Source of the DNA: Salipiger sp. IMCC34102 | Lineage (GTDB): Bacteria; Pseudomonadota; Alphaproteobacteria; Rhodobacterales; Rhodobacteraceae | Direction of reading: 5' to 3' | Length of the DNA stretch: 64,000 nucleotides | Assembly: GCF_004145405.1 (NCBI RefSeq) | Contig: NZ_SELQ01000002.1 | Location: forward strand, 434,001 to 498,000 | Part shown: one piece after another, positions 1-64,000 of the stretch | Position numbering within the stretch: the stretch's first letter is position 1 | How the letters are laid out: the number at the start of each line of letters is the position of its first letter | The notes under the pieces: generated by a model | What the model saw: only the letters and a program-made list of their open reading frames with translations | Databases searched by the model: none | What the model was told of the DNA's origin: nothing | Translations under genes and position numbers: made by a program

Positions 1-12
1 CGTAGGAAAGAC

Positions 13-79
13 GCGCATGGGCCGGTAACGGTTGACCCATCAGGTTCCCATGCGCCCCCGTCAGACCGGGGGTTTTTTT
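13..79 (+). promoter_or_regulatory. ilvI leader: candidate transcription attenuator
   Basis: A 6-bp GC stem (55-60 with 67-72, loop 61-66) is followed by seven T residues (73-79), which is a textbook intrinsic terminator, and it ends only 33 bases before the ilvI start. Bases 13-21 and 47-55 form a perfect 9-bp inverted repeat that shares base 55 with the terminator stem, so the two structures could be alternatives. This layout fits attenuation of branched-chain amino acid genes, but a leader peptide would lie left of the window edge. The other reading is simply the terminator of an upstream gene. Confidence 0.5.
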
Positions 80-112
80 ATGTGCAGTCGCCAGACCAGA
101 ACGGAAAAGACG

Positions 113-1864
113 ATGACCAGACAGATGACCGGCGCGAAAATGGTGGTTCAGGCCCTGATCGATCAGGGGGTGGAGGTCGTCTTTGGCTACCCCGGCGGGG
201 CCGTGCTGCCGATCTACGACGAAATCTTCCAGCAAAACCACATCAAGCACGTCCTCGTCCGTCACGAACAGGGCGCCGTGCATGCCGCCGAAGGCTACGC
301 GCGCTCCACCGGCAAGCCCGGCGTGGCGCTCGTGACCTCCGGCCCCGGGGCCACGAACGCGGTCACCGGTCTGACGGACGCGCTGATGGATTCGATCCCG
401 CTGGTCGTGCTCACGGGCCAGGTGCCGACCTTCATGATCGGCTCCGACGCCTTTCAGGAGGCCGACACGGTGGGCATCACGCGGCCCTGCACCAAGCACA
501 ACTGGCTGGTCAAGGACACCGACAAGCTGGCCCCCACCCTGCACGAGGCGTTCCATATCGCGACCTCCGGCCGGCCCGGCCCGGTGCTGATCGACATCCC
601 CAAGGACATCCAGTTCGCCAACGGCACCTACGCCGACAAGGCCAAGCGCCGCTCGCACTACAGCCCGCAGGTCAAGGGCGACATCGAGACGATCCAGGAA
701 CTCGCCCGCGCGATGGAGACGGCGAAGCGTCCGATCTTCTACACCGGCGGCGGGGTCATCAACTCCGGCCCCGGTGCCAGCCAGCTCCTGCGCGAACTGG
801 TCGAGGCGACGGGCTTTCCGATCACCTCCACCCTGATGGGGCTGGGCTGCTATCCTGCGTCGGGGGACAAGTGGCTGGGGATGCTGGGGATGCACGGCAC
901 CTACGAAGCCAACCTCGCGATGCACGACTGCGACTTGATGATCAACGTGGGCGCGCGTTTCGACGACCGGATCACGGGCCGGGTCGACGCCTTCTCGCCG
1001 AAGTCGAAGAAGGCGCATATCGACATCGACGCCTCCTCGATCAACAAGGTCATCCGCGTCGACATGCCGATCCTGGGCGACGTGGCCCACGTGCTGGAGG
1101 ATCTGCTGAAGGTCTGGAAGGCGAACGGCCGCAAGACCGACAAGGACGGCCTTTCGAAGTGGTGGAAGAAGATCGAGGGCTGGCGCGCCGAGGATTGCCT
1201 GGGCTTCGAGCAGACAGGCCCCGTCATCCGGCCACAGCACGCGATATCCCGGCTGGAGGCGCTGACCAAGGATCACGACCGCTACATCACGACCGAAGTG
1301 GGACAGCACCAGATGTGGGCCGCGCAATACATGGGGTTCGAGGCGCCGAACCGCTGGATGACCTCGGGCGGTCTGGGCACCATGGGCTACGGCGTCCCCG
1401 CTTCCATCGGTGTGCAGATGGCGCACCCCGACGCGCTGGTCATCAACGTCGCCGGCGAGGCATCCTGGATGATGAACATGCAGGAGATGGGCACCGCCAT
1501 GCAGTATCGCCTGCCGGTCAAGCAGTTCATCCTCAACAACGAACGCCTCGGCATGGTGCGCCAGTGGCAGGAGCTGCTGCACGGCGAGCGTTATTCCTCC
1601 AGCTGGTCCGAGGCGCTGCCCGATTTCGTGAAGCTGGCCGAGGCCTTCGGCGCCAAGGGAATCAAGGTGGACGACGCCGCCGACCTCGACGAGGCGATCG
1701 CCGAGATGATCGCCTACGACGGCCCCGTGATCCTCGACTGTCTGGTCGAGAAGCACGAGAACTGCTTCCCGATGATCCCCTCGGGCAAGGGCCACAACGA
1801 GATGCTGCTGGCCAACGCGAAGACGCAAGGCGCCATCACGGCGACCGGCGCGGTGCTGGTGTAA
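113..1864 (+). CDS. ilvI: Acetolactate synthase (AHAS), large catalytic subunit
   Basis: This is the ThDP-dependent enzyme that condenses two pyruvates, or pyruvate and 2-oxobutyrate, in the first common step of valine, leucine and isoleucine synthesis. The N-terminal domain carries RHEQGA with the catalytic glutamate near residue 52, followed by a TSGPGATN stretch. The ThDP motif near the C-terminus reads GEAS...NN rather than GDGS...NN. About 583 residues is normal for the family. I chose the ATG at 113 because a purine-rich GGAAAAGA lies just upstream and the protein then begins at the usual MTGAKMVVQAL region; an in-frame start further left would run through the terminator hairpin. ilvH follows 44 bases downstream. 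Confidence 0.96.
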   Translation: MTRQMTGAKMVVQALIDQGVEVVFGYPGGAVLPIYDEIFQQNHIKHVLVRHEQGAVHAAEGYARSTGKPGVALVTSGPGATNAVTGLTDALMDSIPLVVLTGQVPTFMIGSDAFQEADTVGITRPCTKHNWLVKDTDKLAPTLHEAFHIATSGRPGPVLIDIPKDIQFANGTYADKAKRRSHYSPQVKGDIETIQELARAMETAKRPIFYTGGGVINSGPGASQLLRELVEATGFPITSTLMGLGCYPASGDKWLGMLGMHGTYEANLAMHDCDLMINVGARFDDRITGRVDAFSPKSKKAHIDIDASSINKVIRVDMPILGDVAHVLEDLLKVWKANGRKTDKDGLSKWWKKIEGWRAEDCLGFEQTGPVIRPQHAISRLEALTKDHDRYITTEVGQHQMWAAQYMGFEAPNRWMTSGGLGTMGYGVPASIGVQMAHPDALVINVAGEASWMMNMQEMGTAMQYRLPVKQFILNNERLGMVRQWQELLHGERYSSSWSEALPDFVKLAEAFGAKGIKVDDAADLDEAIAEMIAYDGPVILDCLVEKHENCFPMIPSGKGHNEMLLANAKTQGAITATGAVLV

Positions 1865-1908
1865 GAAGACAAAGGTCGCGCCACGCGCGACCGGCAAGGA
1901 GACAGATC

Positions 1909-2481
1909 ATGGCAGCACTGAAGATCAAGAAAGGCGCCACCAGCCACAGCGCCTACGACCTGCGGTCGCATTTCTCCGACGTGATCGAGCGGCACACGCT
2001 CGCCGTCATCGTCGAGAACGAACCGGGGGTGCTGGCCCGCGTCATCGGCCTCTTCTCGGGGCGCGGCTACAACATCGAAAGCCTGACCGTGGCCGAGATC
2101 GACCACGAAGGGCATCGCAGCCGGATCACCATCGTGACCTCCGGCACGCCGCAGGTGATCGTGCAGATCAAGGCGCAACTGGGTCGGATCGTGCCGGTGC
2201 ACGAGGTCCACGACCTGACCGTCGAAGGCGCCTCCGTCGAACGGGAACTGGCGCTGTTGAAGGTCCGCGGCCAGGGAGATCACCGGGTCGAGGCGCTGCG
2301 GCTGGCGGACATCTTCCGCGCGAGCGTCGTGGACAGCACCCTGGAAAGCTTCGTCTTCGAGATCACCGGCACGCCTGAGAAGATCGACGCCTTCGCCGAC
2401 CTCATGCGCCCGCTGGGCCTGCAGGAAGTCGCCCGTACCGGCGTCGCCGCACTGGCCCGTGGCGAGGTCGCGCACGGCTGA
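1909..2481 (+). CDS. ilvH: Acetolactate synthase, small regulatory subunit
   Basis: This is the regulatory partner of IlvI, which confers valine feedback control and raises activity of the catalytic subunit. An N-terminal ACT domain is visible (HTLAVIVENEPGVLARVIGLF, then GRGYNIESLTV), followed by the second conserved domain with VHDLT and the LRLADIFRA region. At 190 residues it is slightly longer than the E. coli form because of an N-terminal extension rich in Lys, Thr and Ser. AAGGAG sits 7 bases before the ATG. It is clearly in an operon with ilvI. Confidence 0.96.
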   Translation: MAALKIKKGATSHSAYDLRSHFSDVIERHTLAVIVENEPGVLARVIGLFSGRGYNIESLTVAEIDHEGHRSRITIVTSGTPQVIVQIKAQLGRIVPVHEVHDLTVEGASVERELALLKVRGQGDHRVEALRLADIFRASVVDSTLESFVFEITGTPEKIDAFADLMRPLGLQEVARTGVAALARGEVAHG

Positions 2482-2535
2482 CCGAAGCCGGGGTCGCCGG
2501 GCCTCGCCAGGCGGCCCTCAACGCGAAAGTGCATC

Positions 2536-2564
2536 GCAAGCCGCCCCCCGGGCGTGCGGCTTGC
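2536..2564 (+). terminator. Hairpin after ilvH, possible weak terminator
   Basis: A 9-bp perfect stem (2536-2544 with 2556-2564) lies in the 156-base gap between ilvH and the nucleoside hydrolase gene. There is no T-run after it, so if it ends transcription it is not a classical intrinsic terminator. Confidence 0.35.
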
Positions 2565-2637
2565 GGCTTACCCGTGCGACGGACCTTGCCCCGCCGCCCC
2601 GCGTCGGTCACACACGCATCAAACCGACGGAGACTCC

Positions 2638-3567
2638 ATGCCGCAGAAGATCATCATCGACACCGACCCGGGCCAGGACGACGCCGTGGCGATCCTGCTC
2701 GCCCTCGCCTCCCCAGAGCTGGAGGTGCTGGGCATCACCGCCGTCGCGGGCAACGTGCCGCTGGAGCTGACGGCCCGGAACGCGCGCATGGTCTGCGAGC
2801 TGGCGGGCCGCACCGACGTACCGGTCTTCGCAGGCTGCGACCGCCCGCTCGACCGGGCGCTGGTCACGGCGGAACACGTGCACGGCCAGACCGGCCTCGA
2901 CGGCCCCACCCTGCCCGAGCCCGAGATGCCGCTTCAGGACAAGCACGCGGTCGATTTCATCGTCGAGACGGTCCGCGCGACGGACGGCGTCACGCTCTGC
3001 CCGCTGGGACCGCTCACGAACATCGCCACGGCCCTGCGGCGCGCCCCCGACATCGCCGAGCGGATCGAGCGGATCGTCCTGATGGGCGGCGCCTACTTCG
3101 AGGTGGGCAACATCACCCCCACCGCCGAGTTCAACATCTACGTCGACCCCCAGGCCGCCGACGAGGTCTTCCGCGCGGGCGTTCCGATCACCGTCCTGCC
3201 GCTCGACGTGACGCACAAGGCGCTGGTCACGCAGCCCCGCCTCGACGCCTTCCGCGCGATGGGCACGCCGATCGGCCAGACGGTCGCCGAATGGACCGGC
3301 TTCTTCGAGCGTTTCGACAAGGAGAAATACGGCAGCCAGGGCGCGCCCCTGCACGACCCTTGCGTCATCGCCTGGCTCTTGCGGCCCGACCTCTTTTCGG
3401 GCCGCGAGGTCAACGTCGAGATCGAGACCGCCTCGGAGCTTTGCCTCGGCATGACGGTCGCGGACTGGTGGGGCGTCACCGACCGCGCGCCCAATGCGCT
3501 CTTCATCGGCGACGTGGACGCGGATGGATTCTTCGGCCTTCTGACCGACCGGCTCGCGCACCTATGA
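2638..3567 (+). CDS. Nucleoside hydrolase (inosine-uridine preferring family)
   Basis: This enzyme would hydrolyse the N-glycosidic bond of ribonucleosides for purine or pyrimidine salvage in the cytoplasm. The calcium-binding signature DTDPGQDD is at residues 8-15, GPLTNIA and LMGGA follow in the expected order, and the late calcium-ligand aspartate is in LHDP near residue 240. The length of 309 residues is typical. Substrate preference cannot be read from sequence alone. The ATG at 2638 matches the family N-terminus, which begins two or three residues before the IIIDTDPG strand. The stop overlaps the start of the next gene (ATGA), so the two are translationally coupled. Confidence 0.93.
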
Positions 3568-4013
3568 GCACGGCGATCAACCTCGCGGGCCCGGACGATC
3601 TGGACCGGGCGCTCGCCCTGATGGCCCGTTTCCACGAGGAGGCCAGCCTGCCTTACGACGACGCCCACCGCCGCGCCACGATGGAGCCGCTGCTCTCCGG
3701 CTCGCCCCTCGGGGCGGTCTGGCTCATCGGGCCGCAGCGCGCGCCATTGGGCTACGTCATGGTCACCTTCGGCTGGTCCGTCGCACAGGGCGGCATGGTG
3801 GGCTGGCTGGAAGAGCTCTTCATCCGCCCCTCCGTCCGCGGCCGCGGCATCGGGACGGAGGTGCTGCACGCCGTCACCGTCTCCCTGCGGCGGGCCGAGT
3901 TGCGCGCGATGCACGTGATCGTCCCCGACGATGCGCCAGAGCTGGCCCGCTTTTGCGCGAGAACCGGGTTCAGCGTGACGACCACGCCCACGCTGATGAC
4001 CGATCCGCTGTGA
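3564..4013 (+). CDS. GNAT family N-acetyltransferase
   Basis: This is a 149-residue single-domain acetyltransferase. The acetyl-CoA pyrophosphate-binding loop RGRGIG is at residues 92-97, preceded by LEELFIRPS (the beta-4 strand and motif A) and followed by a C-terminal FCARTGF motif typical of the fold. The substrate is unknown. Its start overlaps the nucleoside hydrolase stop (ATGA) and its stop overlaps the SelO start (GTGA), so all three genes form one coupled operon. Confidence 0.88.
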
Positions 4014-5404
4014 TCGCCTTCGACAACAGCTTCGCCCGACTGCCCGAGCGGTTCTACACCCGGCTCGATCCGACGCCCGTCGCGACGGCGGAAACGATCG
4101 TCGTCAACGACGCGCTGGCCACCGCGCTGGGCCTCGACCGCGACTGGTTGAACGGACCCCAGGCCGTCCAGGTCTTCGCGGGCAACGCCGTGCCGGACGG
4201 GGCGGAACCGCTCGCCCAGCTCTACGGCGGCCACCAGTTCGGATCCTGGTCCGGGCAACTGGGCGACGGCCGCGCGATCCTTCTGGGAGAGGTCCGTGCC
4301 GAGGACGGGGCCTTGCGCGATATCCAGCTGAAAGGCGCCGGTCGCACGCCCTACTCGCGCGGCGGCGACGGGCGGGCCTGGCTGGGGCCGGTTCTGCGCG
4401 AATACCTCGTCTCGGAAGCGATGCATGCGATGGGCGTGCCCACGACCCGCGCGCTGGCCGCCGTGACCACCGGCGAGCAGGTCGCGCGCGAGACGCTCCT
4501 GCCCGGTGCCATCCTGACCCGCGTGGCGCGCAGCCACATCCGCGTCGGCACCTTCCAGATCCATACCGCGCGCCAGGATGTCGAGGCGCTGCGGACCCTC
4601 ACCGACTACACAATCGCCCGGCACTGGCCCGACGCGGACGGGCCCGCCGGGCTGCTCGACGCGGTGGTGGCCGCGCAGGCCGAGTTGATCGCGCAATGGA
4701 TGGGGCTGGGGTTCATCCATGGCGTGATGAACACCGACAATTGCAGCCTCGCGGGCGAGACGATCGATTACGGCCCCTGCGCCTTCCTCGACACCTACGA
4801 CCCGCAGAAGGTGTTCTCGAGCATCGACCGGATGGGGCGCTACGCCTACGCCAACCAGCCCGGCATCGCGATCTGGAACCTGGCCCAGCTGGCGACGGCG
4901 CTCATCCCGCTGATGCCCGACGAAGAGGCGGCGGTCGCGGATTTCACCACCCGGATCAACCGGTTCGCCGACCTCTACCAGGCCGCTTGGGTCCGTGTCT
5001 TCGGCGCCAAGCTGGGCCTGGCCGACCCGACGCTGGAGGACGCCGATCTGATCCAGCGCCTCCTGACCCTCATGGCCGGGGAGGCGCTCGATTTCACCGC
5101 CACCTTCACCCGGCTCGGCATGGGCGAGATGCCGCCCGCCCTCTCCGCCTGGGCCGCGGAGTGGCAAAGGCGGCGTGCCGGGGATTGGACAGATCGTATG
5201 GCGCGCGCCAACCCGACCGTGATCCCGCGCAACCACCGCGTGGAAGCGGTGATCGCCGCCGCAACACGCGGCGATTTCGCACCGTTCCACGAGATGTTGA
5301 AGATCGCCACCCGGCCCTTCGACCCGCTGGACGAGACGCGCGCGCCCTACGCCCTGCCGCCCGAGCCGACCGAGGTCGTGCGGCAAACCTTTTGCGGCAC
5401 CTGA
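4010..5404 (+). CDS. selO: Protein adenylyltransferase SelO (YdiU/UPF0061 family)
   Basis: SelO is a pseudokinase-fold enzyme that transfers AMP to protein hydroxyl groups and is linked to redox stress. Family motifs are clear: [18 protein letters not shown], then [30 protein letters not shown], and HGVMNTDN with [10 protein letters not shown] around the metal site. The protein is 464 residues, close to the usual 480. The GTG at 4010 gives the expected N-terminus ([13 protein letters not shown]) and overlaps the previous stop. A cysteine remains three residues from the C-terminus (FCGT), where eukaryotic SelO has selenocysteine. By eye, the position matching the internal disulphide partner cysteine of E. 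coli SelO is not cysteine. Confidence 0.94.
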
Positions 5405-5439
5405 CCCGCGCCTCCCGGGCCCCGAAGGGCCACGCAGGG

Positions 5440-5500
5440 CTTCTTTGGATCGAAAATACTTCCGCCGGAGGCATCCGCCCTTGCCAGCGGCAAGGGCGGA
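5440..5500. repeat. Dispersed intergenic repeat, copy 1, with a 3' hairpin
   Basis: The core (CTTCTTTGGATCGAAAATAC then TTCCGCCGGAGG) resembles copies at 42705-42733 and 56784-56833. It is followed by a perfect 11-bp stem with a 3-base loop (5475-5485 with 5489-5499). It sits between the 3' ends of selO and the cyclophilin gene, so a bidirectional terminator role is plausible, although there is no T-run. Confidence 0.6.
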
Positions 5501-5506
5501 CCACTG

Positions 5507-6047
<541 letters not shown>

Positions 6048-6055
<8 letters not shown>

Positions 6056-6554
6056 CGGCGGCCACCACTACCTTGATCATGCGGTCGGGATTCGCGGGCG
6101 GCTCGCCCCGGGCGATGTTGTCGACATGCTCCATGCCCTCGATCACCTGCCCGTAGACGGTGTACTGCCCGTTGAGGAAGTCGTTGTCCTTGAAGCTGAT
6201 GAAGAACTGGCTGTTGGCCGAGTTCGGATTGGCCGACCGGGCCGCCCCGAGAGCGCCGCGCGCGTGCGGCACCTTGGAGAATTCCGCCGGCAGATCCGGC
6301 AGGTCCGACCCGCCCGTGCCTGCCCGGTTGGGCGCGTAGTCGCGTTCCATGTTGGCGTGCTGCACGTCGCCGGTCTGCGCCATGAAGCCCTCGATCACGC
6401 GGTGGAAGGCCACGTTGTCGTATTTGCCCGCGCGGGCCAGTTCCTTCATCCGCTCGACGTGCTTGGGCGCCACGTCCGGCAGCAGCTTGATCACCACGTC
6501 GCCGTCCTTCAGCGTCATGATGATGGTGTTCTCTGGATCTTCGATGTCGGCCAT
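6048..6554 (-). CDS. Cytoplasmic cyclophilin-type peptidyl-prolyl isomerase
   Basis: This is a 168-residue PpiB-like prolyl isomerase without a signal peptide. FHRVIEGFMAQTGD begins at residue 50, GTGGSDLPD is near 79-87 and NSQFFISFKDN is near 114-124. The ATG at 6554 was chosen because CAGGAG lies 7-9 bases upstream and the protein then begins at the usual acidic ADIEDPENT; a longer frame to 6692 would run into the divergent pgk start. It overlaps the downstream exported paralogue by 8 bases, and the two look like products of a duplication. Confidence 0.93.
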
Positions 6555-6676
6555 TGCGGGCTCCTGTTGGTTGCTGCCTTGGGACATATGGCGCGATCCC
6601 CGGATTGCCAACCGGGGGGCGTTGACGCCCGCGGGTCCTTGCCACAGGTAAGGTGCAGCAACGACAGGAGGCCGCG

Positions 6677-7855
6677 ATGGGCTGGAAGACACTCGACGAC
6701 ATGGATCTGGACGGCAAGCGCGTGCTGGTGCGCGTCGATATCAATGTGCCGGTCGAGGATGGCCGCGTCACCGACACCACGCGGATCGACCGGATCGTCC
6801 CAACCGTGCGCGACATCCGCGCCGCCGGCGGCACACCGATCCTGCTGGCGCACTTCGACCGGCCCAAGGGCAAGGTCGTGCCGGAGATGTCTCTGAAACA
6901 GATCGTCCCGGCCCTCGAAAAGGCGCTGGGCTGCGACGTGACCTTCATCGACGGCTCCTACGGCGAACGTGTCGGCGCGCTGGGCCAAGGCGACGTCGCC
7001 CTTCTGGAGAACCTGCGCTTCAACCCGGGCGAGGAGAGCAACGACGACGGGTTCGCCGCGCGTCTCGCCTCGCTGGGAGAGGTCTACGTCAACGACGCCT
7101 TCTCCGCCGCGCACCGCGCGCACGCCAGCACCGAGGCGCTGGCCCGCAAGCTGCCCGCCTGCGCCGGCCGCCTGATGGCGGAAGAGCTGGGCGCGCTGGA
7201 CCGTGCGCTGGGCAATCCCGAACGTCCCGTGGTCGCCGTCGTCGGCGGCGCGAAGGTCTCGACCAAGCTCGACCTGTTGTCGAACCTCGTGGAAAAGGTC
7301 GACACGCTGGTGATCGGCGGCGGGATGGCCAACACCTTCCTCGCGGCCTCCGGCGTCGACGTGGGCAAATCGCTCTGCGAGCACGACCTGGCCGAGACCG
7401 CGCGCGCGATCGCCAGCAAGGCCGCCGAGACGGGGTGCGAGATCCTGTTGCCCCGCGACGTGGTCGTCGCGCGCGCGTTCGAGGTCGGTGCCGACAGCGA
7501 AACCGTCAAGACCGAGGACGTGCCCGCGGACGCGATGATCCTCGACGCGGGCCCCGATTCCGTCGCCCACGTGGCGGATGTGCTGAAACGCTCGAAGACG
7601 CTGGTCTGGAACGGCCCCCTCGGCGCCTTCGAGATCGAGCCCTTCGACGCTGCCACCAATGCCGCGGCGCAGGCGGCGGCGGGTCTGACGAAGGACGGCG
7701 CGCTGATCTCCGTGGCCGGTGGCGGCGATACGGTCGCCGCGCTGAACAAGGCGGGCGTGTCGAAGGAGTTCACCTACGTCTCCACCGCGGGCGGTGCTTT
7801 CCTGGAATGGATGGAAGGCAAGACCCTGCCCGGCGTGGCCGCGCTGGAGCGCTAA
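6677..7855 (+). CDS. pgk: Phosphoglycerate kinase
   Basis: This glycolytic enzyme interconverts 1,3-bisphosphoglycerate plus ADP and 3-phosphoglycerate plus ATP. Family motifs are in order: [12 protein letters not shown] at the N-terminus, [42 protein letters not shown] and the C-terminal GGGDTVAAL. The protein is 392 residues, as usual. The ATG at 6677 has CAGGAGG about 6 bases upstream. It is divergent from the cyclophilin genes and 88 bases before the aldolase gene, with no clear terminator between, so pgk-fba are probably co-transcribed. Confidence 0.97.
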
Positions 7856-7943
7856 TCGCCCGCCTGTTGGCGTTACCACGATTGTCAGGCCCCCGCGGCT
7901 TTCCTACACCCGTGGCAACCAACACAACTGACGGGTGAGAGAC

Positions 7944-8834
7944 GTGAACCAGGAGATGGCAGCGAAAATGCGCGGGGGCGACGGTTTCATCGCCGCCCTC
8001 GACCAAAGTGGCGGATCGACCCCCAAGGCGCTGCGGGCCTACGGGCTGAGCGAAAGCGACTGGTCCTCCGAAGAGGAGATGTTCGATCTCATCCACGACA
8101 TGCGCGCCCGCATCGTGGCCGCCCCGGCCTTCAACGGCGAAAAGGTGGTGGGTGCGATCCTGTTCGAGCAGACCATGGACCGCCAGTTCGCGGGCGAACC
8201 CGCCGCCCAACACCTTTGGAACACGCAAGGGGTCGTCCCCTTCCTGAAGATCGACAAGGGCCTGCTCGACCGTGAGAACGGCGTGCAGATGCTGGCCCCC
8301 ATGCCCGGATTGCAGGACACCCTGAAGCGGGCGCACGACCTGGGCGTCTTCGGGACCAAGGAACGCTCTGTCATTCACGAGCCAAACGAGACCGGGATCG
8401 AGGCGATCGTCGCGCAGCAGTTCGACGTGGCCGCACAGGTGCTGAACGCGGACATGATGCCGATCCTGGAGCCTGAAATCAGCATCGACGCCCCCGACAA
8501 GGCCCGGGCCGAGACGCTGCTTCTGGGCTGCGTCATGGACAACCTCGAACGGTTGCCCAAGGACGCCGAGGTCATGCTGAAGCTGACGCTTCCCGAACAG
8601 GCGGGCCTCTACCAGCCGCTGGTCGATCACCCCAAGGTCATGCGCGTCGTCGCCCTGTCCGGCGGCTACGACCGCGAGGAGGCGACGCGGCGGCTGGCCC
8701 AGAACCCGGGCGTCATCGCCAGCTTCTCGCGCGCGTTGACCGAGGGGCTTTCCGCGCAGCAGTCGGACGAGGCGTTCAACGCGCAGATCGAGCAAACCAT
8801 CGACACGATCTACCGCGCCTCGACCGCCGCCTGA
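7944..8834 (+). CDS. fda: Fructose-bisphosphate aldolase, class I (short bacterial type)
   Basis: This enzyme cleaves fructose 1,6-bisphosphate by Schiff-base chemistry. It closely follows the 296-residue staphylococcal class I form: GFIAALDQSGGSTPKAL near the N-terminus, GAILFEQTMDR, VVPFLKIDKGL, IIEPE-type EPEISI, and MLKLTLPE, whose lysine at about 213 is the expected Schiff-base residue, then SGGYDREEA and IASFSRAL. I chose GTG 7944 because the encoded NQEMAAKMRGGDG aligns with that family N-terminus; GTG 7935 and ATG 7965 are alternatives. No strong ribosome binding site decides it. Confidence 0.92.
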   Translation: MNQEMAAKMRGGDGFIAALDQSGGSTPKALRAYGLSESDWSSEEEMFDLIHDMRARIVAAPAFNGEKVVGAILFEQTMDRQFAGEPAAQHLWNTQGVVPFLKIDKGLLDRENGVQMLAPMPGLQDTLKRAHDLGVFGTKERSVIHEPNETGIEAIVAQQFDVAAQVLNADMMPILEPEISIDAPDKARAETLLLGCVMDNLERLPKDAEVMLKLTLPEQAGLYQPLVDHPKVMRVVALSGGYDREEATRRLAQNPGVIASFSRALTEGLSAQQSDEAFNAQIEQTIDTIYRASTAA

Positions 8835-8865
8835 GTCCGACGGGCCACGGGCATCACAAATCACG

Positions 8866-8893
8866 ACGCGGGCATTCCCATTGCCCGCGTTTT
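8866..8893 (+). terminator. Intrinsic terminator after the aldolase gene
   Basis: A perfect 9-bp stem (8866-8874 with 8882-8890) with a 7-base loop is followed by TTTT. It lies 32 bases after the aldolase stop and separates it from the FtsB-like gene. Confidence 0.8.
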
Positions 8894-8946
8894 CTGATTC
8901 TGTGGACCTCAACCGCGGGATCACATCGGCGGAGCGAGGCTGAAGC

Positions 8947-9243
8947 ATGACCAATTCCAGACCCTCCGTGGGAACCATCATCTACGTCCTCGGTGCGCTG
9001 GGACTGGGGCTTTATTTCGCCTTCGCCGCGGTGCAGGGCGATTACGGTGTCCTCAAGCGCGCGGGCGTGGCCGCCGAAGGCCGTGCCCTTGCCCAGGAGC
9101 TCGAGGTGCTGGAAGCCGAGGTCGCCCGGATGGAGAACCTGACCCTGCGCCTGTCGGACAAGTACCTCGACCTCGACCTGCTGGATGAGCGTGCGCGCGA
9201 CGTGCTGGGCATGGTCCGCCAGGACGAGATCGTCCTCGACTGA
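8947..9243 (+). CDS. ftsB: FtsB/DivIC-type septum formation initiator protein
   Basis: This is a small bitopic divisome protein, expected to pair with FtsL and FtsQ. One membrane helix covers roughly residues 9-28 (TIIYVLGALGLGLYFAFAAV), followed by a periplasmic coiled coil (about 40-70, rich in Glu, Leu and Ala) and a short conserved tail (DLDLLDERARDVLGMVRQDEIV) that matches the family's YIEERARELLGM-like ending. The length of 98 residues is normal. A GAGGC element precedes the ATG. It sits just upstream of the pdh genes, a position I associate with other alphaproteobacteria. Confidence 0.88.
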   Translation: MTNSRPSVGTIIYVLGALGLGLYFAFAAVQGDYGVLKRAGVAAEGRALAQELEVLEAEVARMENLTLRLSDKYLDLDLLDERARDVLGMVRQDEIVLD

Positions 9244-9348
9244 TCCGGCGCCCCGTCCGGATCGCCCGTCGCCGACCGTCCTTCCTTGTGCGAAAAACTG
9301 CGCAATCGCGTTGCCAAGCCGCGCCGCCCGTTCTACCCTTCAAAATTA

Positions 9349-9362
9349 GTTTAACGCTAAAC
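9349..9362. promoter_or_regulatory. LacI-operator-like palindrome upstream of pdhA
   Basis: GTTTAACGCTAAAC is a 14-base palindrome with a central CG and a single mismatched pair (12 of 14 positions symmetric), 30 bases before the pdhA start. Its form fits a LacI-family regulator site. LacI-type regulators of central carbon metabolism are known in Rhodobacterales and Rhizobiales, but assigning this site to one of them is inference. Confidence 0.5.
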
Positions 9363-9391
9363 AATTCCCGGGACCGGGTGGAGGGCGCGCG

Positions 9392-10399
9392 ATGGCGACC
9401 AAGAAGGACGCAAAACCGAACGTCTCGGCCGACGAGCTGAAGGCCTATTACAAGGACATGCTGCTGATCCGGCGGTTCGAGGAGAAGGCGGGCCAGCTTT
9501 ACGGCATGGGCCTGATCGGCGGCTTCTGCCACCTCTACATCGGCCAGGAAGCCGTCGTCGTGGGACTGGAAGCCACGGCGAAGGACGGCGACAAGCGCGT
9601 CACCTCCTACCGCGACCACGGCCACATGCTGGCCTGCGGCATGGACCCCAAGGGCGTCATGGCCGAGCTGACGGGTCGCGAGGACGGCTATTCCAAGGGC
9701 AAGGGCGGGAGCATGCACATGTTCTCGAAGGAAAAGCACTTCTACGGCGGCCACGGCATCGTCGCGGCCCAGGTGCCGATCGGCGCGGGCCTGGCATTGG
9801 CCGACCAGTACAAGGGCAACGACAACGTGACCTTCGTCTATTTCGGCGACGGCGCCGCGAACCAGGGCCAGGTCTACGAGACCTACAACATGGCGCAGTT
9901 GTGGGACCTGCCGGTGGTCTTCGTGATCGAGAACAACCAGTACGCGATGGGCACGTCGACCAAGCGGTCCACCAAGTCGCCCAGCTACTGGGAACGCGGC
10001 GCCGCCTACGGGATCAAAGGCGAAGAGGTCGACGGCATGGACGTGCTGGCGGTCAAGGAAGTCGGCGAGAAGGCCGTCGCCCACTGCCGCTCGGGCAAGG
10101 GCCCCTACATCCTCGAGATCAAGACCTACCGCTACCGGGGCCACTCGATGTCGGACCCGGCGAAATACCGGACCCGCGAAGAGGTTCAGAAGATGCGCGA
10201 CGAGCGCGACCCCATCGAGCAGATCCGCGACCTTCTGCTGACCGGCAAGCACGCCAGCGAAGACGACCTCAAGGCGATGGACAAGGAGATCAAGGAAATC
10301 GTCAACGAGGCGGCCGAATTCTCCAAGGAAAGCCCCGAGCCGAACCTCGACGAGCTCTGGACCGATATCTACGCAACCGAAGTCCCGCAGGAGGCTTGA
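9392..10399 (+). CDS. pdhA: Pyruvate dehydrogenase E1 component, alpha subunit
   Basis: With PdhB this forms the E1 heterotetramer that decarboxylates pyruvate and reductively acetylates the E2 lipoyl group. The ThDP motif runs from GDGAANQG (starting at about residue 152) to the Asn pair in VFVIENNQYAMGT. YRDHGHMLACG, GSMHMFS and YRYRGHSMSDPA are all typical E1 alpha landmarks. At 335 residues it is the short bacterial form with no targeting sequence. The gene lies three bases before pdhB. Confidence 0.97.
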   Translation: MATKKDAKPNVSADELKAYYKDMLLIRRFEEKAGQLYGMGLIGGFCHLYIGQEAVVVGLEATAKDGDKRVTSYRDHGHMLACGMDPKGVMAELTGREDGYSKGKGGSMHMFSKEKHFYGGHGIVAAQVPIGAGLALADQYKGNDNVTFVYFGDGAANQGQVYETYNMAQLWDLPVVFVIENNQYAMGTSTKRSTKSPSYWERGAAYGIKGEEVDGMDVLAVKEVGEKAVAHCRSGKGPYILEIKTYRYRGHSMSDPAKYRTREEVQKMRDERDPIEQIRDLLLTGKHASEDDLKAMDKEIKEIVNEAAEFSKESPEPNLDELWTDIYATEVPQEA

Positions 10400-10402
10400 T
10401 CG

Positions 10403-11797
10403 ATGGCAACCGAAATTCTGATGCCCGCCCTCTCGCCGACGATGGAAGAGGGCACGCTGGCCAAGTGGCTGGTGAAGGAAGGCGATACCGTCTCCTCCGG
10501 CGACATCCTGGCGGAAATCGAGACCGACAAGGCAACGATGGAATTCGAGGCCGTGGACGAAGGCACCATCGGCAAGATCCTGATCGATGAAGGCACCGAA
10601 GGCGTGGCCGTGAACACCGCCATCGCCGTGCTGCTCGAAGAAGGCGAAAATATGGACGACGCCGAGATCGAGGAAAGCCAGGCCCAGCAGCCCGTCGCCG
10701 CCGACAAGGAGCAATCCTCGGAAACCGCGCCGGCGAACTCGAAATCGCACCCCGAACCGAAAGCCGCAGCACCTGCGAAATCCGACCGCACGCCGGACTG
10801 GGGCGACGATGTCGAGGTCAAGCAGACCACCGTCCGCGAAGCCCTGCGCGACGCCATGGCCGAAGAGATGCGCCGCGACGGCGACGTCTTCCTGATGGGC
10901 GAGGAAGTCGCCGAATATCAGGGCGCCTACAAGATCACCCAGGGCCTTCTGGACGAATTCGGCGCCAAGCGGGTCATCGACACGCCGATCACCGAACACG
11001 GCTTTGCCGGTCTGGGTGTCGGCGCGGCCTTCGGCGGGCTGCGCCCCATCGTGGAATTCATGACCTTCAACTTCGCCATGCAGGCGATGGACCAGATCAT
11101 CAACTCGGCGGCCAAGACGCTCTACATGTCTGGCGGCCAGATGGGCTGTCCCATGGTCTTCCGCGGCCCCAATGGCGCCGCCGCGCGCGTGGGCGCCCAG
11201 CACAGCCAGGATTACGCCGCCTGGTTCATGCAGGTCCCCGGTTTGAAGGTCTGCATGCCCTACTCCGCCGCCGACGCGAAGGGCCTGTTGAAGTCCGCGA
11301 TCCGCGATCCCAACCCGGTGATCTTCCTCGAGAACGAGATCCTCTACGGCCGCTCCTTCGACGTGCCCGTCATGGATGATTTCACCATTCCCTTCGGCAA
11401 GGCCAAGATCGAACGCGACGGCGACGGTGTCACCATCGTCTCCTTCGGGATCGGGATGACCTACGCGCTGGAAGCGGCAGAGAAACTGGCCGAGGACGGC
11501 ATCGAGGCCGAGGTCATCAACCTGCGCACCCTGCGCCCCATGGACACCGAGACGATCCTCGAGTCGGTACGCAAGACAAACCGCTGCGTCACCGTCGAGG
11601 AAGGCTGGCCGCAGGGCAGCGTCGGCGGCTACATCTCCAGCGTCATCATGCAGGGAGCCTTCGACTACCTCGACGCGCCGGTCATCACCTGCACGGGCAA
11701 GGACGTGCCGATGCCCTACGCCGCGAACCTCGAAAAGCACGCGCTGATCACCACCGACGAGGTGGTCGAGGCCTGCAAGACCGTCTGCTACAAATAG
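10403..11797 (+). CDS. pdhB: Pyruvate dehydrogenase E1 beta subunit with N-terminal lipoyl domain
   Basis: Residues 1-80 are a biotinyl/lipoyl domain with the lipoylation lysine at 43 in ETDKATMEF. An acidic, Ala/Pro-rich linker of about 55 residues follows, then the E1 beta catalytic region ([40 protein letters not shown]) and the C-terminal transketolase domain with [13 protein letters not shown]. At 464 residues it is about 130 longer than a plain E1 beta because of the lipoyl domain, an arrangement known from alphaproteobacteria such as Sinorhizobium. The lipoyl-coding DNA is very similar to that at the start of pdhC. Confidence 0.97.
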
Positions 11798-11809
11798 GGA
11801 GCGCAAGAG

Positions 11810-12064
11810 ATGAGCATCATGATCGTGACCGAACGCGACGGCCCTGCCACCATCAACGTCTCGCTCGAGGACAACCTGAACCTCAAGGCCACCGCCTCGC
11901 GCGCCTTCATCGACCAGCACGTCGGCGAAGGCGCGAACGGCAACCGCGTGACGCAGTGGTTCACCGAACGCTCCAGCGCGGTCGAGGCCGCGGTGAAGGC
12001 GAAACACGACGGCGGCACGGCCGAGGCCCCGTTCGACCAGCTGACCCTGGAAGGAATGCAGTAA
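11810..12064 (+). CDS. DUF5076-family small protein inside the pdh operon
   Basis: This 84-residue protein has no catalytic motif I can recognise; I associate it with DUF5076. It is hydrophilic, with a beta-rich first half ([19 protein letters not shown]) and a helical second half. It lies 12 bases after pdhB with GGGAGCG before the ATG, and its stop shares a base with the pdhC start (TAATG), so it is translationally coupled to E2. Location suggests a role connected with PDH complex assembly or regulation, but this is inference. Confidence 0.8.
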
Positions 12065-13431
12065 TGCCCGTCGAAATCCTGATGCCCGCCCTCTCCCCCA
12101 CGATGGAGGAAGGCACGCTGGCGAAATGGCTGGTCAAGGAAGGCGATACCGTCTCCGCCGGTGACCTGCTGGCCGAAATCGAGACCGACAAGGCCACGAT
12201 GGAATTCGAGGCCGTGGACGAAGGCACCATGGGCAAGATCGTCGTGCCCGAAGGCACCGAAGGCGTGAAGGTCAACGACGTGATCGCGGTCCTCTTGGCC
12301 GAGGGCGAATCCGCCGACGACATCGGCGAGATCTCGCAGCACTCCGAAGGGGAGTCCTCGCACGCCGAACCGGCCGAACCCTCCGAGCAGACCGAACCCG
12401 CCGCCGGATACGGCCGCGAAGGCTCCGCCGCGCAAGAGGAAAAGCCCGACACCGAGAGCGCCGACGACCACCACGCCGAGGAAGGCGCGCGCATCTTCGC
12501 CTCCCCGCTGGCGCGTCGCATCGCAGAGGAGAAGGGTCTCGATCTGGCCGATATCGAAGGCTCGGGCCCCCGCGGCCGCATCGTGAAGGCCGATGTCGAG
12601 AACGCCCAGCCCAAGACGAAGTCGGAAAAGGCAAAGTCCGAGGCGCCCAAGGATGCGCCCGCCCCGGCCGCGAAAGCGGGCGGTGGGGCCATGCCGGCCG
12701 GTCCGTCGACCGACACGATCCTCAAGACCTACGACGGTCGCCCCTTCGAGGAGGTCAAGCTCGACGGCATGCGCAAGACCGTCGCCGCCCGCCTGACCGA
12801 GGCCAAGCAGACCGTGCCGCATTTCTACCTGCGCCGCGACATCCTGCTCGACGATCTGATGGCATTCCGCAGCCAGTTGAACACCCAGCTCGAAGCGCGC
12901 GGCGTGAAGCTGTCGGTCAACGACTTCATCATCAAGGCCTGCGCCCTGGCCCTGCAACAGGTGCCGGAGGCGAACGCCGTCTGGGCGAACGACCGCACCC
13001 TGCGGTTCGAAAAGTCCGACGTCGCCGTGGCCGTGGCCATCGAAGGCGGGCTCTTCACCCCGGTCCTGAAAGACGCAGAGATGAAATCGCTTTCCGCCCT
13101 GTCGTCCGAGATGAAGGACCTCGCCGCCCGGGCCCGCGACCGCAAGCTTGCCCCGCACGAATACGCGGGCGGCAGCTTCGCCATCAGCAACCTCGGAATG
13201 TTCGGGATCGACAACTTCGACGCGATCATCAACCCGCCCCACTCCGCGATCCTCGCGGTCGGCGCAGGCGTCAAGAAGCCCATCGTCGGCAAGGACGGCA
13301 CGGTGTCGGTCGGCACGGTGATGTCGGTCACGCTCTCGGTCGATCACCGCGTCATCGACGGCGCGCTGGGGGCGAACCTGTTGCAGGCCATCAAGGACAA
13401 CCTCGAGAACCCGATGACCATGCTGGCGTAA
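12064..13431 (+). CDS. pdhC: Pyruvate dehydrogenase E2, dihydrolipoamide acetyltransferase
   Basis: This is the core of the PDH complex and moves the acetyl group from lipoamide to CoA. Domains are a lipoyl domain (1-80, lipoyl lysine 43), a long acidic Ala/Glu linker, a peripheral-subunit binding domain (about 143-178, [15 protein letters not shown] to [12 protein letters not shown]), a second Ala/Pro/Lys linker, and the catalytic domain ending in [11 protein letters not shown] with active-site HRVIDG at about 428-433. It is 455 residues. No lpd (E3) gene follows here; the downstream terminator ends the operon. Confidence 0.97.
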
Positions 13432-13450
13432 GTCGGCCCCACACGACAAA

Positions 13451-13481
13451 AAAACGCCGGGTCCCGCGACCCGGCGTTTTT
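13451..13481. terminator. Bidirectional intrinsic terminator between pdhC and cysE
   Basis: A perfect 10-bp stem (13454-13463 with 13468-13477, loop CCGC) is flanked by an A-run on the left and a T-run on the right. On the plus strand it ends the pdh operon, and on the minus strand it is followed by seven T residues and would end cysE. Confidence 0.92.
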
Positions 13482-13502
13482 CGTTCTACGGGCGCCGAGG
13501 GT

Positions 13503-14315
13503 TTAGAGCTCCACCGGCCCCAGCATGTGGTCCATCAGGATCGACGGCTGCGAACAGCCCGCCTCGCCCACGACCTTGGCCGGTACGCCCGCCACGGTCT
13601 TCTTGGACTCCACATCGTGCAGGACCACGGACCCCGCCGCGATCCGGCTGCAGTGCCCGATGGTGATGTTGCCCAGCACCTTGGCCCCGGCCCCGATCAG
13701 AACGCCGTCCTGGATCGTCGGGTGGCGCTTTTCCTCTTCCTTGCCGGTGCCGCCCAGCGTGACCGAATGCAGCATGGAGACATTGTCGCCGATCACCGCC
13801 GTCTCGCCGATCACGACCGAGTGTGCGTGGTCGATCATGATCCCGCGACCGATGCGTGCGCCGGGATGAATGTCGACGCCGAAACTTTCGGAGGCGCGCA
13901 TCTGCAGGAAATAGGCGAAATCCTGTTGATCGTTCTGCCACATCCAGTGCGCAAGCCGGTGCACCTGGATCGCCTGGAAGCCCTTGAAGAAGATAAGCGG
14001 CTGCAACATGCGCAGGCAGGCCGGATCACGCTCGAAGGTCGCGACCAAATCCGCCCGCGCCGCCTGCACCACGTCCGGGGAATCGGCATAGGCTGCCTCG
14101 GTCATGTCGCGCAGGTCCTGCGCCGACATCTCGCTCGAGGCCAGCTTCATCGCCAGCCGGTAGCCCAGCGCATCCTCGAACCGGCGATGCTGCAGGATGC
14201 TCGCGTGCATCATCGACCCCATGCCGGGGGTCGCGGTCACGGCGATCTCCGCCTCGTCCCGAATGCGGTCCCAGACCGGATCGACCTGCGTCACTTGCGC
14301 CTTCAATTGGGCCAT
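13503..14315 (-). CDS. cysE: Serine O-acetyltransferase
   Basis: This enzyme makes O-acetylserine, the acceptor for sulfide in cysteine synthesis. The N-terminal helical domain is followed by the left-handed beta-helix of hexapeptide repeats (about 150-225), with DIHPGARIG, GIMIDHAHSVVIGETAVIGDN and VTLGGTG, which holds the conserved His and Gly-rich acetyl-CoA site. The C-terminal tail (VAGVPAKVVG then a short extension) is where cysteine feedback and cysteine synthase normally bind. The length of 270 residues is typical. An AAAGGATG element sits before the ATG. Confidence 0.96.
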   Translation of the reverse strand: MAQLKAQVTQVDPVWDRIRDEAEIAVTATPGMGSMMHASILQHRRFEDALGYRLAMKLASSEMSAQDLRDMTEAAYADSPDVVQAARADLVATFERDPACLRMLQPLIFFKGFQAIQVHRLAHWMWQNDQQDFAYFLQMRASESFGVDIHPGARIGRGIMIDHAHSVVIGETAVIGDNVSMLHSVTLGGTGKEEEKRHPTIQDGVLIGAGAKVLGNITIGHCSRIAAGSVVLHDVESKKTVAGVPAKVVGEAGCSQPSILMDHMLGPVEL

Positions 14316-14373
14316 GGCGCATCCTTTCGCGTCGCCTACGTTTGGCGGCTACATAGCAGCGAGGCCCGGGATT

Positions 14374-14658
14374 TCAATCCATGCGCCGCCGCTCGATCCG
14401 CTCCAGCACGACCCCAAGGGCCCGCAGATACTCCGCATCGAGCCGGGCCGCCACGGGGACCATCCCAAGGCCCTGTGCCGCAGCCGAAAGGCTGCCGTCG
14501 CCGAACACCTTGTGCCGGTATCCCATGCGCTTGCGATAGCGATCCGCCGCATCCGCTTGACGCAGCAGATCGTCCGCCACCCCGATCTGCCGCGCTTGGG
14601 GCCGCCCCAGCAGGCAGCGCACCCCCGCATCCAGATCGAGCCACCCCAGGGGCCGCAT
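14374..14658 (-). CDS. Small hypothetical protein coupled to GTA g15
   Basis: This 94-residue protein starts at an ATG that overlaps the g15 stop (TGATG); a GTG three bases earlier is also possible. The sequence is basic and mostly helical with no membrane segment or known motif (RPLGWLDLDAGVRCL at the start, then several Arg-rich helices ending in ERIERRRMD). I do not recognise the family with certainty. Position and coupling suggest co-expression with the GTA tail genes, but it could equally be an unrelated hitchhiker. Confidence 0.7.
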   Translation of the reverse strand: MRPLGWLDLDAGVRCLLGRPQARQIGVADDLLRQADAADRYRKRMGYRHKVFGDGSLSAAAQGLGMVPVAARLDAEYLRALGVVLERIERRRMD

Positions 14659-17600
14659 CACCGCACCTCGATCCGCACGAAGGGCCCGGTCCCGTAGCGC
14701 GGCGAGCGCTGTGCCACCGCGACCGCGAAAGGCGCCTCACCCACGTCCTGCTGTCCCATCGCCGCCGGATAGAGCCATTCTGTCTCGTTCACCGTGACCT
14801 CCCGGACGACATCGCCATTCCGCAGGACCTGCACCACGAAGGCCTTCTCTTCCTCCCCCAGCGGCACGTCGCCCCGCCGCCAGCTGTCGCCGTCGATCCG
14901 CGTCTGGCGCACCCAGTCGACCCGTAGGCCGCCCGAGACGAACCGGGCCTTCAGATGCACCACGGGATAGGGCCTGTACCCATTGCCTTCGACCCTCAGC
15001 ACTCGGTGGCGATAGCTCGGATCGCCGAGGCCGCGCTTGATCGGCCCGAACCGGAAATGCCGCCGCTGACCCCGCGCATATGTCGGGATCGTGATCTGAC
15101 GCGGCCGTCCGTCCAGCAGCACCACCTTCGTCCCCACGGGCCAGGGATCGGCGATGAAGGTCGAGGTGCCGGCCTGCCCGCGCAACAGCTTGGTCAACTC
15201 GAAGGTGCGGTCTTCCACCATCTGGGCCTGGGCGAACTGAACGATCTCCCAATTGTCCAGGCTGCCGTCGCCCAGCGCAAGCACGTTGCGCCCGGCCAGG
15301 ACATCCTCGACGTCGCGCGCCTGCAAAAGCCCGTGCACCAGCCGGACTCGCAGCGTCTGCCGGTCCCAAAGCCCCGTGCGCCCCTTTTCCAACGGCGCGC
15401 GGAGCGTCCCGATCACGCTGCGCTGCCGGAACACGTCCTGCAGGACGTAGCCATCGTCCGCCGGCGCACTGTAAAGCGCCACCGCGGGCCCCCAGTTGCG
15501 AGAGGTCGGCGCGAAATAGGGTTCGTGCGGCACCTCGTCGCCACGGATCAGCGGCAGGTCGAGGAAAAGTCCCGTAACCGGCCCCGGCGCGCGATAGCTG
15601 GGCAGGCGGCCGCCGCCTTCCTGGCGCCGCTGCGGCAGGTAAAGCTCGCGCTCGATCCGGGTCGCCTCGATCCGCAGCCGCCCGATATCCTCCACCCGGT
15701 CGATCCGGTAGCGCCCGGACAGGTCGGCGTCGAAAAGTTCGACGACGTCGCCCGCACCGATCTCGCCCCGCGACAACGGCAGAGAGAAACTGATCGTATC
15801 CCGCGCCACCCCGGCCTCGTTGATCCAGCGCGCGACGGTCCCCGCGGCCCGCGCTTGCGTCAGCACCAAGGGGACTTCGCTTCGGGTGACGCCGGGATCG
15901 GGCCGCGGTCCGGCAGCGGCCTCCGATACGGCGACCGCGTAATCCCCCTCCGCCGTGACGAAGCCCAGCTGCACCCGGCCGGTCAACTCCGCCTCGGGCG
16001 CGCGGGTCAGGGCAATGTCCGACCCCCGCTCTGCGTCGAGCAGAAGATCGTCCGGCGCGATCCGCGCATCGACGGCGCCGTCCCGGGTCTCGAAGACCAG
16101 CACCCCCTCCCGCTCGGCCACGTCGACGCCGTAGGCCAAGAGCAACGGCTGCAACGCCGCCCGCGCGGTCGAGATCCGGTCCACCACGTAGCCCAGCACG
16201 GACCCGTGAAGACGGCTCGTGTCGATTTGCGTCACCCCGGCGTCGGCGCAGATCTCGGTGACGACATTGGCCAGCGTCCGCGACACCGCCCGTCCGTTCA
16301 GCCAATGCCCCCGCGCGTAATTGTCGCCATCCGACCAAAGCGCCGAATTGGCCGGGAACCAGGGAAACGGCCGGGCATCCCAGCACCAGACATGCGCACG
16401 GCTCATGTCCAGCATCGGTCCCACGTAAGGCCCCGCCTCGGATACCGGCATGTTACGCGCGCGACCGAAGTAGCCGAAGATCGCCCGCAGGTACTGCATC
16501 TGCATGAAATCGTCCCGCGCCCCGTTCGAGAAATGGGGCAATACCGATTCCGAGGATTTCGGATCGAGGAACTTGTTCGGCTGGTTCGTGCCGCGGTCGA
16601 TGGCCGCACAACCGAACTCGGTGAACCAGATCGGCTTGCTGCGCGGCACCCAAGGCGTCGGCTGGGCCGCGCGCGTGCCGTTCACCCGGTCGTGGTGAGC
16701 CTGTTCCCACCAGTTCGGCAGGTCCTTGTACCGATAGATCCACGGCTCGCCGTAGGCGCCGTCGGTGATCGGCGTCCGGATCTGCGCCGCGCGCGCCTCC
16801 GGCGAATGGTAGTACCAATCGTACCCCTCCCCGCCCATGACGTTGCCCATCAGGTAATCGAGATCGTAGATAGAGCCCGCCCCGGCATCGAGGTGATCCT
16901 CGCCATCGCGCCAGTCCGACAGCGGCATGTAGTTGTCGATCCCGATGAAATCGATGTCCGGATGCGCCCAGAGCGGGTCGAGGTGGAAATACTTGTCCGC
17001 CGTCCCCGCCGGTTGATAGCCGTGGTACTCCGACCAGTCGGCGGCATAGCTGATCTTCACGTCCGGCCCCAGGATGCCGCGCACCTCGCCCGCAAGCGTC
17101 ATCAGGGCCTCCACCGCGGGAAAGCTGTCGTTTTGCCCGCGGATCTGCGTCAGACCCCGCATCTCGGAGCCGATGCAAAAGGCATCGACCCCGCCCGCCG
17201 CGGCACACAGGTGCGCGTAATGCAGGATGAAGCGGCGATAGCCCCAGGTCGGCGGCCCCGCGTAGGAAACCTCGTCCCCGACCACCTGGAAATCGCCGGG
17301 CTGCGCCGTTCCCATGAAGGCCGCGACCTGCGCCTCCGCCGTTGCCGAGCCATCGGGACTGCCCGCCCGGCCCGGCGCCACGTCGGTGGTGATCCGCCCG
17401 CGCCAGGGCAGCACCTTCTGATCCGCCGCTCCCGTGTAGGGATCGGTCAGACCGTTTCCCGGCATCTGGGTCATCAGGATGAACGGATAGAACACCGGTT
17501 TCATGCCCCGCGCCACGAGGTCGCGGATCGACTGGATCACCGACAGATCCGACGGCGTGCCTCCGTAGACCGGCCGCCCGTCCTTCAACGGCACGATCCT

Positions 17601-18584
17601 GGCCGTGGCCCGGTCGATGTCGGCTACCCGCCACGGCTGCTCATCGCCCTCGGCGACCTTCTGCTCGACCATCGGCTGGACCTCGCAGCTGGCGCAGCGC
17701 AGATCGTTCCCGAACCAGGACACCACCAGGCTGACGGATTTGCAGCGTGGCAGCTCTTCCTCCAGCGCCAATGCCGAGGTGCTGAAATCCGTCCCGCCGC
17801 TGGGCGTGTTCACGTTTATGGGCAGGCTCTCCCCGAACTCCGAGGACAGGTTCACCTGCTCTGTCGCCAGCGAATACTCACCCGTGCCCGGGATCAGCGC
17901 GACGCCGCGAACCTGACGCGCGATGTCGTCCAGCCGCTCGGGTGTGCCCGGCTCCGCGGGGCGCATCACCTCGAAGGAGAACTGCGGCACCCGGTTGCCG
18001 AACTGGCCCAGCGGCAGATCCTCGAACACGACGTATGCGGTGCCGCGATAGGCCGGCACCCGCCCCTGCCCTTCGACGGCCACCATCTTCGGATCGGGCA
18101 CCTGGTCCTCGGTCCCGAGGTAGACCCGCATGTTCAGATCGACCGGAGAGACCTCCACCCCGTCCGCCCACACGCGTCCGACGCGCGCGATCTCTCCCTC
18201 GCACAGGGCCACGGCCAAGCTCACCGTGTAGCTGTAGGTCGTCACCTCCGGATCCGCGGGCCGCGGCGCGCCCTTGCCGCCACCGCCGCCCGTGACGGTC
18301 TCGCTCTCGCGGTACTCGGTCGACCAGATCACCTGTCCGCCGACACGCACCCTGCCGTGGACCCGCGGGATCGCCTGTCCTTCGCTGGCGGCCGTCAGGC
18401 GGTAGCGGTCGAGTTGCCCGACCTCCACCGGCTCCGCCCCCTGACCCAGCAGCCGCGCGTCGATCGCCCGACCGGCCGTCGCTCCGACGGCCCGCCCGAT
18501 GACGGCGGTGGACAGGCCCAGGACCGTTCCGCCGACGGATCCGCCGACCGCCATGCCCGCAGCAGAGAGAACCAAGGTTGCCAT
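14658..18584 (-). CDS. GTA g15: baseplate/host-specificity 'megatron' protein
   Basis: This 1308-residue protein is the largest tail component and should form the baseplate that contacts the recipient cell. The first 40 residues are Gly/Ala-rich and hydrophobic, possibly an insertion segment. A glycoside-hydrolase-like TIM-barrel region (GTA_TIM) covers roughly residues 400-760 (FCIGSEMRGLT, KISYAADWSEYHGY, DFIGIDNYMPLSDWRDGEDH, IWFTEFGCAAID), followed by a phage tail fibre type domain and a beta-rich C-terminal part. It begins 4 bases after the g14 stop, with GGATAAGC before the ATG. Confidence 0.93.
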   Translation of the reverse strand: MATLVLSAAGMAVGGSVGGTVLGLSTAVIGRAVGATAGRAIDARLLGQGAEPVEVGQLDRYRLTAASEGQAIPRVHGRVRVGGQVIWSTEYRESETVTGGGGGKGAPRPADPEVTTYSYTVSLAVALCEGEIARVGRVWADGVEVSPVDLNMRVYLGTEDQVPDPKMVAVEGQGRVPAYRGTAYVVFEDLPLGQFGNRVPQFSFEVMRPAEPGTPERLDDIARQVRGVALIPGTGEYSLATEQVNLSSEFGESLPINVNTPSGGTDFSTSALALEEELPRCKSVSLVVSWFGNDLRCASCEVQPMVEQKVAEGDEQPWRVADIDRATARIVPLKDGRPVYGGTPSDLSVIQSIRDLVARGMKPVFYPFILMTQMPGNGLTDPYTGAADQKVLPWRGRITTDVAPGRAGSPDGSATAEAQVAAFMGTAQPGDFQVVGDEVSYAGPPTWGYRRFILHYAHLCAAAGGVDAFCIGSEMRGLTQIRGQNDSFPAVEALMTLAGEVRGILGPDVKISYAADWSEYHGYQPAGTADKYFHLDPLWAHPDIDFIGIDNYMPLSDWRDGEDHLDAGAGSIYDLDYLMGNVMGGEGYDWYYHSPEARAAQIRTPITDGAYGEPWIYRYKDLPNWWEQAHHDRVNGTRAAQPTPWVPRSKPIWFTEFGCAAIDRGTNQPNKFLDPKSSESVLPHFSNGARDDFMQMQYLRAIFGYFGRARNMPVSEAGPYVGPMLDMSRAHVWCWDARPFPWFPANSALWSDGDNYARGHWLNGRAVSRTLANVVTEICADAGVTQIDTSRLHGSVLGYVVDRISTARAALQPLLLAYGVDVAEREGVLVFETRDGAVDARIAPDDLLLDAERGSDIALTRAPEAELTGRVQLGFVTAEGDYAVAVSEAAAGPRPDPGVTRSEVPLVLTQARAAGTVARWINEAGVARDTISFSLPLSRGEIGAGDVVELFDADLSGRYRIDRVEDIGRLRIEATRIERELYLPQRRQEGGGRLPSYRAPGPVTGLFLDLPLIRGDEVPHEPYFAPTSRNWGPAVALYSAPADDGYVLQDVFRQRSVIGTLRAPLEKGRTGLWDRQTLRVRLVHGLLQARDVEDVLAGRNVLALGDGSLDNWEIVQFAQAQMVEDRTFELTKLLRGQAGTSTFIADPWPVGTKVVLLDGRPRQITIPTYARGQRRHFRFGPIKRGLGDPSYRHRVLRVEGNGYRPYPVVHLKARFVSGGLRVDWVRQTRIDGDSWRRGDVPLGEEEKAFVVQVLRNGDVVREVTVNETEWLYPAAMGQQDVGEAPFAVAVAQRSPRYGTGPFVRIEVR

Positions 18585-18588
18585 GCGC

Positions 18589-19017
18589 TTATCCTTCCAG
18601 AAAGTCGAAACGTGCCACGATCCGCCGCCGCCAGGGCGCCGAGAGCGGGCTTTCGGTCACGCCATGACCGCTGTAGGCGTGGATGAATGTCGGGCCGTCC
18701 CCGACCTCGGCCAGGATCGCCAGGTGCTTGGCGACCGCGCCGGCGCGCATGCGAAACAGCAGCACCTGCCCTGGTCGCAGCGGGGCGTCGTCGCAGCTGC
18801 GCAGATGACGCGCCGCGGCCCGCCACAATCGCTCGTCCCCCTGCGGCTCCGACCAATCCGGCGCGTAAGCCGGCAGCGCTTCGGGCTCCGCGCCATATCG
18901 CGCACGCCACACCCCCCGGATCAGGCCGAGGCAATCGCAACCGGCTCCCCGGCAAGAGGCCTGGTGCACGTAAGGCGTGCCGATCCAGCGCCGTGCCTCG
19001 GCCACGACCGCGTTCAT
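18589..19017 (-). CDS. GTA g14: NlpC/P60-type cell-wall peptidase
   Basis: This 142-residue protein is predicted to cleave murein peptides during DNA entry. The catalytic triad of the NlpC/P60 fold is visible: Cys29 in GCDCLGLIRGVW, His98 in AKHLAIL and His113 in FIHAYSGHG. The ATG at 19017 overlaps the g13 stop (ATGA), and the protein then begins at the usual VVAEARRWIGTPYVHQ region. Confidence 0.92.
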   Translation of the reverse strand: MNAVVAEARRWIGTPYVHQASCRGAGCDCLGLIRGVWRARYGAEPEALPAYAPDWSEPQGDERLWRAAARHLRSCDDAPLRPGQVLLFRMRAGAVAKHLAILAEVGDGPTFIHAYSGHGVTESPLSAPWRRRIVARFDFLEG

Positions 19018-19895
19018 CGAAACAGGCTCCCGCCGTCCATGTTCGCCTCCGTTCGCGGCACCGACACCAGCCAGTCGTCGCCCGGGATGAACGGGAACCC
19101 CTGGAAATTTATCATGTTCGAGAACTTCAGCCGGCAGGTCTCCGCCCGCTTGTCGCAGCCCGCCGTCACCCGCACGCGGTCCCCCGCCCGAAGCTTCGCC
19201 CGCAAGCTCTCCCACAGGACGAAGCGATGTCGCCCGCCCGCGCGGGTGTGAGCCTTGACCGCGCCGGACAGTCCCGCGGCAGGACCGTCGAGAACCTCCA
19301 GCACGCCTTGCGCGAAGAAACCCTCCGCCACATCCCCAACATCGAGCTCGATGACCCTGCGTTCGGATTGAGACACCACCTCCGCCGTGCGCCGCAGCCC
19401 TGCCGCGTCGAGGTTCACCTTGCAGGCCGCGTCCCCCAGCACTGCCGAGCACTGGCGCAAATAGGACCGCCCCGTCGGCCGGTTGAGCCCTTCCGCCAGA
19501 CCGCGCAGCTCCGCCCGGAACTGCCCCGCCTCGCGGGTGATTTCTCCGATGGTGCCGCGAAAGCGGATCTGCCGGGCGGACACGTCGTCCCACCGCACCA
19601 GCCACTGCGTGACCTCCGCCGCGTCGAAGCGGCCGGCGACGATATCCTGCTCGGCGATGACATCCGACTGCAGCAGGCCCAGGGCCTCGCTGTTGTCGAC
19701 GTCGAGCCCCGTGCCGGTGCTCAAGGCGCGAGCGGTCAGACCGCTGTCCGGACGGAACGTCCAGCCGCCGAAACGCAAGGTCCGGTCGTGATCGGTGAAC
19801 CCGAAAGCCATGCCGTCCCGTCGCACGACCAACCAGGCCCGGCAGACATGGGCGGCCCCCTCCGCCATATGATCGAAAAGCGCGCGCCCGCTCAC
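19014..19895 (-). CDS. GTA g13: tail hub protein (DUF2163 family)
   Basis: This 293-residue protein has the DUF2163 layout: FTDHDRTLRFGGWTF near the N-terminus, a middle beta-rich domain, and the C-terminal FSNMINFQGFPFIPG signature. Four cysteines in the second half (CSAVLGDAAC, GCDKRAETC) are positioned as possible iron-sulfur ligands; the R. capsulatus hub is reported to hold such a cluster. The GTG at 19895 overlaps the g12 stop (GTGA). Confidence 0.88.
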   Translation of the reverse strand: MSGRALFDHMAEGAAHVCRAWLVVRRDGMAFGFTDHDRTLRFGGWTFRPDSGLTARALSTGTGLDVDNSEALGLLQSDVIAEQDIVAGRFDAAEVTQWLVRWDDVSARQIRFRGTIGEITREAGQFRAELRGLAEGLNRPTGRSYLRQCSAVLGDAACKVNLDAAGLRRTAEVVSQSERRVIELDVGDVAEGFFAQGVLEVLDGPAAGLSGAVKAHTRAGGRHRFVLWESLRAKLRAGDRVRVTAGCDKRAETCRLKFSNMINFQGFPFIPGDDWLVSVPRTEANMDGGSLFR

Positions 19896-20524
19896 AGCCG
19901 CACCTCCACCACCGGCACGCTCGGGGCTTGACCGGCCTGGAACGAGGTGACCGCCGTCTCGATCCGGTCGGTGTCGAAGCGGACCGGCACGTCGAACTCG
20001 AAGCCCGCCTCGATCGAGGCACCCTCGTCGGGCGTGTCGCTGAAGGTCACGATCCCGGTCGTGAAATCGACGTCGAAGTCGATGCTCTCCTGCAATGGAT
20101 CGCCGCCCACCGCGATCTGCACCGTGCCTTCGACCGGCTTTGCGATCGCACGCGCGTAAGTCTGCGCGCCAGAGCGGTAGACCTTCACCAGCTGCCAATC
20201 CGCCGTGGTCCCATCGCCCGTGCCGATCACCTGGTCGAAGGCGGTGACGGTCTTCGAGGGCAGGCAGGACTTGTAGTCGGCCCAATCCTTCCAGCGAAAG
20301 GCGTGCAGCTGCCCTTCGCGCGCCTCGAAGAACCCCGTCACCCGTTCCACGTCGTCCAGGGACCGCAGGCCAAGACCCGCGTCGTACCGCCGGCGGGACT
20401 GGCTCCACGGGGTCGAGCGTTCCTCGAAGCCGTTGGCCAGCGTGACGATCTCGGTGCGCCGCTCCGGCCCGCCCATCGCCCCGAAGCTGAGATTCGCGGG
20501 AAATCGAATGTCGTGAAATGCCAT
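19892..20524 (-). CDS. GTA g12: distal tail protein (DUF2460 family)
   Basis: This 210-residue protein carries the DUF2460 features: FHDIRFPANLSFGAMGGPERRTEIVTL at the N-terminus, then REGQLHAFRWKDWADYKS and a C-terminal VEVRL tail. In RcGTA this protein joins the tail tube to the baseplate hub. The start is 9 bases after the end of g11, and AGGAGGC precedes the ATG. Confidence 0.9.
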   Translation of the reverse strand: MAFHDIRFPANLSFGAMGGPERRTEIVTLANGFEERSTPWSQSRRRYDAGLGLRSLDDVERVTGFFEAREGQLHAFRWKDWADYKSCLPSKTVTAFDQVIGTGDGTTADWQLVKVYRSGAQTYARAIAKPVEGTVQIAVGGDPLQESIDFDVDFTTGIVTFSDTPDEGASIEAGFEFDVPVRFDTDRIETAVTSFQAGQAPSVPVVEVRL

Positions 20525-20533
20525 CTCGGCCTC

Positions 20534-21193
20534 CTACCTGTTGCGCTGACCGCGGTTCAGGACCCGGCCCATCTGGGCCGCGATCTGTGCTTGCGACCGC
20601 TGGAACCCGGCCACGTCGGGCGTATGGATGTTCATCGTGACCTGCACCGCCCCACCGCCTTGCGCACGCACGCCGAGGCTGCCGTCGGACCCGCGCGCAA
20701 GCGGCATGATCGCCTCCGGACCCGCCTCGCCCATCAGCCCCGTGCCTCCGCGCATCCCGAAGTACGTGGCGCCACCGACGACCCCGCCCTTGGCGAAGGG
20801 CATCACCCGCCCCTGGCTGAAGGGCGCGCCCTGCGCATAGGGCATCACCGCCGAGACGGCGGCGTTCACCCCCTCCGACAAGAGACCGCCCGCGTGTTTC
20901 ATCACCGGGTTGATCGCGGCGGCATAGGCGGTATCGGCCATCGACTGCGCCACGCCGCGCAGCGCGTCAGACATCTTCATCCCGTCGAACACGACCCCGT
21001 CGAAGGCCCGCCGCAAGCCCGAGGAAAACCCCGTCGTGAGGTTGCCCAGGTCGCGCGTCGTCTCCCCCAGCGTGGTCTGCATGCCGCGCAACGTCCGGTC
21101 GAAGCTGCGGGCCATGGCACTGGCGTCCCCCAGCGTGCGCTCCAGCGTCGTCACGTCGGCGTCGAGGTCCTCGATCCGGTCCGTGTCATTCAT
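20534..21193 (-). CDS. GTA g11: tail tape measure protein
   Basis: At 219 residues this is a short tape measure protein, matching the short GTA tail. The N-terminal third is a heptad-like helix (IEDLDADVTTLERTLGDASAMARSFD), the middle holds Gly/Ala-rich amphipathic helices, and the C-terminal part contains repeated FAKGGVVGGATYFGMRGG-type Gly-rich segments common in tape measures. It overlaps g10.1 by 8 bases. Confidence 0.88.
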   Translation of the reverse strand: MNDTDRIEDLDADVTTLERTLGDASAMARSFDRTLRGMQTTLGETTRDLGNLTTGFSSGLRRAFDGVVFDGMKMSDALRGVAQSMADTAYAAAINPVMKHAGGLLSEGVNAAVSAVMPYAQGAPFSQGRVMPFAKGGVVGGATYFGMRGGTGLMGEAGPEAIMPLARGSDGSLGVRAQGGGAVQVTMNIHTPDVAGFQRSQAQIAAQMGRVLNRGQRNR

Positions 21194-21392
21194 CGCATGT
21201 CTCTCCTTTTGTCCCGTCGGGATAGGCGGCCATCAGGCCGTCCAGCCCGCTGCGCCGCATCGGCCCCTGCGCGCCCGCAGCCCCCAGCATCACCGACAGT
21301 TCCGCCGGTGTCAGACGCCAGAACTGGTCGGGCGTCAGCCGCAGCCCGAACAGTCCCGCGCGCATCAGCCCGGCCCAGTCCAGGCCGCTCAT
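21186..21392 (-). CDS. GTA g10.1: tail assembly chaperone-like small protein
   Basis: This 68-residue protein has the conserved core LMRAGLFGLRLTPDQFWRLTPAE followed by a small-residue C-terminus, which I associate with the rcc01693/TIGR02216 family. The ATG at 21392 overlaps the g10 stop (ATGA). The location between tail tube and tape measure is where phage tail assembly chaperones are found. Confidence 0.85.
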   Translation of the reverse strand: MSGLDWAGLMRAGLFGLRLTPDQFWRLTPAELSVMLGAAGAQGPMRRSGLDGLMAAYPDGTKGETCDE

Positions 21393-21703
21393 GTCGGCGG
21401 CGCGAAGGCGCGCGCCAGAAGCTCCGCCGCCAGCCGCGCCGCCTCGACGGGGCTGCCGCCGATGTCGGCGCTCAGCAGATCCTCCGCCCCTCCACGCCAC
21501 CCGCCGCCCCGCAGGCCCGCCACGATCAGCGCCAGCACGTCGCGCCCGCGGTAGCGCCCGCTCTCGAACCGCTCGACCAGATCGACCAGAGCGCCTTCCT
21601 CCAGCTCGGCCTCCAGCGCCGCCAGTGCGCCCAGCGTCAGCTTGGCCACGTGGACCTCGCCGTCGATGGGCACCGCGACCTCGCCTGCATGCGGGTTCAG
21701 CAT
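21389..21703 (-). CDS. GTA g10: GTA_gp10-family tail protein
   Basis: This 104-residue protein has the DUF3356/GTA_gp10 pattern: an N-terminal beta segment (NPHAGEVAVPIDGEVHVAKLTLGALAALEAEL) followed by helices and an Ala/Leu-rich C-terminus. It is probably a tail assembly factor. The ATG at 21703 shares a base with the g9 stop (TGATG); the GTG immediately before it is an alternative. Confidence 0.85.
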   Translation of the reverse strand: MLNPHAGEVAVPIDGEVHVAKLTLGALAALEAELEEGALVDLVERFESGRYRGRDVLALIVAGLRGGGWRGGAEDLLSADIGGSPVEAARLAAELLARAFAPPT

Positions 21704-22116
21704 CACGCCGCCACGAAGCTCAGCGGCCCCGCGCTCGACAGCGCCATCTCGTAGGTCGCCTCGCCGTCGAAGGTGCCCGCGTATTCGATCGAGGAGATAT
21801 GGAACGCCCCCTCCACCACGCCGAAATCGGGGATCACCACCTGGAAGTCCGGTGTCTCTCCGTCGAAGAAGATCTGCCGCATCCGGGCGTCGGTGGCCGC
21901 GTCGCGAAACACCCCCGACCCGCTGATCGAGGCGGTCTTCACCCCCGCCCCGCCCAGGATCTCGCGCCAGCCGCCCTGGCTTTCCAGCGAGGTCACGTCG
22001 ACCGATTCCGCGTTGAAGCTGATCCGCGTCGCGCGCAGTCCCGCGGCACTCTCGAAGGTGCCGTCGTTGCTCATGTCGACCTTGACCAGAAGGTCCTTGC
22101 CGCTTTGTGCTGCCAT
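21703..22116 (-). CDS. GTA g9: major tail tube protein (TP901-1 type)
   Basis: This 137-residue protein forms the tail tube. The family pattern is clear: AAQSGKDLLVKVDMSNDGTFESAAGLRATRISFNAESVDVTS, then WREILGGAGVKTASISGSGVF and FDGEATYEMALSSAG. AAGGAGC lies upstream of the ATG. It is 36 bases after g8, one of the few non-overlapping tail junctions, which may reflect the need for independent high-level translation of an abundant protein. Confidence 0.92.
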   Translation of the reverse strand: MAAQSGKDLLVKVDMSNDGTFESAAGLRATRISFNAESVDVTSLESQGGWREILGGAGVKTASISGSGVFRDAATDARMRQIFFDGETPDFQVVIPDFGVVEGAFHISSIEYAGTFDGEATYEMALSSAGPLSFVAA

Positions 22117-22152
22117 TGTGATGCTCCTTGTGAAGGCGTCAGTGTAAAGGCG

Positions 22153-22560
22153 TCAGTCGTCTGACAGACGCGCGTGGAAAGTAAGGTCGATCCGGCGGCG
22201 TTCGTTGCTGCCCACCCGGGCCGCTGCCGCCTTGTGAAACCGCAGGCCAAGGACCCGCCCCCGCGACAGCGCAAGCGGCGCGTCCAGCGCGTCCGAGATC
22301 GCCGCCGCTGCCGCTTTCGCCGCAGCGAACCCGTCGCGTTCCGTCAGGACCGAAACGGTGAACTCGTGCACCGCTCCCGCCCCGCCCGCGTCGGAGGCAT
22401 CGCGCGCCTTCTCGGCCCCCAGCACGACGTAAAGATCCGGCAAGGCCCCCCCGGGCAGCGCGTCGTAGACGTGACCGCCCACCAGCGCGCCCAGGTCCGC
22501 ATCGGTCGAGAGGCGCTGGTAGAGCGCTTCCTGCAAGGCCAGCGTCATCGCGTAGCTCAT
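22153..22560 (-). CDS. GTA g8: tail terminator-like protein (DUF3168)
   Basis: This 135-residue protein has the DUF3168 pattern: LALQEALYQRLSTDADLGALVGGHVYDALP, DLYVVLGAEKARDAS, and the C-terminal RRRIDLTFHARL. Members act at the head-proximal end of the tail. The ATG at 22560 overlaps the g7 stop (ATGA). Confidence 0.9.
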   Translation of the reverse strand: MSYAMTLALQEALYQRLSTDADLGALVGGHVYDALPGGALPDLYVVLGAEKARDASDAGGAGAVHEFTVSVLTERDGFAAAKAAAAAISDALDAPLALSRGRVLGLRFHKAAAARVGSNERRRIDLTFHARLSDD

Positions 22561-22895
22561 GTGACGTTCTCCTCTTGAGCGGTGCAGATCAGGTAGGCCC
22601 GCGACGCATCGCGTTCGGTCACGGCCTCGATGGCGTAGCGGCGCGTTCCCTCGACGAAACGTTGTCCCGGGCGGGGCCGCGCGTCCGAGGACGGGGCGGC
22701 GAAACGCAGGGTAATCTTCAGCGACACGCGGCTCAGCACGGTCTCGCCCGCGCCCCGCGCCCGCCCGGTTCCCGGCGCCACCTCCGCCCAGAGGTGTCCC
22801 AATGGCCGCCAATCGGTCAGGTAGCCTCCGGCGCCATCGGCGACCTCGACCGGGGTCTCCAGCCTCAGGCGGCGGGTCAGGCGGGGCGGGCTCAT
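22557..22895 (-). CDS. GTA g7: head closure (head-tail adaptor) protein
   Basis: This 112-residue protein starts LTRRLRLETPVEVADGAGGYLTDW and continues with LWAEVAPGTG, the usual pattern of phage head-tail adaptors of the SPP1 gp16 type. It closes the portal complex after packaging. The ATG overlaps the g6 stop by 4 bases. Confidence 0.9.
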   Translation of the reverse strand: MSPPRLTRRLRLETPVEVADGAGGYLTDWRPLGHLWAEVAPGTGRARGAGETVLSRVSLKITLRFAAPSSDARPRPGQRFVEGTRRYAIEAVTERDASRAYLICTAQEENVT

Positions 22896-23491
22896 GACCG
22901 GCCTCCCATGAACAGCCGCACCGTGCGGTAGCGTTCGATCAGCGCCGCGACGCCCTGCGGCAGGCCATGGCCCGTGTCGCCGCTCATCGTGCGGAACTCG
23001 TAGAAATGCGCCGCCAGCAGCAGGACCGCCTGCGCCAGGTCGTCCGGCAGGTCCGACCAGTCGGGCCCGTATCCCGCCAGCATGACGACCTCGATCCGCC
23101 CGTCGCGCGGCACATCGGGAAGTGCGGCCCCGACGGGCACCACCGCCGGGCGCTGGCTGTCGGGTTCCAGCCGGTAGCGCGTGGGCGCCACCTCCTGCCG
23201 TTGGCCGTCACCCGAAACCCGCGTCATCCGCACGATGGCGCTCACCGGGGCGACCGGCAGAGGCTGGCGCATCCGTGCGCGCCATGCGGTCACGTCCCAG
23301 CGCATCTCGCGGTCCAGCAGCACCTTGCCGGTGCGCGCCTCGATCGCCGATTGCGCCGCGCGCAGGTAGGTTTCCAGGATCCGGTCCTGTCCGCCGTCGT
23401 CGTCGAACCCGGCCCCCAGCCGCAGGTGTTCCTTGAACACCGCGAGCGGCAGGGCGGCGGTCGGCACGCGGGTCAGGTCGTTTAAGTTCAT
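22892..23491 (-). CDS. GTA g6: head-tail connector (adaptor) protein
   Basis: This 199-residue protein is mostly helical with the connector pattern PLAVFKEHLRLGAGFDDDGGQDRILETYLRAAQSAIEARTG and LVLDREMRWDVTAW-type segments, ending in an LAQAVLLLAAHFYE helix. It binds the portal ring. I chose the ATG at 23491 because AAGGAT precedes it; a longer frame upstream to 23590 contains no phage-like sequence. Confidence 0.9.
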   Translation of the reverse strand: MNLNDLTRVPTAALPLAVFKEHLRLGAGFDDDGGQDRILETYLRAAQSAIEARTGKVLLDREMRWDVTAWRARMRQPLPVAPVSAIVRMTRVSGDGQRQEVAPTRYRLEPDSQRPAVVPVGAALPDVPRDGRIEVVMLAGYGPDWSDLPDDLAQAVLLLAAHFYEFRTMSGDTGHGLPQGVAALIERYRTVRLFMGGRS

Positions 23492-23651
23492 GGGACTAAT
23501 CCTTCGATCCTCTCGCCCGCGTCCTCGTGCACTGGGTCGGGCGCGCCACCGTTCGTACCGCTCGGACGGGAGTGAGCAGCTGGACGGCACGCACGGCGCA
23601 AGGCGCGCCCGACTGTCACGCGGCGGAACGGATCCCGCCGCGATTCCGGGC

Positions 23652-24833
23652 TCAGCTGGCCGCGAACTTCAGCAGCTTGATCGCGGCGAAATCGCTGACA
23701 CCACCGCCGACGCGCTTGGTGGCGTAGAACAGCACGTGCGGCTTGGCCGAGAAGGGATCGCGCAGCACGCGCAGATCGGGCCGCTCCGCCACGGTATAGC
23801 CCGCACCGAAGTCGCCGAAGGCGATGGGCAGGGCATCCTGACCGGGATCGGGCATGTCCTCGGCGATCAGCACCGGATAGCCCATCAGCCGCGCGGGCTC
23901 TCCGCTGGCCAGGCCGTCGGACCACAGGAAGCGTCCGTCGGCATCCTTGAGCTTGCGCACCAGGCCCGCCGTGCGCGAGTTCATCACGAAGGTCGCATTG
24001 GCGCGGTACTCGGCCCCCAGCGCATAGACGAGGTCCACGATCGCATCGCCATCGCCCAGCCCCGCATCGGTGCCGGTCGCGACGGTGCCCAGGTAGCCCC
24101 AGTCCCACAGCTCGTTCTCGACCACGGGATAGGCCAGGATACCCTTGGGCTTGTCGACACCGTCCCCGCCGACGAAAGCCGCCGCTTCCGAGCGCGCGAA
24201 CTTGTCCGCGATGCGCTGCGCCAGCCAGCCCTCGATGTCGAAGGCGCTGTCGTCCAGCAACCGCTGCGAGGCCTTGGGCAGCGCCGAAAGCTCGTGCAGC
24301 GGGATGGTGATCCGGTCGATCTGCGGGCTGTCGGTCTCGGGCGTGGCGTCGGTCTCGTTCGCCCAGCCGGCCCCCATCTCGGTATGGTCGATCAGCACGT
24401 CGTAACTCGTGGCATCGACGCTCACGACATTCGCCACGGCCCGGATCGAGGCGGTCGACGACAGCGTCCCGCGCACCGTCTCCGAGGTCTTGGGATCGAC
24501 GAGGTAGCCCCCGTCGGCGGCCACCGCCGTGCTCATCCCCTTGCCGTCCAGCGAAAGGCCCCGCAGCCCGTCGTCGTCGCCCGAGCGCAGGTAGGCGGCA
24601 AAGGCCTTCTGGTGCGGCGCCTCCTCGGCGGCCGCCGAGGCCAGGGCGGGCCGCTGACCCATCAGCGATTTGCGGTCGAGCTTGTTCATGCGTTCATCCT
24701 GTCTTTGCAGCTTGGCGTTGATGCCGTTGGAGAAGGTCTTAAAATCCTCCACGAAGGCGCCGATCGCGCTTCGCAGATCCTCGGTCGGGGACGGATCTTC
24801 CCCGGTCCAAGGCGCAGCCTCGGTCTTTCCCAT
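23652..24833 (-). CDS. GTA g5: major capsid protein (HK97 fold)
   Basis: This 393-residue capsid protein has an N-terminal helical delta-like segment (about 1-60, with a predicted coiled coil) that g4 would remove, then the HK97-fold body: GGYLVDPKTSETVRG, IDRITIPLHELSALPKASQRLLDDSAFD, GGDGVDKPKGIL, FVMNSRTAGLVRKLKDADGRFLW and a C-terminal FYATKRVGGGV strand. It is separated from g6 by 160 bases, the largest internal gap in the cluster, where I see no gene. Confidence 0.94.
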   Translation of the reverse strand: MGKTEAAPWTGEDPSPTEDLRSAIGAFVEDFKTFSNGINAKLQRQDERMNKLDRKSLMGQRPALASAAAEEAPHQKAFAAYLRSGDDDGLRGLSLDGKGMSTAVAADGGYLVDPKTSETVRGTLSSTASIRAVANVVSVDATSYDVLIDHTEMGAGWANETDATPETDSPQIDRITIPLHELSALPKASQRLLDDSAFDIEGWLAQRIADKFARSEAAAFVGGDGVDKPKGILAYPVVENELWDWGYLGTVATGTDAGLGDGDAIVDLVYALGAEYRANATFVMNSRTAGLVRKLKDADGRFLWSDGLASGEPARLMGYPVLIAEDMPDPGQDALPIAFGDFGAGYTVAERPDLRVLRDPFSAKPHVLFYATKRVGGGVSDFAAIKLLKFAAS

Positions 24834-24875
24834 GTCAGGTCCTTTCGAAGGTGAAGAGGTGTTCGCCGGGCCCGG

Positions 24876-25418
24876 TCAGCCCGTCCGGAACGCCGCGCGC
24901 GCTCCGGTGAACAAGGTCGCAAGGTCGCGCAGCACGGCCGCCTCGGGGTCCTCGGACTTGCCCGCGACCCGCGCGTCCGCCAGCATCGGGAAGGTCACCA
25001 GCGACACCTCCCACAGGTCGAGCTCGATCAGCTTGCGTCCCGGGGCGGCCGTCTTTTCGGCACGCAGCGTCCGGTAGCCGATGGACAACCCGTCGATGGC
25101 GCCGGCCTCGACCAGGGCCGCGGCCTCCTTGGCCTGCGCGATCTGCGGCAACAGCCGACCCTTGACGTAAAGCCCGTGGGCGTCCTCGCGCACCTCGTCC
25201 CAGATGCCGATGGGCTTCGCGGGGTCGTGCTGCCAGAGCATCTTGATCGTGCGGCCCGCCGTGCCGAGCTTCGCCAACGACCCGGCATAGGCCCCCGCCA
25301 CCACGCTGTCGCCCCCCTGATCGACCCGCCCGAAGACCGAGGCATAGCCCGAGATCTCGAGCCCGTCGGACACGACCAGCCTGGCCTCGGGGTCGCAGAA
25401 CTTGTGTTCAAGCGTCAT
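24876..25418 (-). CDS. GTA g4: HK97-family prohead protease
   Basis: This 180-residue serine protease should cleave the capsid N-terminal segment. Signature parts are ISGYASVFGRVDQGGDSV, MLWQHDPAKPIGIWDE with the catalytic histidine, AIDGLSIGYRT with the catalytic serine, and LWEVSLVTFPMLADARV. The ATG at 25418 is preceded by AAAGGATTGAA. It lies 42 bases before g5. Confidence 0.93.
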   Translation of the reverse strand: MTLEHKFCDPEARLVVSDGLEISGYASVFGRVDQGGDSVVAGAYAGSLAKLGTAGRTIKMLWQHDPAKPIGIWDEVREDAHGLYVKGRLLPQIAQAKEAAALVEAGAIDGLSIGYRTLRAEKTAAPGRKLIELDLWEVSLVTFPMLADARVAGKSEDPEAAVLRDLATLFTGARAAFRTG

Positions 25419-25447
25419 GTTCAATCCTTTCGCAAAACCAATCGGGC

Positions 25448-25654
25448 TCAGTGCCCCGCCAGCCAGTCGACCAGGCCCGATCCGATCAGGACGCAGCCGC
25501 CGCAAAGCATCACCCAGATCTGCCATTCCAGCCGCCGCAGCATCCGCTCGATCCGGGTAAGGCGCAGGTTCACCTGGCAGTGCCAGACCTCCGCGGGGCG
25601 CACCGCTGGCCGTTCCGCCCCGCGCGGCTTGAGGTCGACGATCTTGTCGGACAT
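25448..25654 (-). CDS. GTA g3.5: small single-pass membrane protein
   Basis: This 68-residue protein has a basic N-terminal half (LKPRGAERPAVRPAE, LRLTRIERMLRRLEW) and one membrane helix at the C-terminus (IWVMLCGGCVLIGSGLVDWL). Its start shares a base with the g3 stop (TGATG). It corresponds in position to orfg3.5 of R. capsulatus. The function is unknown; the membrane helix would allow a holin-like or assembly role, but no sequence signature supports either. Confidence 0.85.
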   Translation of the reverse strand: MSDKIVDLKPRGAERPAVRPAEVWHCQVNLRLTRIERMLRRLEWQIWVMLCGGCVLIGSGLVDWLAGH

Positions 25655-26823
25655 CACTCGACCTCCACCTGGGGCAGCCCCAGCAAGGCGCGCTTCTCGG
25701 CTTGTGTCAGGAACGTGGCCTCCGACACGCGGCGCCATTGCGCATCGCGCTCGCCCGACAGCGCCGCCACCTGGTCGAGGTCGGGCCGGATCTCCAGCCG
25801 GTCCCCGGTGAAATCCGACAGCCAATCCGCGATTGCGCTCATGACACGGCTCGCCAGTGGCAATACCGTCAGCCGGTAGAAGGCGCGATTGGCCTCCTGG
25901 TAGTTGGCGTAGGTCGCATCCCCCGGGATCCCCAGCAGCATCGGCGGCACTCCGAAGGCCACCGAAATCTCCCGCGCCGCGGCTTCCTTGGTCTTCTGGA
26001 ACTCCATGTCGGAGGGCGAGAACCCCATCGGCTTCCAGTCGAGCCCGCCTTCCAGCAACATCGGCCGGCCCGCGTTGCGCGCGCCCTGGTGCTGGCTTTC
26101 CATCTCGTCGACCAGCCGGTCGTATTGATCGGCACTCAACTGCGATTGCCCGTCGCCGCCCTTGTAGATGATCGCCCCCGAAGGCCTTGCGGCATTGTCG
26201 AGCAGCGCCTTCGACCAGGCCGAGGCCGCGTTGTGCACGTCGATCGCGTTCGCCGCCGCCTGCAGCGGGCTGAAGCCGTAGTGATCGTCCTGCGGATGAA
26301 AGCTTCGGATGTGGCAGATCGGGCTGACGTCCGGTGCGACCTCGAAGCGGTGCTTCTGGCCGCCGACACTGTATTCATAGGCCTCCGCCCATCCGTCCCG
26401 CCCCGGCACCAGCCGCATTCGGTCGGACCGCAACACGTGCATCTCGACCGGCAGTCCCGCCTCGCCCACGGCCTCCAGGTAGGCATCGCCCGACAGCAGA
26501 AGCTGACCGTAGAGCGCCTCCAGCAGTTCCGCGCGGCCCTGCGCCGCGTTGGGCCGCGCGATCAGATACTGCACCGGGTGGCGGTCGAACCGCGTTTCTC
26601 GATCCTGCACCACCAACGGCAGGGCGCCCGCCGCCTCCGAGATCAGCTTGACCGCGCGAAACCCGATCGGATTGGCCGCAAAGCCGTTGCGCGTCAGCGT
26701 CGCCGTGTCCCGCGCACTCCAGGCCACCCGGCCGGACCCGGCCCAGGTCACCGCCTTCTGCGTGGCCGAGGCCTTCATCTCCGGCGCGGATTTGGGCGCG
26801 GTCTTGGACAGGAAGTCGAACAT
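25654..26823 (-). CDS. GTA g3: portal protein (HK97 family)
   Basis: This 389-residue protein forms the dodecameric DNA channel. Family landmarks are GFAANPIGFRAVKLISEAAGALPLVV, HPVQYLIARPNAAQGRAELLEALYGQLLLSGDAYLEAV, ISVAFGVPPMLLGIPGDATYANYQEANRAFYR and the C-terminal helical clip region. AGGAGC precedes the ATG. It follows g2 after a 124-base gap. Confidence 0.94.
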   Translation of the reverse strand: MFDFLSKTAPKSAPEMKASATQKAVTWAGSGRVAWSARDTATLTRNGFAANPIGFRAVKLISEAAGALPLVVQDRETRFDRHPVQYLIARPNAAQGRAELLEALYGQLLLSGDAYLEAVGEAGLPVEMHVLRSDRMRLVPGRDGWAEAYEYSVGGQKHRFEVAPDVSPICHIRSFHPQDDHYGFSPLQAAANAIDVHNAASAWSKALLDNAARPSGAIIYKGGDGQSQLSADQYDRLVDEMESQHQGARNAGRPMLLEGGLDWKPMGFSPSDMEFQKTKEAAAREISVAFGVPPMLLGIPGDATYANYQEANRAFYRLTVLPLASRVMSAIADWLSDFTGDRLEIRPDLDQVAALSGERDAQWRRVSEATFLTQAEKRALLGLPQVEVE

Positions 26824-26947
26824 GTAAGCTCCTCGGTCTGCGCGCCTCGCCGGTGGCGAAGGGCCGGTCTCTGCGTCGTTGGACAGGTTTTGCCAGACAG
26901 GTCTTGATGAACTGCGAGACCACCGTCCGGCGGTCCCGCAACCCCCC

Positions 26948-28273
26948 TCACAAGCGCCGCATCCGGGGCGAAAGGTGGCTTTTGGCAGGCGCGATCATCA
27001 GGTCGTGCAAGGCCCAGACCAGCGCGTCCACCCGGTCAGGGGAGCCCGCCCCGGTGAACCCCCGCGCCGTCATCAGGCACATCTGGTCCTCCAGCGCGCC
27101 CAGGCCCCGCAGGTGCCGGATCCGCCCCTGCTCGTAGAGCGCGGCCACCGGTTCCGCCCGCGCCACCTTGCCCTTGCGCGCATTGACCGCCCGGTAGGAA
27201 ATCAGCGGATCGACCTGCCGCAGGATCGCCTCCACCATGTCGCCGCCCTGGTTGACCTCCGCCACCAGCCGGTCCGCGCCATGCCTGTGATAGGCCTCCG
27301 CCGCCGCCCGCGCCCAGTCCAGCGGAGTGGCCGCCTCGACCGTCGCATCCTCCAGCACGATCCCGCGCCACCCCTGCGGCGGCCCGCGCATGAAGACGCC
27401 CGCGACGACGATGCCGCAGGCATCAGACCCCCTGTGCCCGGTGACCGGAGGATCGACCGCCACCACGATCCGGTCCGGTGCCTCCACCTGCCGGACACTC
27501 GCGCCCTCCAGTTGCGCCGCCGTCCAGAGCGCGCCTTCCGCATCCTCCAGCAGCATCCCCTCCAGTTCCTGCCGGCCCATCCGCGTGCCGTCGAACCGCC
27601 GGTGGATTTCCTCGATGAAGCTGTCCGCCAGGTTCGCCGCGTTGGCACGCGTTGGTGCATGGGTCCGCACCGTGCCGGGCCGCGCCAGCAGATCGCGCAG
27701 GACGGCCACGTTGCGCGGTGTCGTCGTGACCACGGCCCGGGGATCGTCCCCCAGCCGCAACCCGAATTCCACCATGTCCCAGGTCGTCCCGCCCGACTTC
27801 CACTTCGCCAGCTCGTCCGCCCAGACCGCATCGAACTGCGGCCCCCGCAACGCCTCTGGATCGAAGGCCGAGAACACCTGCGCCTCCGCCCCGTTCGGCC
27901 AGACCAGCAGCTTGCGCCCCGCGATCCAGGCGGGCCTGCGGTCCTCGGGCGAGATCGCGAGGATCCCGCTCTCTCCGAAAACCATCACCTCGCGGGCCTG
28001 GTCGTAGGTCTCGCCGATGATGGCGATCCGGCGGGATCGGCCCGGACGGCGCGGCGTCGCGCCTTCGGCGCTGTTTCGTACCCATTCGGCCCCCGCCCGG
28101 GTCTTGCCCGCCCCCCGTCCGCCCAGGATGACCCAGGTCCGCCAGGCACCATCGGGCGGCACCTGGTGCGGCAGGGCCCAGAAGTCGAACAGGTGCGGCA
28201 GCGCCGCCAGCTCGCGGTCACTCAGCCGTGCGAGGAACGCCTTCTGCCGGTCGCGTGTCCCGGATGCGATCAA
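26948..28273 (-). CDS. GTA g2: terminase large subunit
   Basis: This is the DNA-packaging motor: an N-terminal ATPase with Walker A GGRGAGKTRAGAEW and Walker B/catalytic Asp-Glu in FDAVWADELAKW, followed by the nuclease domain starting at VVAVDPPVTGHRGSDACGI. The start is uncertain. I chose the TTG at 28273 (441 residues) because the family sequence begins at about LIASGTRDRQKAFLARL, and it leaves a 56-base overlap with g1; a GTG further upstream is an alternative with a longer overlap. Confidence 0.9.
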   Translation of the reverse strand: MIASGTRDRQKAFLARLSDRELAALPHLFDFWALPHQVPPDGAWRTWVILGGRGAGKTRAGAEWVRNSAEGATPRRPGRSRRIAIIGETYDQAREVMVFGESGILAISPEDRRPAWIAGRKLLVWPNGAEAQVFSAFDPEALRGPQFDAVWADELAKWKSGGTTWDMVEFGLRLGDDPRAVVTTTPRNVAVLRDLLARPGTVRTHAPTRANAANLADSFIEEIHRRFDGTRMGRQELEGMLLEDAEGALWTAAQLEGASVRQVEAPDRIVVAVDPPVTGHRGSDACGIVVAGVFMRGPPQGWRGIVLEDATVEAATPLDWARAAAEAYHRHGADRLVAEVNQGGDMVEAILRQVDPLISYRAVNARKGKVARAEPVAALYEQGRIRHLRGLGALEDQMCLMTARGFTGAGSPDRVDALVWALHDLMIAPAKSHLSPRMRRL

Positions 28274-28562
28274 GCTTGCGCCCGATCTGAGCGCGCAGCG
28301 CCTCGTAATCGGGAACGCGGGTGTCGTCTTCGCAGAATTTTTCACAGAACGCGTCCTCGGCTTTGAGCAATGCAAGATGGGCGGCCGAAAGCTCGCCCAG
28401 TTTCGCGACAAGCGCCTTGGGCGTCCCGCCGTCTCCTGCCTCGAACGCGAGGATCTGCTTCGCCAAGGTCCGTTTGATCGTCTGGAAAAGGGCCAGGATC
28501 TCTCTCTGGCGCGCAAGCGCGGTCTCTCGACCGGCCTGCCCGGTCGCGGTTCTGTTGTGCAT
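28218..28562 (-). CDS. GTA g1: terminase small subunit
   Basis: This 114-residue protein corresponds in position and helical character to R. capsulatus g1, the small terminase. It is rich in Lys, Glu and Ala with long amphipathic helices (ALARQREILALFQTIKRTLA, LVAKLGELSAAHLALLKAED). The ATG at 28562 is preceded by GAAGGGAT. It is the first gene of the GTA transcript and overlaps g2. Confidence 0.85.
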   Translation of the reverse strand: MHNRTATGQAGRETALARQREILALFQTIKRTLAKQILAFEAGDGGTPKALVAKLGELSAAHLALLKAEDAFCEKFCEDDTRVPDYEALRAQIGRKLDRIRDTRPAEGVPRTAE

Positions 28563-28679
28563 GTGACGGAATCCCTTCGCATGCTCCCGTGAAGGGTCGA
28601 GCCGCGCGCCACCACGGGGCAAGACCCCGCAGCCTCCCGGCACGCGGTCCAGCTCGGGGTCTATCCTGCGATGTCGCTC

Positions 28680-28694
28680 TTAAGCCGCGGTTAG
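28680..28694. promoter_or_regulatory. CtrA-like site upstream of GTA g1
   Basis: TTAA followed by 7 bases and TTAG matches the alphaproteobacterial CtrA consensus TTAA-N7-TTAA at 7 of 8 defined positions. It lies 118 bases upstream of the g1 start, in the 158-base gap between mltG and g1 where the GTA promoter must be. CtrA controls GTA production in Rhodobacter capsulatus, largely through GafA, so direct binding here is inference. Confidence 0.4.
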
Positions 28695-28720
28695 GGCACA
28701 GCGCTCAGCGCGGAGGCGGT

Positions 28721-29881
28721 TCAGCCGTCCTCGCTGGCCTGCTGGGCCTCGATCGCGCGCCAGGCGGCCACGTTGCGATTGTGATCGTCGAGGTTGGTCG
28801 CGAAGGCATGCCCGCCGGTGCCATCCGCCACGAAGTAGACGTAGTCGGTGGTATCGGGGTTCAGCGCCGCCTCGATCGCCGCGCGGCCGGGGTTTGCGAT
28901 GGGCGTGGGCGGCAGCCCGTCGATCAGGTAGGTGTTCCAGGGCGTCGGCGTGTCCAGTTCGCTGCGCCGCAATCCGCGCCCCAGGATGCCTTCGCCACGT
29001 GTCACACCGTAGATCACCGCCGGGTCGGTCTGCAGCCGCATTCCGCGCTCCAGCCGGTTGGCGAAGACGCTCGCCACCTGCCGCCGCTCCTCGGCAAGCC
29101 CGGTTTCCTTCTCCACGATGGACGCCAGGATCAACGCCTCTTCCGGTGTCGCGACCGGGGTATCGGGTGCGCGCGTCTCCCAGGCCTCCGCCAGGATCCG
29201 CTCTTGCGCCGCGGCCATCCGCTCGATGATCCGCGTCCGACTTTCGCCTTGCGCGAACTCGTAGCTGTCGGGGGCAAGCGTGCCCTCCGCCGGTGTCTCG
29301 CCCACCTCGCCGTCGAGCACGTCGATGGCGGCCAGCGCCTGCGCCACCTGCCAGCTCGTCACGCCTTCCGCGACCGCAAGGCGCAGCCGCACGTCGGGCT
29401 CGGCCAGCACGCGGGTGTATTCCTCGGGCACGTCCCCTTCGCCGGGGGTGAACTCGGCCACCTCCTCGTAGCGCCCGTCGGCGGGGTCGAGCTCGCGCAC
29501 CTCCACCTCGTTCTGGCGCACGCCCACGCGATAGACGATCTCCGTCCCGCAGGTGCTGGCCCCGCCGCGCGTCACCGTATCGACGATCTCCTCCATCGAG
29601 GCGCCATCCTCGATCAGGAAACTTCCCGCCTTCAAAAGCGGCGCCTTCTCGGAGTAATCCGCCCCGATGCGAAACAGCGCGCCGGAGCTCACGGCCCCCT
29701 GCTCGACGAGGTTTTCGCTGACCCGGCGCATGTTCGAACCGGGCGTGACCTGCAAACAGATCCCCTGCTCAAGCGGTCCTTCGGCGCGGTATTCCTGCGA
29801 CCCCCAGGCCACGACCCCGGCACACAGGAACAGCGCCACGATCAGAAAGGTCATCGCGTTGGAGGCCAGGTGTCGCCACAT
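28721..29881 (-). CDS. mltG: Endolytic murein transglycosylase MltG
   Basis: This inner-membrane lytic transglycosylase cleaves nascent glycan strands and sets their length. One membrane helix near residues 10-28 is followed by a LysM-like region and the YceG-type catalytic domain with LASIVEKETGLAEERRQVASVFANRL, which contains the catalytic glutamate, and DPAVIYGVT and YNTYLIDGLPPTPIANPGR-type segments (here WNTYLIDGLPPTPIANPG). At 386 residues the length is typical. The start follows the fabF stop directly (TAGATG). A link to the GTA genes downstream is positional only. Confidence 0.95.
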   Translation of the reverse strand: MWRHLASNAMTFLIVALFLCAGVVAWGSQEYRAEGPLEQGICLQVTPGSNMRRVSENLVEQGAVSSGALFRIGADYSEKAPLLKAGSFLIEDGASMEEIVDTVTRGGASTCGTEIVYRVGVRQNEVEVRELDPADGRYEEVAEFTPGEGDVPEEYTRVLAEPDVRLRLAVAEGVTSWQVAQALAAIDVLDGEVGETPAEGTLAPDSYEFAQGESRTRIIERMAAAQERILAEAWETRAPDTPVATPEEALILASIVEKETGLAEERRQVASVFANRLERGMRLQTDPAVIYGVTRGEGILGRGLRRSELDTPTPWNTYLIDGLPPTPIANPGRAAIEAALNPDTTDYVYFVADGTGGHAFATNLDDHNRNVAAWRAIEAQQASEDG

Positions 29882-31141
29882 CTAGTCCACCCGCCCCAGC
29901 ACGAGGCTCGCGTTGGTGCCACCGAACCCGAAGGAGTTCGACAGGGCGATATCGATCCGCCGTTCGCGCTTTTCGTTCGCGCACAGATCGACTTTCGTTT
30001 CGGCGTCGATGTTGTCGAGGTTGATCGTCGGCGGCGCCACCTGGTCACGGATCGCCAGCACCGAGAAGATCGCCTCGATCGCGCCGGCAGCCCCCAGCAG
30101 GTGCCCGGTGGCGGACTTGGTCGAGGACATGGACAGCTTCGCGGCCGCCTCCGGCCCCACCATCCGCTCGACGGCGCCCAGCTCGATCGTGTCGGCCATG
30201 GTCGAGGTGCCATGCGCGTTCACGTAATCAATGTCCTGCGGCGTAATGCCCGCGTTGCGGCAGGCCGCGCGCATCGCACGCTCGGCCCCTTCGTGATCGG
30301 GGGGCGGTGCGGTGATGTGGTGCGCGTCGCCCGACAGGCCGTAGCCCTTCACCTCGGCGTAGATCTTTGCGCCCCGCGCCTTGGCGTGCTCGTATTCCTC
30401 CAGCACCACGATGCCGGCCCCCTCGCCCATGACGAAACCGTCGCGGTCGCGGTCCCATGGACGGCTGGCCTTGGTCGGATCGTCGGCCCGGTCGGTCGAC
30501 AGCGCCTTGCAGGCGTTGAACCCCGCGATGCCGATCTTGCAGATCGCGGCCTCGGCCCCGCCCGCGATCATCACGTCCGCATCGCCGTGCTGGATCAGAC
30601 GGCTTGCGTCGCCGATGGCATGCGCACCGGTCGAACAGGCGGTCACCACCGAATGGTTCGGCCCCTTGAAGCCGTAACGGATGCTCACCTGGCCCGAAAT
30701 CAGGTTGATCAACGCCCCCGGCACGAAGAACGGAGAGACCCGGCGCGGTCCCTTCTCTTCCATCATCACGGCGGTGTTCGCGATCGAGTTCAGCCCGCCG
30801 ATCCCCGACCCGATCAGAACGCCGGTGCGTTCAAGGTCCTCGGTCTCGGTCGGGGTCCAGCCGGCATCCTCGATGGCCTGCTGTGCCGCGGCCATGCCGA
30901 ACAGGATGAAGGTATCGACCTTGCGCTGCTCCTTGGGCTCCATGTAGCGATCGGGGTCGAAATCCCCCTCGCCGCTGCCGCGCGGCACCTCGCAGGCGTA
31001 GGTGGTCGTCAGCCCTTCGGGATCGAACTGGGTGATCGGGCCCGCACCGGATTTTCCCGCCAGGATCCGGCTCCAGCTCGCGTCCACACCGTCGGCCAGC
31101 GGCGTCACCAGACCCAGCCCCGTTATCACCACTCGACGCAT
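29882..31141 (-). CDS. fabF: 3-oxoacyl-ACP synthase II (beta-ketoacyl synthase)
   Basis: This enzyme elongates acyl chains by condensation with malonyl-ACP. The catalytic cysteine is at about 169 in VVTACSTGAHA, and the two catalytic histidines are in VNAHGTST and SATGHLLGAAGA. The protein is 419 residues, as usual for FabF. A GGGAGC element precedes the ATG at 31141. mltG follows with no gap and acpP is 185 bases upstream, with a terminator in that gap. Confidence 0.97.
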   Translation of the reverse strand: MRRVVITGLGLVTPLADGVDASWSRILAGKSGAGPITQFDPEGLTTTYACEVPRGSGEGDFDPDRYMEPKEQRKVDTFILFGMAAAQQAIEDAGWTPTETEDLERTGVLIGSGIGGLNSIANTAVMMEEKGPRRVSPFFVPGALINLISGQVSIRYGFKGPNHSVVTACSTGAHAIGDASRLIQHGDADVMIAGGAEAAICKIGIAGFNACKALSTDRADDPTKASRPWDRDRDGFVMGEGAGIVVLEEYEHAKARGAKIYAEVKGYGLSGDAHHITAPPPDHEGAERAMRAACRNAGITPQDIDYVNAHGTSTMADTIELGAVERMVGPEAAAKLSMSSTKSATGHLLGAAGAIEAIFSVLAIRDQVAPPTINLDNIDAETKVDLCANEKRERRIDIALSNSFGFGGTNASLVLGRVD

Positions 31142-31268
31142 GCTCGCTCCCGCTCGACACTGTTGAAGTCCAGCCCCCATAGCGCAACCCGCGCGATACA
31201 GGCAAGAGCGGCGCCGCCGATCGCCCGTCCCGCGCCGTCCGCCGCTTGGAGGGGCCTGTCCGCCCACG

Positions 31269-31294
31269 AAAAAGGCCCCCGCGAAAGCGGAGGC
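31269..31294 (-). terminator. Intrinsic terminator after acpP
   Basis: On the minus strand a GC stem (GGCCTCCGC with GCGGGGGCC, one G-T type mismatch, loop TTTC) is followed by five T residues. It lies 32 bases after the acpP stop and may be a partial terminator before fabF. Confidence 0.8.
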
Positions 31295-31326
31295 CCCGAC
31301 CGGTCCGACTAGGAACCGACAGACGC

Positions 31327-31560
31327 TTAGATGGCGCCCTTGATGAACTTCACGGCATCGCCGAAGGTCTGGATCGTCTCGGCGGCGTCGTCGGGGATCT
31401 CGATCCCGAACTCTTCCTCGAAAGCCATGACCAGCTCGACGGTGTCCAGGCTGTCCGCGCCCAGATCGTCGATGAACGAGGCGCTTTCCACGACCTTGCT
31501 CTCTTCGACACCCAGGTGCTCGACTACGATCTTGCGTACGCGATCTTCGACGTCGCTCAT
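31327..31560 (-). CDS. acpP: Acyl carrier protein
   Basis: This 77-residue protein carries growing acyl chains on 4'-phosphopantetheine attached to Ser37 in [12 protein letters not shown]. It is strongly acidic and helical. Its own terminator and a 138-base upstream gap suggest separate high-level transcription within the fab cluster. Confidence 0.98.
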
Positions 31561-31698
31561 GAAATATCCTCACGTTCTGTTGGGGAGTGACCCCGTTGAG
31601 TTGGACAGCCCTTCCGGTACCGTCCGTTTGGTTCCGACTGGCCTATAGCAGAGAACATAGACCACGCAAACGCTTTCACAAGCCCGTGGGCGCGGGCG

Positions 31699-32439
31699 TC
31701 AAAGCATCGCCATGCCGCCGTTCACGTGCAGCGTCGTGCCCGTGACATAGGCCGCCTCGGGGCTGGCGAGGTAGAGAACCGCCGCCGCGATCTCGTCGGC
31801 CTCGCCCATGCGACCGGCGGGAATCTGGTCCAGTATGCCGCTGCGCTGATCATCGTTGAGCGCCTCCGTCATGGCCGTGGCGATGAAGCCCGGTGCGACG
31901 CAGTTGACCGTGATCCCGCGGCTGGCGACCTCGTAGGCGATGGACTTGCTCATCCCCACCATGCCGGCCTTCGAGGCCGCATAATTCGCTTGGCCCGGGT
32001 TGCCCGTGGCGCCCACGATGGACGAGATGTTGATGATCCGTCCCCAGCGCGACTTCATCATGCCCCTGACGGAGGCCTTGCACAGCCGCATGGTCGAGGT
32101 CAGGTTCACCTCCATCACGCTCAGCCAGTCCTCGTCCGACATCCGCATGAAGACGTTGTCGCGCGTGATGCCAGCGTTGTTCACCAAGATGTCCAGCGAT
32201 CCCATCGCCTCCACCGCCTGCTTGGGCAGCGCCGTGACGGCCTCGGCATCGGACAGGTTGCAGGGCAGCACATGGGTCCGCTCGCCCAGTTCCGCAGCCA
32301 GGGCCTCCAGCGGCTCCACCCGCGTGCCGGACAGGGCCACCGTGGCGCCCGCCGCGTGCAGCGCGCCGGCGATCGCCCCGCCGATCCCGCCGGAGGCCCC
32401 GGTCACCAGCGCGTTCTTCCCGCTCAGATCAAACATCAT
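31699..32439 (-). CDS. fabG: 3-oxoacyl-ACP reductase
   Basis: This NADPH-dependent short-chain dehydrogenase reduces 3-oxoacyl-ACP. The cofactor motif TGASGGIGGA is at 13-22, NNAG at 87-90, and the catalytic Ser140, Tyr153 and Lys157 are in ISSIVGATGNPGQANYAASK. It is 246 residues. Two consecutive ATGs (32439 and 32436) are possible starts, with GGGAG upstream. It overlaps fabD by 11 bases. Confidence 0.97.
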   Translation of the reverse strand: MMFDLSGKNALVTGASGGIGGAIAGALHAAGATVALSGTRVEPLEALAAELGERTHVLPCNLSDAEAVTALPKQAVEAMGSLDILVNNAGITRDNVFMRMSDEDWLSVMEVNLTSTMRLCKASVRGMMKSRWGRIINISSIVGATGNPGQANYAASKAGMVGMSKSIAYEVASRGITVNCVAPGFIATAMTEALNDDQRSGILDQIPAGRMGEADEIAAAVLYLASPEAAYVTGTTLHVNGGMAML

Positions 32440-33379
32440 GCTCTCCCTTGATTACGATGGCGGCGGACTGCACCGCCTCCGGCGTGCCGACCGCGTGGCA
32501 GGTCACGTCCCTTGCGATTCTCTTGATCATGCCGGACAGGGCCTTGCCCGCGCCGACCTCGTAGGCTTCCGTGACGCCCTGGCGCGCCATCCAGTCGACC
32601 GAAGCCGACCAGCGCACCCGGCCCGCGACCTGGGCGACCAGCAGCGCGCGGATCTCGTCGGGATCGGTCACCGGCCCGGCCTTCACGTTGGCCACGACCG
32701 GCACGGAGGGCGTCGCGATCGTCACCGCCGCCAGCGCCTCTTCCATCACCCGCGCGGCGGGCTCCATGAGAACACAATGGAACGGGGCGGACACCGGCAG
32801 CAGCAAGGCGCGCTTCGCCCCGGCTTCCTTGGCGAGCACCGTCGCGCGCTCCACCGCCGGCTTCGCGCCCGAGATCACCGTCTGCGCCGGATCGTTCTCG
32901 TTGGCGACCTCGCAGACCCCTTCCGATGCAGCCTCCGCCGCGATCCGCTCGACCTCCTCGATGGGCAGGCCCAGAACGGCGGCCATCGCGCCTTCGCCCA
33001 CCGGCACGGCGTTCTGCATCGCCTCTCCTCGGGTGCGCAGCAGGCGGGCGCAATCGGCGATCGACAGGGCATCTGCCGCGGCCAGCGCGGAGTATTCACC
33101 CAGCGAATGTCCGGCCACGAAATCCACGTCCTGCATGCTCACGCCTTCGGCCTCCAGCGCCGCCATCGCCGCCAGCGAGGTCGCCATCAGCGCGGGCTGG
33201 GCATTGCGGGTCAGCGTCAGCGCGTCGGCCTCCCCCTCCCAGATCAGGGTGGAGAGCTTCTCGCCCAGGGCCTCGTCGACCATGTCGAAGACGGCGCGGG
33301 CCGCCGGGTAATGCTCGGCAAGGTCCCGCCCCATGCCGATGGCCTGGGCCCCCTGACCGGGGAATACGAATGCGCGCAT
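32429..33379 (-). CDS. fabD: Malonyl-CoA:ACP transacylase
   Basis: This enzyme loads malonyl groups onto ACP. The nucleophile Ser92 is in GHSLGEYSAL, the oxyanion region is FPGQGAQ at 6-12, and the catalytic histidine is in SAPFHCVLM. It is 316 residues. AAGGAGATCAC precedes the ATG at 33379. It is the first gene of the fab cluster and overlaps fabG. Confidence 0.97.
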   Translation of the reverse strand: MRAFVFPGQGAQAIGMGRDLAEHYPAARAVFDMVDEALGEKLSTLIWEGEADALTLTRNAQPALMATSLAAMAALEAEGVSMQDVDFVAGHSLGEYSALAAADALSIADCARLLRTRGEAMQNAVPVGEGAMAAVLGLPIEEVERIAAEAASEGVCEVANENDPAQTVISGAKPAVERATVLAKEAGAKRALLLPVSAPFHCVLMEPAARVMEEALAAVTIATPSVPVVANVKAGPVTDPDEIRALLVAQVAGRVRWSASVDWMARQGVTEAYEVGAGKALSGMIKRIARDVTCHAVGTPEAVQSAAIVIKGEHDV

Positions 33380-33512
33380 GTGATCTCCTTCCGCGTGTTC
33401 GGGCGCGGGATAGCCAAAGCCCCCTTCGCGCACAATGGCCCTGCGCCTTTGCCGATTGGCGGCGGGGGTCCATGCGCATAGCCTAGCCCGAAGCCATCGA
33501 AGGACGAAACCC

Positions 33513-34700
33513 ATGCCAGACGCGCCCCCCGCCCACTACGGCACCGTGACCAAGCTGTTCCACTGGACCACCGCCGCCCTGATCCTCACGCTCATCCCGC
33601 TGGGGCTGATCGCCAGCGACTGGGCCTCCGATAGCGATGCCGCCCTCGCCACCAAGGCCACCCTGTTTTCCATCCACAAGACGCTGGGCGTCACCGTCTT
33701 CTTCGTGGCCCTGGCGCGCATCCTCTGGGCGCTGGGTCACCGCAAGCCCGGGCCCCTGCACCCCGAGCGCAAGGGCGAGACGCTGCTGGCAGAGATCATC
33801 CACTGGACGCTTTACGGCAGCCTCGTGGCAGCCCCGCTGACCGGCTGGATCGACCACGCGGCCACGACCGGTTTCGCGCCGATCTGGTGGCCCTTCGGCC
33901 AGTCCCTGCCCTTCGTGCCCAAGGACCCGGAGATAGCACATCTGTTCGGCAGCATGCACTGGGTGCTGACCCGGATCCTCGCCGCGTCGGTGCTGCTGCA
34001 CGTCGCGGGCGCGCTCAAGCACCATGTCATCGACCGCGACGCCACGCTGCGCCGCATGTGGTTCGGCCAGAGCGACGTGCCGCGCACCGTCTGGCACCGC
34101 ACCCCGATCATCGCCCCCGTCTTGGCCTTCGCGCTTCTCGGCAGCGGTGCCCTTGCCGGTCTCGCCCTGGGCCAGGGAGAACCCGCCCCGCAAGCCGCTG
34201 CCCTCGACGAGGTCGCCTCCGACTGGACCGTTCAGGACGGCACCCTGGGGATCACCGTGATCCAGATGGGGTCGGAGGTCTCGGGCCAGTTCGCCGACTG
34301 GACCGCCGCCATCGCCTTCGACCCGGAGGCCACCGGCGACGCGGGGTCGGTCGAGGTCACGGTGAACATCGCCTCCCTCACCCTGGGCTCGGTGACCGAC
34401 CAGGCGATGGGCCCGGACTACTTCGACGCCGAGACCCACCCCACGGCCACCTTCGCCGCCCCGCTGGTGGCCCAGGACGACGGCAGCTACTTGGCCGACG
34501 GCACCTTGACGCTGAAGGGCACCACCGCCCCCGTCACCCTGCCCTTCACGCTGAGCGTGGACGGCGACACGGCGACCGCCAGCGGAAAGGCGACCCTCGA
34601 CCGGATGACCTACGCCGTGGGAGAGAGCATGGCGGACGAAAGCAACCTCGGCTTCGACGTGCAAGTCTCGGTCGACCTCACGGCCACCCGCGCCGAGTAG
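33513..34700 (+). CDS. Cytochrome b561-YceI fusion protein
   Basis: Residues 1 to about 185 form a four-helix cytochrome b561/Ni-hydrogenase b-type domain (VTKLFHWTTAALILTLIPLGL, SIHKTLGVTVFFVALARILW, ETLLAEIIHWTLYGSLVAAP, HLFGSMHWVLTRILAASVLLHVAGALKHH) with histidines in the helices suitable for b haem ligation. A further hydrophobic segment (about 198-218) leads into a YceI lipocalin-like domain (about 235-395) that would be periplasmic. The likely role is electron transfer to a quinone or other lipid held by the YceI barrel, which is inference. It is divergent from fabD and convergent with a stand-alone YceI gene. Confidence 0.9.
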   Translation: MPDAPPAHYGTVTKLFHWTTAALILTLIPLGLIASDWASDSDAALATKATLFSIHKTLGVTVFFVALARILWALGHRKPGPLHPERKGETLLAEIIHWTLYGSLVAAPLTGWIDHAATTGFAPIWWPFGQSLPFVPKDPEIAHLFGSMHWVLTRILAASVLLHVAGALKHHVIDRDATLRRMWFGQSDVPRTVWHRTPIIAPVLAFALLGSGALAGLALGQGEPAPQAAALDEVASDWTVQDGTLGITVIQMGSEVSGQFADWTAAIAFDPEATGDAGSVEVTVNIASLTLGSVTDQAMGPDYFDAETHPTATFAAPLVAQDDGSYLADGTLTLKGTTAPVTLPFTLSVDGDTATASGKATLDRMTYAVGESMADESNLGFDVQVSVDLTATRAE

Positions 34701-34823
34701 GCAAACCGGCTAGGCCTTTGTCCCCACGGGCGAAGGCCTTCGTCAGCGATCCGGCATCGCGCATGTGCCGGATCGCGGGACGCTGGACCGCGATGACCGT
34801 CGAACGAGACGACCTTCACAACG

Positions 34824-34854
34824 AAAAAGGGCCGCACCCCTCGGGGTGCGGCCC
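34824..34854 (-). terminator. Intrinsic terminator between the two YceI genes
   Basis: A long GC hairpin (stem at 34828-34839 with 34843-34854, loop of a few bases) is followed on the minus strand by five T residues. It ends the YceI gene at 34880 and could slow the plus-strand fusion gene transcript too. Confidence 0.85.
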
Positions 34855-34879
34855 TTGGCCTATCAGGTCTCGCTCGGGT

Positions 34880-35455
34880 TTACTCGGGCAGGCCGGCTTC
34901 CAGCGAGATCATCACTTCGACTTCGTCGCTGATGTTCGGCGCGAAGGCGCCCACGTTGAAGTCCGAACGCAGCAGCGTCGTGGTGGCGTCGAAGCCCAGC
35001 CACTCGCGACCTTCCATCGGCTGCGTGCCCGCCTGGTTCAGCGTCGTGTCGAGCACGACTTCCTTGGTCACGTCGTTCATGCTCAGATCGCCGGTGATCA
35101 ACGCGGTGTCGTCGCCGGTCACCTCGATCGAGGTCGAGGTGAAGGTAACCATGTCTTCCTCACCCGCGCCGAAGAAATCTTCAGACATGAAGTGCTCGAA
35201 GCGGCCTTCCCAGCCGGTCATCATCGACCGCACGGGGAAAGAGACCTCGACGGACGAGTTCGCGGGGTCCTCTTCGTCGAAGTCGATCGTGCCTTCGAAG
35301 CCCGAGAACATCCCGTAGGTGGTCGAGAAGCCGAGGTGCTCGTAGTTGAACACGACCTGGCTGTGACCGGGGTCGAGTTCGTAGGTGACCGGCTCGGCGA
35401 AGGCCGGGGCGGCCAGCAGGGCCGCGGCCGCGGCGGTGGTGTAAAGGGTCTTCAT
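34880..35455 (-). CDS. YceI family periplasmic protein
   Basis: This 191-residue protein has a signal peptide (KTLYTTAAAAALLAAPAFA) followed by a YceI barrel (TYELDPGHSQVVFNYEHLGFSTTYGMFSGFEGTIDFD, then LTGDLSMNDVTKEV-type strands). YceI barrels bind isoprenoids. The ATG at 35455 has AGGAGAG upstream. It faces the b561-YceI fusion end to end, so the locus holds two YceI domains, one tethered and one soluble. Confidence 0.93.
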   Translation of the reverse strand: MKTLYTTAAAAALLAAPAFAEPVTYELDPGHSQVVFNYEHLGFSTTYGMFSGFEGTIDFDEEDPANSSVEVSFPVRSMMTGWEGRFEHFMSEDFFGAGEEDMVTFTSTSIEVTGDDTALITGDLSMNDVTKEVVLDTTLNQAGTQPMEGREWLGFDATTTLLRSDFNVGAFAPNISDEVEVMISLEAGLPE

Positions 35456-35578
35456 TGCATCTCTCCTATGCTTTCCTGGCCGGCAAACTGTGGCACGGGG
35501 CAGGCTTCGGCAACTCGCGATTATGAACAGTCTCTGTTCGCCGCCGACGCAGCACCGTCCCACGGCGGCGAAGCGCCC

Positions 35579-35606
35579 TTGATCCCGGGCCGCGCGCGTG
35601 TATAAG
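35579..35606 (+). promoter_or_regulatory. Candidate sigma-70 promoter for rpsF-rpsR-rplI
   Basis: TTGATC (35579-35584) and TATAAG (35601-35606) are spaced by 16 bases, with TG just before the -10. Transcription would start about 98 bases upstream of rpsF, giving a leader long enough for ribosomal-protein autoregulation. The remaining bases 35456-35578 hold no gene. Confidence 0.6.
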
Positions 35607-35710
35607 CGCCCGACTTCCGCGCGACTTTTGACCTGCGCAGCCTCTCGTGACCGGGACGCGGAAGCCTCATCGCCCGGTCTTTGAAGTGCGCCGAACATGT
35701 AAGGAATGCC

Positions 35711-36064
35711 ATGCCGCTTTATGAGCATGTGATGATTGCGCGTCAGGACCTGTCCAACACGCAAGCCGAATCCCTGATCGAACACTTCGGAACGGTGCTG
35801 TCGGACAACGACGGCAAGCTGGTCGATTCCGAGTACTGGGGCGTCAAGACGATGGCCTACAAGATCAACAAGAACCGCAAGGGCCACTACGCCTTCCTGC
35901 GCAGCGACGCTCCCGCGGCCGCCGTCCAGGAGATGGAGCGCCTGATGCGCCTGCACGACGACGTGATGCGCGTTCTGACGATCAAGGTCGACGCCCACGA
36001 GGACGGACCTTCCATCCAGATGCAGAAACGCGACGAGCGCGACAGCCGTCGCGAGCGCCGCTAA
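35711..36064 (+). CDS. rpsF: 30S ribosomal protein S6
   Basis: This 117-residue protein pairs with S18 in the 30S platform. The N-terminus [14 protein letters not shown] and the central [22 protein letters not shown] are typical of S6. The C-terminal tail is rich in Arg, Asp and Glu. AAGGAATG precedes the ATG at 35711. rpsR follows after 23 bases. Confidence 0.98.
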
Positions 36065-36087
36065 GCCCCGAAGAAAGGACCGCAATC

Positions 36088-36315
36088 ATGGCCACCAAAC
36101 CGTTTTTCCGTCGCCGCAAGTCCGATCCGTTCGAGGGCGAGAACGCCCCCGCGATCGACTACAAGGACACCCGCACCCTGCAGCGCTACATCTCCGAGCG
36201 CGGCAAGATCGTGCCCGCCCGCATCACCGCCGTCGGCGCCAAGAACCAGCGCAAGCTCGCCCAGGCGATCAAGCGTGCCCGGTTTCTCGCCCTTCTGCCC
36301 TACGCCGTGAAGTAA
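36088..36315 (+). CDS. rpsR: 30S ribosomal protein S18
   Basis: This 75-residue basic protein begins with a paired Phe and Arg-rich segment ([12 protein letters not shown]), followed by [26 protein letters not shown] and [21 protein letters not shown], which are canonical for S18. AGAAAGGA lies before the ATG. Confidence 0.98.
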
Positions 36316-36326
36316 GGAGCCACCCC

Positions 36327-36974
36327 ATGGACATCATTCTTCTCGAACGCGTCGCCAAGCTTGGCCAGATGGGCGAAGTCGTCTCGGTCAAGGAAGGCTA
36401 TGCGCGCAACTACCTGCTGCCGCAGAAAAAGGCTCTGCGCGTGAACGCCGCGAACATGGCCCGTTTCGAGGCGGAAAAGGCTGCCCTCGAAGCCCGCAAC
36501 GCCGAAACCCGCGCTACCGCCCAGACCGAGGCCGACAAGATCGACGGACAGCAGTTCGTCATCATCCGCTCGGCGTCCGACGCGGGCTCGCTCTACGGGT
36601 CGGTCACGCCGCGCGACGTGGCGGATGCCGCCGCCAAGGACGGCTACACCGTCGATCGCAACCAGGTCGTGCTGCAAGGCCCGATCAAGGAGCTGGGCCT
36701 GCACGACGTCACCCTGAACCTGCACCCCGAGGTCGAGGCCACGATCACCCTCAACGTCGCGCGCAGCACCGAGGAAGCGGAACTTCAGGCCTCCGGCAAG
36801 TCGATCCAGGAGCTGGCCGCCGAAGAGGAAGCCGCCGCCGAGTTCGAAATCCAGGAGCTCTTCGACGACATCGGCTCTGCCCTTCTCGACGACGACGAAT
36901 CGGAAGCCGAGCAGCGCAACGACCAGCCCGCGACCCAGGAAAAGTCCACGCTGGACGAAAAGCTGGACCGCTGA
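36327..36974 (+). CDS. rplI: 50S ribosomal protein L9 with acidic C-terminal extension
   Basis: Residues 1-150 are a normal L9 ([36 protein letters not shown], then the C-terminal RNA-binding domain with VTPRDVADA). The protein is 215 residues, about 65 longer than E. coli L9; the extra tail is strongly acidic and Gln/Glu-rich. Extensions of this type are common in alphaproteobacterial L9. AGGAGCC precedes the ATG. Confidence 0.97.
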
Positions 36975-37000
36975 AATCGCAGCGCCGAACCAATGCAGGA

Positions 37001-37026
37001 AGGCCGCCCCCCGGGGCGGCCTTTTT
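37001..37026 (+). terminator. Intrinsic terminator after rplI
   Basis: A GC stem (AGGCCGCCC paired with GGGCGGCCT) is followed by TTTTT, 27 bases after the rplI stop. Confidence 0.9.
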
Positions 37027-37070
37027 CATGAACCCTCCCCGATCCGGGGCCAGGCCGCGCCGGTCCGTGG

Positions 37071-37538
37071 TCAATACGTCCGAAGTTGCAGCTGCGCGTC
37101 GCAGACATCGCCGTCGTAGGTCCCGATCCAGATGTCGATATAGCCATCCGCCGGCCGCGACAGCGTGATGCGCGGATCGAGGTTTCCGTTGTCGTCGTCG
37201 TCGTAATACCAGGTCGCCGAGGCGGTGTTGATCAGCAGCGCCGCATCGCAGGCGCTGACCACGCTGACCGCCAGCCGGCGCCCGGCCATCCCGGACATGT
37301 CGAACGTGAAGTCGGGACGACTGGTGAAATAGCCCGCGCCCACATCGGTCGCCGGCACGACGTTCGGGCATTTGCGGATATCGTTGCCGCCGCCCGCCTG
37401 CACGTCGTAGGCCAATCCGCCGGCAATCTGCATGCCGGAAATCTTCCCCCCCGGCCCGCTTTGCATGTAGTCCGGGCAGGCCGACGCCGCCCCTCCACAA
37501 AAGCCAAGCGCCAGTCCCGCCGCCACAACACTTCGCAT
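37071..37538 (-). CDS. Secreted small protein of unknown function (tandem paralogue 2)
   Basis: This 155-residue protein has a signal peptide (RSVVAAGLALGFCGGAASA) and an approximately 135-residue exported domain with an ACPDY start, two conserved cysteines (RKCPNV and SACDAALLIN), WYYDDDDNGNLDP and a C-terminal DGYIDIWIGTYDGDVCDAQLQL. It aligns by eye with the upstream gene product (37625-38119). Similar short proteins in this family group are sometimes labelled peptidase S1, but I see no catalytic triad. It is 86 bases after the paralogue. Confidence 0.8.
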   Translation of the reverse strand: MRSVVAAGLALGFCGGAASACPDYMQSGPGGKISGMQIAGGLAYDVQAGGGNDIRKCPNVVPATDVGAGYFTSRPDFTFDMSGMAGRRLAVSVVSACDAALLINTASATWYYDDDDNGNLDPRITLSRPADGYIDIWIGTYDGDVCDAQLQLRTY

Positions 37539-37624
37539 ATGAAAAACTCCCGAATGAATATCACGCTCTCGTGATCTCAAATTCGGGTCGGATTTGTCCA
37601 GCTTTTTCCTGGAAGTTGCGGTTT

Positions 37625-38119
37625 CTACCGTGCCGCCACGGTCGAGACCTGGATCCGCATCCGGCACTGGTCCCCCGGCGCCGTGCCGATCCAGAGCCGT
37701 ACCGGCCCGTCACGCACCGCGCTCAGCACCACCGGCGGCACCATGCCGTTCAGGCCCGGGCCCCGGTGATACCAGTTGCCGTCCGAGCTGAGGATCAGGA
37801 ACTCGCGCGCGCAGCCGCGAACGGGCTTCAACTCGATCCCCAGACCGATCATCCCCGCAAGGCTCAGCTCCAGGGCCGGCTGGGTCGAGAAATGGGCACT
37901 GGTCTCGTGGGCAATCTCGACCTGAGGGCAGCTTTCCAGCGTTGCCTCGCCCCCCGCCAGAACCCGGACCGAGCTGCCCCAGCGCAAGCCGACGCCGGTT
38001 TCGCTCAGCATCGAATTGGCTGCTGCATCGGGGTTCGGACACGCCCCGGCGAGCGTCGGCACCGCCCCCAGTACGACCAGGACGCAGACCGCTTTCAAAT
38101 ATTTGCGAAAAAGGCTCAA
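37625..38119 (-). CDS. Secreted small protein of unknown function (tandem paralogue 1)
   Basis: This 164-residue protein has a basic N-terminus and hydrophobic signal segment (RKYLKAVCVLVVLGAVPTLAGA), then an exported domain that starts ACPNPDA and shares the pattern of the downstream gene: SCPQVEIA, GCAREFLILSSDGNWYHRG and the C-terminal DGPVRLWIGTAPGDQCRMRI. I chose TTG 38119 because GGAG lies 7 bases upstream and no ATG or GTG gives a usable signal peptide. The function is unknown. Confidence 0.72.
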   Translation of the reverse strand: MSLFRKYLKAVCVLVVLGAVPTLAGACPNPDAAANSMLSETGVGLRWGSSVRVLAGGEATLESCPQVEIAHETSAHFSTQPALELSLAGMIGLGIELKPVRGCAREFLILSSDGNWYHRGPGLNGMVPPVVLSAVRDGPVRLWIGTAPGDQCRMRIQVSTVAAR

Positions 38120-38192
38120 CGCGCACTCCGATCGGACCGAAACGGCATTCCGAATAATCGCCCCTCCGGGGGCCGGAAACAAGGCCCCCACG

Positions 38193-38226
38193 AAAAAGGC
38201 GCCCCCGGTCGACCGGAGGCGCCTTT
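38193..38226 (-). terminator. Intrinsic terminator after tig
   Basis: On the minus strand a long stem (GGCGCCTCCGGTCG with CGACCGGGGGCGCC) is followed by five T residues, 20 bases after the tig stop. Confidence 0.9.
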
Positions 38227-38246
38227 CAAATCGTCTTGAGGCAGGA

Positions 38247-39590
38247 TCAGGCCGCCTGCTCTTCCGCGTCCAGCGCCTCGACGGCGGACTGCAGCTCTTC
38301 TTTCGAGACCTCTTTCTCGGTCACATCGGCCTGTTCGAGCACGTGGTCGATGACCTTGTCCTCGAACAGCGGCGCCTGAAGCTGCTGGCGGAACTGGGCG
38401 TTCTGCTGGACGAACTCGAAGAACTGCTGTTCCTGACCGGGATACTGGCGTGCCTGGTTCATGACCGCCTGCGTCATTTCCTGGTCGGTCACCTGGATCT
38501 GGTTCTTCTGGCCGATCTCGGCCAGCAGCAGGCCCAGCTTCACGCGACGCTTGGCTAGGGCCACGTGCTCCTCGGTCGTCTCGATCTCGGGGTGATCGTG
38601 GCCCTGCACGTCCGGGTTGTCCTCGTGCCACAGCTGGTGAGCGATCTGGTTGGCCTCCGCCTCGACGAGGCTCGGCGGCAGGTCGAAGTCGACCGCCGTG
38701 TCCAGCTCGTCCAGAAGCTTGCGCTTGGCCACCGCGCGAGAGGCACCGGCGTATTCGGATTCCAGCCGCTCGCGGATCTGACCCTTCAGGGCCTCCAGAT
38801 CCTCGGCCCCGAACTTCTGAGCAAGCTCATCGTTCATCTCGGGTGTCGTGGGCTTGCGCACTTCCTTGACGGTCACGTCGAAGACCGCGTCCTTGCCGGC
38901 CAGATGCTCGGCCTGGTACTGCTCGGGGAAGCTGACCTCGACCGCCTTCTCATCCCCTTCGGAGACGCCGACGAGCTGATCCTCGAACCCCGGGATGAAG
39001 GAGTTCGAACCCAGGACCAGCGGGTAGTCCTCCGCAGCACCGCCGTCGAAGGCTTCACCGTCGACCTTGCCCAGGAAGTCGATGACAACCTCGTCGCCGT
39101 CTTCGGCCGCACCGTCCTTCTTCTCGAAGCTGCGCGCCTGCGGGCTTTCGGAAAGGCTTTGCAGCGCCTCGTCCACGGCGGCGTCGTCGGCCTTCACGAC
39201 CAGCCGCTCCAGGCTGATCTTGGAGAAATCGGTTTCGGGCACGTCGGGCAGCTTTTCGTACTCGACGTCGACGACGACGTCCTCGCCCTCTTTCCAGTCC
39301 TCGTTGGTCATCTTCATCGAAGGCTGGGCCGCCGGGCGGTCGCCGGTCTGCTCCAGGTGGTCACGCAGCGCGCCGTCGATGCTGTCCTGCATCGCTTCGC
39401 CCATCAGGCGCGGGCCGTGCTGCTTGCGCAGAAGCGCCATCGGAACCTTGCCCTTGCGAAACCCCTTCATCTCGACGCCGGGCCGCGCCTGTTCCAGCTT
39501 CTCGGTCACTTTCGCGTCCAGCTCGTCCGCCGTCACGGTGATCGTGTAGCCGCGCTTCAGTCCGTCGTTGAGGGTCTCGTTGACCTGCAT
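38247..39590 (-). CDS. tig: Trigger factor (ribosome-associated chaperone/PPIase)
   Basis: This chaperone receives nascent chains at the ribosome exit tunnel. The ribosome-binding signature GFRKGKVP is at residues 43-50, the FKBP-like PPIase domain spans roughly 165-245 ([37 protein letters not shown]), and the helical C-terminal domain completes 447 residues. It starts 24 bases after a tRNA-Leu gene on the same strand, so the tRNA and tig may share a transcript. Confidence 0.97.
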
Positions 39591-39614
39591 GGGTTGTCCT
39601 TCTTTCGACTGTCA

Positions 39615-39699
39615 TGGTGCGGGTGAAGGGACTTGAACCCCCACGCCTTGCGGCGCCAGAACCTAAATCTGGTGCGTCTACCAATTCCGCCACACCCGC
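39615..39699 (-). tRNA. tRNA-Leu (anticodon UAG)
   Basis: The minus strand gives a complete 85-base type II tRNA with 7-bp acceptor stem GCGGGTG/CACCCGC, a D arm with GGTAGACGC, an anticodon stem CCAGA/TCTGG around loop TTTAGGT (anticodon TAG), a variable arm, the T-loop GGTTCAAGTCC and encoded CCA. It lies directly upstream of tig. Confidence 0.95.
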
Positions 39700-39808
39700 A
39701 TGTGAAACAGGGGCCGACGTCCCGGCCCCCATGGTTGGCGGCTGTCTAGCAAAGGACACATCCGGATGCGAGAGGGAATCGCACCCCCCTTTCCGGGGCG
39801 GTCCCACG

Positions 39809-41147
<1,339 letters not shown>

Positions 41148-41179
41148 CTCATTCCGAACACCCAAGAAAAGGAAACGAC

Positions 41180-42586
41180 ATGACCAACAAGGACGTCATC
41201 AAGCTGATGAAGGACGAGGAGGTCGACTACGTCGACATCCGCTTCACCGACCCGCGCGGCAAGCTGCAGCACGTCACCATCGTGGCCGATCTCGTCGACG
41301 AGGACTTCATGGAAGAAGGCTTCATGTTCGACGGCTCCTCGATCGCCGGGTGGAAGTCGATCGACCAGTCCGACATGAAGCTGCTGCCCGACGCCTCCTC
41401 CGCCTACATCGACCCGTTCTACGCCGAGAAGACGCTCTGCCTGCACTGCACGGTCGTCGAACCCGACACGATGGAGCCCTACGACCGCGACCCCCGCGGC
41501 ACCGCCGAGAAGGCCGAGGCCTACCTCAAGTCCTCCGGCATCGGCGACGACTTCTTCTGCGGGCCCGAGGCCGAGTTCTTCATCTTCGACGACGTGCGCT
41601 ACTCGGTCGCGATGAACAAGGTCAGCTTCCAGGTCGATGCCATCGACGGCGCCTGGAACACCGACACCGAGTATGAGATGGGCAACACTGGCCACCGTCC
41701 GGGCGTCAAGGGCGGCTACTTCCCCGTCAACCCCGTCGACGACGCCCAGGACATGCGCGGCGAGATGCTGTCCACCATGAAGCGCATGGGCATGAAGGTC
41801 GACAAGCACCACCACGAGGTCGCCTCCTGCCAGCACGAGCTTGGCCTGATCTTCGGCACGCTGACCAAGCAGGCGGACGAGATCCAGAAGTACAAGTACG
41901 TGATCCACAACGTGGCACAGGCCTACGGCAAGTCGGCCACCTTCATGCCCAAGCCCATCTCGGGCGACAACGGCACCGGCATGCACGTCAACATGTCGAT
42001 CTGGAAGGACGGCAAGCCGCTCTTCGCGGGCGACAAGTATGCCGACCTCAGCCAGGAAGCGCTGTGGTTCATCGGCGGCCTGCTGAAGCACGCCAAGGCG
42101 CTGAACGCGATCACCAACCCCTCGACCAACAGCTACAAGCGCCTGATCCCGGGCTTCGAGGCCCCCGTCCTGCGCGCCTACTCGGCCCGCAACCGCTCGG
42201 GCTGCGTGCGGATCCCCTGGGCCGAAAGCCCCAAGGCCAAGCGCGTCGAGGCCCGCTTCCCCGACCCGGCGGCGAACCCCTACCTGTGCTTCGCGGCCCT
42301 GCTGATGGCCGGCCTTGACGGCATCAAGAACAAGATCGACCCCGGCCCCTCCTCGGACAAGGACCTTTACGACCTGCCGCCCGAGGAACTGGCCGCGATC
42401 CCGACGGTCTGCGGAAGCCTGCGCGAAGCGCTGGAGTCGCTGGAAGCCGATCACGACTTCCTGCTGCAGGGCGACGTCTTCACCAAGAGCCAGCTCGAAG
42501 GCTACATGGCCCTCAAGTGGGACGAGGTGCACGCCGTCGAGCACACCCCGCACCCGGTCGAATACAAGCTCTACTACAGCTGCTGA
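41180..42586 (+). CDS. glnA: Glutamine synthetase type I
   Basis: This enzyme assimilates ammonium into glutamine. The 468-residue GSI-beta form shows the ATP-binding and metal residues in [35 protein letters not shown], and [11 protein letters not shown], and the adenylylation site Tyr397 in [10 protein letters not shown]. It is co-transcribed with glnB, the usual alphaproteobacterial order. A terminator follows 19 bases after the stop. Confidence 0.98.
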
Positions 42587-42604
42587 TCCGCTTCGGATCA
42601 CGAC

Positions 42605-42632
42605 AAGGGCGCCCCGCGGGGCGCCCTTTTTC
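42605..42632 (+). terminator. Intrinsic terminator after glnA
   Basis: A perfect stem (AGGGCGCCCC with GGGGCGCCCT, loop GC) is followed by a T-run. It ends the glnBA operon. Confidence 0.92.
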
Positions 42633-42704
42633 GTTCCGTCAGGCGCGTTTTCGTTGAGGTGGAGGGACCGCCGCTGCGCGGCGGGTGGAGGCTCTGCCTC
42701 CACG

Positions 42705-42733
42705 CCTCCGGGATATTTAGGGCCATAAGAAGG
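42705..42733. repeat. Dispersed intergenic repeat, copy 2
   Basis: Read on the minus strand this is CTTCTTATGGCCCTAAATAT followed by CCCGGAGG, matching the core of the copies at 5440 and 56784. It lies between the 3' ends of glnA and hflX. The neighbouring bases (42655-42704) are a GC-rich inverted segment (GCCGCTGCGCGGC and GGAGGCTCTGCCTCC). Confidence 0.6.
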
Positions 42734-42779
42734 GGATCACCGCGCGCGGCCGCGGGGCGCGACGTGCGGAGGCGCGGCG

Positions 42780-44054
42780 TCAGAGCTTGGGGTAACGCGC
42801 CGCCTGCGTCTCGGTCCAGAACACGTCGAGGACGTAGCCGTCGTCGGTCTGCTCCTCGTGGGTCACGACGCCCGCGTCGAAGAGCCAGGCGCGCTGCTTG
42901 CCTTCGGCAAACCCCAGGGTCAGCCGCTCCTTCGCGCGCGGCGCCTTCAGCACCTCGCTGATCGCGTCCAGTAGGCTGTCCAGCCCCTCGCCGCTGATGG
43001 CGGAGGTGGCGAAGATCCCTTCGGTCCGCTCGGCCTGCGTCACCACGGCATCGTGGGTGTCCGGTGACAACCGGTCGATCTTGTTCCACACCTCCAGAAG
43101 CGGCGCATCGTCGGCCACGCCGAGCGAGGTGAGGATCGCCATGACATCCTCGGACTGCTCCTCGGTCTGGGCATGGCTGATGTCGCGGACGTGGACGATC
43201 AAATCGGCATCCAGCACTTCTTCGAGCGTCGCCCGGAACGCCGCCACCAGTTCGGTAGGCAGATCCGAGATGAAGCCCACCGTGTCCGACAGGATGACCT
43301 TGTCGCCCGACGGCAGTTCCACCTGCCGCATGGTGGGATCGAGCGTCGCGAAGAGCATGTCCTTGGCGAAGACCTCTGCCCCGGTCATCCGGTTGAAGAG
43401 CGTCGACTTGCCGGCGTTGGTGTAGCCTACCAGCGCCACGATCGGATAGGGCACCTTGGCGCGCGCCGCCCGGTGCAGGGTGCGTGTCTTCACCACCTTG
43501 TCGAGCTGGCCTTTTAGCGCCTTGAGCTGCATGTCGATGGCGCGCCTGTCCGCCTCGATCTGCGTCTCGCCCGGGCCGCCGACAAAGCCCAGACCGCCGC
43601 GCTGGCGTTCGAGGTGCGTCCAGGCCCGCACGAGCCGCGTGCGCTGGTAGGACAGCGCCGCCATCTCCACCTGCAGGACACCTTCGGCGGTACGGGCGCG
43701 GTCCGAGAATATCTCGAGGATGAGCCCGGTCCGGTCCAGGAGCTTCACGTCCCAGGCCTTTTCGAGGTTGCGCTGCTGCACGGGGCTCACGTGACCGTCG
43801 ATCAGCACGAGCTCGACCTCGGCCTCCTTCATCCGCGCGGCGAGTTCCTCGATCTTGCCCTTGCCGAAAAGCGTGCCGGGCAGAAGCTTGGGCAGGCGCA
43901 CGATCTCGGCGCCCACGACATCGAGGTCGGGCAAGGCGGCCGCAAGCGAGACGGCTTCTTCCAGCGCGGGCTCGGCCTCGCGCCGGTCGCGGTCGGACTT
44001 CAGGTCCGGGTGCAGAACGAAGGCCCGCGTGACGGGCCGGTCATGTTCCAGCAA
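42780..44054 (-). CDS. hflX: GTPase HflX
   Basis: HflX is a ribosome-associated GTPase that rescues and splits stalled ribosomes. The N-terminal subdomain ends in GGLGFVGGPGETQIEADRR, and the G domain has G1 GYTNAGKSTLFN, G3 DTVGFISDLP and G4 NKID. It is 424 residues. The start is a TTG at 44054 that directly follows the hfq stop, with GAAGG 6-10 bases upstream; no ATG is available in frame near this point. The hfq-hflX pairing is common. Confidence 0.94.
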   Translation of the reverse strand: MLEHDRPVTRAFVLHPDLKSDRDRREAEPALEEAVSLAAALPDLDVVGAEIVRLPKLLPGTLFGKGKIEELAARMKEAEVELVLIDGHVSPVQQRNLEKAWDVKLLDRTGLILEIFSDRARTAEGVLQVEMAALSYQRTRLVRAWTHLERQRGGLGFVGGPGETQIEADRRAIDMQLKALKGQLDKVVKTRTLHRAARAKVPYPIVALVGYTNAGKSTLFNRMTGAEVFAKDMLFATLDPTMRQVELPSGDKVILSDTVGFISDLPTELVAAFRATLEEVLDADLIVHVRDISHAQTEEQSEDVMAILTSLGVADDAPLLEVWNKIDRLSPDTHDAVVTQAERTEGIFATSAISGEGLDSLLDAISEVLKAPRAKERLTLGFAEGKQRAWLFDAGVVTHEEQTDDGYVLDVFWTETQAARYPKL

Positions 44055-44288
44055 TTACCCTTCACCTTCGTAGAGGCTGATCGGCTGGGCGGGCATGATC
44101 GTCGAGATCGCGGACTTGTAGACAAGCTGGCTTTGGCCGTCGCGACGCAGCAGGACGCAGAAGCTGTCGAACCAGGTGATGACGCCCTGCAGCTTGACCC
44201 CGTTCACCAGGAAGATGGTCACGGGCACCTTGGTCTTGCGGACGTGGTTCAGGAACGCATCCTGCAGGTTGGCCTTGTCGGACGCCAT
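44055..44288 (-). CDS. hfq: RNA chaperone Hfq (variant YKS motif)
   Basis: This 77-residue Sm-like protein forms a hexamer that pairs small RNAs with mRNAs. The Sm1 motif ([28 protein letters not shown]) is standard. The Sm2 motif reads VYKSAISTI at 56-64, so the YKH triad of E. coli Hfq is YKS here; that histidine normally lines the proximal U-rich RNA pore. It is first of a run hfq-hflX, and trkH ends 104 bases upstream. Confidence 0.96.
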
Positions 44289-44391
44289 GCCAATTCTCCA
44301 TCTTGTTCTTGCGGGCCGCGGATCGGCCGGAATCGGTCGTCCAGCACTATGTAGGCGAAATGAGCGGTTTTCCACCCAAAAGAACAAATCG

Positions 44392-45915
44392 TCAGCGCCG
44401 CCAGATTTCCGGATTGAACAGCGCGATCAGGGCCAGCGTCTCCAACCGGCCCAGGACCATGGCGCCGGCCAGGATCGCCTTGGCCGCGTCCGGGATGCCC
44501 GCGTAGCTGATCGGCGATTCCGCGGCGACGACCGCAAGCGGTCCCGTCGTCGACAAGGACGCGACCGTCAGCACCATGGACACCTCGAACTGCACGCCGG
44601 TCATGGACACGAGGATCATCGTCGCCGCGATCGACAGCGCGAAAAGCATGAAGAACACCCAGGACACGTAGGCCCCCTGCTTGCGGATCATCCGCGCCTC
44701 GCGTCCGCCGCCCCCCACCGAGGAGGGATGCAGCAGGCGCTGCACCTCGCGCTCGGAATGGCGGAAGAGCGCATAGACCCGCAGCAGTTTCACGCCCCCC
44801 GCGGTGGTGGCAGCCCCCCCGCCGATCAGCGCCAGGCCCACCAGGAACAGGCCCGGCGTCTCCAGCCCCGACCATTCGGCGGCCCCGTCCCAGTAGCGCG
44901 ACTCGAACCCCGTGGTCGTCAGGAAGGACGTCACCGTGAAGATGCTGCCCCAGAGCGACGCAAAGAGATCGGGCAGGCCCGAGGCGGTCCCCTCCTCGAT
45001 GCTGCCCAGCCAATGCCGCGCGAAGAGCATCATGGTCGTGCCCGAGATCAGCAAAAGCGCCATGTGCACCTCCGGGTCGCGCACCAGCCGGGCATCGCTG
45101 TCCCCGAACATCCCGCGCGAGAAGGTCAGCCGGCTGATCGCGAAGGCGAAGAATAGGAAGATCAGCACCTCCCCCCAGAATCCCGAAACGGCGTAGTAGA
45201 CCCCGTTGATCGGCGAGATGCCGGAGGTCGAGAGCGTCGACATCGCGTGGCACAGCGCGATGGTCGGCACTTCGCCCAGCACCACGAGTCCCAGCCACAG
45301 GATGAAGGTGAGCCCCACGTAGATCGGCGTCAGCGTCAGCGTGTGGCGCGCCAGGCGGTCCTGCATGCGGGCCACGAGGCCCTTCTGGCTGAACCCGGCG
45401 ATGGTCGATCGCGTCGATCCGCCCGCCGCGCGGACCTCGAATCCGCCCAGGTTCATCGGCGCGAAGATCGCCACCGCCACGACCCAGGTCAGCAGGCCGC
45501 CCAACCATCCCACCGTGGCACGCCACAGGTGGACCGACGGCGGCAGGCGACCCGCCCTGTCGTAGAGCGTGGCGCCCGTCGTGGTGAAGGAAGACACCAT
45601 CTCGAACCAGGCATCGACGAAGCGGATGTTGGAGGCCGCCTCCTGGAACGGCACGGCAAAGAGCACCGGCAAGGCGCCGAAGGCCAGCACGAGCGTGCCA
45701 AGCTGGCTCAGCGTCGCGTTGCGCGGATGCGTGCCGGCCGTGGCGAGAGCCGCGAGCAGGGTCAGTGTCGTCGACAGAAGGCTTGCGTAGAAGAACGTCT
45801 GCATCTGCGGCGTGGCCCCCACCGCCGCGGCATGGAACGCCGGGATCAGCATGGCCAGCGACCCGATCCCCATCAGCAGGACGAAGAACGGCAGGGAGCG
45901 CAGCCAGGTCATCAT
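44392..45915 (-). CDS. trkH: Potassium uptake channel subunit TrkH
   Basis: This inner-membrane protein is the K+-translocating subunit. It has about ten hydrophobic segments and four pore-loop regions ([40 protein letters not shown] and [16 protein letters not shown]), matching the 4 x M1PM2 pattern. It is 507 residues. The ATG at 45915 shares a base with the trkA stop (TGATG), so the two are coupled. Confidence 0.95.
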
Positions 45916-47291
45916 CAGAAGAAGTCGATCGAGACCTGCAGCAGCCGCTCGACCTCGGGCACGTCGTCGGCCATCGCGAAGATCGCGATCAGGTCCCCGT
46001 CGTCGATCCGCGTGTCGGCCACCGGCTTGACCATCCGGTCGCCTTTCAGAAGCCCGCACACCATGGTGCCCTCCGGAAAGGCGATGTCGCGGATCTTGCG
46101 TCCCGCCATGGGCGAGGTGGACAGGACCTGCGCCTCGATCACCTCGGCCTCGGCGTCGCCCACGGAATAGACCCCGCGCACCCGCCCGTGCCGCACGTGC
46201 CGCAGGATCGAGGAAACCGTGGTCGACCGCGGGTTGATCCAGGCATCCACGTCGAGGGGTCCCATCAGAGGCACCAACGTGGGATCGTTGACCAGGCAGA
46301 TCGACATCTTGCAGCCCATCTCCTTCGAGCGGACGGCGGCCAGCAGGTTGACCTTGTCGTCGTCGGTCACGGTCAGCACCGCGTCGGCGGTGGCGATCCC
46401 CGCCTCGTCCAGAAGTGCGGAATCCAGGCCGTCGCCATTCAGCACGATGGTCCGGTCAAGCGCGTCGGCGGCCCGTTCGGCCATCTTGCGGTCCCGCTCG
46501 ATCATCCGCACCCGCAGACGTTCGGTGCGCTGCTCAAGCGTGCGCGCGACGGCCAGGCCCACGTTGCCGCCGCCGATCACCACGATCCGGTGCTGCTGGG
46601 TCTCGTGCTTGCCGAAGATCTCCAGCGTGCGCCGCACGTCATCGGAATGGGTGAAGATATAGGCGTCGTCGCCGGTGAAAAGCTGGTCCTTCGCGGAAGG
46701 CACGAAAAGCGCACCGTCCCGCCGGATCCCCACCACGATCGCGCGCAGGGTCGAGAAGAGATCCGTCAACTGGCGCAGCGGCGTGTTGACCACCGGGCAA
46801 TCGGGGTCGATCGAGATGCCCAGCAGCACCGCCTTGTTGTCGAGGAAATTGTGGATGTCGAAGCTCGACGGCGAGGCGAGACGTTTCAACGCCGCCTCCG
46901 CCACCTCGCGCTCGGGGCTGATGACCACGTCGATGGGCAGGTGATCGCGGCGGTAGAGGTCGGAATAGATCGCGTCGAGGTAGCTTTGCGCGCGCAGCCG
47001 CGCGATCTTGCGCCGGATCGCGAAGACCGAATGGGCCACCTGGCAGGTGACCATGTTGACCTCGTCGGAATGGGTCGCGGCGATGATCATGTCCGCGTCG
47101 CGCGCGCCTGCCCGGTCCAGGATGTCGGGGTAGCTTGCGAAACCGGCGATGCCCTGCACGTCCAGCGTATCCGTGGCACGGCGCACCAGGTCGGGGTTGC
47201 TGTCGACGACGGTGACGTCGTTGCGCTCCCCTGCCAGGTGGCGGGCGATCTGCCAGCCGACCTGTCCCGCACCGCAGATGATGACCTTCAT
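45915..47291 (-). CDS. trkA: Trk system potassium uptake regulator TrkA
   Basis: This cytoplasmic peripheral protein gates TrkH in response to NAD(H) and ATP. Two tandem RCK units are seen: the first starts KVIICGAGQVGWQIARHLAGERNDVTVVD, and the second starts IVVIGGGNVGLAVARTLEQRTERLRVRMIERD. Each is followed by a TrkA-C domain. It is 458 residues. It lies 55 bases after ntrX. Confidence 0.96.
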   Translation of the reverse strand: MKVIICGAGQVGWQIARHLAGERNDVTVVDSNPDLVRRATDTLDVQGIAGFASYPDILDRAGARDADMIIAATHSDEVNMVTCQVAHSVFAIRRKIARLRAQSYLDAIYSDLYRRDHLPIDVVISPEREVAEAALKRLASPSSFDIHNFLDNKAVLLGISIDPDCPVVNTPLRQLTDLFSTLRAIVVGIRRDGALFVPSAKDQLFTGDDAYIFTHSDDVRRTLEIFGKHETQQHRIVVIGGGNVGLAVARTLEQRTERLRVRMIERDRKMAERAADALDRTIVLNGDGLDSALLDEAGIATADAVLTVTDDDKVNLLAAVRSKEMGCKMSICLVNDPTLVPLMGPLDVDAWINPRSTTVSSILRHVRHGRVRGVYSVGDAEAEVIEAQVLSTSPMAGRKIRDIAFPEGTMVCGLLKGDRMVKPVADTRIDDGDLIAIFAMADDVPEVERLLQVSIDFF

Positions 47292-47346
47292 GGACGTTCT
47301 CCTGACCGATCAGAGCCGTCTGACACGCCCCCCCGCCCTCGTCAAT

Positions 47347-48747
47347 TCACGCCCCTTCCTCGACGAAGGCAACCCGCGCGCCCGCCTTGTTGGCGGTGGT
47401 GACGCCAAGGGACTTCAGCTTGCGGTGCAGCGCGCTGCGCTCCATGCCGACGAAGCTTGCGGTGCGGCTGATATTGCCGCCGAACCGGTTGATCTGCGTA
47501 AGCAGGTATTCCCGCTCGAACAACTCGCGCGCCTCGCGCAGGGGCAGCGTGGCCAACCCGCCCGAAAGCACGATGCGCCCGTCGCCCGTCGGCGCCTCCT
47601 CGACGGCAGGCAGTTCCTTGGCACTGATCGGCGCGGTGGAATCGCCGAGGATCAGCACGCGCTCGACCACGTTCTTGAGCTGGCGCACGTTGCCCGGCCA
47701 TTGCATCGTCTGCAAAAGCGCGCGCGCGTCCTCGGCCAGTTCGCGCAGCGCGAGGCCCTGCGTGCGATTCAGCACCTCGATGAAATGCTCGACCAGCGCC
47801 GGGATGTCCTCGCGCCGCTCCTCCAGGCTCGGCACCGAGATCGGCACCACGTTGAGCCGGTGGTAGAGTTCCTGACGGAACGCGCCCTGCTCGATCAGCG
47901 CGCCCAGATCCTGGTTGGTCGAGGAGATCACGCGCAGATCGACCTGCACCTTCTCGGTCCCGCCAACACGCTGGAAGGACTGATCCGTAAGCACGCGCAG
48001 CATCTTGGCCTGCGTGCCCATCGGCATCTCCGCCACTTCGTCGAGGTAGACAACGCCGCCGTTGGCCTGCTCCAGCAGGCCCTTCTCGACGCCCTTGCCG
48101 CCGCTCTCGCGCCCGAAGAGCGCCTCTTCCATGTGCTCTGGCTCCACGCTGGCCGAGTTTACGGTGATGAAGGGCGCCTGGGCGCGGGCGGAATTGGCGT
48201 GGATATAGCGCGCGGCGATCTCCTTTCCGCTGCCCGCGGGACCGGTCAGCATGACCCGGCCGTTGGACTTCGTCACCTTGTCGAGCTGGCTCTTCATCGC
48301 GCGGAAGGCAGCACTTTCGCCCAGCATCTCCGCTGGCGAAGTCTCGCCGCGCTTGAGTTCCACGTTCTCGCGGCGCAGGCGGCTGGTTTCCATCGCGCGG
48401 CGGATCACGACCATCAGCTGGTCGATGTTGAAGGGCTTTTCGATGAAGTCGTAGGCGCCCTGCTTGATCGCCGCGACCGCGATCTCGATGTTGCCGTGGC
48501 CGGAGATGATGACGATCGGAATTTCGGGATGATCGCGCTTCACGGACTTGAGGATGTCGATCCCGTCCATGTTGCTGTCCTTGAGCCAGATATCGAGGAT
48601 CATCAGCGCGGGCTTCTCGCGGGCGATCTCGGCCATGCACTGGTCAGAGTTCGCGGCCAGCCGCGTGCTGAACCCCTCGTCCTCCAGGATGTCGCCGATC
48701 AGCTCGCGGATATCGCGTTCGTCGTCGGTGATCAGAATATCGCTCAT
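47347..48747 (-). CDS. ntrX: Response regulator NtrX (lacks GAFTGA loop)
   Basis: NtrX is the partner of NtrY in nitrogen and redox regulation. A receiver domain (phospho-acceptor Asp52 in MILDIWLKD) is followed by an AAA+ domain (Walker A GPAGSGKEIAARYIH, Walker [24 protein letters not shown]) and a Fis-type HTH (NISRTASFVGMERSALHRKLKSLG). Between the two strands where sigma-54 activators carry GAFTGA the sequence reads FGRESGGKGVEKGL, so it probably does not activate sigma-54 holoenzyme. It is 466 residues. Confidence 0.94.
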   Translation of the reverse strand: MSDILITDDERDIRELIGDILEDEGFSTRLAANSDQCMAEIAREKPALMILDIWLKDSNMDGIDILKSVKRDHPEIPIVIISGHGNIEIAVAAIKQGAYDFIEKPFNIDQLMVVIRRAMETSRLRRENVELKRGETSPAEMLGESAAFRAMKSQLDKVTKSNGRVMLTGPAGSGKEIAARYIHANSARAQAPFITVNSASVEPEHMEEALFGRESGGKGVEKGLLEQANGGVVYLDEVAEMPMGTQAKMLRVLTDQSFQRVGGTEKVQVDLRVISSTNQDLGALIEQGAFRQELYHRLNVVPISVPSLEERREDIPALVEHFIEVLNRTQGLALRELAEDARALLQTMQWPGNVRQLKNVVERVLILGDSTAPISAKELPAVEEAPTGDGRIVLSGGLATLPLREARELFEREYLLTQINRFGGNISRTASFVGMERSALHRKLKSLGVTTANKAGARVAFVEEGA

Positions 48748-48757
48748 GTCTCAATCC

Positions 48758-50980
48758 TCATGCTGGTATCTTGTTGGCCGCATGCGCGTCTTGCGCCAGC
48801 GGCAGGTCGATGACGGCGCAGGCCCCGCGGTGCCCGGTGCCGTCGAAAGCGTCGGCGTCCACCAGGTGCAGGCTGCCGCCGTGTTCCTCGATGATCTTTC
48901 GCACGATGGGCAGGCCCAGGCCCGTGCCCTTGTCGCGGGTCGTCACGTAAGGCTCGAACAGGCGCGCGCGATCCTGCGGCAACCCGATCCCGTTGTCAGA
49001 GATCTCGATCCGGGCCGCCCCTTGGTCCACGCGCATCGTGACGCGGATCTGCGGATCGACCGCATCGCCCGTTTCCGCCCGAGTTTCAATGGCTTCGCCG
49101 GCGTTCTTGACCAGGTTCGTCAAGGCTTGCCCGATCATGGTCTCGTCGAGTTCGGTCCAGACCGGCGCATCCGGCAGATCGGCCGTCAGGGCCACGCCGG
49201 GCTGGCCCGATTCCTGCAACGTCACCACGCCGCGCACCAGTTCCGCCAGGTCCGCCTGCCGCAGCTCGGGCTCCGGCATCCGGGCGAACTTAGAGAATTC
49301 GTCCACGATCCGGCGCAGATCGTTGGTCTGGCGCACGATGACATCGGTCATCTGGTCGAGCTTCTCGCCATCGGCGACCTCGGCGCGGAACTTGCGCTTG
49401 ATCCGCTCGGCCGACAGCTGGATCGGGGTTAGCGGGTTCTTGATCTCGTGCGCGATCCGGCGCGCGACGTCGCCCCAGGCCGCCATCCGTTGCGCGCTGA
49501 CCAGGTCCGTCACGTCGTCGAAGGCCACCACGTAGCCGTCGAGCGTCCCTTCCCCGCCGCTGCGCGGGGCCATGCGCACCAGCAAGGTCTCCTGGCTGCC
49601 ACCGCGCACGAGGTTCACCTGCTGCTGCACGAAGGGACGCCCTTCCGTGCGCAGCTTGTCGAAGAGCGGCGCGAACTCCGGCACGGCAACCGCGAGCGCG
49701 GTGGTGGTCTGCTGGTGATCGACCTTCAAGAGCCGCATCGCGGAAGGGTTCACGAAGCTGATCCGCCCGTCCGGGTCCAGCCCCACCACGCCCGAGGTCA
49801 CCGACGACAGCACGCTGTCGAACAGCCGGTTGGAGCCCACCAGCTCTTCACGCTGGGTCTTGAGCTGTCCGGTCATCTGGTTGAAGTAATGCCCCAGCTG
49901 GCTGATCTCGTCGTCGGCGTCGTCCTCGACCACGCGCACGTCCAGATCGCCCGCGCCCACCCGCTGGGACGCCGTGACCAGCCGCCCCACGGGGCGCGAC
50001 AGACGCTCCGCGAACCACAGGCCCAGCCAGCTTGCGGCCAGGATCAGGATCACCGCAAACCCCAGGTAGAGACCGCCGAACTGGAACAAAAGCGCCCCGC
50101 GGTCGCGTTCGAGTTGCTCGTAAAGCGCCACCGTCGCCTCGGTCTCGTCCAGCAGCGACAGGATCTCGCCGTCCACCGGGCGGGTGACCAGCAGGTAGCG
50201 ATCGGGAAAGGTCTCCAGCGGCATCAGCATGCGGAATTCGTTGTTGTCGCCGTCCTCGATGACCGTGTAGCCCTGATCGAGCGCGCGCGCGAAGTCGTCG
50301 GGCGCGGGGCGTTCGTAGTTGAAATCGTAGCTGTTGCCGCCACGGGTGCGGATCTCTCCCGCACCGTCGAGGAAGAAGACCTCCGTCAGGCCGCGGTCGA
50401 TCTGCGGCTGCACCGCGGCGATCGCCTGGCGCACATCGCCGTCGTTCATGAAGAAATTCGTCTGCCGCTCGGTATTGAGGTAGGCCGCCAGCGCGTTCCC
50501 GTCGCGCAAAAGCTCTGTGCGCTCTTCTTCCTCGTAGGCCTGCGCGGTGGTCAGCGACGTGCCGAGCACCCGCTGCACCCGTTCGGAGAACCATCCCTCG
50601 AAGCCGAGGTTGATCGACAGCACCGCGAAGATCGCGACCAGGACCGTCGGGATGAGCGCCAGCGCCACGAAGACGCCGGTCAGGCGCAGGTGCAACCGCG
50701 AGCCCGCGGACTGGTTGCGGCGCGCGACGATCAGGTAGAACACGCGGCTGAGCACCAGCCCCGCCACGATCACGACGTAGACGAAGTCGGCCAGCAGCAC
50801 GAGGCGCAGGACGGGCGAGGAGGTTCCCGCCTCCAGCGGGCTGCGCAGGATCAGGAACGTCACCGCCGCCAGCACGGGGCCCAGAACCACGAGCCCGAGG
50901 GTCGCGACATTCTGGACGGCACGCTGCCGCCGCCAGCGCTGGATGCGCTGGTAATTGAACCTCAGCCGGGACCGCTGCAC
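48758..50980 (-). CDS. ntrY: Sensor histidine kinase NtrY
   Basis: This membrane histidine kinase has an N-terminal set of transmembrane helices (about residues 28-45, 58-80 and 100-125, then 300-320 after a periplasmic loop), a HAMP region, a PAS domain (SVTSGVVGLDPDGRISFVNPSAM), the HisKA motif [22 protein letters not shown] and an HATPase domain (NLVKNAGEAIE, DNGIGLP, GTGLGLPIVRKI). It is 740 residues. The start is a GTG at 50980 with a weak purine-rich element. It is 104 bases after ntrC. Confidence 0.94.
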   Translation of the reverse strand: MQRSRLRFNYQRIQRWRRQRAVQNVATLGLVVLGPVLAAVTFLILRSPLEAGTSSPVLRLVLLADFVYVVIVAGLVLSRVFYLIVARRNQSAGSRLHLRLTGVFVALALIPTVLVAIFAVLSINLGFEGWFSERVQRVLGTSLTTAQAYEEEERTELLRDGNALAAYLNTERQTNFFMNDGDVRQAIAAVQPQIDRGLTEVFFLDGAGEIRTRGGNSYDFNYERPAPDDFARALDQGYTVIEDGDNNEFRMLMPLETFPDRYLLVTRPVDGEILSLLDETEATVALYEQLERDRGALLFQFGGLYLGFAVILILAASWLGLWFAERLSRPVGRLVTASQRVGAGDLDVRVVEDDADDEISQLGHYFNQMTGQLKTQREELVGSNRLFDSVLSSVTSGVVGLDPDGRISFVNPSAMRLLKVDHQQTTTALAVAVPEFAPLFDKLRTEGRPFVQQQVNLVRGGSQETLLVRMAPRSGGEGTLDGYVVAFDDVTDLVSAQRMAAWGDVARRIAHEIKNPLTPIQLSAERIKRKFRAEVADGEKLDQMTDVIVRQTNDLRRIVDEFSKFARMPEPELRQADLAELVRGVVTLQESGQPGVALTADLPDAPVWTELDETMIGQALTNLVKNAGEAIETRAETGDAVDPQIRVTMRVDQGAARIEISDNGIGLPQDRARLFEPYVTTRDKGTGLGLPIVRKIIEEHGGSLHLVDADAFDGTGHRGACAVIDLPLAQDAHAANKIPA

Positions 50981-51084
50981 GCGAATTGCCCTGTCTTGCG
51001 ACGGGTGTGACCCCGCCTATACCGCCGTTTTTGTGGTCCTTTCCGGGGATCATGTTCCACCGGGGCCACGTTTATGTTGCCCTT

Positions 51085-52451
<1,367 letters not shown>

Positions 52452-52452
<1 letters not shown>

Positions 52453-53522
52453 CAATCGTCTCCGTCTTGGATTTCCGCGCGCGGCAGGGACAGGCGGAAC
52501 ACGGTGCGGCCCGGCACGCTGTCCACCGAGATCCATCCGCCGCCGTCCTGTACCAGCTTGCTCACCAGCGCGAGCCCCAGCCCCGTCCCGTTCTCTCGGC
52601 CCGAGACGAAAGGCTCGAAGATGTCGGCGGCAAGCTCGGGCGGCAGGCCCGGCCCGTCGTCGATCACCTCGACCTGCAGGGGCAGCCGCGCCTGGGTGCC
52701 GTCGGCCTGGCGCACGCGCAGGCTGGCGTCGTAGAAGCTGCGCAGCCGGATCGTGCCGCCGGGCTGGCCCGCCTCAGCCGCGTTCTTGAGAAGGTTCAGG
52801 AAGATCTGCTGCAGCTGGTCCGCATCCGCAAAGGCGCGCGGCAGAGAGGGGTCGTAATCCGTCTCCAGCGTCATATGCGCGGCGAAGCCTACGGAAGCCG
52901 ACTGTCGCGCGCGGTCGAGCGTGTCGTGGATGTTCACCGACCGGCGGGCGGGCGGTCTCAGGTTTCCGAACTGTTCGACCTGCTCCAGCAGTTTCACGAT
53001 GCGCCGCGATTCGGCGACGATCAGATCGGTCAGCTCCTGGTCCTCGCGGCTCAGCCCCATGGACAGAAGCTGGGCCGCCCCGGTGATGCCCGCCAGCGGG
53101 TTCTTGATCTCGTGGGCCAGCATCTCGGCCATGCCGATGGCGGAGCGCGCGGCCTTGCCGGTGATCGCGTTGCGGGTCAGGCGTACGGCGATCTGCTGGG
53201 GGGTGACCATCATCACCGTGACCCCCTCGCGCCCCGCGAGCGGCGCGAACTGCACGGTGCAGGGCTGCGGTGCGGCGTTGCCGGAACCCACGTTCACGTC
53301 GTTGATGAACAAGGAGGCCCGTTGCGTCCGCGACCGCTCGAAGGCGTCGCGCAGGTCGAGGTCGATCGTCACCCGGTCCCAAAGAACGCTGCCCTCGATC
53401 GCGCGGGCGGAGAGATTGAGGAAGCTTTCCGCGGCACCATTGGACGACAGGATCGTATCGTCCTGATCGATCAGAAGCGCCGGGGTCGGCAGGGAGGCCC
53501 AGAGGGTATCGCCGGGCGTCAC
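52452..53522 (-). CDS. ntrB: Nitrogen sensor histidine kinase NtrB
   Basis: This soluble kinase-phosphatase controls NtrC and is itself controlled by PII. An N-terminal PAS domain ([23 protein letters not shown]) precedes HisKA with His137 in [19 protein letters not shown], and an HATPase domain ([40 protein letters not shown]). It is 356 residues. The GTG at 53522 overlaps the dusB stop (GTGA). Confidence 0.95.
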
Positions 53523-54499
53523 GCTGCGACAACCTCGCCAAAGGCCGCGTCGAGCCGGGCCAGGACGGCGCCGGGGGCCGCGGCGGTCAGCACCTCGCGC
53601 CGCAGCGCCGAAGGCGTCCGCGCCGTGTCCATGTACCAACCCAGATGCTTGCGCGCGACGCGCAGCCCCAGCTTGGATCCATAGAAGGACAGCATCGCCT
53701 CGTAATGCGCGCCGACGAGTGCCGCGAGCGCCGCCCCCCTTGGCGCGACCGGTCCCGGTTTCCCATCCAGCGCGGCCTGCACCTGCGCCAGCCGCCAGGG
53801 GGCGCCCTGCGCCCCGCGCCCGATCATCACGCCCGCCGCCCCCGATTGCGACAGCGCCCGGCGGGCACCGGCGGCATCGACGATATCCCCGTTGGCGATC
53901 ACGGGGATCGAGACCGCGTCCCGCACCGCCCGGATCGCGGCCCAATCGGCGGAGCCCTTGTAGAACTGGCAGCGCGTGCGCCCGTGGATCGTCACGAGGC
54001 GGATGCCCGCCTCTTCGGCCCGGCGCGCCACTTCCGGCGCGTTCATCAGCTGCGCATCCCAGCCCAGCCGGGTCTTCAGCGTGACCGGAACGCTGACCGC
54101 GCCCACGACCGCCTCGATCAGGCGCAGCGCGTGGTCGGGATCGCGCAGCAGGGCCGAGCCAGACAGCCCGCCCACGACCTTCTTGGCCGGGCAGCCCATG
54201 TTGATGTCGATGAGGGCGGCGCCGTTCGCCTCCACCATCCGCGCGGCCTCGGCCATCCAATGCGGATCGCGCCCGGCGAGTTGCACGGCCGTCGCGCGCT
54301 GGTCCGTGCCCAGTTCCGCCCGGTCCCGGACGCTGGGCTTGGCCTCGACCATCTCCTGGCTCGCCACCATCTCCGAGACGACCCAGGACGCGCCGAAGCG
54401 GGCCACCAACTGGCGGAACGGCAGATCGGTGATCCCCGCGAGCGGCGCCAGGGCCACGGACGGCCGCGCAATCGGATCCGGATCTGCCATTCTTTTCAT
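53519..54499 (-). CDS. dusB: tRNA-dihydrouridine synthase DusB
   Basis: This FMN enzyme reduces uridines in the tRNA D-loop. Family motifs are [16 protein letters not shown], the catalytic-cysteine region [37 protein letters not shown], and the FMN phosphate loop VIANGDIVD and [13 protein letters not shown]. It is 326 residues from ATG 54499; the ATG at 54490 is an alternative with a better purine-rich upstream element. It is the first gene of dusB-ntrB-ntrC, the gene order known from many alphaproteobacteria. Confidence 0.95.
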
Positions 54500-54644
54500 C
54501 GTTCGCCCAAGGCTTGTGCACGCATCAGCACCTGGCGCTGGTCCTACCCCGCCCGCAAGGGTGCGCCAAGGGCAGCTTTGGCCGCGGGACGGCAAGTGCC
54601 ACATTTTTAGGCGGCATCCCGCCCCCTTGCCTAGTGAGGGGCGG

Positions 54645-55805
54645 ATGAATAACCACGAGGGAACAGACGCCCCGGGAACCCGCATGCCTCGCACCGCCGC
54701 CATCATCGTCGCCGCCGGACGCGGTCTGCGCGCGGGCGCGGGCCAGCCCAAGCAGTGGCGTATGCTGGACGACCGTCCGGTCCTGCACCATACGCTGGCC
54801 GCCTTCCGCGCCCACCCCGCGATCGACGAGATCGTGCTGGTGCTGCACCCCGACGAGATCGACCATTGGACCCCCGAGGGCGTGATACGTGTCCCCGGCG
54901 GGGACAGCCGCCAGGCCTCGGTTCGCGCGGGCCTCAAGGCCGCCACCGCCGCGCGCGTGCTGATCCACGACGCCGCCCGCCCGCTGGTCCCGGCGCAGGT
55001 GATCTCCGCCGTCTGCGATGCACTGGACGGCCATCCCGGCGCAGCCCCCGGCCTGCCCGTCACCGACGCGCTCTGGCACGGGGCGGAGGGGCGTGTCACC
55101 GGGCTTGCAGACCGCACGGGGCTGTTCCGCGCGCAGACCCCGCAGGGCTTTCACCGCGACGCCATCCTCGCCGCCCACGCGGTGGCGCCGGAAGGGTCCG
55201 CCGACGACGTGGCCGTGGCCCGCGCCGCCGGGATGGAGGTCGCGATCGTTCCGGGAGATCCGGTCAACTTCAAGATCACGCACCCCGCCGACTTCGCGCG
55301 GGCCCAACAGATGATGGAGCAGCGCATGGACGTGCGACTGGGCAACGGTTTCGACGTGCACGCCTTCTGCGAAGGCGATCACGTCACCCTCTGCGGCGTA
55401 AGGGTGCCGCACGATCGCGGCCTTCTGGGGCACTCGGACGCGGACGTCGGCATGCATGCGATCACCGACGCGATCTACGGCGCCCTGGGCCAGGGCGACA
55501 TCGGCGTGCACTTTCCACCCAGCGATCCGAAGTGGAAAGGGGCCGAGAGCCATATCTTCCTAGCGCACGCCGCAGACCTTGCGCGAAAGGCAGGTCTGCG
55601 GATCGGAAACGTCGATTGCACCCTGATCTGCGAGCGGCCCAAGATCGGACCGCACCAGGAAGCGATGCGTGCGGCACTGGCGCAGATCCTCGACCTCGAC
55701 CCCGGGCGGATCAGCGTGAAGGCAACCACGTCCGAGCGGCTCGGGTTCACGGGCCGGGGCGAAGGGATCGCGGCGCTGGCCACCGCGACGCTGGTGTCGG
55801 CATGA
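54645..55805 (+). CDS. ispDF: Bifunctional IspD-IspF isoprenoid enzyme
   Basis: This fusion carries two steps of the MEP pathway. Residues about 15-225 are IspD ([58 protein letters not shown]). Residues 228-386 are IspF ([11 protein letters not shown] with metal ligands Asp237 and His239, [27 protein letters not shown]). Fusion of non-consecutive steps is known in alphaproteobacteria. I chose the ATG at 54645 because GAGGGGCGG precedes it; ATG 54684 is an alternative. It overlaps pgpA (ATGA). Confidence 0.95.
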
Positions 55806-56290
55806 TCCGCTTCATCGCCACCTTCGCCTTCGTGGGCTACCTCAAGCCCGCACCGGGAACCTGGGGCTCACTGGCCGCCCTGCCTACCGGCTTGGGACTG
55901 ATGCTGCTCGCGGGGCCCTGGGGCCTCGTCCTCGGCACGCTGACGATCTTCGCGCTGGGCCTCTGGGCCACCACGCGCATGATCGCGGGCAGCGCCAACC
56001 ACGACCCGTCGGAGATCGTCGTGGACGAGGTCGCGGGCCAGTGGATCGCCCTCTGGCCGCTGGCCTTCGGCGCGGCCAACGCAGGCGCCGCCTATACCGC
56101 GCTCTGGCCCGGCTGGGTCGCGGCCTTCATGCTGTTCCGCCTCTTCGACATCACCAAGTGGGGGCCCGTCGGCTGGGCCGACAGGCGCGGCGACCCGCTG
56201 GGCGTGATGCTCGACGACGTCATCGCCGGTGTCTTCGCCGCCGTGGGCGTGGTGATCCTCGCAGGTCTCTTCCACGCGGTGCTGATGTGA
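55802..56290 (+). CDS. pgpA: Phosphatidylglycerophosphatase A
   Basis: This membrane phosphatase makes phosphatidylglycerol from its phosphate. It has the PgpA signature [17 protein letters not shown], several hydrophobic helices, and the conserved [17 protein letters not shown] with acidic metal ligands, ending in an [16 protein letters not shown] and [10 protein letters not shown] region. It is 162 residues. It is coupled to ispDF and cinA by ATGA and GTGA overlaps. Confidence 0.95.
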
Positions 56291-56748
56291 GCGCGCAGCT
56301 CCTCGCGGCGGCACAAGCGCGCGGCTGGATGATCGCGACCGCCGAAAGCTGCACCGGGGGGCTGGTCGCGGGTGCCATCACCGAAACGCCCGGCTCCTCG
56401 GCCATCTTCGACCGCGGGTTCGTCACCTACACGAACGCCGCAAAGACCGAGATGCTGGGCGTCGCCCCCGGCACGCTGGAGGCGCACGGCGCCGTCTCGG
56501 AGCCGGTCGCGGCCGAGATGGCCCGGGGCGCGCTTGCCGGGTCGCGGGCCGACATCGCCGTCTCGATCACCGGCGTCGCGGGCCCCGGCGGATCAGAGCA
56601 CAAGCCCGAAGGCCGGGTCTGTTTCGGCCTCGCCACCCCGCAAGGTGTCACCACCGAAGCCCGCGAGTTCGGCCCGCTTGGCCGCGCCGCCGTGCGACAG
56701 GCCAGCGTCGATCACGCCCTGGCCCTTCTTTTGTCCGCGATGACCTGA
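56287..56748 (+). CDS. CinA C-terminal-type nicotinamide-nucleotide amidase
   Basis: This 153-residue protein is the PncC/CinA_C domain alone, which deamidates NMN in pyridine nucleotide recycling. Landmarks are TAESCTGGLVAGAITETPGSS with the catalytic serine, FVTYTNAAKTEMLGV, and ITGVAGPGGS. The N-terminal MoaB-like half of full CinA is absent. The GTG start overlaps the pgpA stop (GTGA). Confidence 0.93.
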   Translation: MSAQLLAAAQARGWMIATAESCTGGLVAGAITETPGSSAIFDRGFVTYTNAAKTEMLGVAPGTLEAHGAVSEPVAAEMARGALAGSRADIAVSITGVAGPGGSEHKPEGRVCFGLATPQGVTTEAREFGPLGRAAVRQASVDHALALLLSAMT

Positions 56749-56783
56749 CCGCGCGCCCGATCCGGACAAGGCGGCAATCCTCG

Positions 56784-56833
56784 CTTTTTTCGAAATACTC
56801 CGGGGGAGCGACGCAGCCGCGGGGGCAGAGCCC
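56784..56833. repeat. Dispersed intergenic repeat, copy 3
   Basis: The core TTTTTTCGAAATACTCCGGG, then GGAG, resembles copies at 5440 and 42705, and is followed by GC-rich GCAGCCGCGGGGGCAGAGCCC. It lies between the 3' ends of the cinA-type gene and the RatA/COQ10-like gene. Confidence 0.6.
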
Positions 56834-56877
56834 TCACGAACAAGAGCTGCACTAGGCCCCGTCCCGTCCGCTATGCC

Positions 56878-57327
56878 TCAGGCAGGCCCGTAAAGCTCCT
56901 TGGCACGCCGTTCGAAGGCCTTCACGATGGTCTGCATCGCCTGGTTGAAGAACATGCCCGCAGCCCCCTGCAGCATCCGGTTCTTGAACTCGAAATCGAC
57001 GTGGAAATGGACTCGGCAGCCCCCCTCCGCCTCGGAAAACTCCCACCGCGAGTTGAGGTGCTTGAAAGGCCCGTCGATGTATTCGGTGTCGATCGCCTTC
57101 TGACGGGGCCAGAGCGTGACCCGGCTGCCGAAGGTTTCGCGGAAGACCTTGAAGCTGATGACGAGGTCGGCCAGCAGCGTGGTGTGGTCGGCAAAGTCCT
57201 CACGGCTCCTGATCCGCGCGGCGGCGGTCCAGGGCAGGAATTTCGGATAGCTTTCGACGTCGGCGACGAGGTCGTACATCTGGTCCGGGGTGTAGGGCAG
57301 AACCCGTGTCTCGTCGTGAACTGGCAT
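56878..57327 (-). CDS. RatA/COQ10-like START-domain protein
   Basis: This 149-residue protein belongs to the family that includes mitochondrial COQ10 and E. coli RatA. Typical features are [36 protein letters not shown] and a C-terminal [28 protein letters not shown] helix. The fold forms a hydrophobic pocket that binds ubiquinone or other lipids. The toxin label used for some relatives is not supported here. Confidence 0.9.
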
Positions 57328-57407
57328 CGGCAGCTTTCATCTGGTTACTCGTCCCTGAAATGTCGTATGTAGCGACCCGAAATCAACCCCACCGCGACAG
57401 GTCCCCC

Positions 57408-57941
57408 ATGAGCCAACCCTACGTGATCGACCAGATGATCAGCGCCAAGTCGATCGCCGCCCGGATCGAGGCGCTCGCCCACGAGATTCGCGAAGCCTTC
57501 GAGGGCACGGACCAATTGGTCGTCGTGGGCCTTTTGCGCGGGTCCTTCATCTTCATCGCCGATCTGGTGCGCGAACTGGACCTGCCGGTGGAGGTCGACT
57601 TCATCGAGGCCTCCTCCTACGGCGACGGCATGGAAAGCAGCCGCGAGGTGCGAATCCTCAAGGACATGCGGGGGGCGATCGAAGGTCGCGACGTGCTCAT
57701 CGTCGAGGATATCGTCGACACCGGCCACACGCTGGCGCGCGTCCACGACTTCGTCGCGGCACGTAACCCGGGGCGGCTGAAGACCATCGCCCTTCTCGAC
57801 AAGCCCGCCCGGCGCGAGGTCGATTTTCGCGCCGACCTGATCGGGTTCGAGATCCCCGACGAATTCGTCGTGGGCTACGGGATCGACTACGCGCAACGCG
57901 ACCGCAACCTGCCGTTCATCGGCAAGGTGCGGTTCACGTGA
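57408..57941 (+). CDS. hpt: Phosphoribosyltransferase (hypoxanthine-guanine type)
   Basis: This 177-residue enzyme would convert hypoxanthine or guanine plus PRPP to the nucleotide. The PRPP-binding loop is [15 protein letters not shown] (about 96-110, with Glu100, Asp101 and DTGHT), preceded by [17 protein letters not shown] and followed by the base-binding [30 protein letters not shown]. It is divergent from the RatA/COQ10-like gene. Its stop overlaps the start of the small membrane protein gene (GTGA). Confidence 0.93.
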
Positions 57942-58117
57942 ACCCGCATTGGCTCTTGCGGGCCAGCCGCTGGGCGCGAAATCCGCCGCCCCTGAAGCGC
58001 GTTCTGGTGGTTCTGGCGATCGTGGCCGGGTGCCTTCTGCTGGCGGGGGCGGAGTGGGTCTTCGACTGGGACATCGGATCGCAGCCCCAGCGGAACCGGA
58101 TCGTCACCACGCCCTGA
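57938..58117 (+). CDS. Small single-pass membrane protein after hpt
   Basis: This 59-residue protein starts at a GTG overlapping the hpt stop. The first half is basic and Trp/Arg/Pro-rich ([20 protein letters not shown]), followed by one membrane helix ([20 protein letters not shown]) and a polar tail with Trp-Asp. I recall similar short membrane proteins after hpt in Rhodobacteraceae. The function is unknown; tight coupling suggests co-expression. Confidence 0.72.
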
Positions 58118-58251
58118 AACGCCAGACCCGGCCCGTGTGCCAGGTACGGCTTCCGGCGATCGAAATGGCATCCCGTGCTGCTTCCGTCCCGGCCCCACGC
58201 CCGATGGCCCCCGATTTGATGAAGGCCTGACGCCTCGCACTGGTTTCGGGA

Positions 58252-59199
58252 TCAGCCGACGCTTGCCAGCCGGGCCGCCCGCAGACGGGCGAAGTCGTCC
58301 CCGGCGTGATAGCTCGACCGGGTCAGGGGCGAGGCCGAGACCATCAGGAAGCCCTTGCCGAAGGCCGCCTTCTCGTAGGAGGCGAATTCCTCCGGCGTGA
58401 CGAAGCGGTCGACGGCATGGTGCTTGGGTGTCGGCTGCAGGTATTGGCCGATGGTCAGGAAATCGATATCGGCGGCGCGCATGTCCTCCATCACCTGGAT
58501 GACCGCCTGGCGATCTTCGCCGAGGCCCACCATGATGCCAGACTTCGTGAACATCGTCGGGTCGAGTTCCTTCACCCGCTGCAGAAGGCGCAGCGAATGG
58601 AAGTAGCGCGCGCCGGGGCGCACCTGCGGGTAGAGGCCGGGCACGGTCTCGAGGTTGTGGTTGAAGACATCCGGCCGGGCCGCGACGACCGTCTCCAGCG
58701 CCTCCGGGCCGCAGCGGATGAAATCCGGCGTCAGGATCTCGATCGCGGTGCCGGGGGCCTGCCTGCGGATCGCCCGGATCGTCTGGGCGAAGTGTTCAGC
58801 CCCGCCGTCCGCGACATCGTCGCGATCGACGGAGGTGATGACCACGTGGTTGAGGCCCAGCTTCTTGACCGCGTCCGCCACGCGCCCCGGTTCGAAGACG
58901 TCGAGCGCCTCGGGCGGCTTGCCGGTCGCGATGTTGCAGAAGGTGCAGGCGCGCGTGCAGACCTCGCCCATGATCATCATCGTGGCGTGCCCCTGCCCCC
59001 AGCATTCGCCGACGTTTGGACAGCCCGCCTCTTCGCAGACGGTCGTCAGCTTGTGCTCGCGCATGATTTCGCGCGTCTGCTTGTAGCCTTCCGAGGTCGG
59101 CGCCTTGACGCGGATCCAGTCGGGTTTCTTGGGCTGCGCGCTGTCGGGGCGGCGCTGCTTCTCGGGGTGACGCTGGGCGGGGATCTTGAGATCGCGCAT
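58252..59199 (-). CDS. lipA: Lipoyl synthase
   Basis: This radical SAM enzyme inserts sulfur into the octanoyl group of lipoyl domains such as those of PdhB and PdhC in this window. The auxiliary cluster cysteines are Cys55, Cys60 and Cys66 ([12 protein letters not shown]), and the radical SAM cysteines are Cys81, Cys85 and Cys88 (CTRACTFC). The family C-terminal [11 protein letters not shown] carries the serine cluster ligand. It is 315 residues from ATG 59199, which has GAAGG upstream and gives the usual [14 protein letters not shown] start; the GTG at 59229 is an alternative. Confidence 0.96.
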
Positions 59200-59265
59200 C
59201 GGACGGCCTTCGGTTGCGGGCGTTGCCACTCACCTAAGCACGCGCGGACCGAAAGTCCAACGGTG

Positions 59266-60300
59266 CTAGCCGATCATGGCCGGTTGCGCCTGCCCCGCAT
59301 AATGGCGCCGCAACCGTTCGAGTGCGATGCCCAGCACCACCTTGCCCGAGCGGGCCGACCAGCCCATCGCCGCTTCCGTCACCTCCAGCCCTTCGAGCAG
59401 GCAGCAGCAGCGCAGGACCGCATCCTCCAGCCCGGGACCCAAATCTTTCATCGCCGCGATCACGCGGGCGCGTGCGGCGAGAACGGCGGGCGGCTGCGTG
59501 CCTTCGTCCACGGCAAGGGCAGCGCGCCAATCCTCGGCCACCTGCGGGCCCGGGTCGGCCAGCACGAAGTCCTCGCGCAGCCGTTCGCCCGCACGGACGT
59601 GTTCGCGCCCCAGAAACGGCTTGCCGGTCTTGTCGCGCCGGCGCGCCAGGCTCATAAGCGGGGTCTCCACCGCGATCACCCGGGAGGCGGCGCGCAGCGC
59701 ATCGGCCTCGTCGCGCGTGGTCCAGCCGCCTTGCCGGTCGGAGAATCCCTGCGCGCGGTTCTCGCTGCGCGCCATCAGCCGGCGCATCTCGGTCCGCCCG
59801 CCGGGCGTGATAAAATAGCGCGCGATCCGCGTCGCGGGTTCCGGGCAGTGGATCCAGTTCCGAAGCGCCAGGACCTGCGCCACCTTGCCGTCCACCACGG
59901 CCGTCCGCACCGTCTCGCCGCTGGCGTCCTCGCGGACGACGACCGCGCTGTCCATGGCCCGCGCCACCGCCATCACGGCGCCCGGCTCGCACAGGCGGCG
60001 CAGGACGTTCTCCGTCTGGGTGTCCAGATCCGTGGCATCCGCGACGGACGGGCGGGCGGGCCGGCTTTCGGCGCAGTCCCCGCCCGCTTCGGCTTCCGAC
60101 AGGGATTTCAGCGCGGCGTCAATCAGGGGATCCTCGCGCCGGGCCTCGCAGGAGCGGACCTGCCGCAGGATCGTCGACGGATGCACCCGCCGTTCACGGG
60201 CCAGCGCGCGGATCGAGCGCCCGTCGACCGTATGCGCAAGATAATCCTGCATCGGCTCCGGCAGCCAGGCCGGGATCGTCTCATTTGTTTTCAAGTCCAT
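59266..60300 (-). CDS. DUF6456 protein with N-terminal helix-turn-helix
   Basis: This 344-residue protein has a helix-turn-helix near residues 28-52 (RSIRALARERRVHPSTILRQVRSCE), a linker, and a C-terminal DUF6456-type domain (RIARYFITPGGRTEMRRLMARSE, LARRRDKTGKPFLGREHVRAGERLREDF). It is probably a DNA-binding regulator of unknown target. I chose ATG 60300 because GAGGGGGC lies 7 bases upstream; longer frames to 60357 lack a ribosome binding site. It is divergent from the DUF6477 gene. Confidence 0.85.
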   Translation of the reverse strand: MDLKTNETIPAWLPEPMQDYLAHTVDGRSIRALARERRVHPSTILRQVRSCEARREDPLIDAALKSLSEAEAGGDCAESRPARPSVADATDLDTQTENVLRRLCEPGAVMAVARAMDSAVVVREDASGETVRTAVVDGKVAQVLALRNWIHCPEPATRIARYFITPGGRTEMRRLMARSENRAQGFSDRQGGWTTRDEADALRAASRVIAVETPLMSLARRRDKTGKPFLGREHVRAGERLREDFVLADPGPQVAEDWRAALAVDEGTQPPAVLAARARVIAAMKDLGPGLEDAVLRCCCLLEGLEVTEAAMGWSARSGKVVLGIALERLRRHYAGQAQPAMIG

Positions 60301-60527
60301 CGAATTGCCCCCTCGCACAGCCTTGCAGGTCTCGAACATGACGTGTCGCAGACGCAACTTATAAGTGCATATGTCCGAGCCGCATAGGAATTAACGATTT
60401 CACGCAGGTTTGACGCGCACCCTTTAAGGGTTCCTACCCCCTCCGCGCGCAGACCGACGATCTTCCGCAACGCCCGTTCAGGCTGTGCTTAGCTGGCATC
60501 CGTCGTCGAAAACGAAGGGACTTTGCC

Positions 60528-60824
60528 ATGATCGATATCCAGACCCGGCTGCGTGACCTGCACCGCCCCGACCTGCTCACCCGGGCCGCGCGCTTCGCCG
60601 TGGACGACTACCGGCGGACCCGGGATCTGCCGCGGCTGCTGCCCGGCACGCCCCCCTTGCGCCCCGCGCCCGCGCTGGTGGAACTGCTCGAAGTCGAACG
60701 CGGGCTGAACGAGGATCGCAAGGCCGGCGCGGTCGGTTACTCCCTGTCGCGCCACGTCCTGGCGCTGGCCGCCATCATGGCAGAGGCGCGTGACCTTGCA
60801 GCCACGCGCCCCCCGTCGACGTGA
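60528..60824 (+). CDS. DUF6477-family small protein
   Basis: This 98-residue protein has a basic helical sequence with LHRPDLLTRAARFAVDDYRRTRDLPRLL and LVELLEVERGLNEDRKAGAVGYSLSRHVLALAAIMAEAR. I associate this pattern with DUF6477 in Rhodobacteraceae. It ends 15 bases from the mttB-family stop on the other strand. The function is unknown. The 227-base gap before it is shared with the divergent DUF6456 gene and holds both promoters; I see no other gene there. Confidence 0.82.
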   Translation: MIDIQTRLRDLHRPDLLTRAARFAVDDYRRTRDLPRLLPGTPPLRPAPALVELLEVERGLNEDRKAGAVGYSLSRHVLALAAIMAEARDLAATRPPST

Positions 60825-60839
60825 AGCTTGGTTCGATCC

Positions 60840-62387
60840 TTACAGGAAGCTGTCCTGCATCGATTCCTTCTTCTCCGCGACGAAGGCCCGCAGCCGCGAT
60901 TCGATCTCCGCGTCGAGCGTCGGCTGCCGGTAGGTCTCCAGCAGCTTCTGCACGCGCAACCGGGCCAGTTCGGTCGTGTCGCGCGCGCCTTCCTCGTCCC
61001 AGGTCTCGAACGGTTTGTAGTCGAAAAGATCGGAGCGCCAGAAGGCCGTCTTGAAGTTGGCCTGCGTATGCGCGCAACCCAGGTAGTGTCCGCCCGGGCC
61101 GACCTCCTCGATGGCGTCCATCGCCATGCCGTTGTCGCCCAGATCCACGCCCTTGGCGAACTGGTGCAGCGCGCCCAGCTGGTCGGCATCCATGACGAAT
61201 TTCTCGAAACTGGCGACCAGACCGCCTTCGAGCCATCCGCAGGAGTGCAACATGAAGTTCACGCCCGACAGCAGACCCATCTGCAGGCTGTTGGCCGATT
61301 CGTAGCCCGCCTGCGTGTCCGGCAGCTTCGACCCGCAGAACCCGCCGGCCGAGCGGTAGGGCAGGTTCAGACGTCGGGCGAGCTGGCCCATACCGTAGGT
61401 GATCTGGCTCGCCTCGGGCGTGCCGAAGGTCGGCGCGCCGGAGTTCATGTCGATGGACGTTACCATGGCCCCCATCACCACCGGCGCGCCCGGGCGCACG
61501 ATCTGGGAATAGGCCACGCCCGCCAGCGTCTCGGCCGCGACCTGCACCAGCGTGCCCGCGACCGTGACGGGCGCCATGGCGCCGCCTACGATGAAGGGGC
61601 TGATGATACTGGCCTGGTTGTTTTCGGCGAAGACTTCCAGCGCGCCCATCATGATCGAATCGAAGGTGAGCGGTGAGTTGATGTTGATGAGCGAGGTCAT
61701 CACCGTGTTGTCGCGCACGAACTCCTCTCCGAAGAGGATCTTGCACATGTCGACCGAATCCTGCGCCCGGCTGGGTTCGGTCACGGATCCCATGAAGGGC
61801 TTGTCCGACAGCGTCATGTGGGCCAGCAGCATGTCGAGGTGGCGCTTGTTCACCGGGATGTCGGTGGGTTCGCAGACCGTCCCGCCGGAGTGGTGCAGCC
61901 ACTTCGACATGTAGCCCAGTTTCACGAACTTCTCGAAATCGGCCATCGTCGCGTAGCGCCGCCCGCCTTCGACGTCGCGCACGAAGGGCGGGCCGTAGAC
62001 GGGCGCGAGGACGAGGTTCTTGCCGCCCACCACGACCGAGCGTTCGGGGTTGCGCGCATGCTGGGTGTATTGCGCCGGCGCGGTCTTGCACAATTCGCGG
62101 GCCAGGCCGCGGGGAATGCGTACCCGCTCGCCGTCGATCGAAGCCCCGGCGGCCCGCCAGCGTTCCAGCGCCTGCGGGTTGTCGACGAAATTGACGCCGA
62201 TCTCCTCCAGCACCGTTTCGGCGTTGTACTCGATCCGCTCCAGCGCCTCGTCGGTCAGGACTTCGTAGTTGGGGATGTTGCGCTCGATGAAACGGGCGGT
62301 CTCCACGCTGACGGCGGTGCGTTCGGCACGGCGGGCGGCCCCGCCACCACCACGGGATCTGCGGGTCGGGGTTGCGGCATCGGTCAT
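60840..62387 (-). CDS. MttB-family (trimethylamine methyltransferase-like) protein, non-pyrrolysine
   Basis: This 515-residue protein belongs to the COG5598/MttB superfamily, whose members demethylate quaternary or tertiary amines with a corrinoid partner. The TIM-barrel pattern is visible ([100 protein letters not shown]). No in-frame TAG occurs, so it lacks pyrrolysine and more likely acts on glycine betaine-type substrates than on trimethylamine. No corrinoid protein gene is adjacent. The ATG at 62387 follows a GAGGCCC element. Confidence 0.9.
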
Positions 62388-62516
62388 GGCGGGCCTCTTT
62401 TCGCTCTGCTTTATGGTCTGATACGCGCACTCCCCCGTCTGCGAAGGCCGACAAACGCCGTCCATGCCACGAAAGCGACATTGCGGGGCGCGCGCGTTGG
62501 GCATAGTCAGGCGGAC

Positions 62517-64000
<1,484 letters not shown>

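Follow-up and report, generated by a model that had tools for sequence, protein, structure and literature searches.

The described structures closest to the two proteins analysed here are the jelly-roll domains of Tk-SP, ColG, ColH and KP-43, which we take to be of the pre-peptidase C-terminal (PPC) type, the N-terminal lobes of the bacterial ligand-gated channel DeCLIC, and PliG. One paper names Asp76, Asp123 and Asp124 as the residues whose side chains bind Ca2+ at Site 1 of NTD1 in DeCLIC, and has one of the calcium sites of Tk-SP overlapping this Site 1 (PMC12664993). A literature search listed no paper on the present family among its matches, which does not prove that none exists. Here we describe a pair of adjacent genes in the window, the whole stretch of 64,000 nucleotides from Salipiger sp. 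IMCC34102 that was analysed, and consider it fairly probable that their products, P0001 and P0002, are free extracytoplasmic binding modules of the PPC type, each with two disulphides and representing a calcium-dependent and a calcium-free version, respectively (Table 1).

The ORFs and their translations agreed with the earlier note, which had described two adjacent genes of the same layout; both genes lie on the minus strand, and the ACP start, the four cysteines and the C-terminal DG..(I/L)WIGT..GD.C motif were all present in both proteins. The pair lies between two ORFs that we take, from their sequence and gene order, to be rplI and tig, and within this interval P0002 is transcribed before P0001. 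BLASTP aligned P0001 with P0002 at 30% identity over 121 aa with an E-value of 2e-20, so their resemblance is not due to chance, and the claim that they are strongly diverged tandem paralogues was borne out both by this alignment and by the single fold predicted for them. The TTG start said to hide the "first one" belongs to the first transcribed gene, P0002, where GGAG precedes it at a fitting spacing. Candidate starts were found at the same place in the eight P0002 orthologues of the genus, 24–26 codons before CPNP, and read ATG in four genomes (G149, G154, G150 and G006), TTG in two (G153 and G155) and GTG in two (G151 and G152). A hydrophobic stretch followed by A-x-A before a Cys suggests that both proteins are exported; among the 113 distinct domains of the family (123 rows minus the identical ones), Ala occupied the position of P0001 residue 18 in 91 and that of residue 20 in 94. 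A promoter scan of the locus returned no match, and terminator-like sites numbered 2, with 1.4 expected. Nearby in the window, a plus-strand gene at 33504–34697 encodes a cytochrome b561 protein with a terminal YceI domain (PF01292 and PF04264), and a separate YceI gene (ORF 34880–36085) lies close to it on the minus strand.

Table 1. Features of the P0001/P0002 locus, in window positions.
Feature	Position	Strand	Basis
P0001, putatively exported PPC-like protein with acidic loop	37071..37538	-	ORF and translation, fold prediction; 155 aa, ATG start
P0002, putatively exported PPC-like protein without calcium site	37625..38119	-	ORF and translation, fold prediction; 164 aa, TTG start
P0001 predicted signal peptide, residues 1-20, A-S-A then Cys21	37479..37538	-	read from sequence
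P0002 predicted signal peptide, residues 1-26, A-G-A then Cys27	38042..38119	-	read from sequence, start codon context
P0001 acidic loop D113-D121 (DDDDNGNLD)	37176..37202	-	profile alignment with DeCLIC, conservation
P0001 Asp98 codon, proposed third calcium ligand	37245..37247	-	Asp in 100 of 113 domains; putative equivalence to DeCLIC Asp76
P0002 loop RGPGLNGMV, replacing the acidic loop	37739..37765	-	alignment
rplI (presumed), flanking, convergent with P0001	36327..36974	+	ORF, conserved neighbour
tig (trigger factor, presumed), flanking, upstream of P0002	38247..39590	-	ORF, conserved neighbour

Structure prediction, which the note had set beforehand as the test for unrelated folds, returned the same jelly-roll type for both proteins. 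The model of P0001, predicted from an alignment of 74 sequences, reached a pLDDT of 92.7 and a pTM of 0.85, and that of P0002, for which the alignment held 47 sequences, reached 89.5 and 0.80. VIA-align, in which a Z near or below 8 may reflect merely a common arrangement, gave subtilase and collagenase jelly-roll domains as the ten best solved matches of P0001 (Z 9.8–8.3). Tk-SP (Z 9.8, 3.2 Å, 96 aligned residues; a second entry at Z 9.6, 2.5 Å, 93 aligned) headed the list, followed by the collagen-binding domain of ColG (Z 9.3, 2.6 Å, 94 aligned; further entries at 9.2–8.6), ColH (Z 8.6), the collagenase domain 5sv5, titled pre-peptidase C-terminal (Z 8.4), KP-43 (Z 8.3, 20% identity) and SubHal (Z 8.2); the lower PPC rows were tied with calpain-7 C2-like (8.3), GOLD (8.1) and enterotoxin C-terminal (8.0 and lower) domains. 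The corresponding matches of P0002 were ColH at Z 8.0 and ColG at Z 8.2, the latter level with several other domains, among them the C-terminal one of Clostridium perfringens enterotoxin (8.3). Foldseek placed PliG first for P0001, with an E-value of 2.7e-4 and a TM of 0.62 by target length. A toxin-like reading of the enterotoxin rows was rejected because the fold is common and no sequence relation was found. The models are clear on the predicted jelly-roll fold class of both proteins; the predicted structure of P0001 makes its assignment to the PPC type well supported, and that of P0002 would follow mainly from its paralogy with P0001. The earlier statement that neither protein matches a known domain holds at the level of sequence, in Pfam and NCBIfam, and fails at the level of fold, both being predicted PPC-type jelly rolls. 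What the tools added to the earlier reading was the predicted fold and the way in which the two copies differ.

Neither P0001 nor P0002 had a PF04151 hit in Pfam, and no scanned protein reached the gathering cut-off of this PPC model (25.9 bits), the best relative, a six-domain protein, scoring 20.8 bits. Below the threshold, PF04151 appeared in 4 of 9 relatives at E-values up to 0.19 and in 8 of the 51 A2 members at E-values up to 1, any other family appearing in at most 2; within the close set A4 it was found in 0 of 74 even at E 1. We built a PPC profile from 30 loci with PPC domains above the Pfam cut-off, and hhalign matched it to the family with probabilities of 89.0 (A2), 77.9 (A4) and 89.4 (the 113 rows, score 40.6); in controls made from the 113 rows, none of 60 column-shuffled profiles exceeded a score of 18.6 or 2.9%, and the reversed profile gave 0.7%. 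The A2 set held 51 of the 54 domains found, with L080:4096-4536, L084:10363-10809 and L100 left out and absent from all 113-domain counts; the A4 list excluded rows more than 80% alike or covering fewer than 100 profile positions, which kept 73, and 72 of these were used, an Octadecabacter second copy (L145:3826-4200) being left out. The alignment placed the D..L segment, the acidic loop and the GTYY.V strand of PPC domains onto CDAALLINT, DDDDNG and DGYIDIWIGT of the family, and together these comparisons show homology of the family to PPC at the level of profiles. A PDB sequence search with the single proteins returned none for P0001 and one chance row for P0002. The NCBIfam rows for acetolactate synthase and HPr fell far below their cut-offs in the two proteins, and profile matches to Ika8 and Ika4 (E 1.6e-10 to 0.0053) were rejected because no single stretch passes, the values being summed over repeats of a 16–22-residue "DG..xVW" match.

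The joined forms of the domain in relatives suggest what the free proteins may do. P0001 and P0002 are single-domain proteins with no attached secreted peptidase, and fusions to trypsin were seen in relatives only, the family domain preceding a trypsin-like domain at six loci (L097, L099, L184, L186, L187 and L189). At L194 (1698–4501, minus strand) adjacent trypsin-like and caspase-like proteins each carry it after the catalytic part. Further fusions involved a protein kinase (L181), LCCL (L182), DUF2125 (L100) and an HpiC1-like partner (L084), and arrays, several of which contain proline-rich linkers, comprised three (L080, L082 and L084), four (L193) or six (L182) domains. This pattern of fusions and arrays is that of a putative extracytoplasmic recognition module. 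The kinase at L181 (1004–3322, plus strand) is a Ser/Thr kinase with a C-terminal family domain; inspection of its sequence by eye suggests a coiled coil and a transmembrane segment, so that it may be a receptor kinase. At L182 (386–5014, minus strand) a six-domain and a one-domain family protein each contain LCCL domains, and at L191 (953–1936, plus strand) and L098 (4977–6086, minus strand) Cys-rich repeats of the form CDEPNGLN(L/F)CAWGTD, which had no Pfam match, precede the family domain.

Relatives of P0001 were found in 28 of the 149 genomes of the taxonomic family, those of P0002, at a looser limit, in 26 of the 149, and all nine genus genomes held a family match. By tree, each of the nine carries a P0002-type gene, and P0001-type genes within the genus are confined to the window's genome and G150. 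A profile search of 196 genomes across the order found the family in 48, the highest number of matches in a single genome being 16. The neighbours of homologues, whose inspection the note had proposed, showed tig and rplI recurring beside the family gene: both were near it at 19 of 40 loci, tig only at 1 and neither at 20, and among the best 80 of 147 named loci, some of them on short contigs, to which all named-locus counts refer, 63 had tig and rplI and 66 had tig. One family domain only was present at 69 of the same 80 loci and more than one at 11. In G149 and G150 the next gene from the family member towards rplI encodes a 5'-nucleotidase-like protein, and the genus search returned an additional weak family match in G155 (E 5.7e-4). 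At a Nioella locus (L175, 5365–11320) the interval from tig to rplI is packed with six open frames that together encode nine family domains, one of the products having two domains and another three. P0001 had no match in phages or plasmids, and P0002 none in plasmids.

Four cysteines were present in 103 of the 113 domains, the first two only in 8 and none in 2, and never one or three. Since the pairs are lost together, Cys21–Cys57 and Cys97–Cys146 (P0001 numbering) are likely disulphides; domains with cysteine loss group together within a single region of the tree and may go back to one or two events, so this deduction rests on few events.

The family profile aligned P0001 D113–D115 with DeCLIC D122–D124, in a weak match (sequence E 0.89, i-Evalue of the stretch 22) of which only the register was used. 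In this register D114 and D115 of P0001 would correspond to the DeCLIC ligands Asp123 and Asp124, and D98 would match by position; the register, the ligands reported for DeCLIC and the overlap with the Tk-SP site together make these three residues putative Ca2+ ligands. An acidic loop was found by a loose pattern in 15 of 30 PPC domains and is not universal among them. All three positions were Asp in 97 of the 113 domains, including P0001, and all three are gone in P0002, suggesting that P0001 probably needs calcium and P0002 probably does not. The 16 exceptions comprised the nine P0002-type rows of the genus, six second copies of the Octadecabacter/Pseudooctadecabacter type, among which the tree places G145, and one Nioella domain with Asn at position 98. 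Four of the nine P0002-type rows, P0002 included, lacked all three Asp, D98 was present in none, and D114 and D115 were present in two.

In the tree the two site-loss groups fell into distinct clades, each with full support, but a single clade of all 15 site-loss rows was not rejected (p-AU 0.508), the tree constrained to it being 2.05 log units better. The loop letters differ between the groups, as does the gene order, which runs tig, lost copy, acidic copy in Loktanella and tig, acidic copy, lost copy in the Octadecabacter type; both differences lean towards two separate losses of the site. Other extra copies keep the three Asp (Limimaricola L119, Marivivens L124, the middle copy of L157 and eight of the nine Nioella domains), which speaks against a general rule of site loss in extra copies. 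We raise, as a tentative and somewhat doubtful extension, that the tig–rplI interval in Rhodobacteraceae is a nursery of free PPC-like binders, where at least two lineages, Loktanella and Octadecabacter independently, carry a second copy that has been stripped of the calcium site but retains the cysteines and the core motif, which would yield paired calcium-dependent and calcium-independent secreted receptors for different ligands.

In close relatives, purifying selection acts on the P0002-type genes, although these evolve fast. The dN/dS was 0.036 between G151 and G152, both of the loop-less form, 0.142 between G149 and G154 and 0.186 between G153 and G151, and these low values indicate that the genes are maintained in close relatives; the P0001-type gene of the window compared with that of G150 gave 0.227. 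Between the P0002 of the window and six of its eight orthologues, dN/dS was 0.28–0.85 at high dS, so that constraint was not evident in these pairs. The identity of P0002 to six genus orthologues was 33.6–45.2%, compared with 68.8% for P0001 and its genus orthologue and 76–83% for tig. The distinct partners suggested in the note go beyond these results; a role of P0002 distinct from that of P0001 is plausible, because its three aspartates are gone and selection maintains its counterparts in close relatives.

The predicted fold and size would also suit inhibitors like PliG, in which a small jelly roll exported to the periplasm blocks a protease or a lytic enzyme, with PliG not only the top Foldseek match of P0001 but also scoring Z 7.8 and 7.5 for P0001 and P0002 in VIA-align. 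However, the ten protease and collagenase rows outscore PliG by Z for P0001, and the fusions to proteases and a kinase better fit a recognition module, so that we consider PliG-type inhibitors unlikely. Since PliG, Tk-SP and ColG are grouped as similar structures in PMC12664993, the Foldseek hit does not separate PliG from the PPC reading. PDB sequence searches at E-values up to 10 found no PliG chain, and neither P0001 nor P0002 had a PliG-type family hit in Pfam or NCBIfam, libraries that may have no PliG model. The trypsin fusions of relatives, with the domain on either side of the enzyme, raise another explanation, in which P0001 and P0002 are separated pre-peptidase domains that act in trans, stabilising or targeting a secreted protease encoded elsewhere; some papers reportedly describe collagen binding by the PPC segments of proteases and effects of these segments on catalysis. 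The conserved neighbours rplI and tig include no protease, and the single-domain form is common at the locus, leaving action in trans quite improbable in our view.

The Cys that directly follows A-x-A in both proteins could mark envelope lipoproteins anchored by the first Cys of the mature chain, and 5 of the 113 domains contain a loose lipobox; the other 108, including the two without Cys and the inner domains of longer proteins, do not fit one, Pro follows the Cys, and the joint loss of Cys21 and Cys57 in two relatives suits a disulphide, so that we give lipid anchoring very little credence. That P0002 is a decaying duplicate without function would be consistent with its fast divergence, the lost calcium site and the dN/dS values of the window copy. 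Its counterparts, however, persist throughout the genus, retain the W(I/V)GT core together with all four cysteines and show the low dN/dS values between orthologues given above, and decay seems to us the least credible of these explanations. We infer calcium binding, a binding function, export and disulphide pairing for the pair, and in our preferred reading P0001 and P0002 would be stand-alone PPC-type jelly rolls that are exported out of the cytoplasm, two disulphides stabilising each of them. With no catalytic part, they would serve as extracytoplasmic binding modules, and the domain that relatives attach to trypsin-like or caspase-like proteases and to a kinase would here be made as a free protein. 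P0001 would bind one Ca2+ via Asp98, Asp114 and Asp115, ordering the loop beside the DGxxDIWIGT strand, and P0002, having lost these three ligands, would bind its target without calcium.

An exported family that has no Pfam or NCBIfam model thereby gains a predicted fold, a putative calcium site and a disulphide pattern, and its free proteins are linked to the proteases, the kinase and the repeat proteins in which this module recurs. Because a single genome naturally contains both forms, one having the site and one lacking it, what calcium does in a PPC-like domain that stands alone is directly testable.

Compared with known systems, P0001 is like PliG in being a small jelly roll, and for the inhibition of g-type lysozyme by PliG the parallel is one of fold alone. 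The NTD1 and NTD2 lobes of DeCLIC share with P0001 a similar fold (Z 7.3 and 7.2) and an acidic loop, which in DeCLIC contains known Ca2+ ligands and aligns with that of P0001, but they are part of a ligand-gated channel and their sequence match to the family is weak. PPC domains resemble the family in the predicted jelly roll, the register of Asp, the acidic loop and the G-Y-x-I-x-V strand, and family relatives are likewise fused to serine proteases, whereas the window proteins score below the Pfam cut-off, carry four cysteines and stand alone, and P0002 is without the acidic site.
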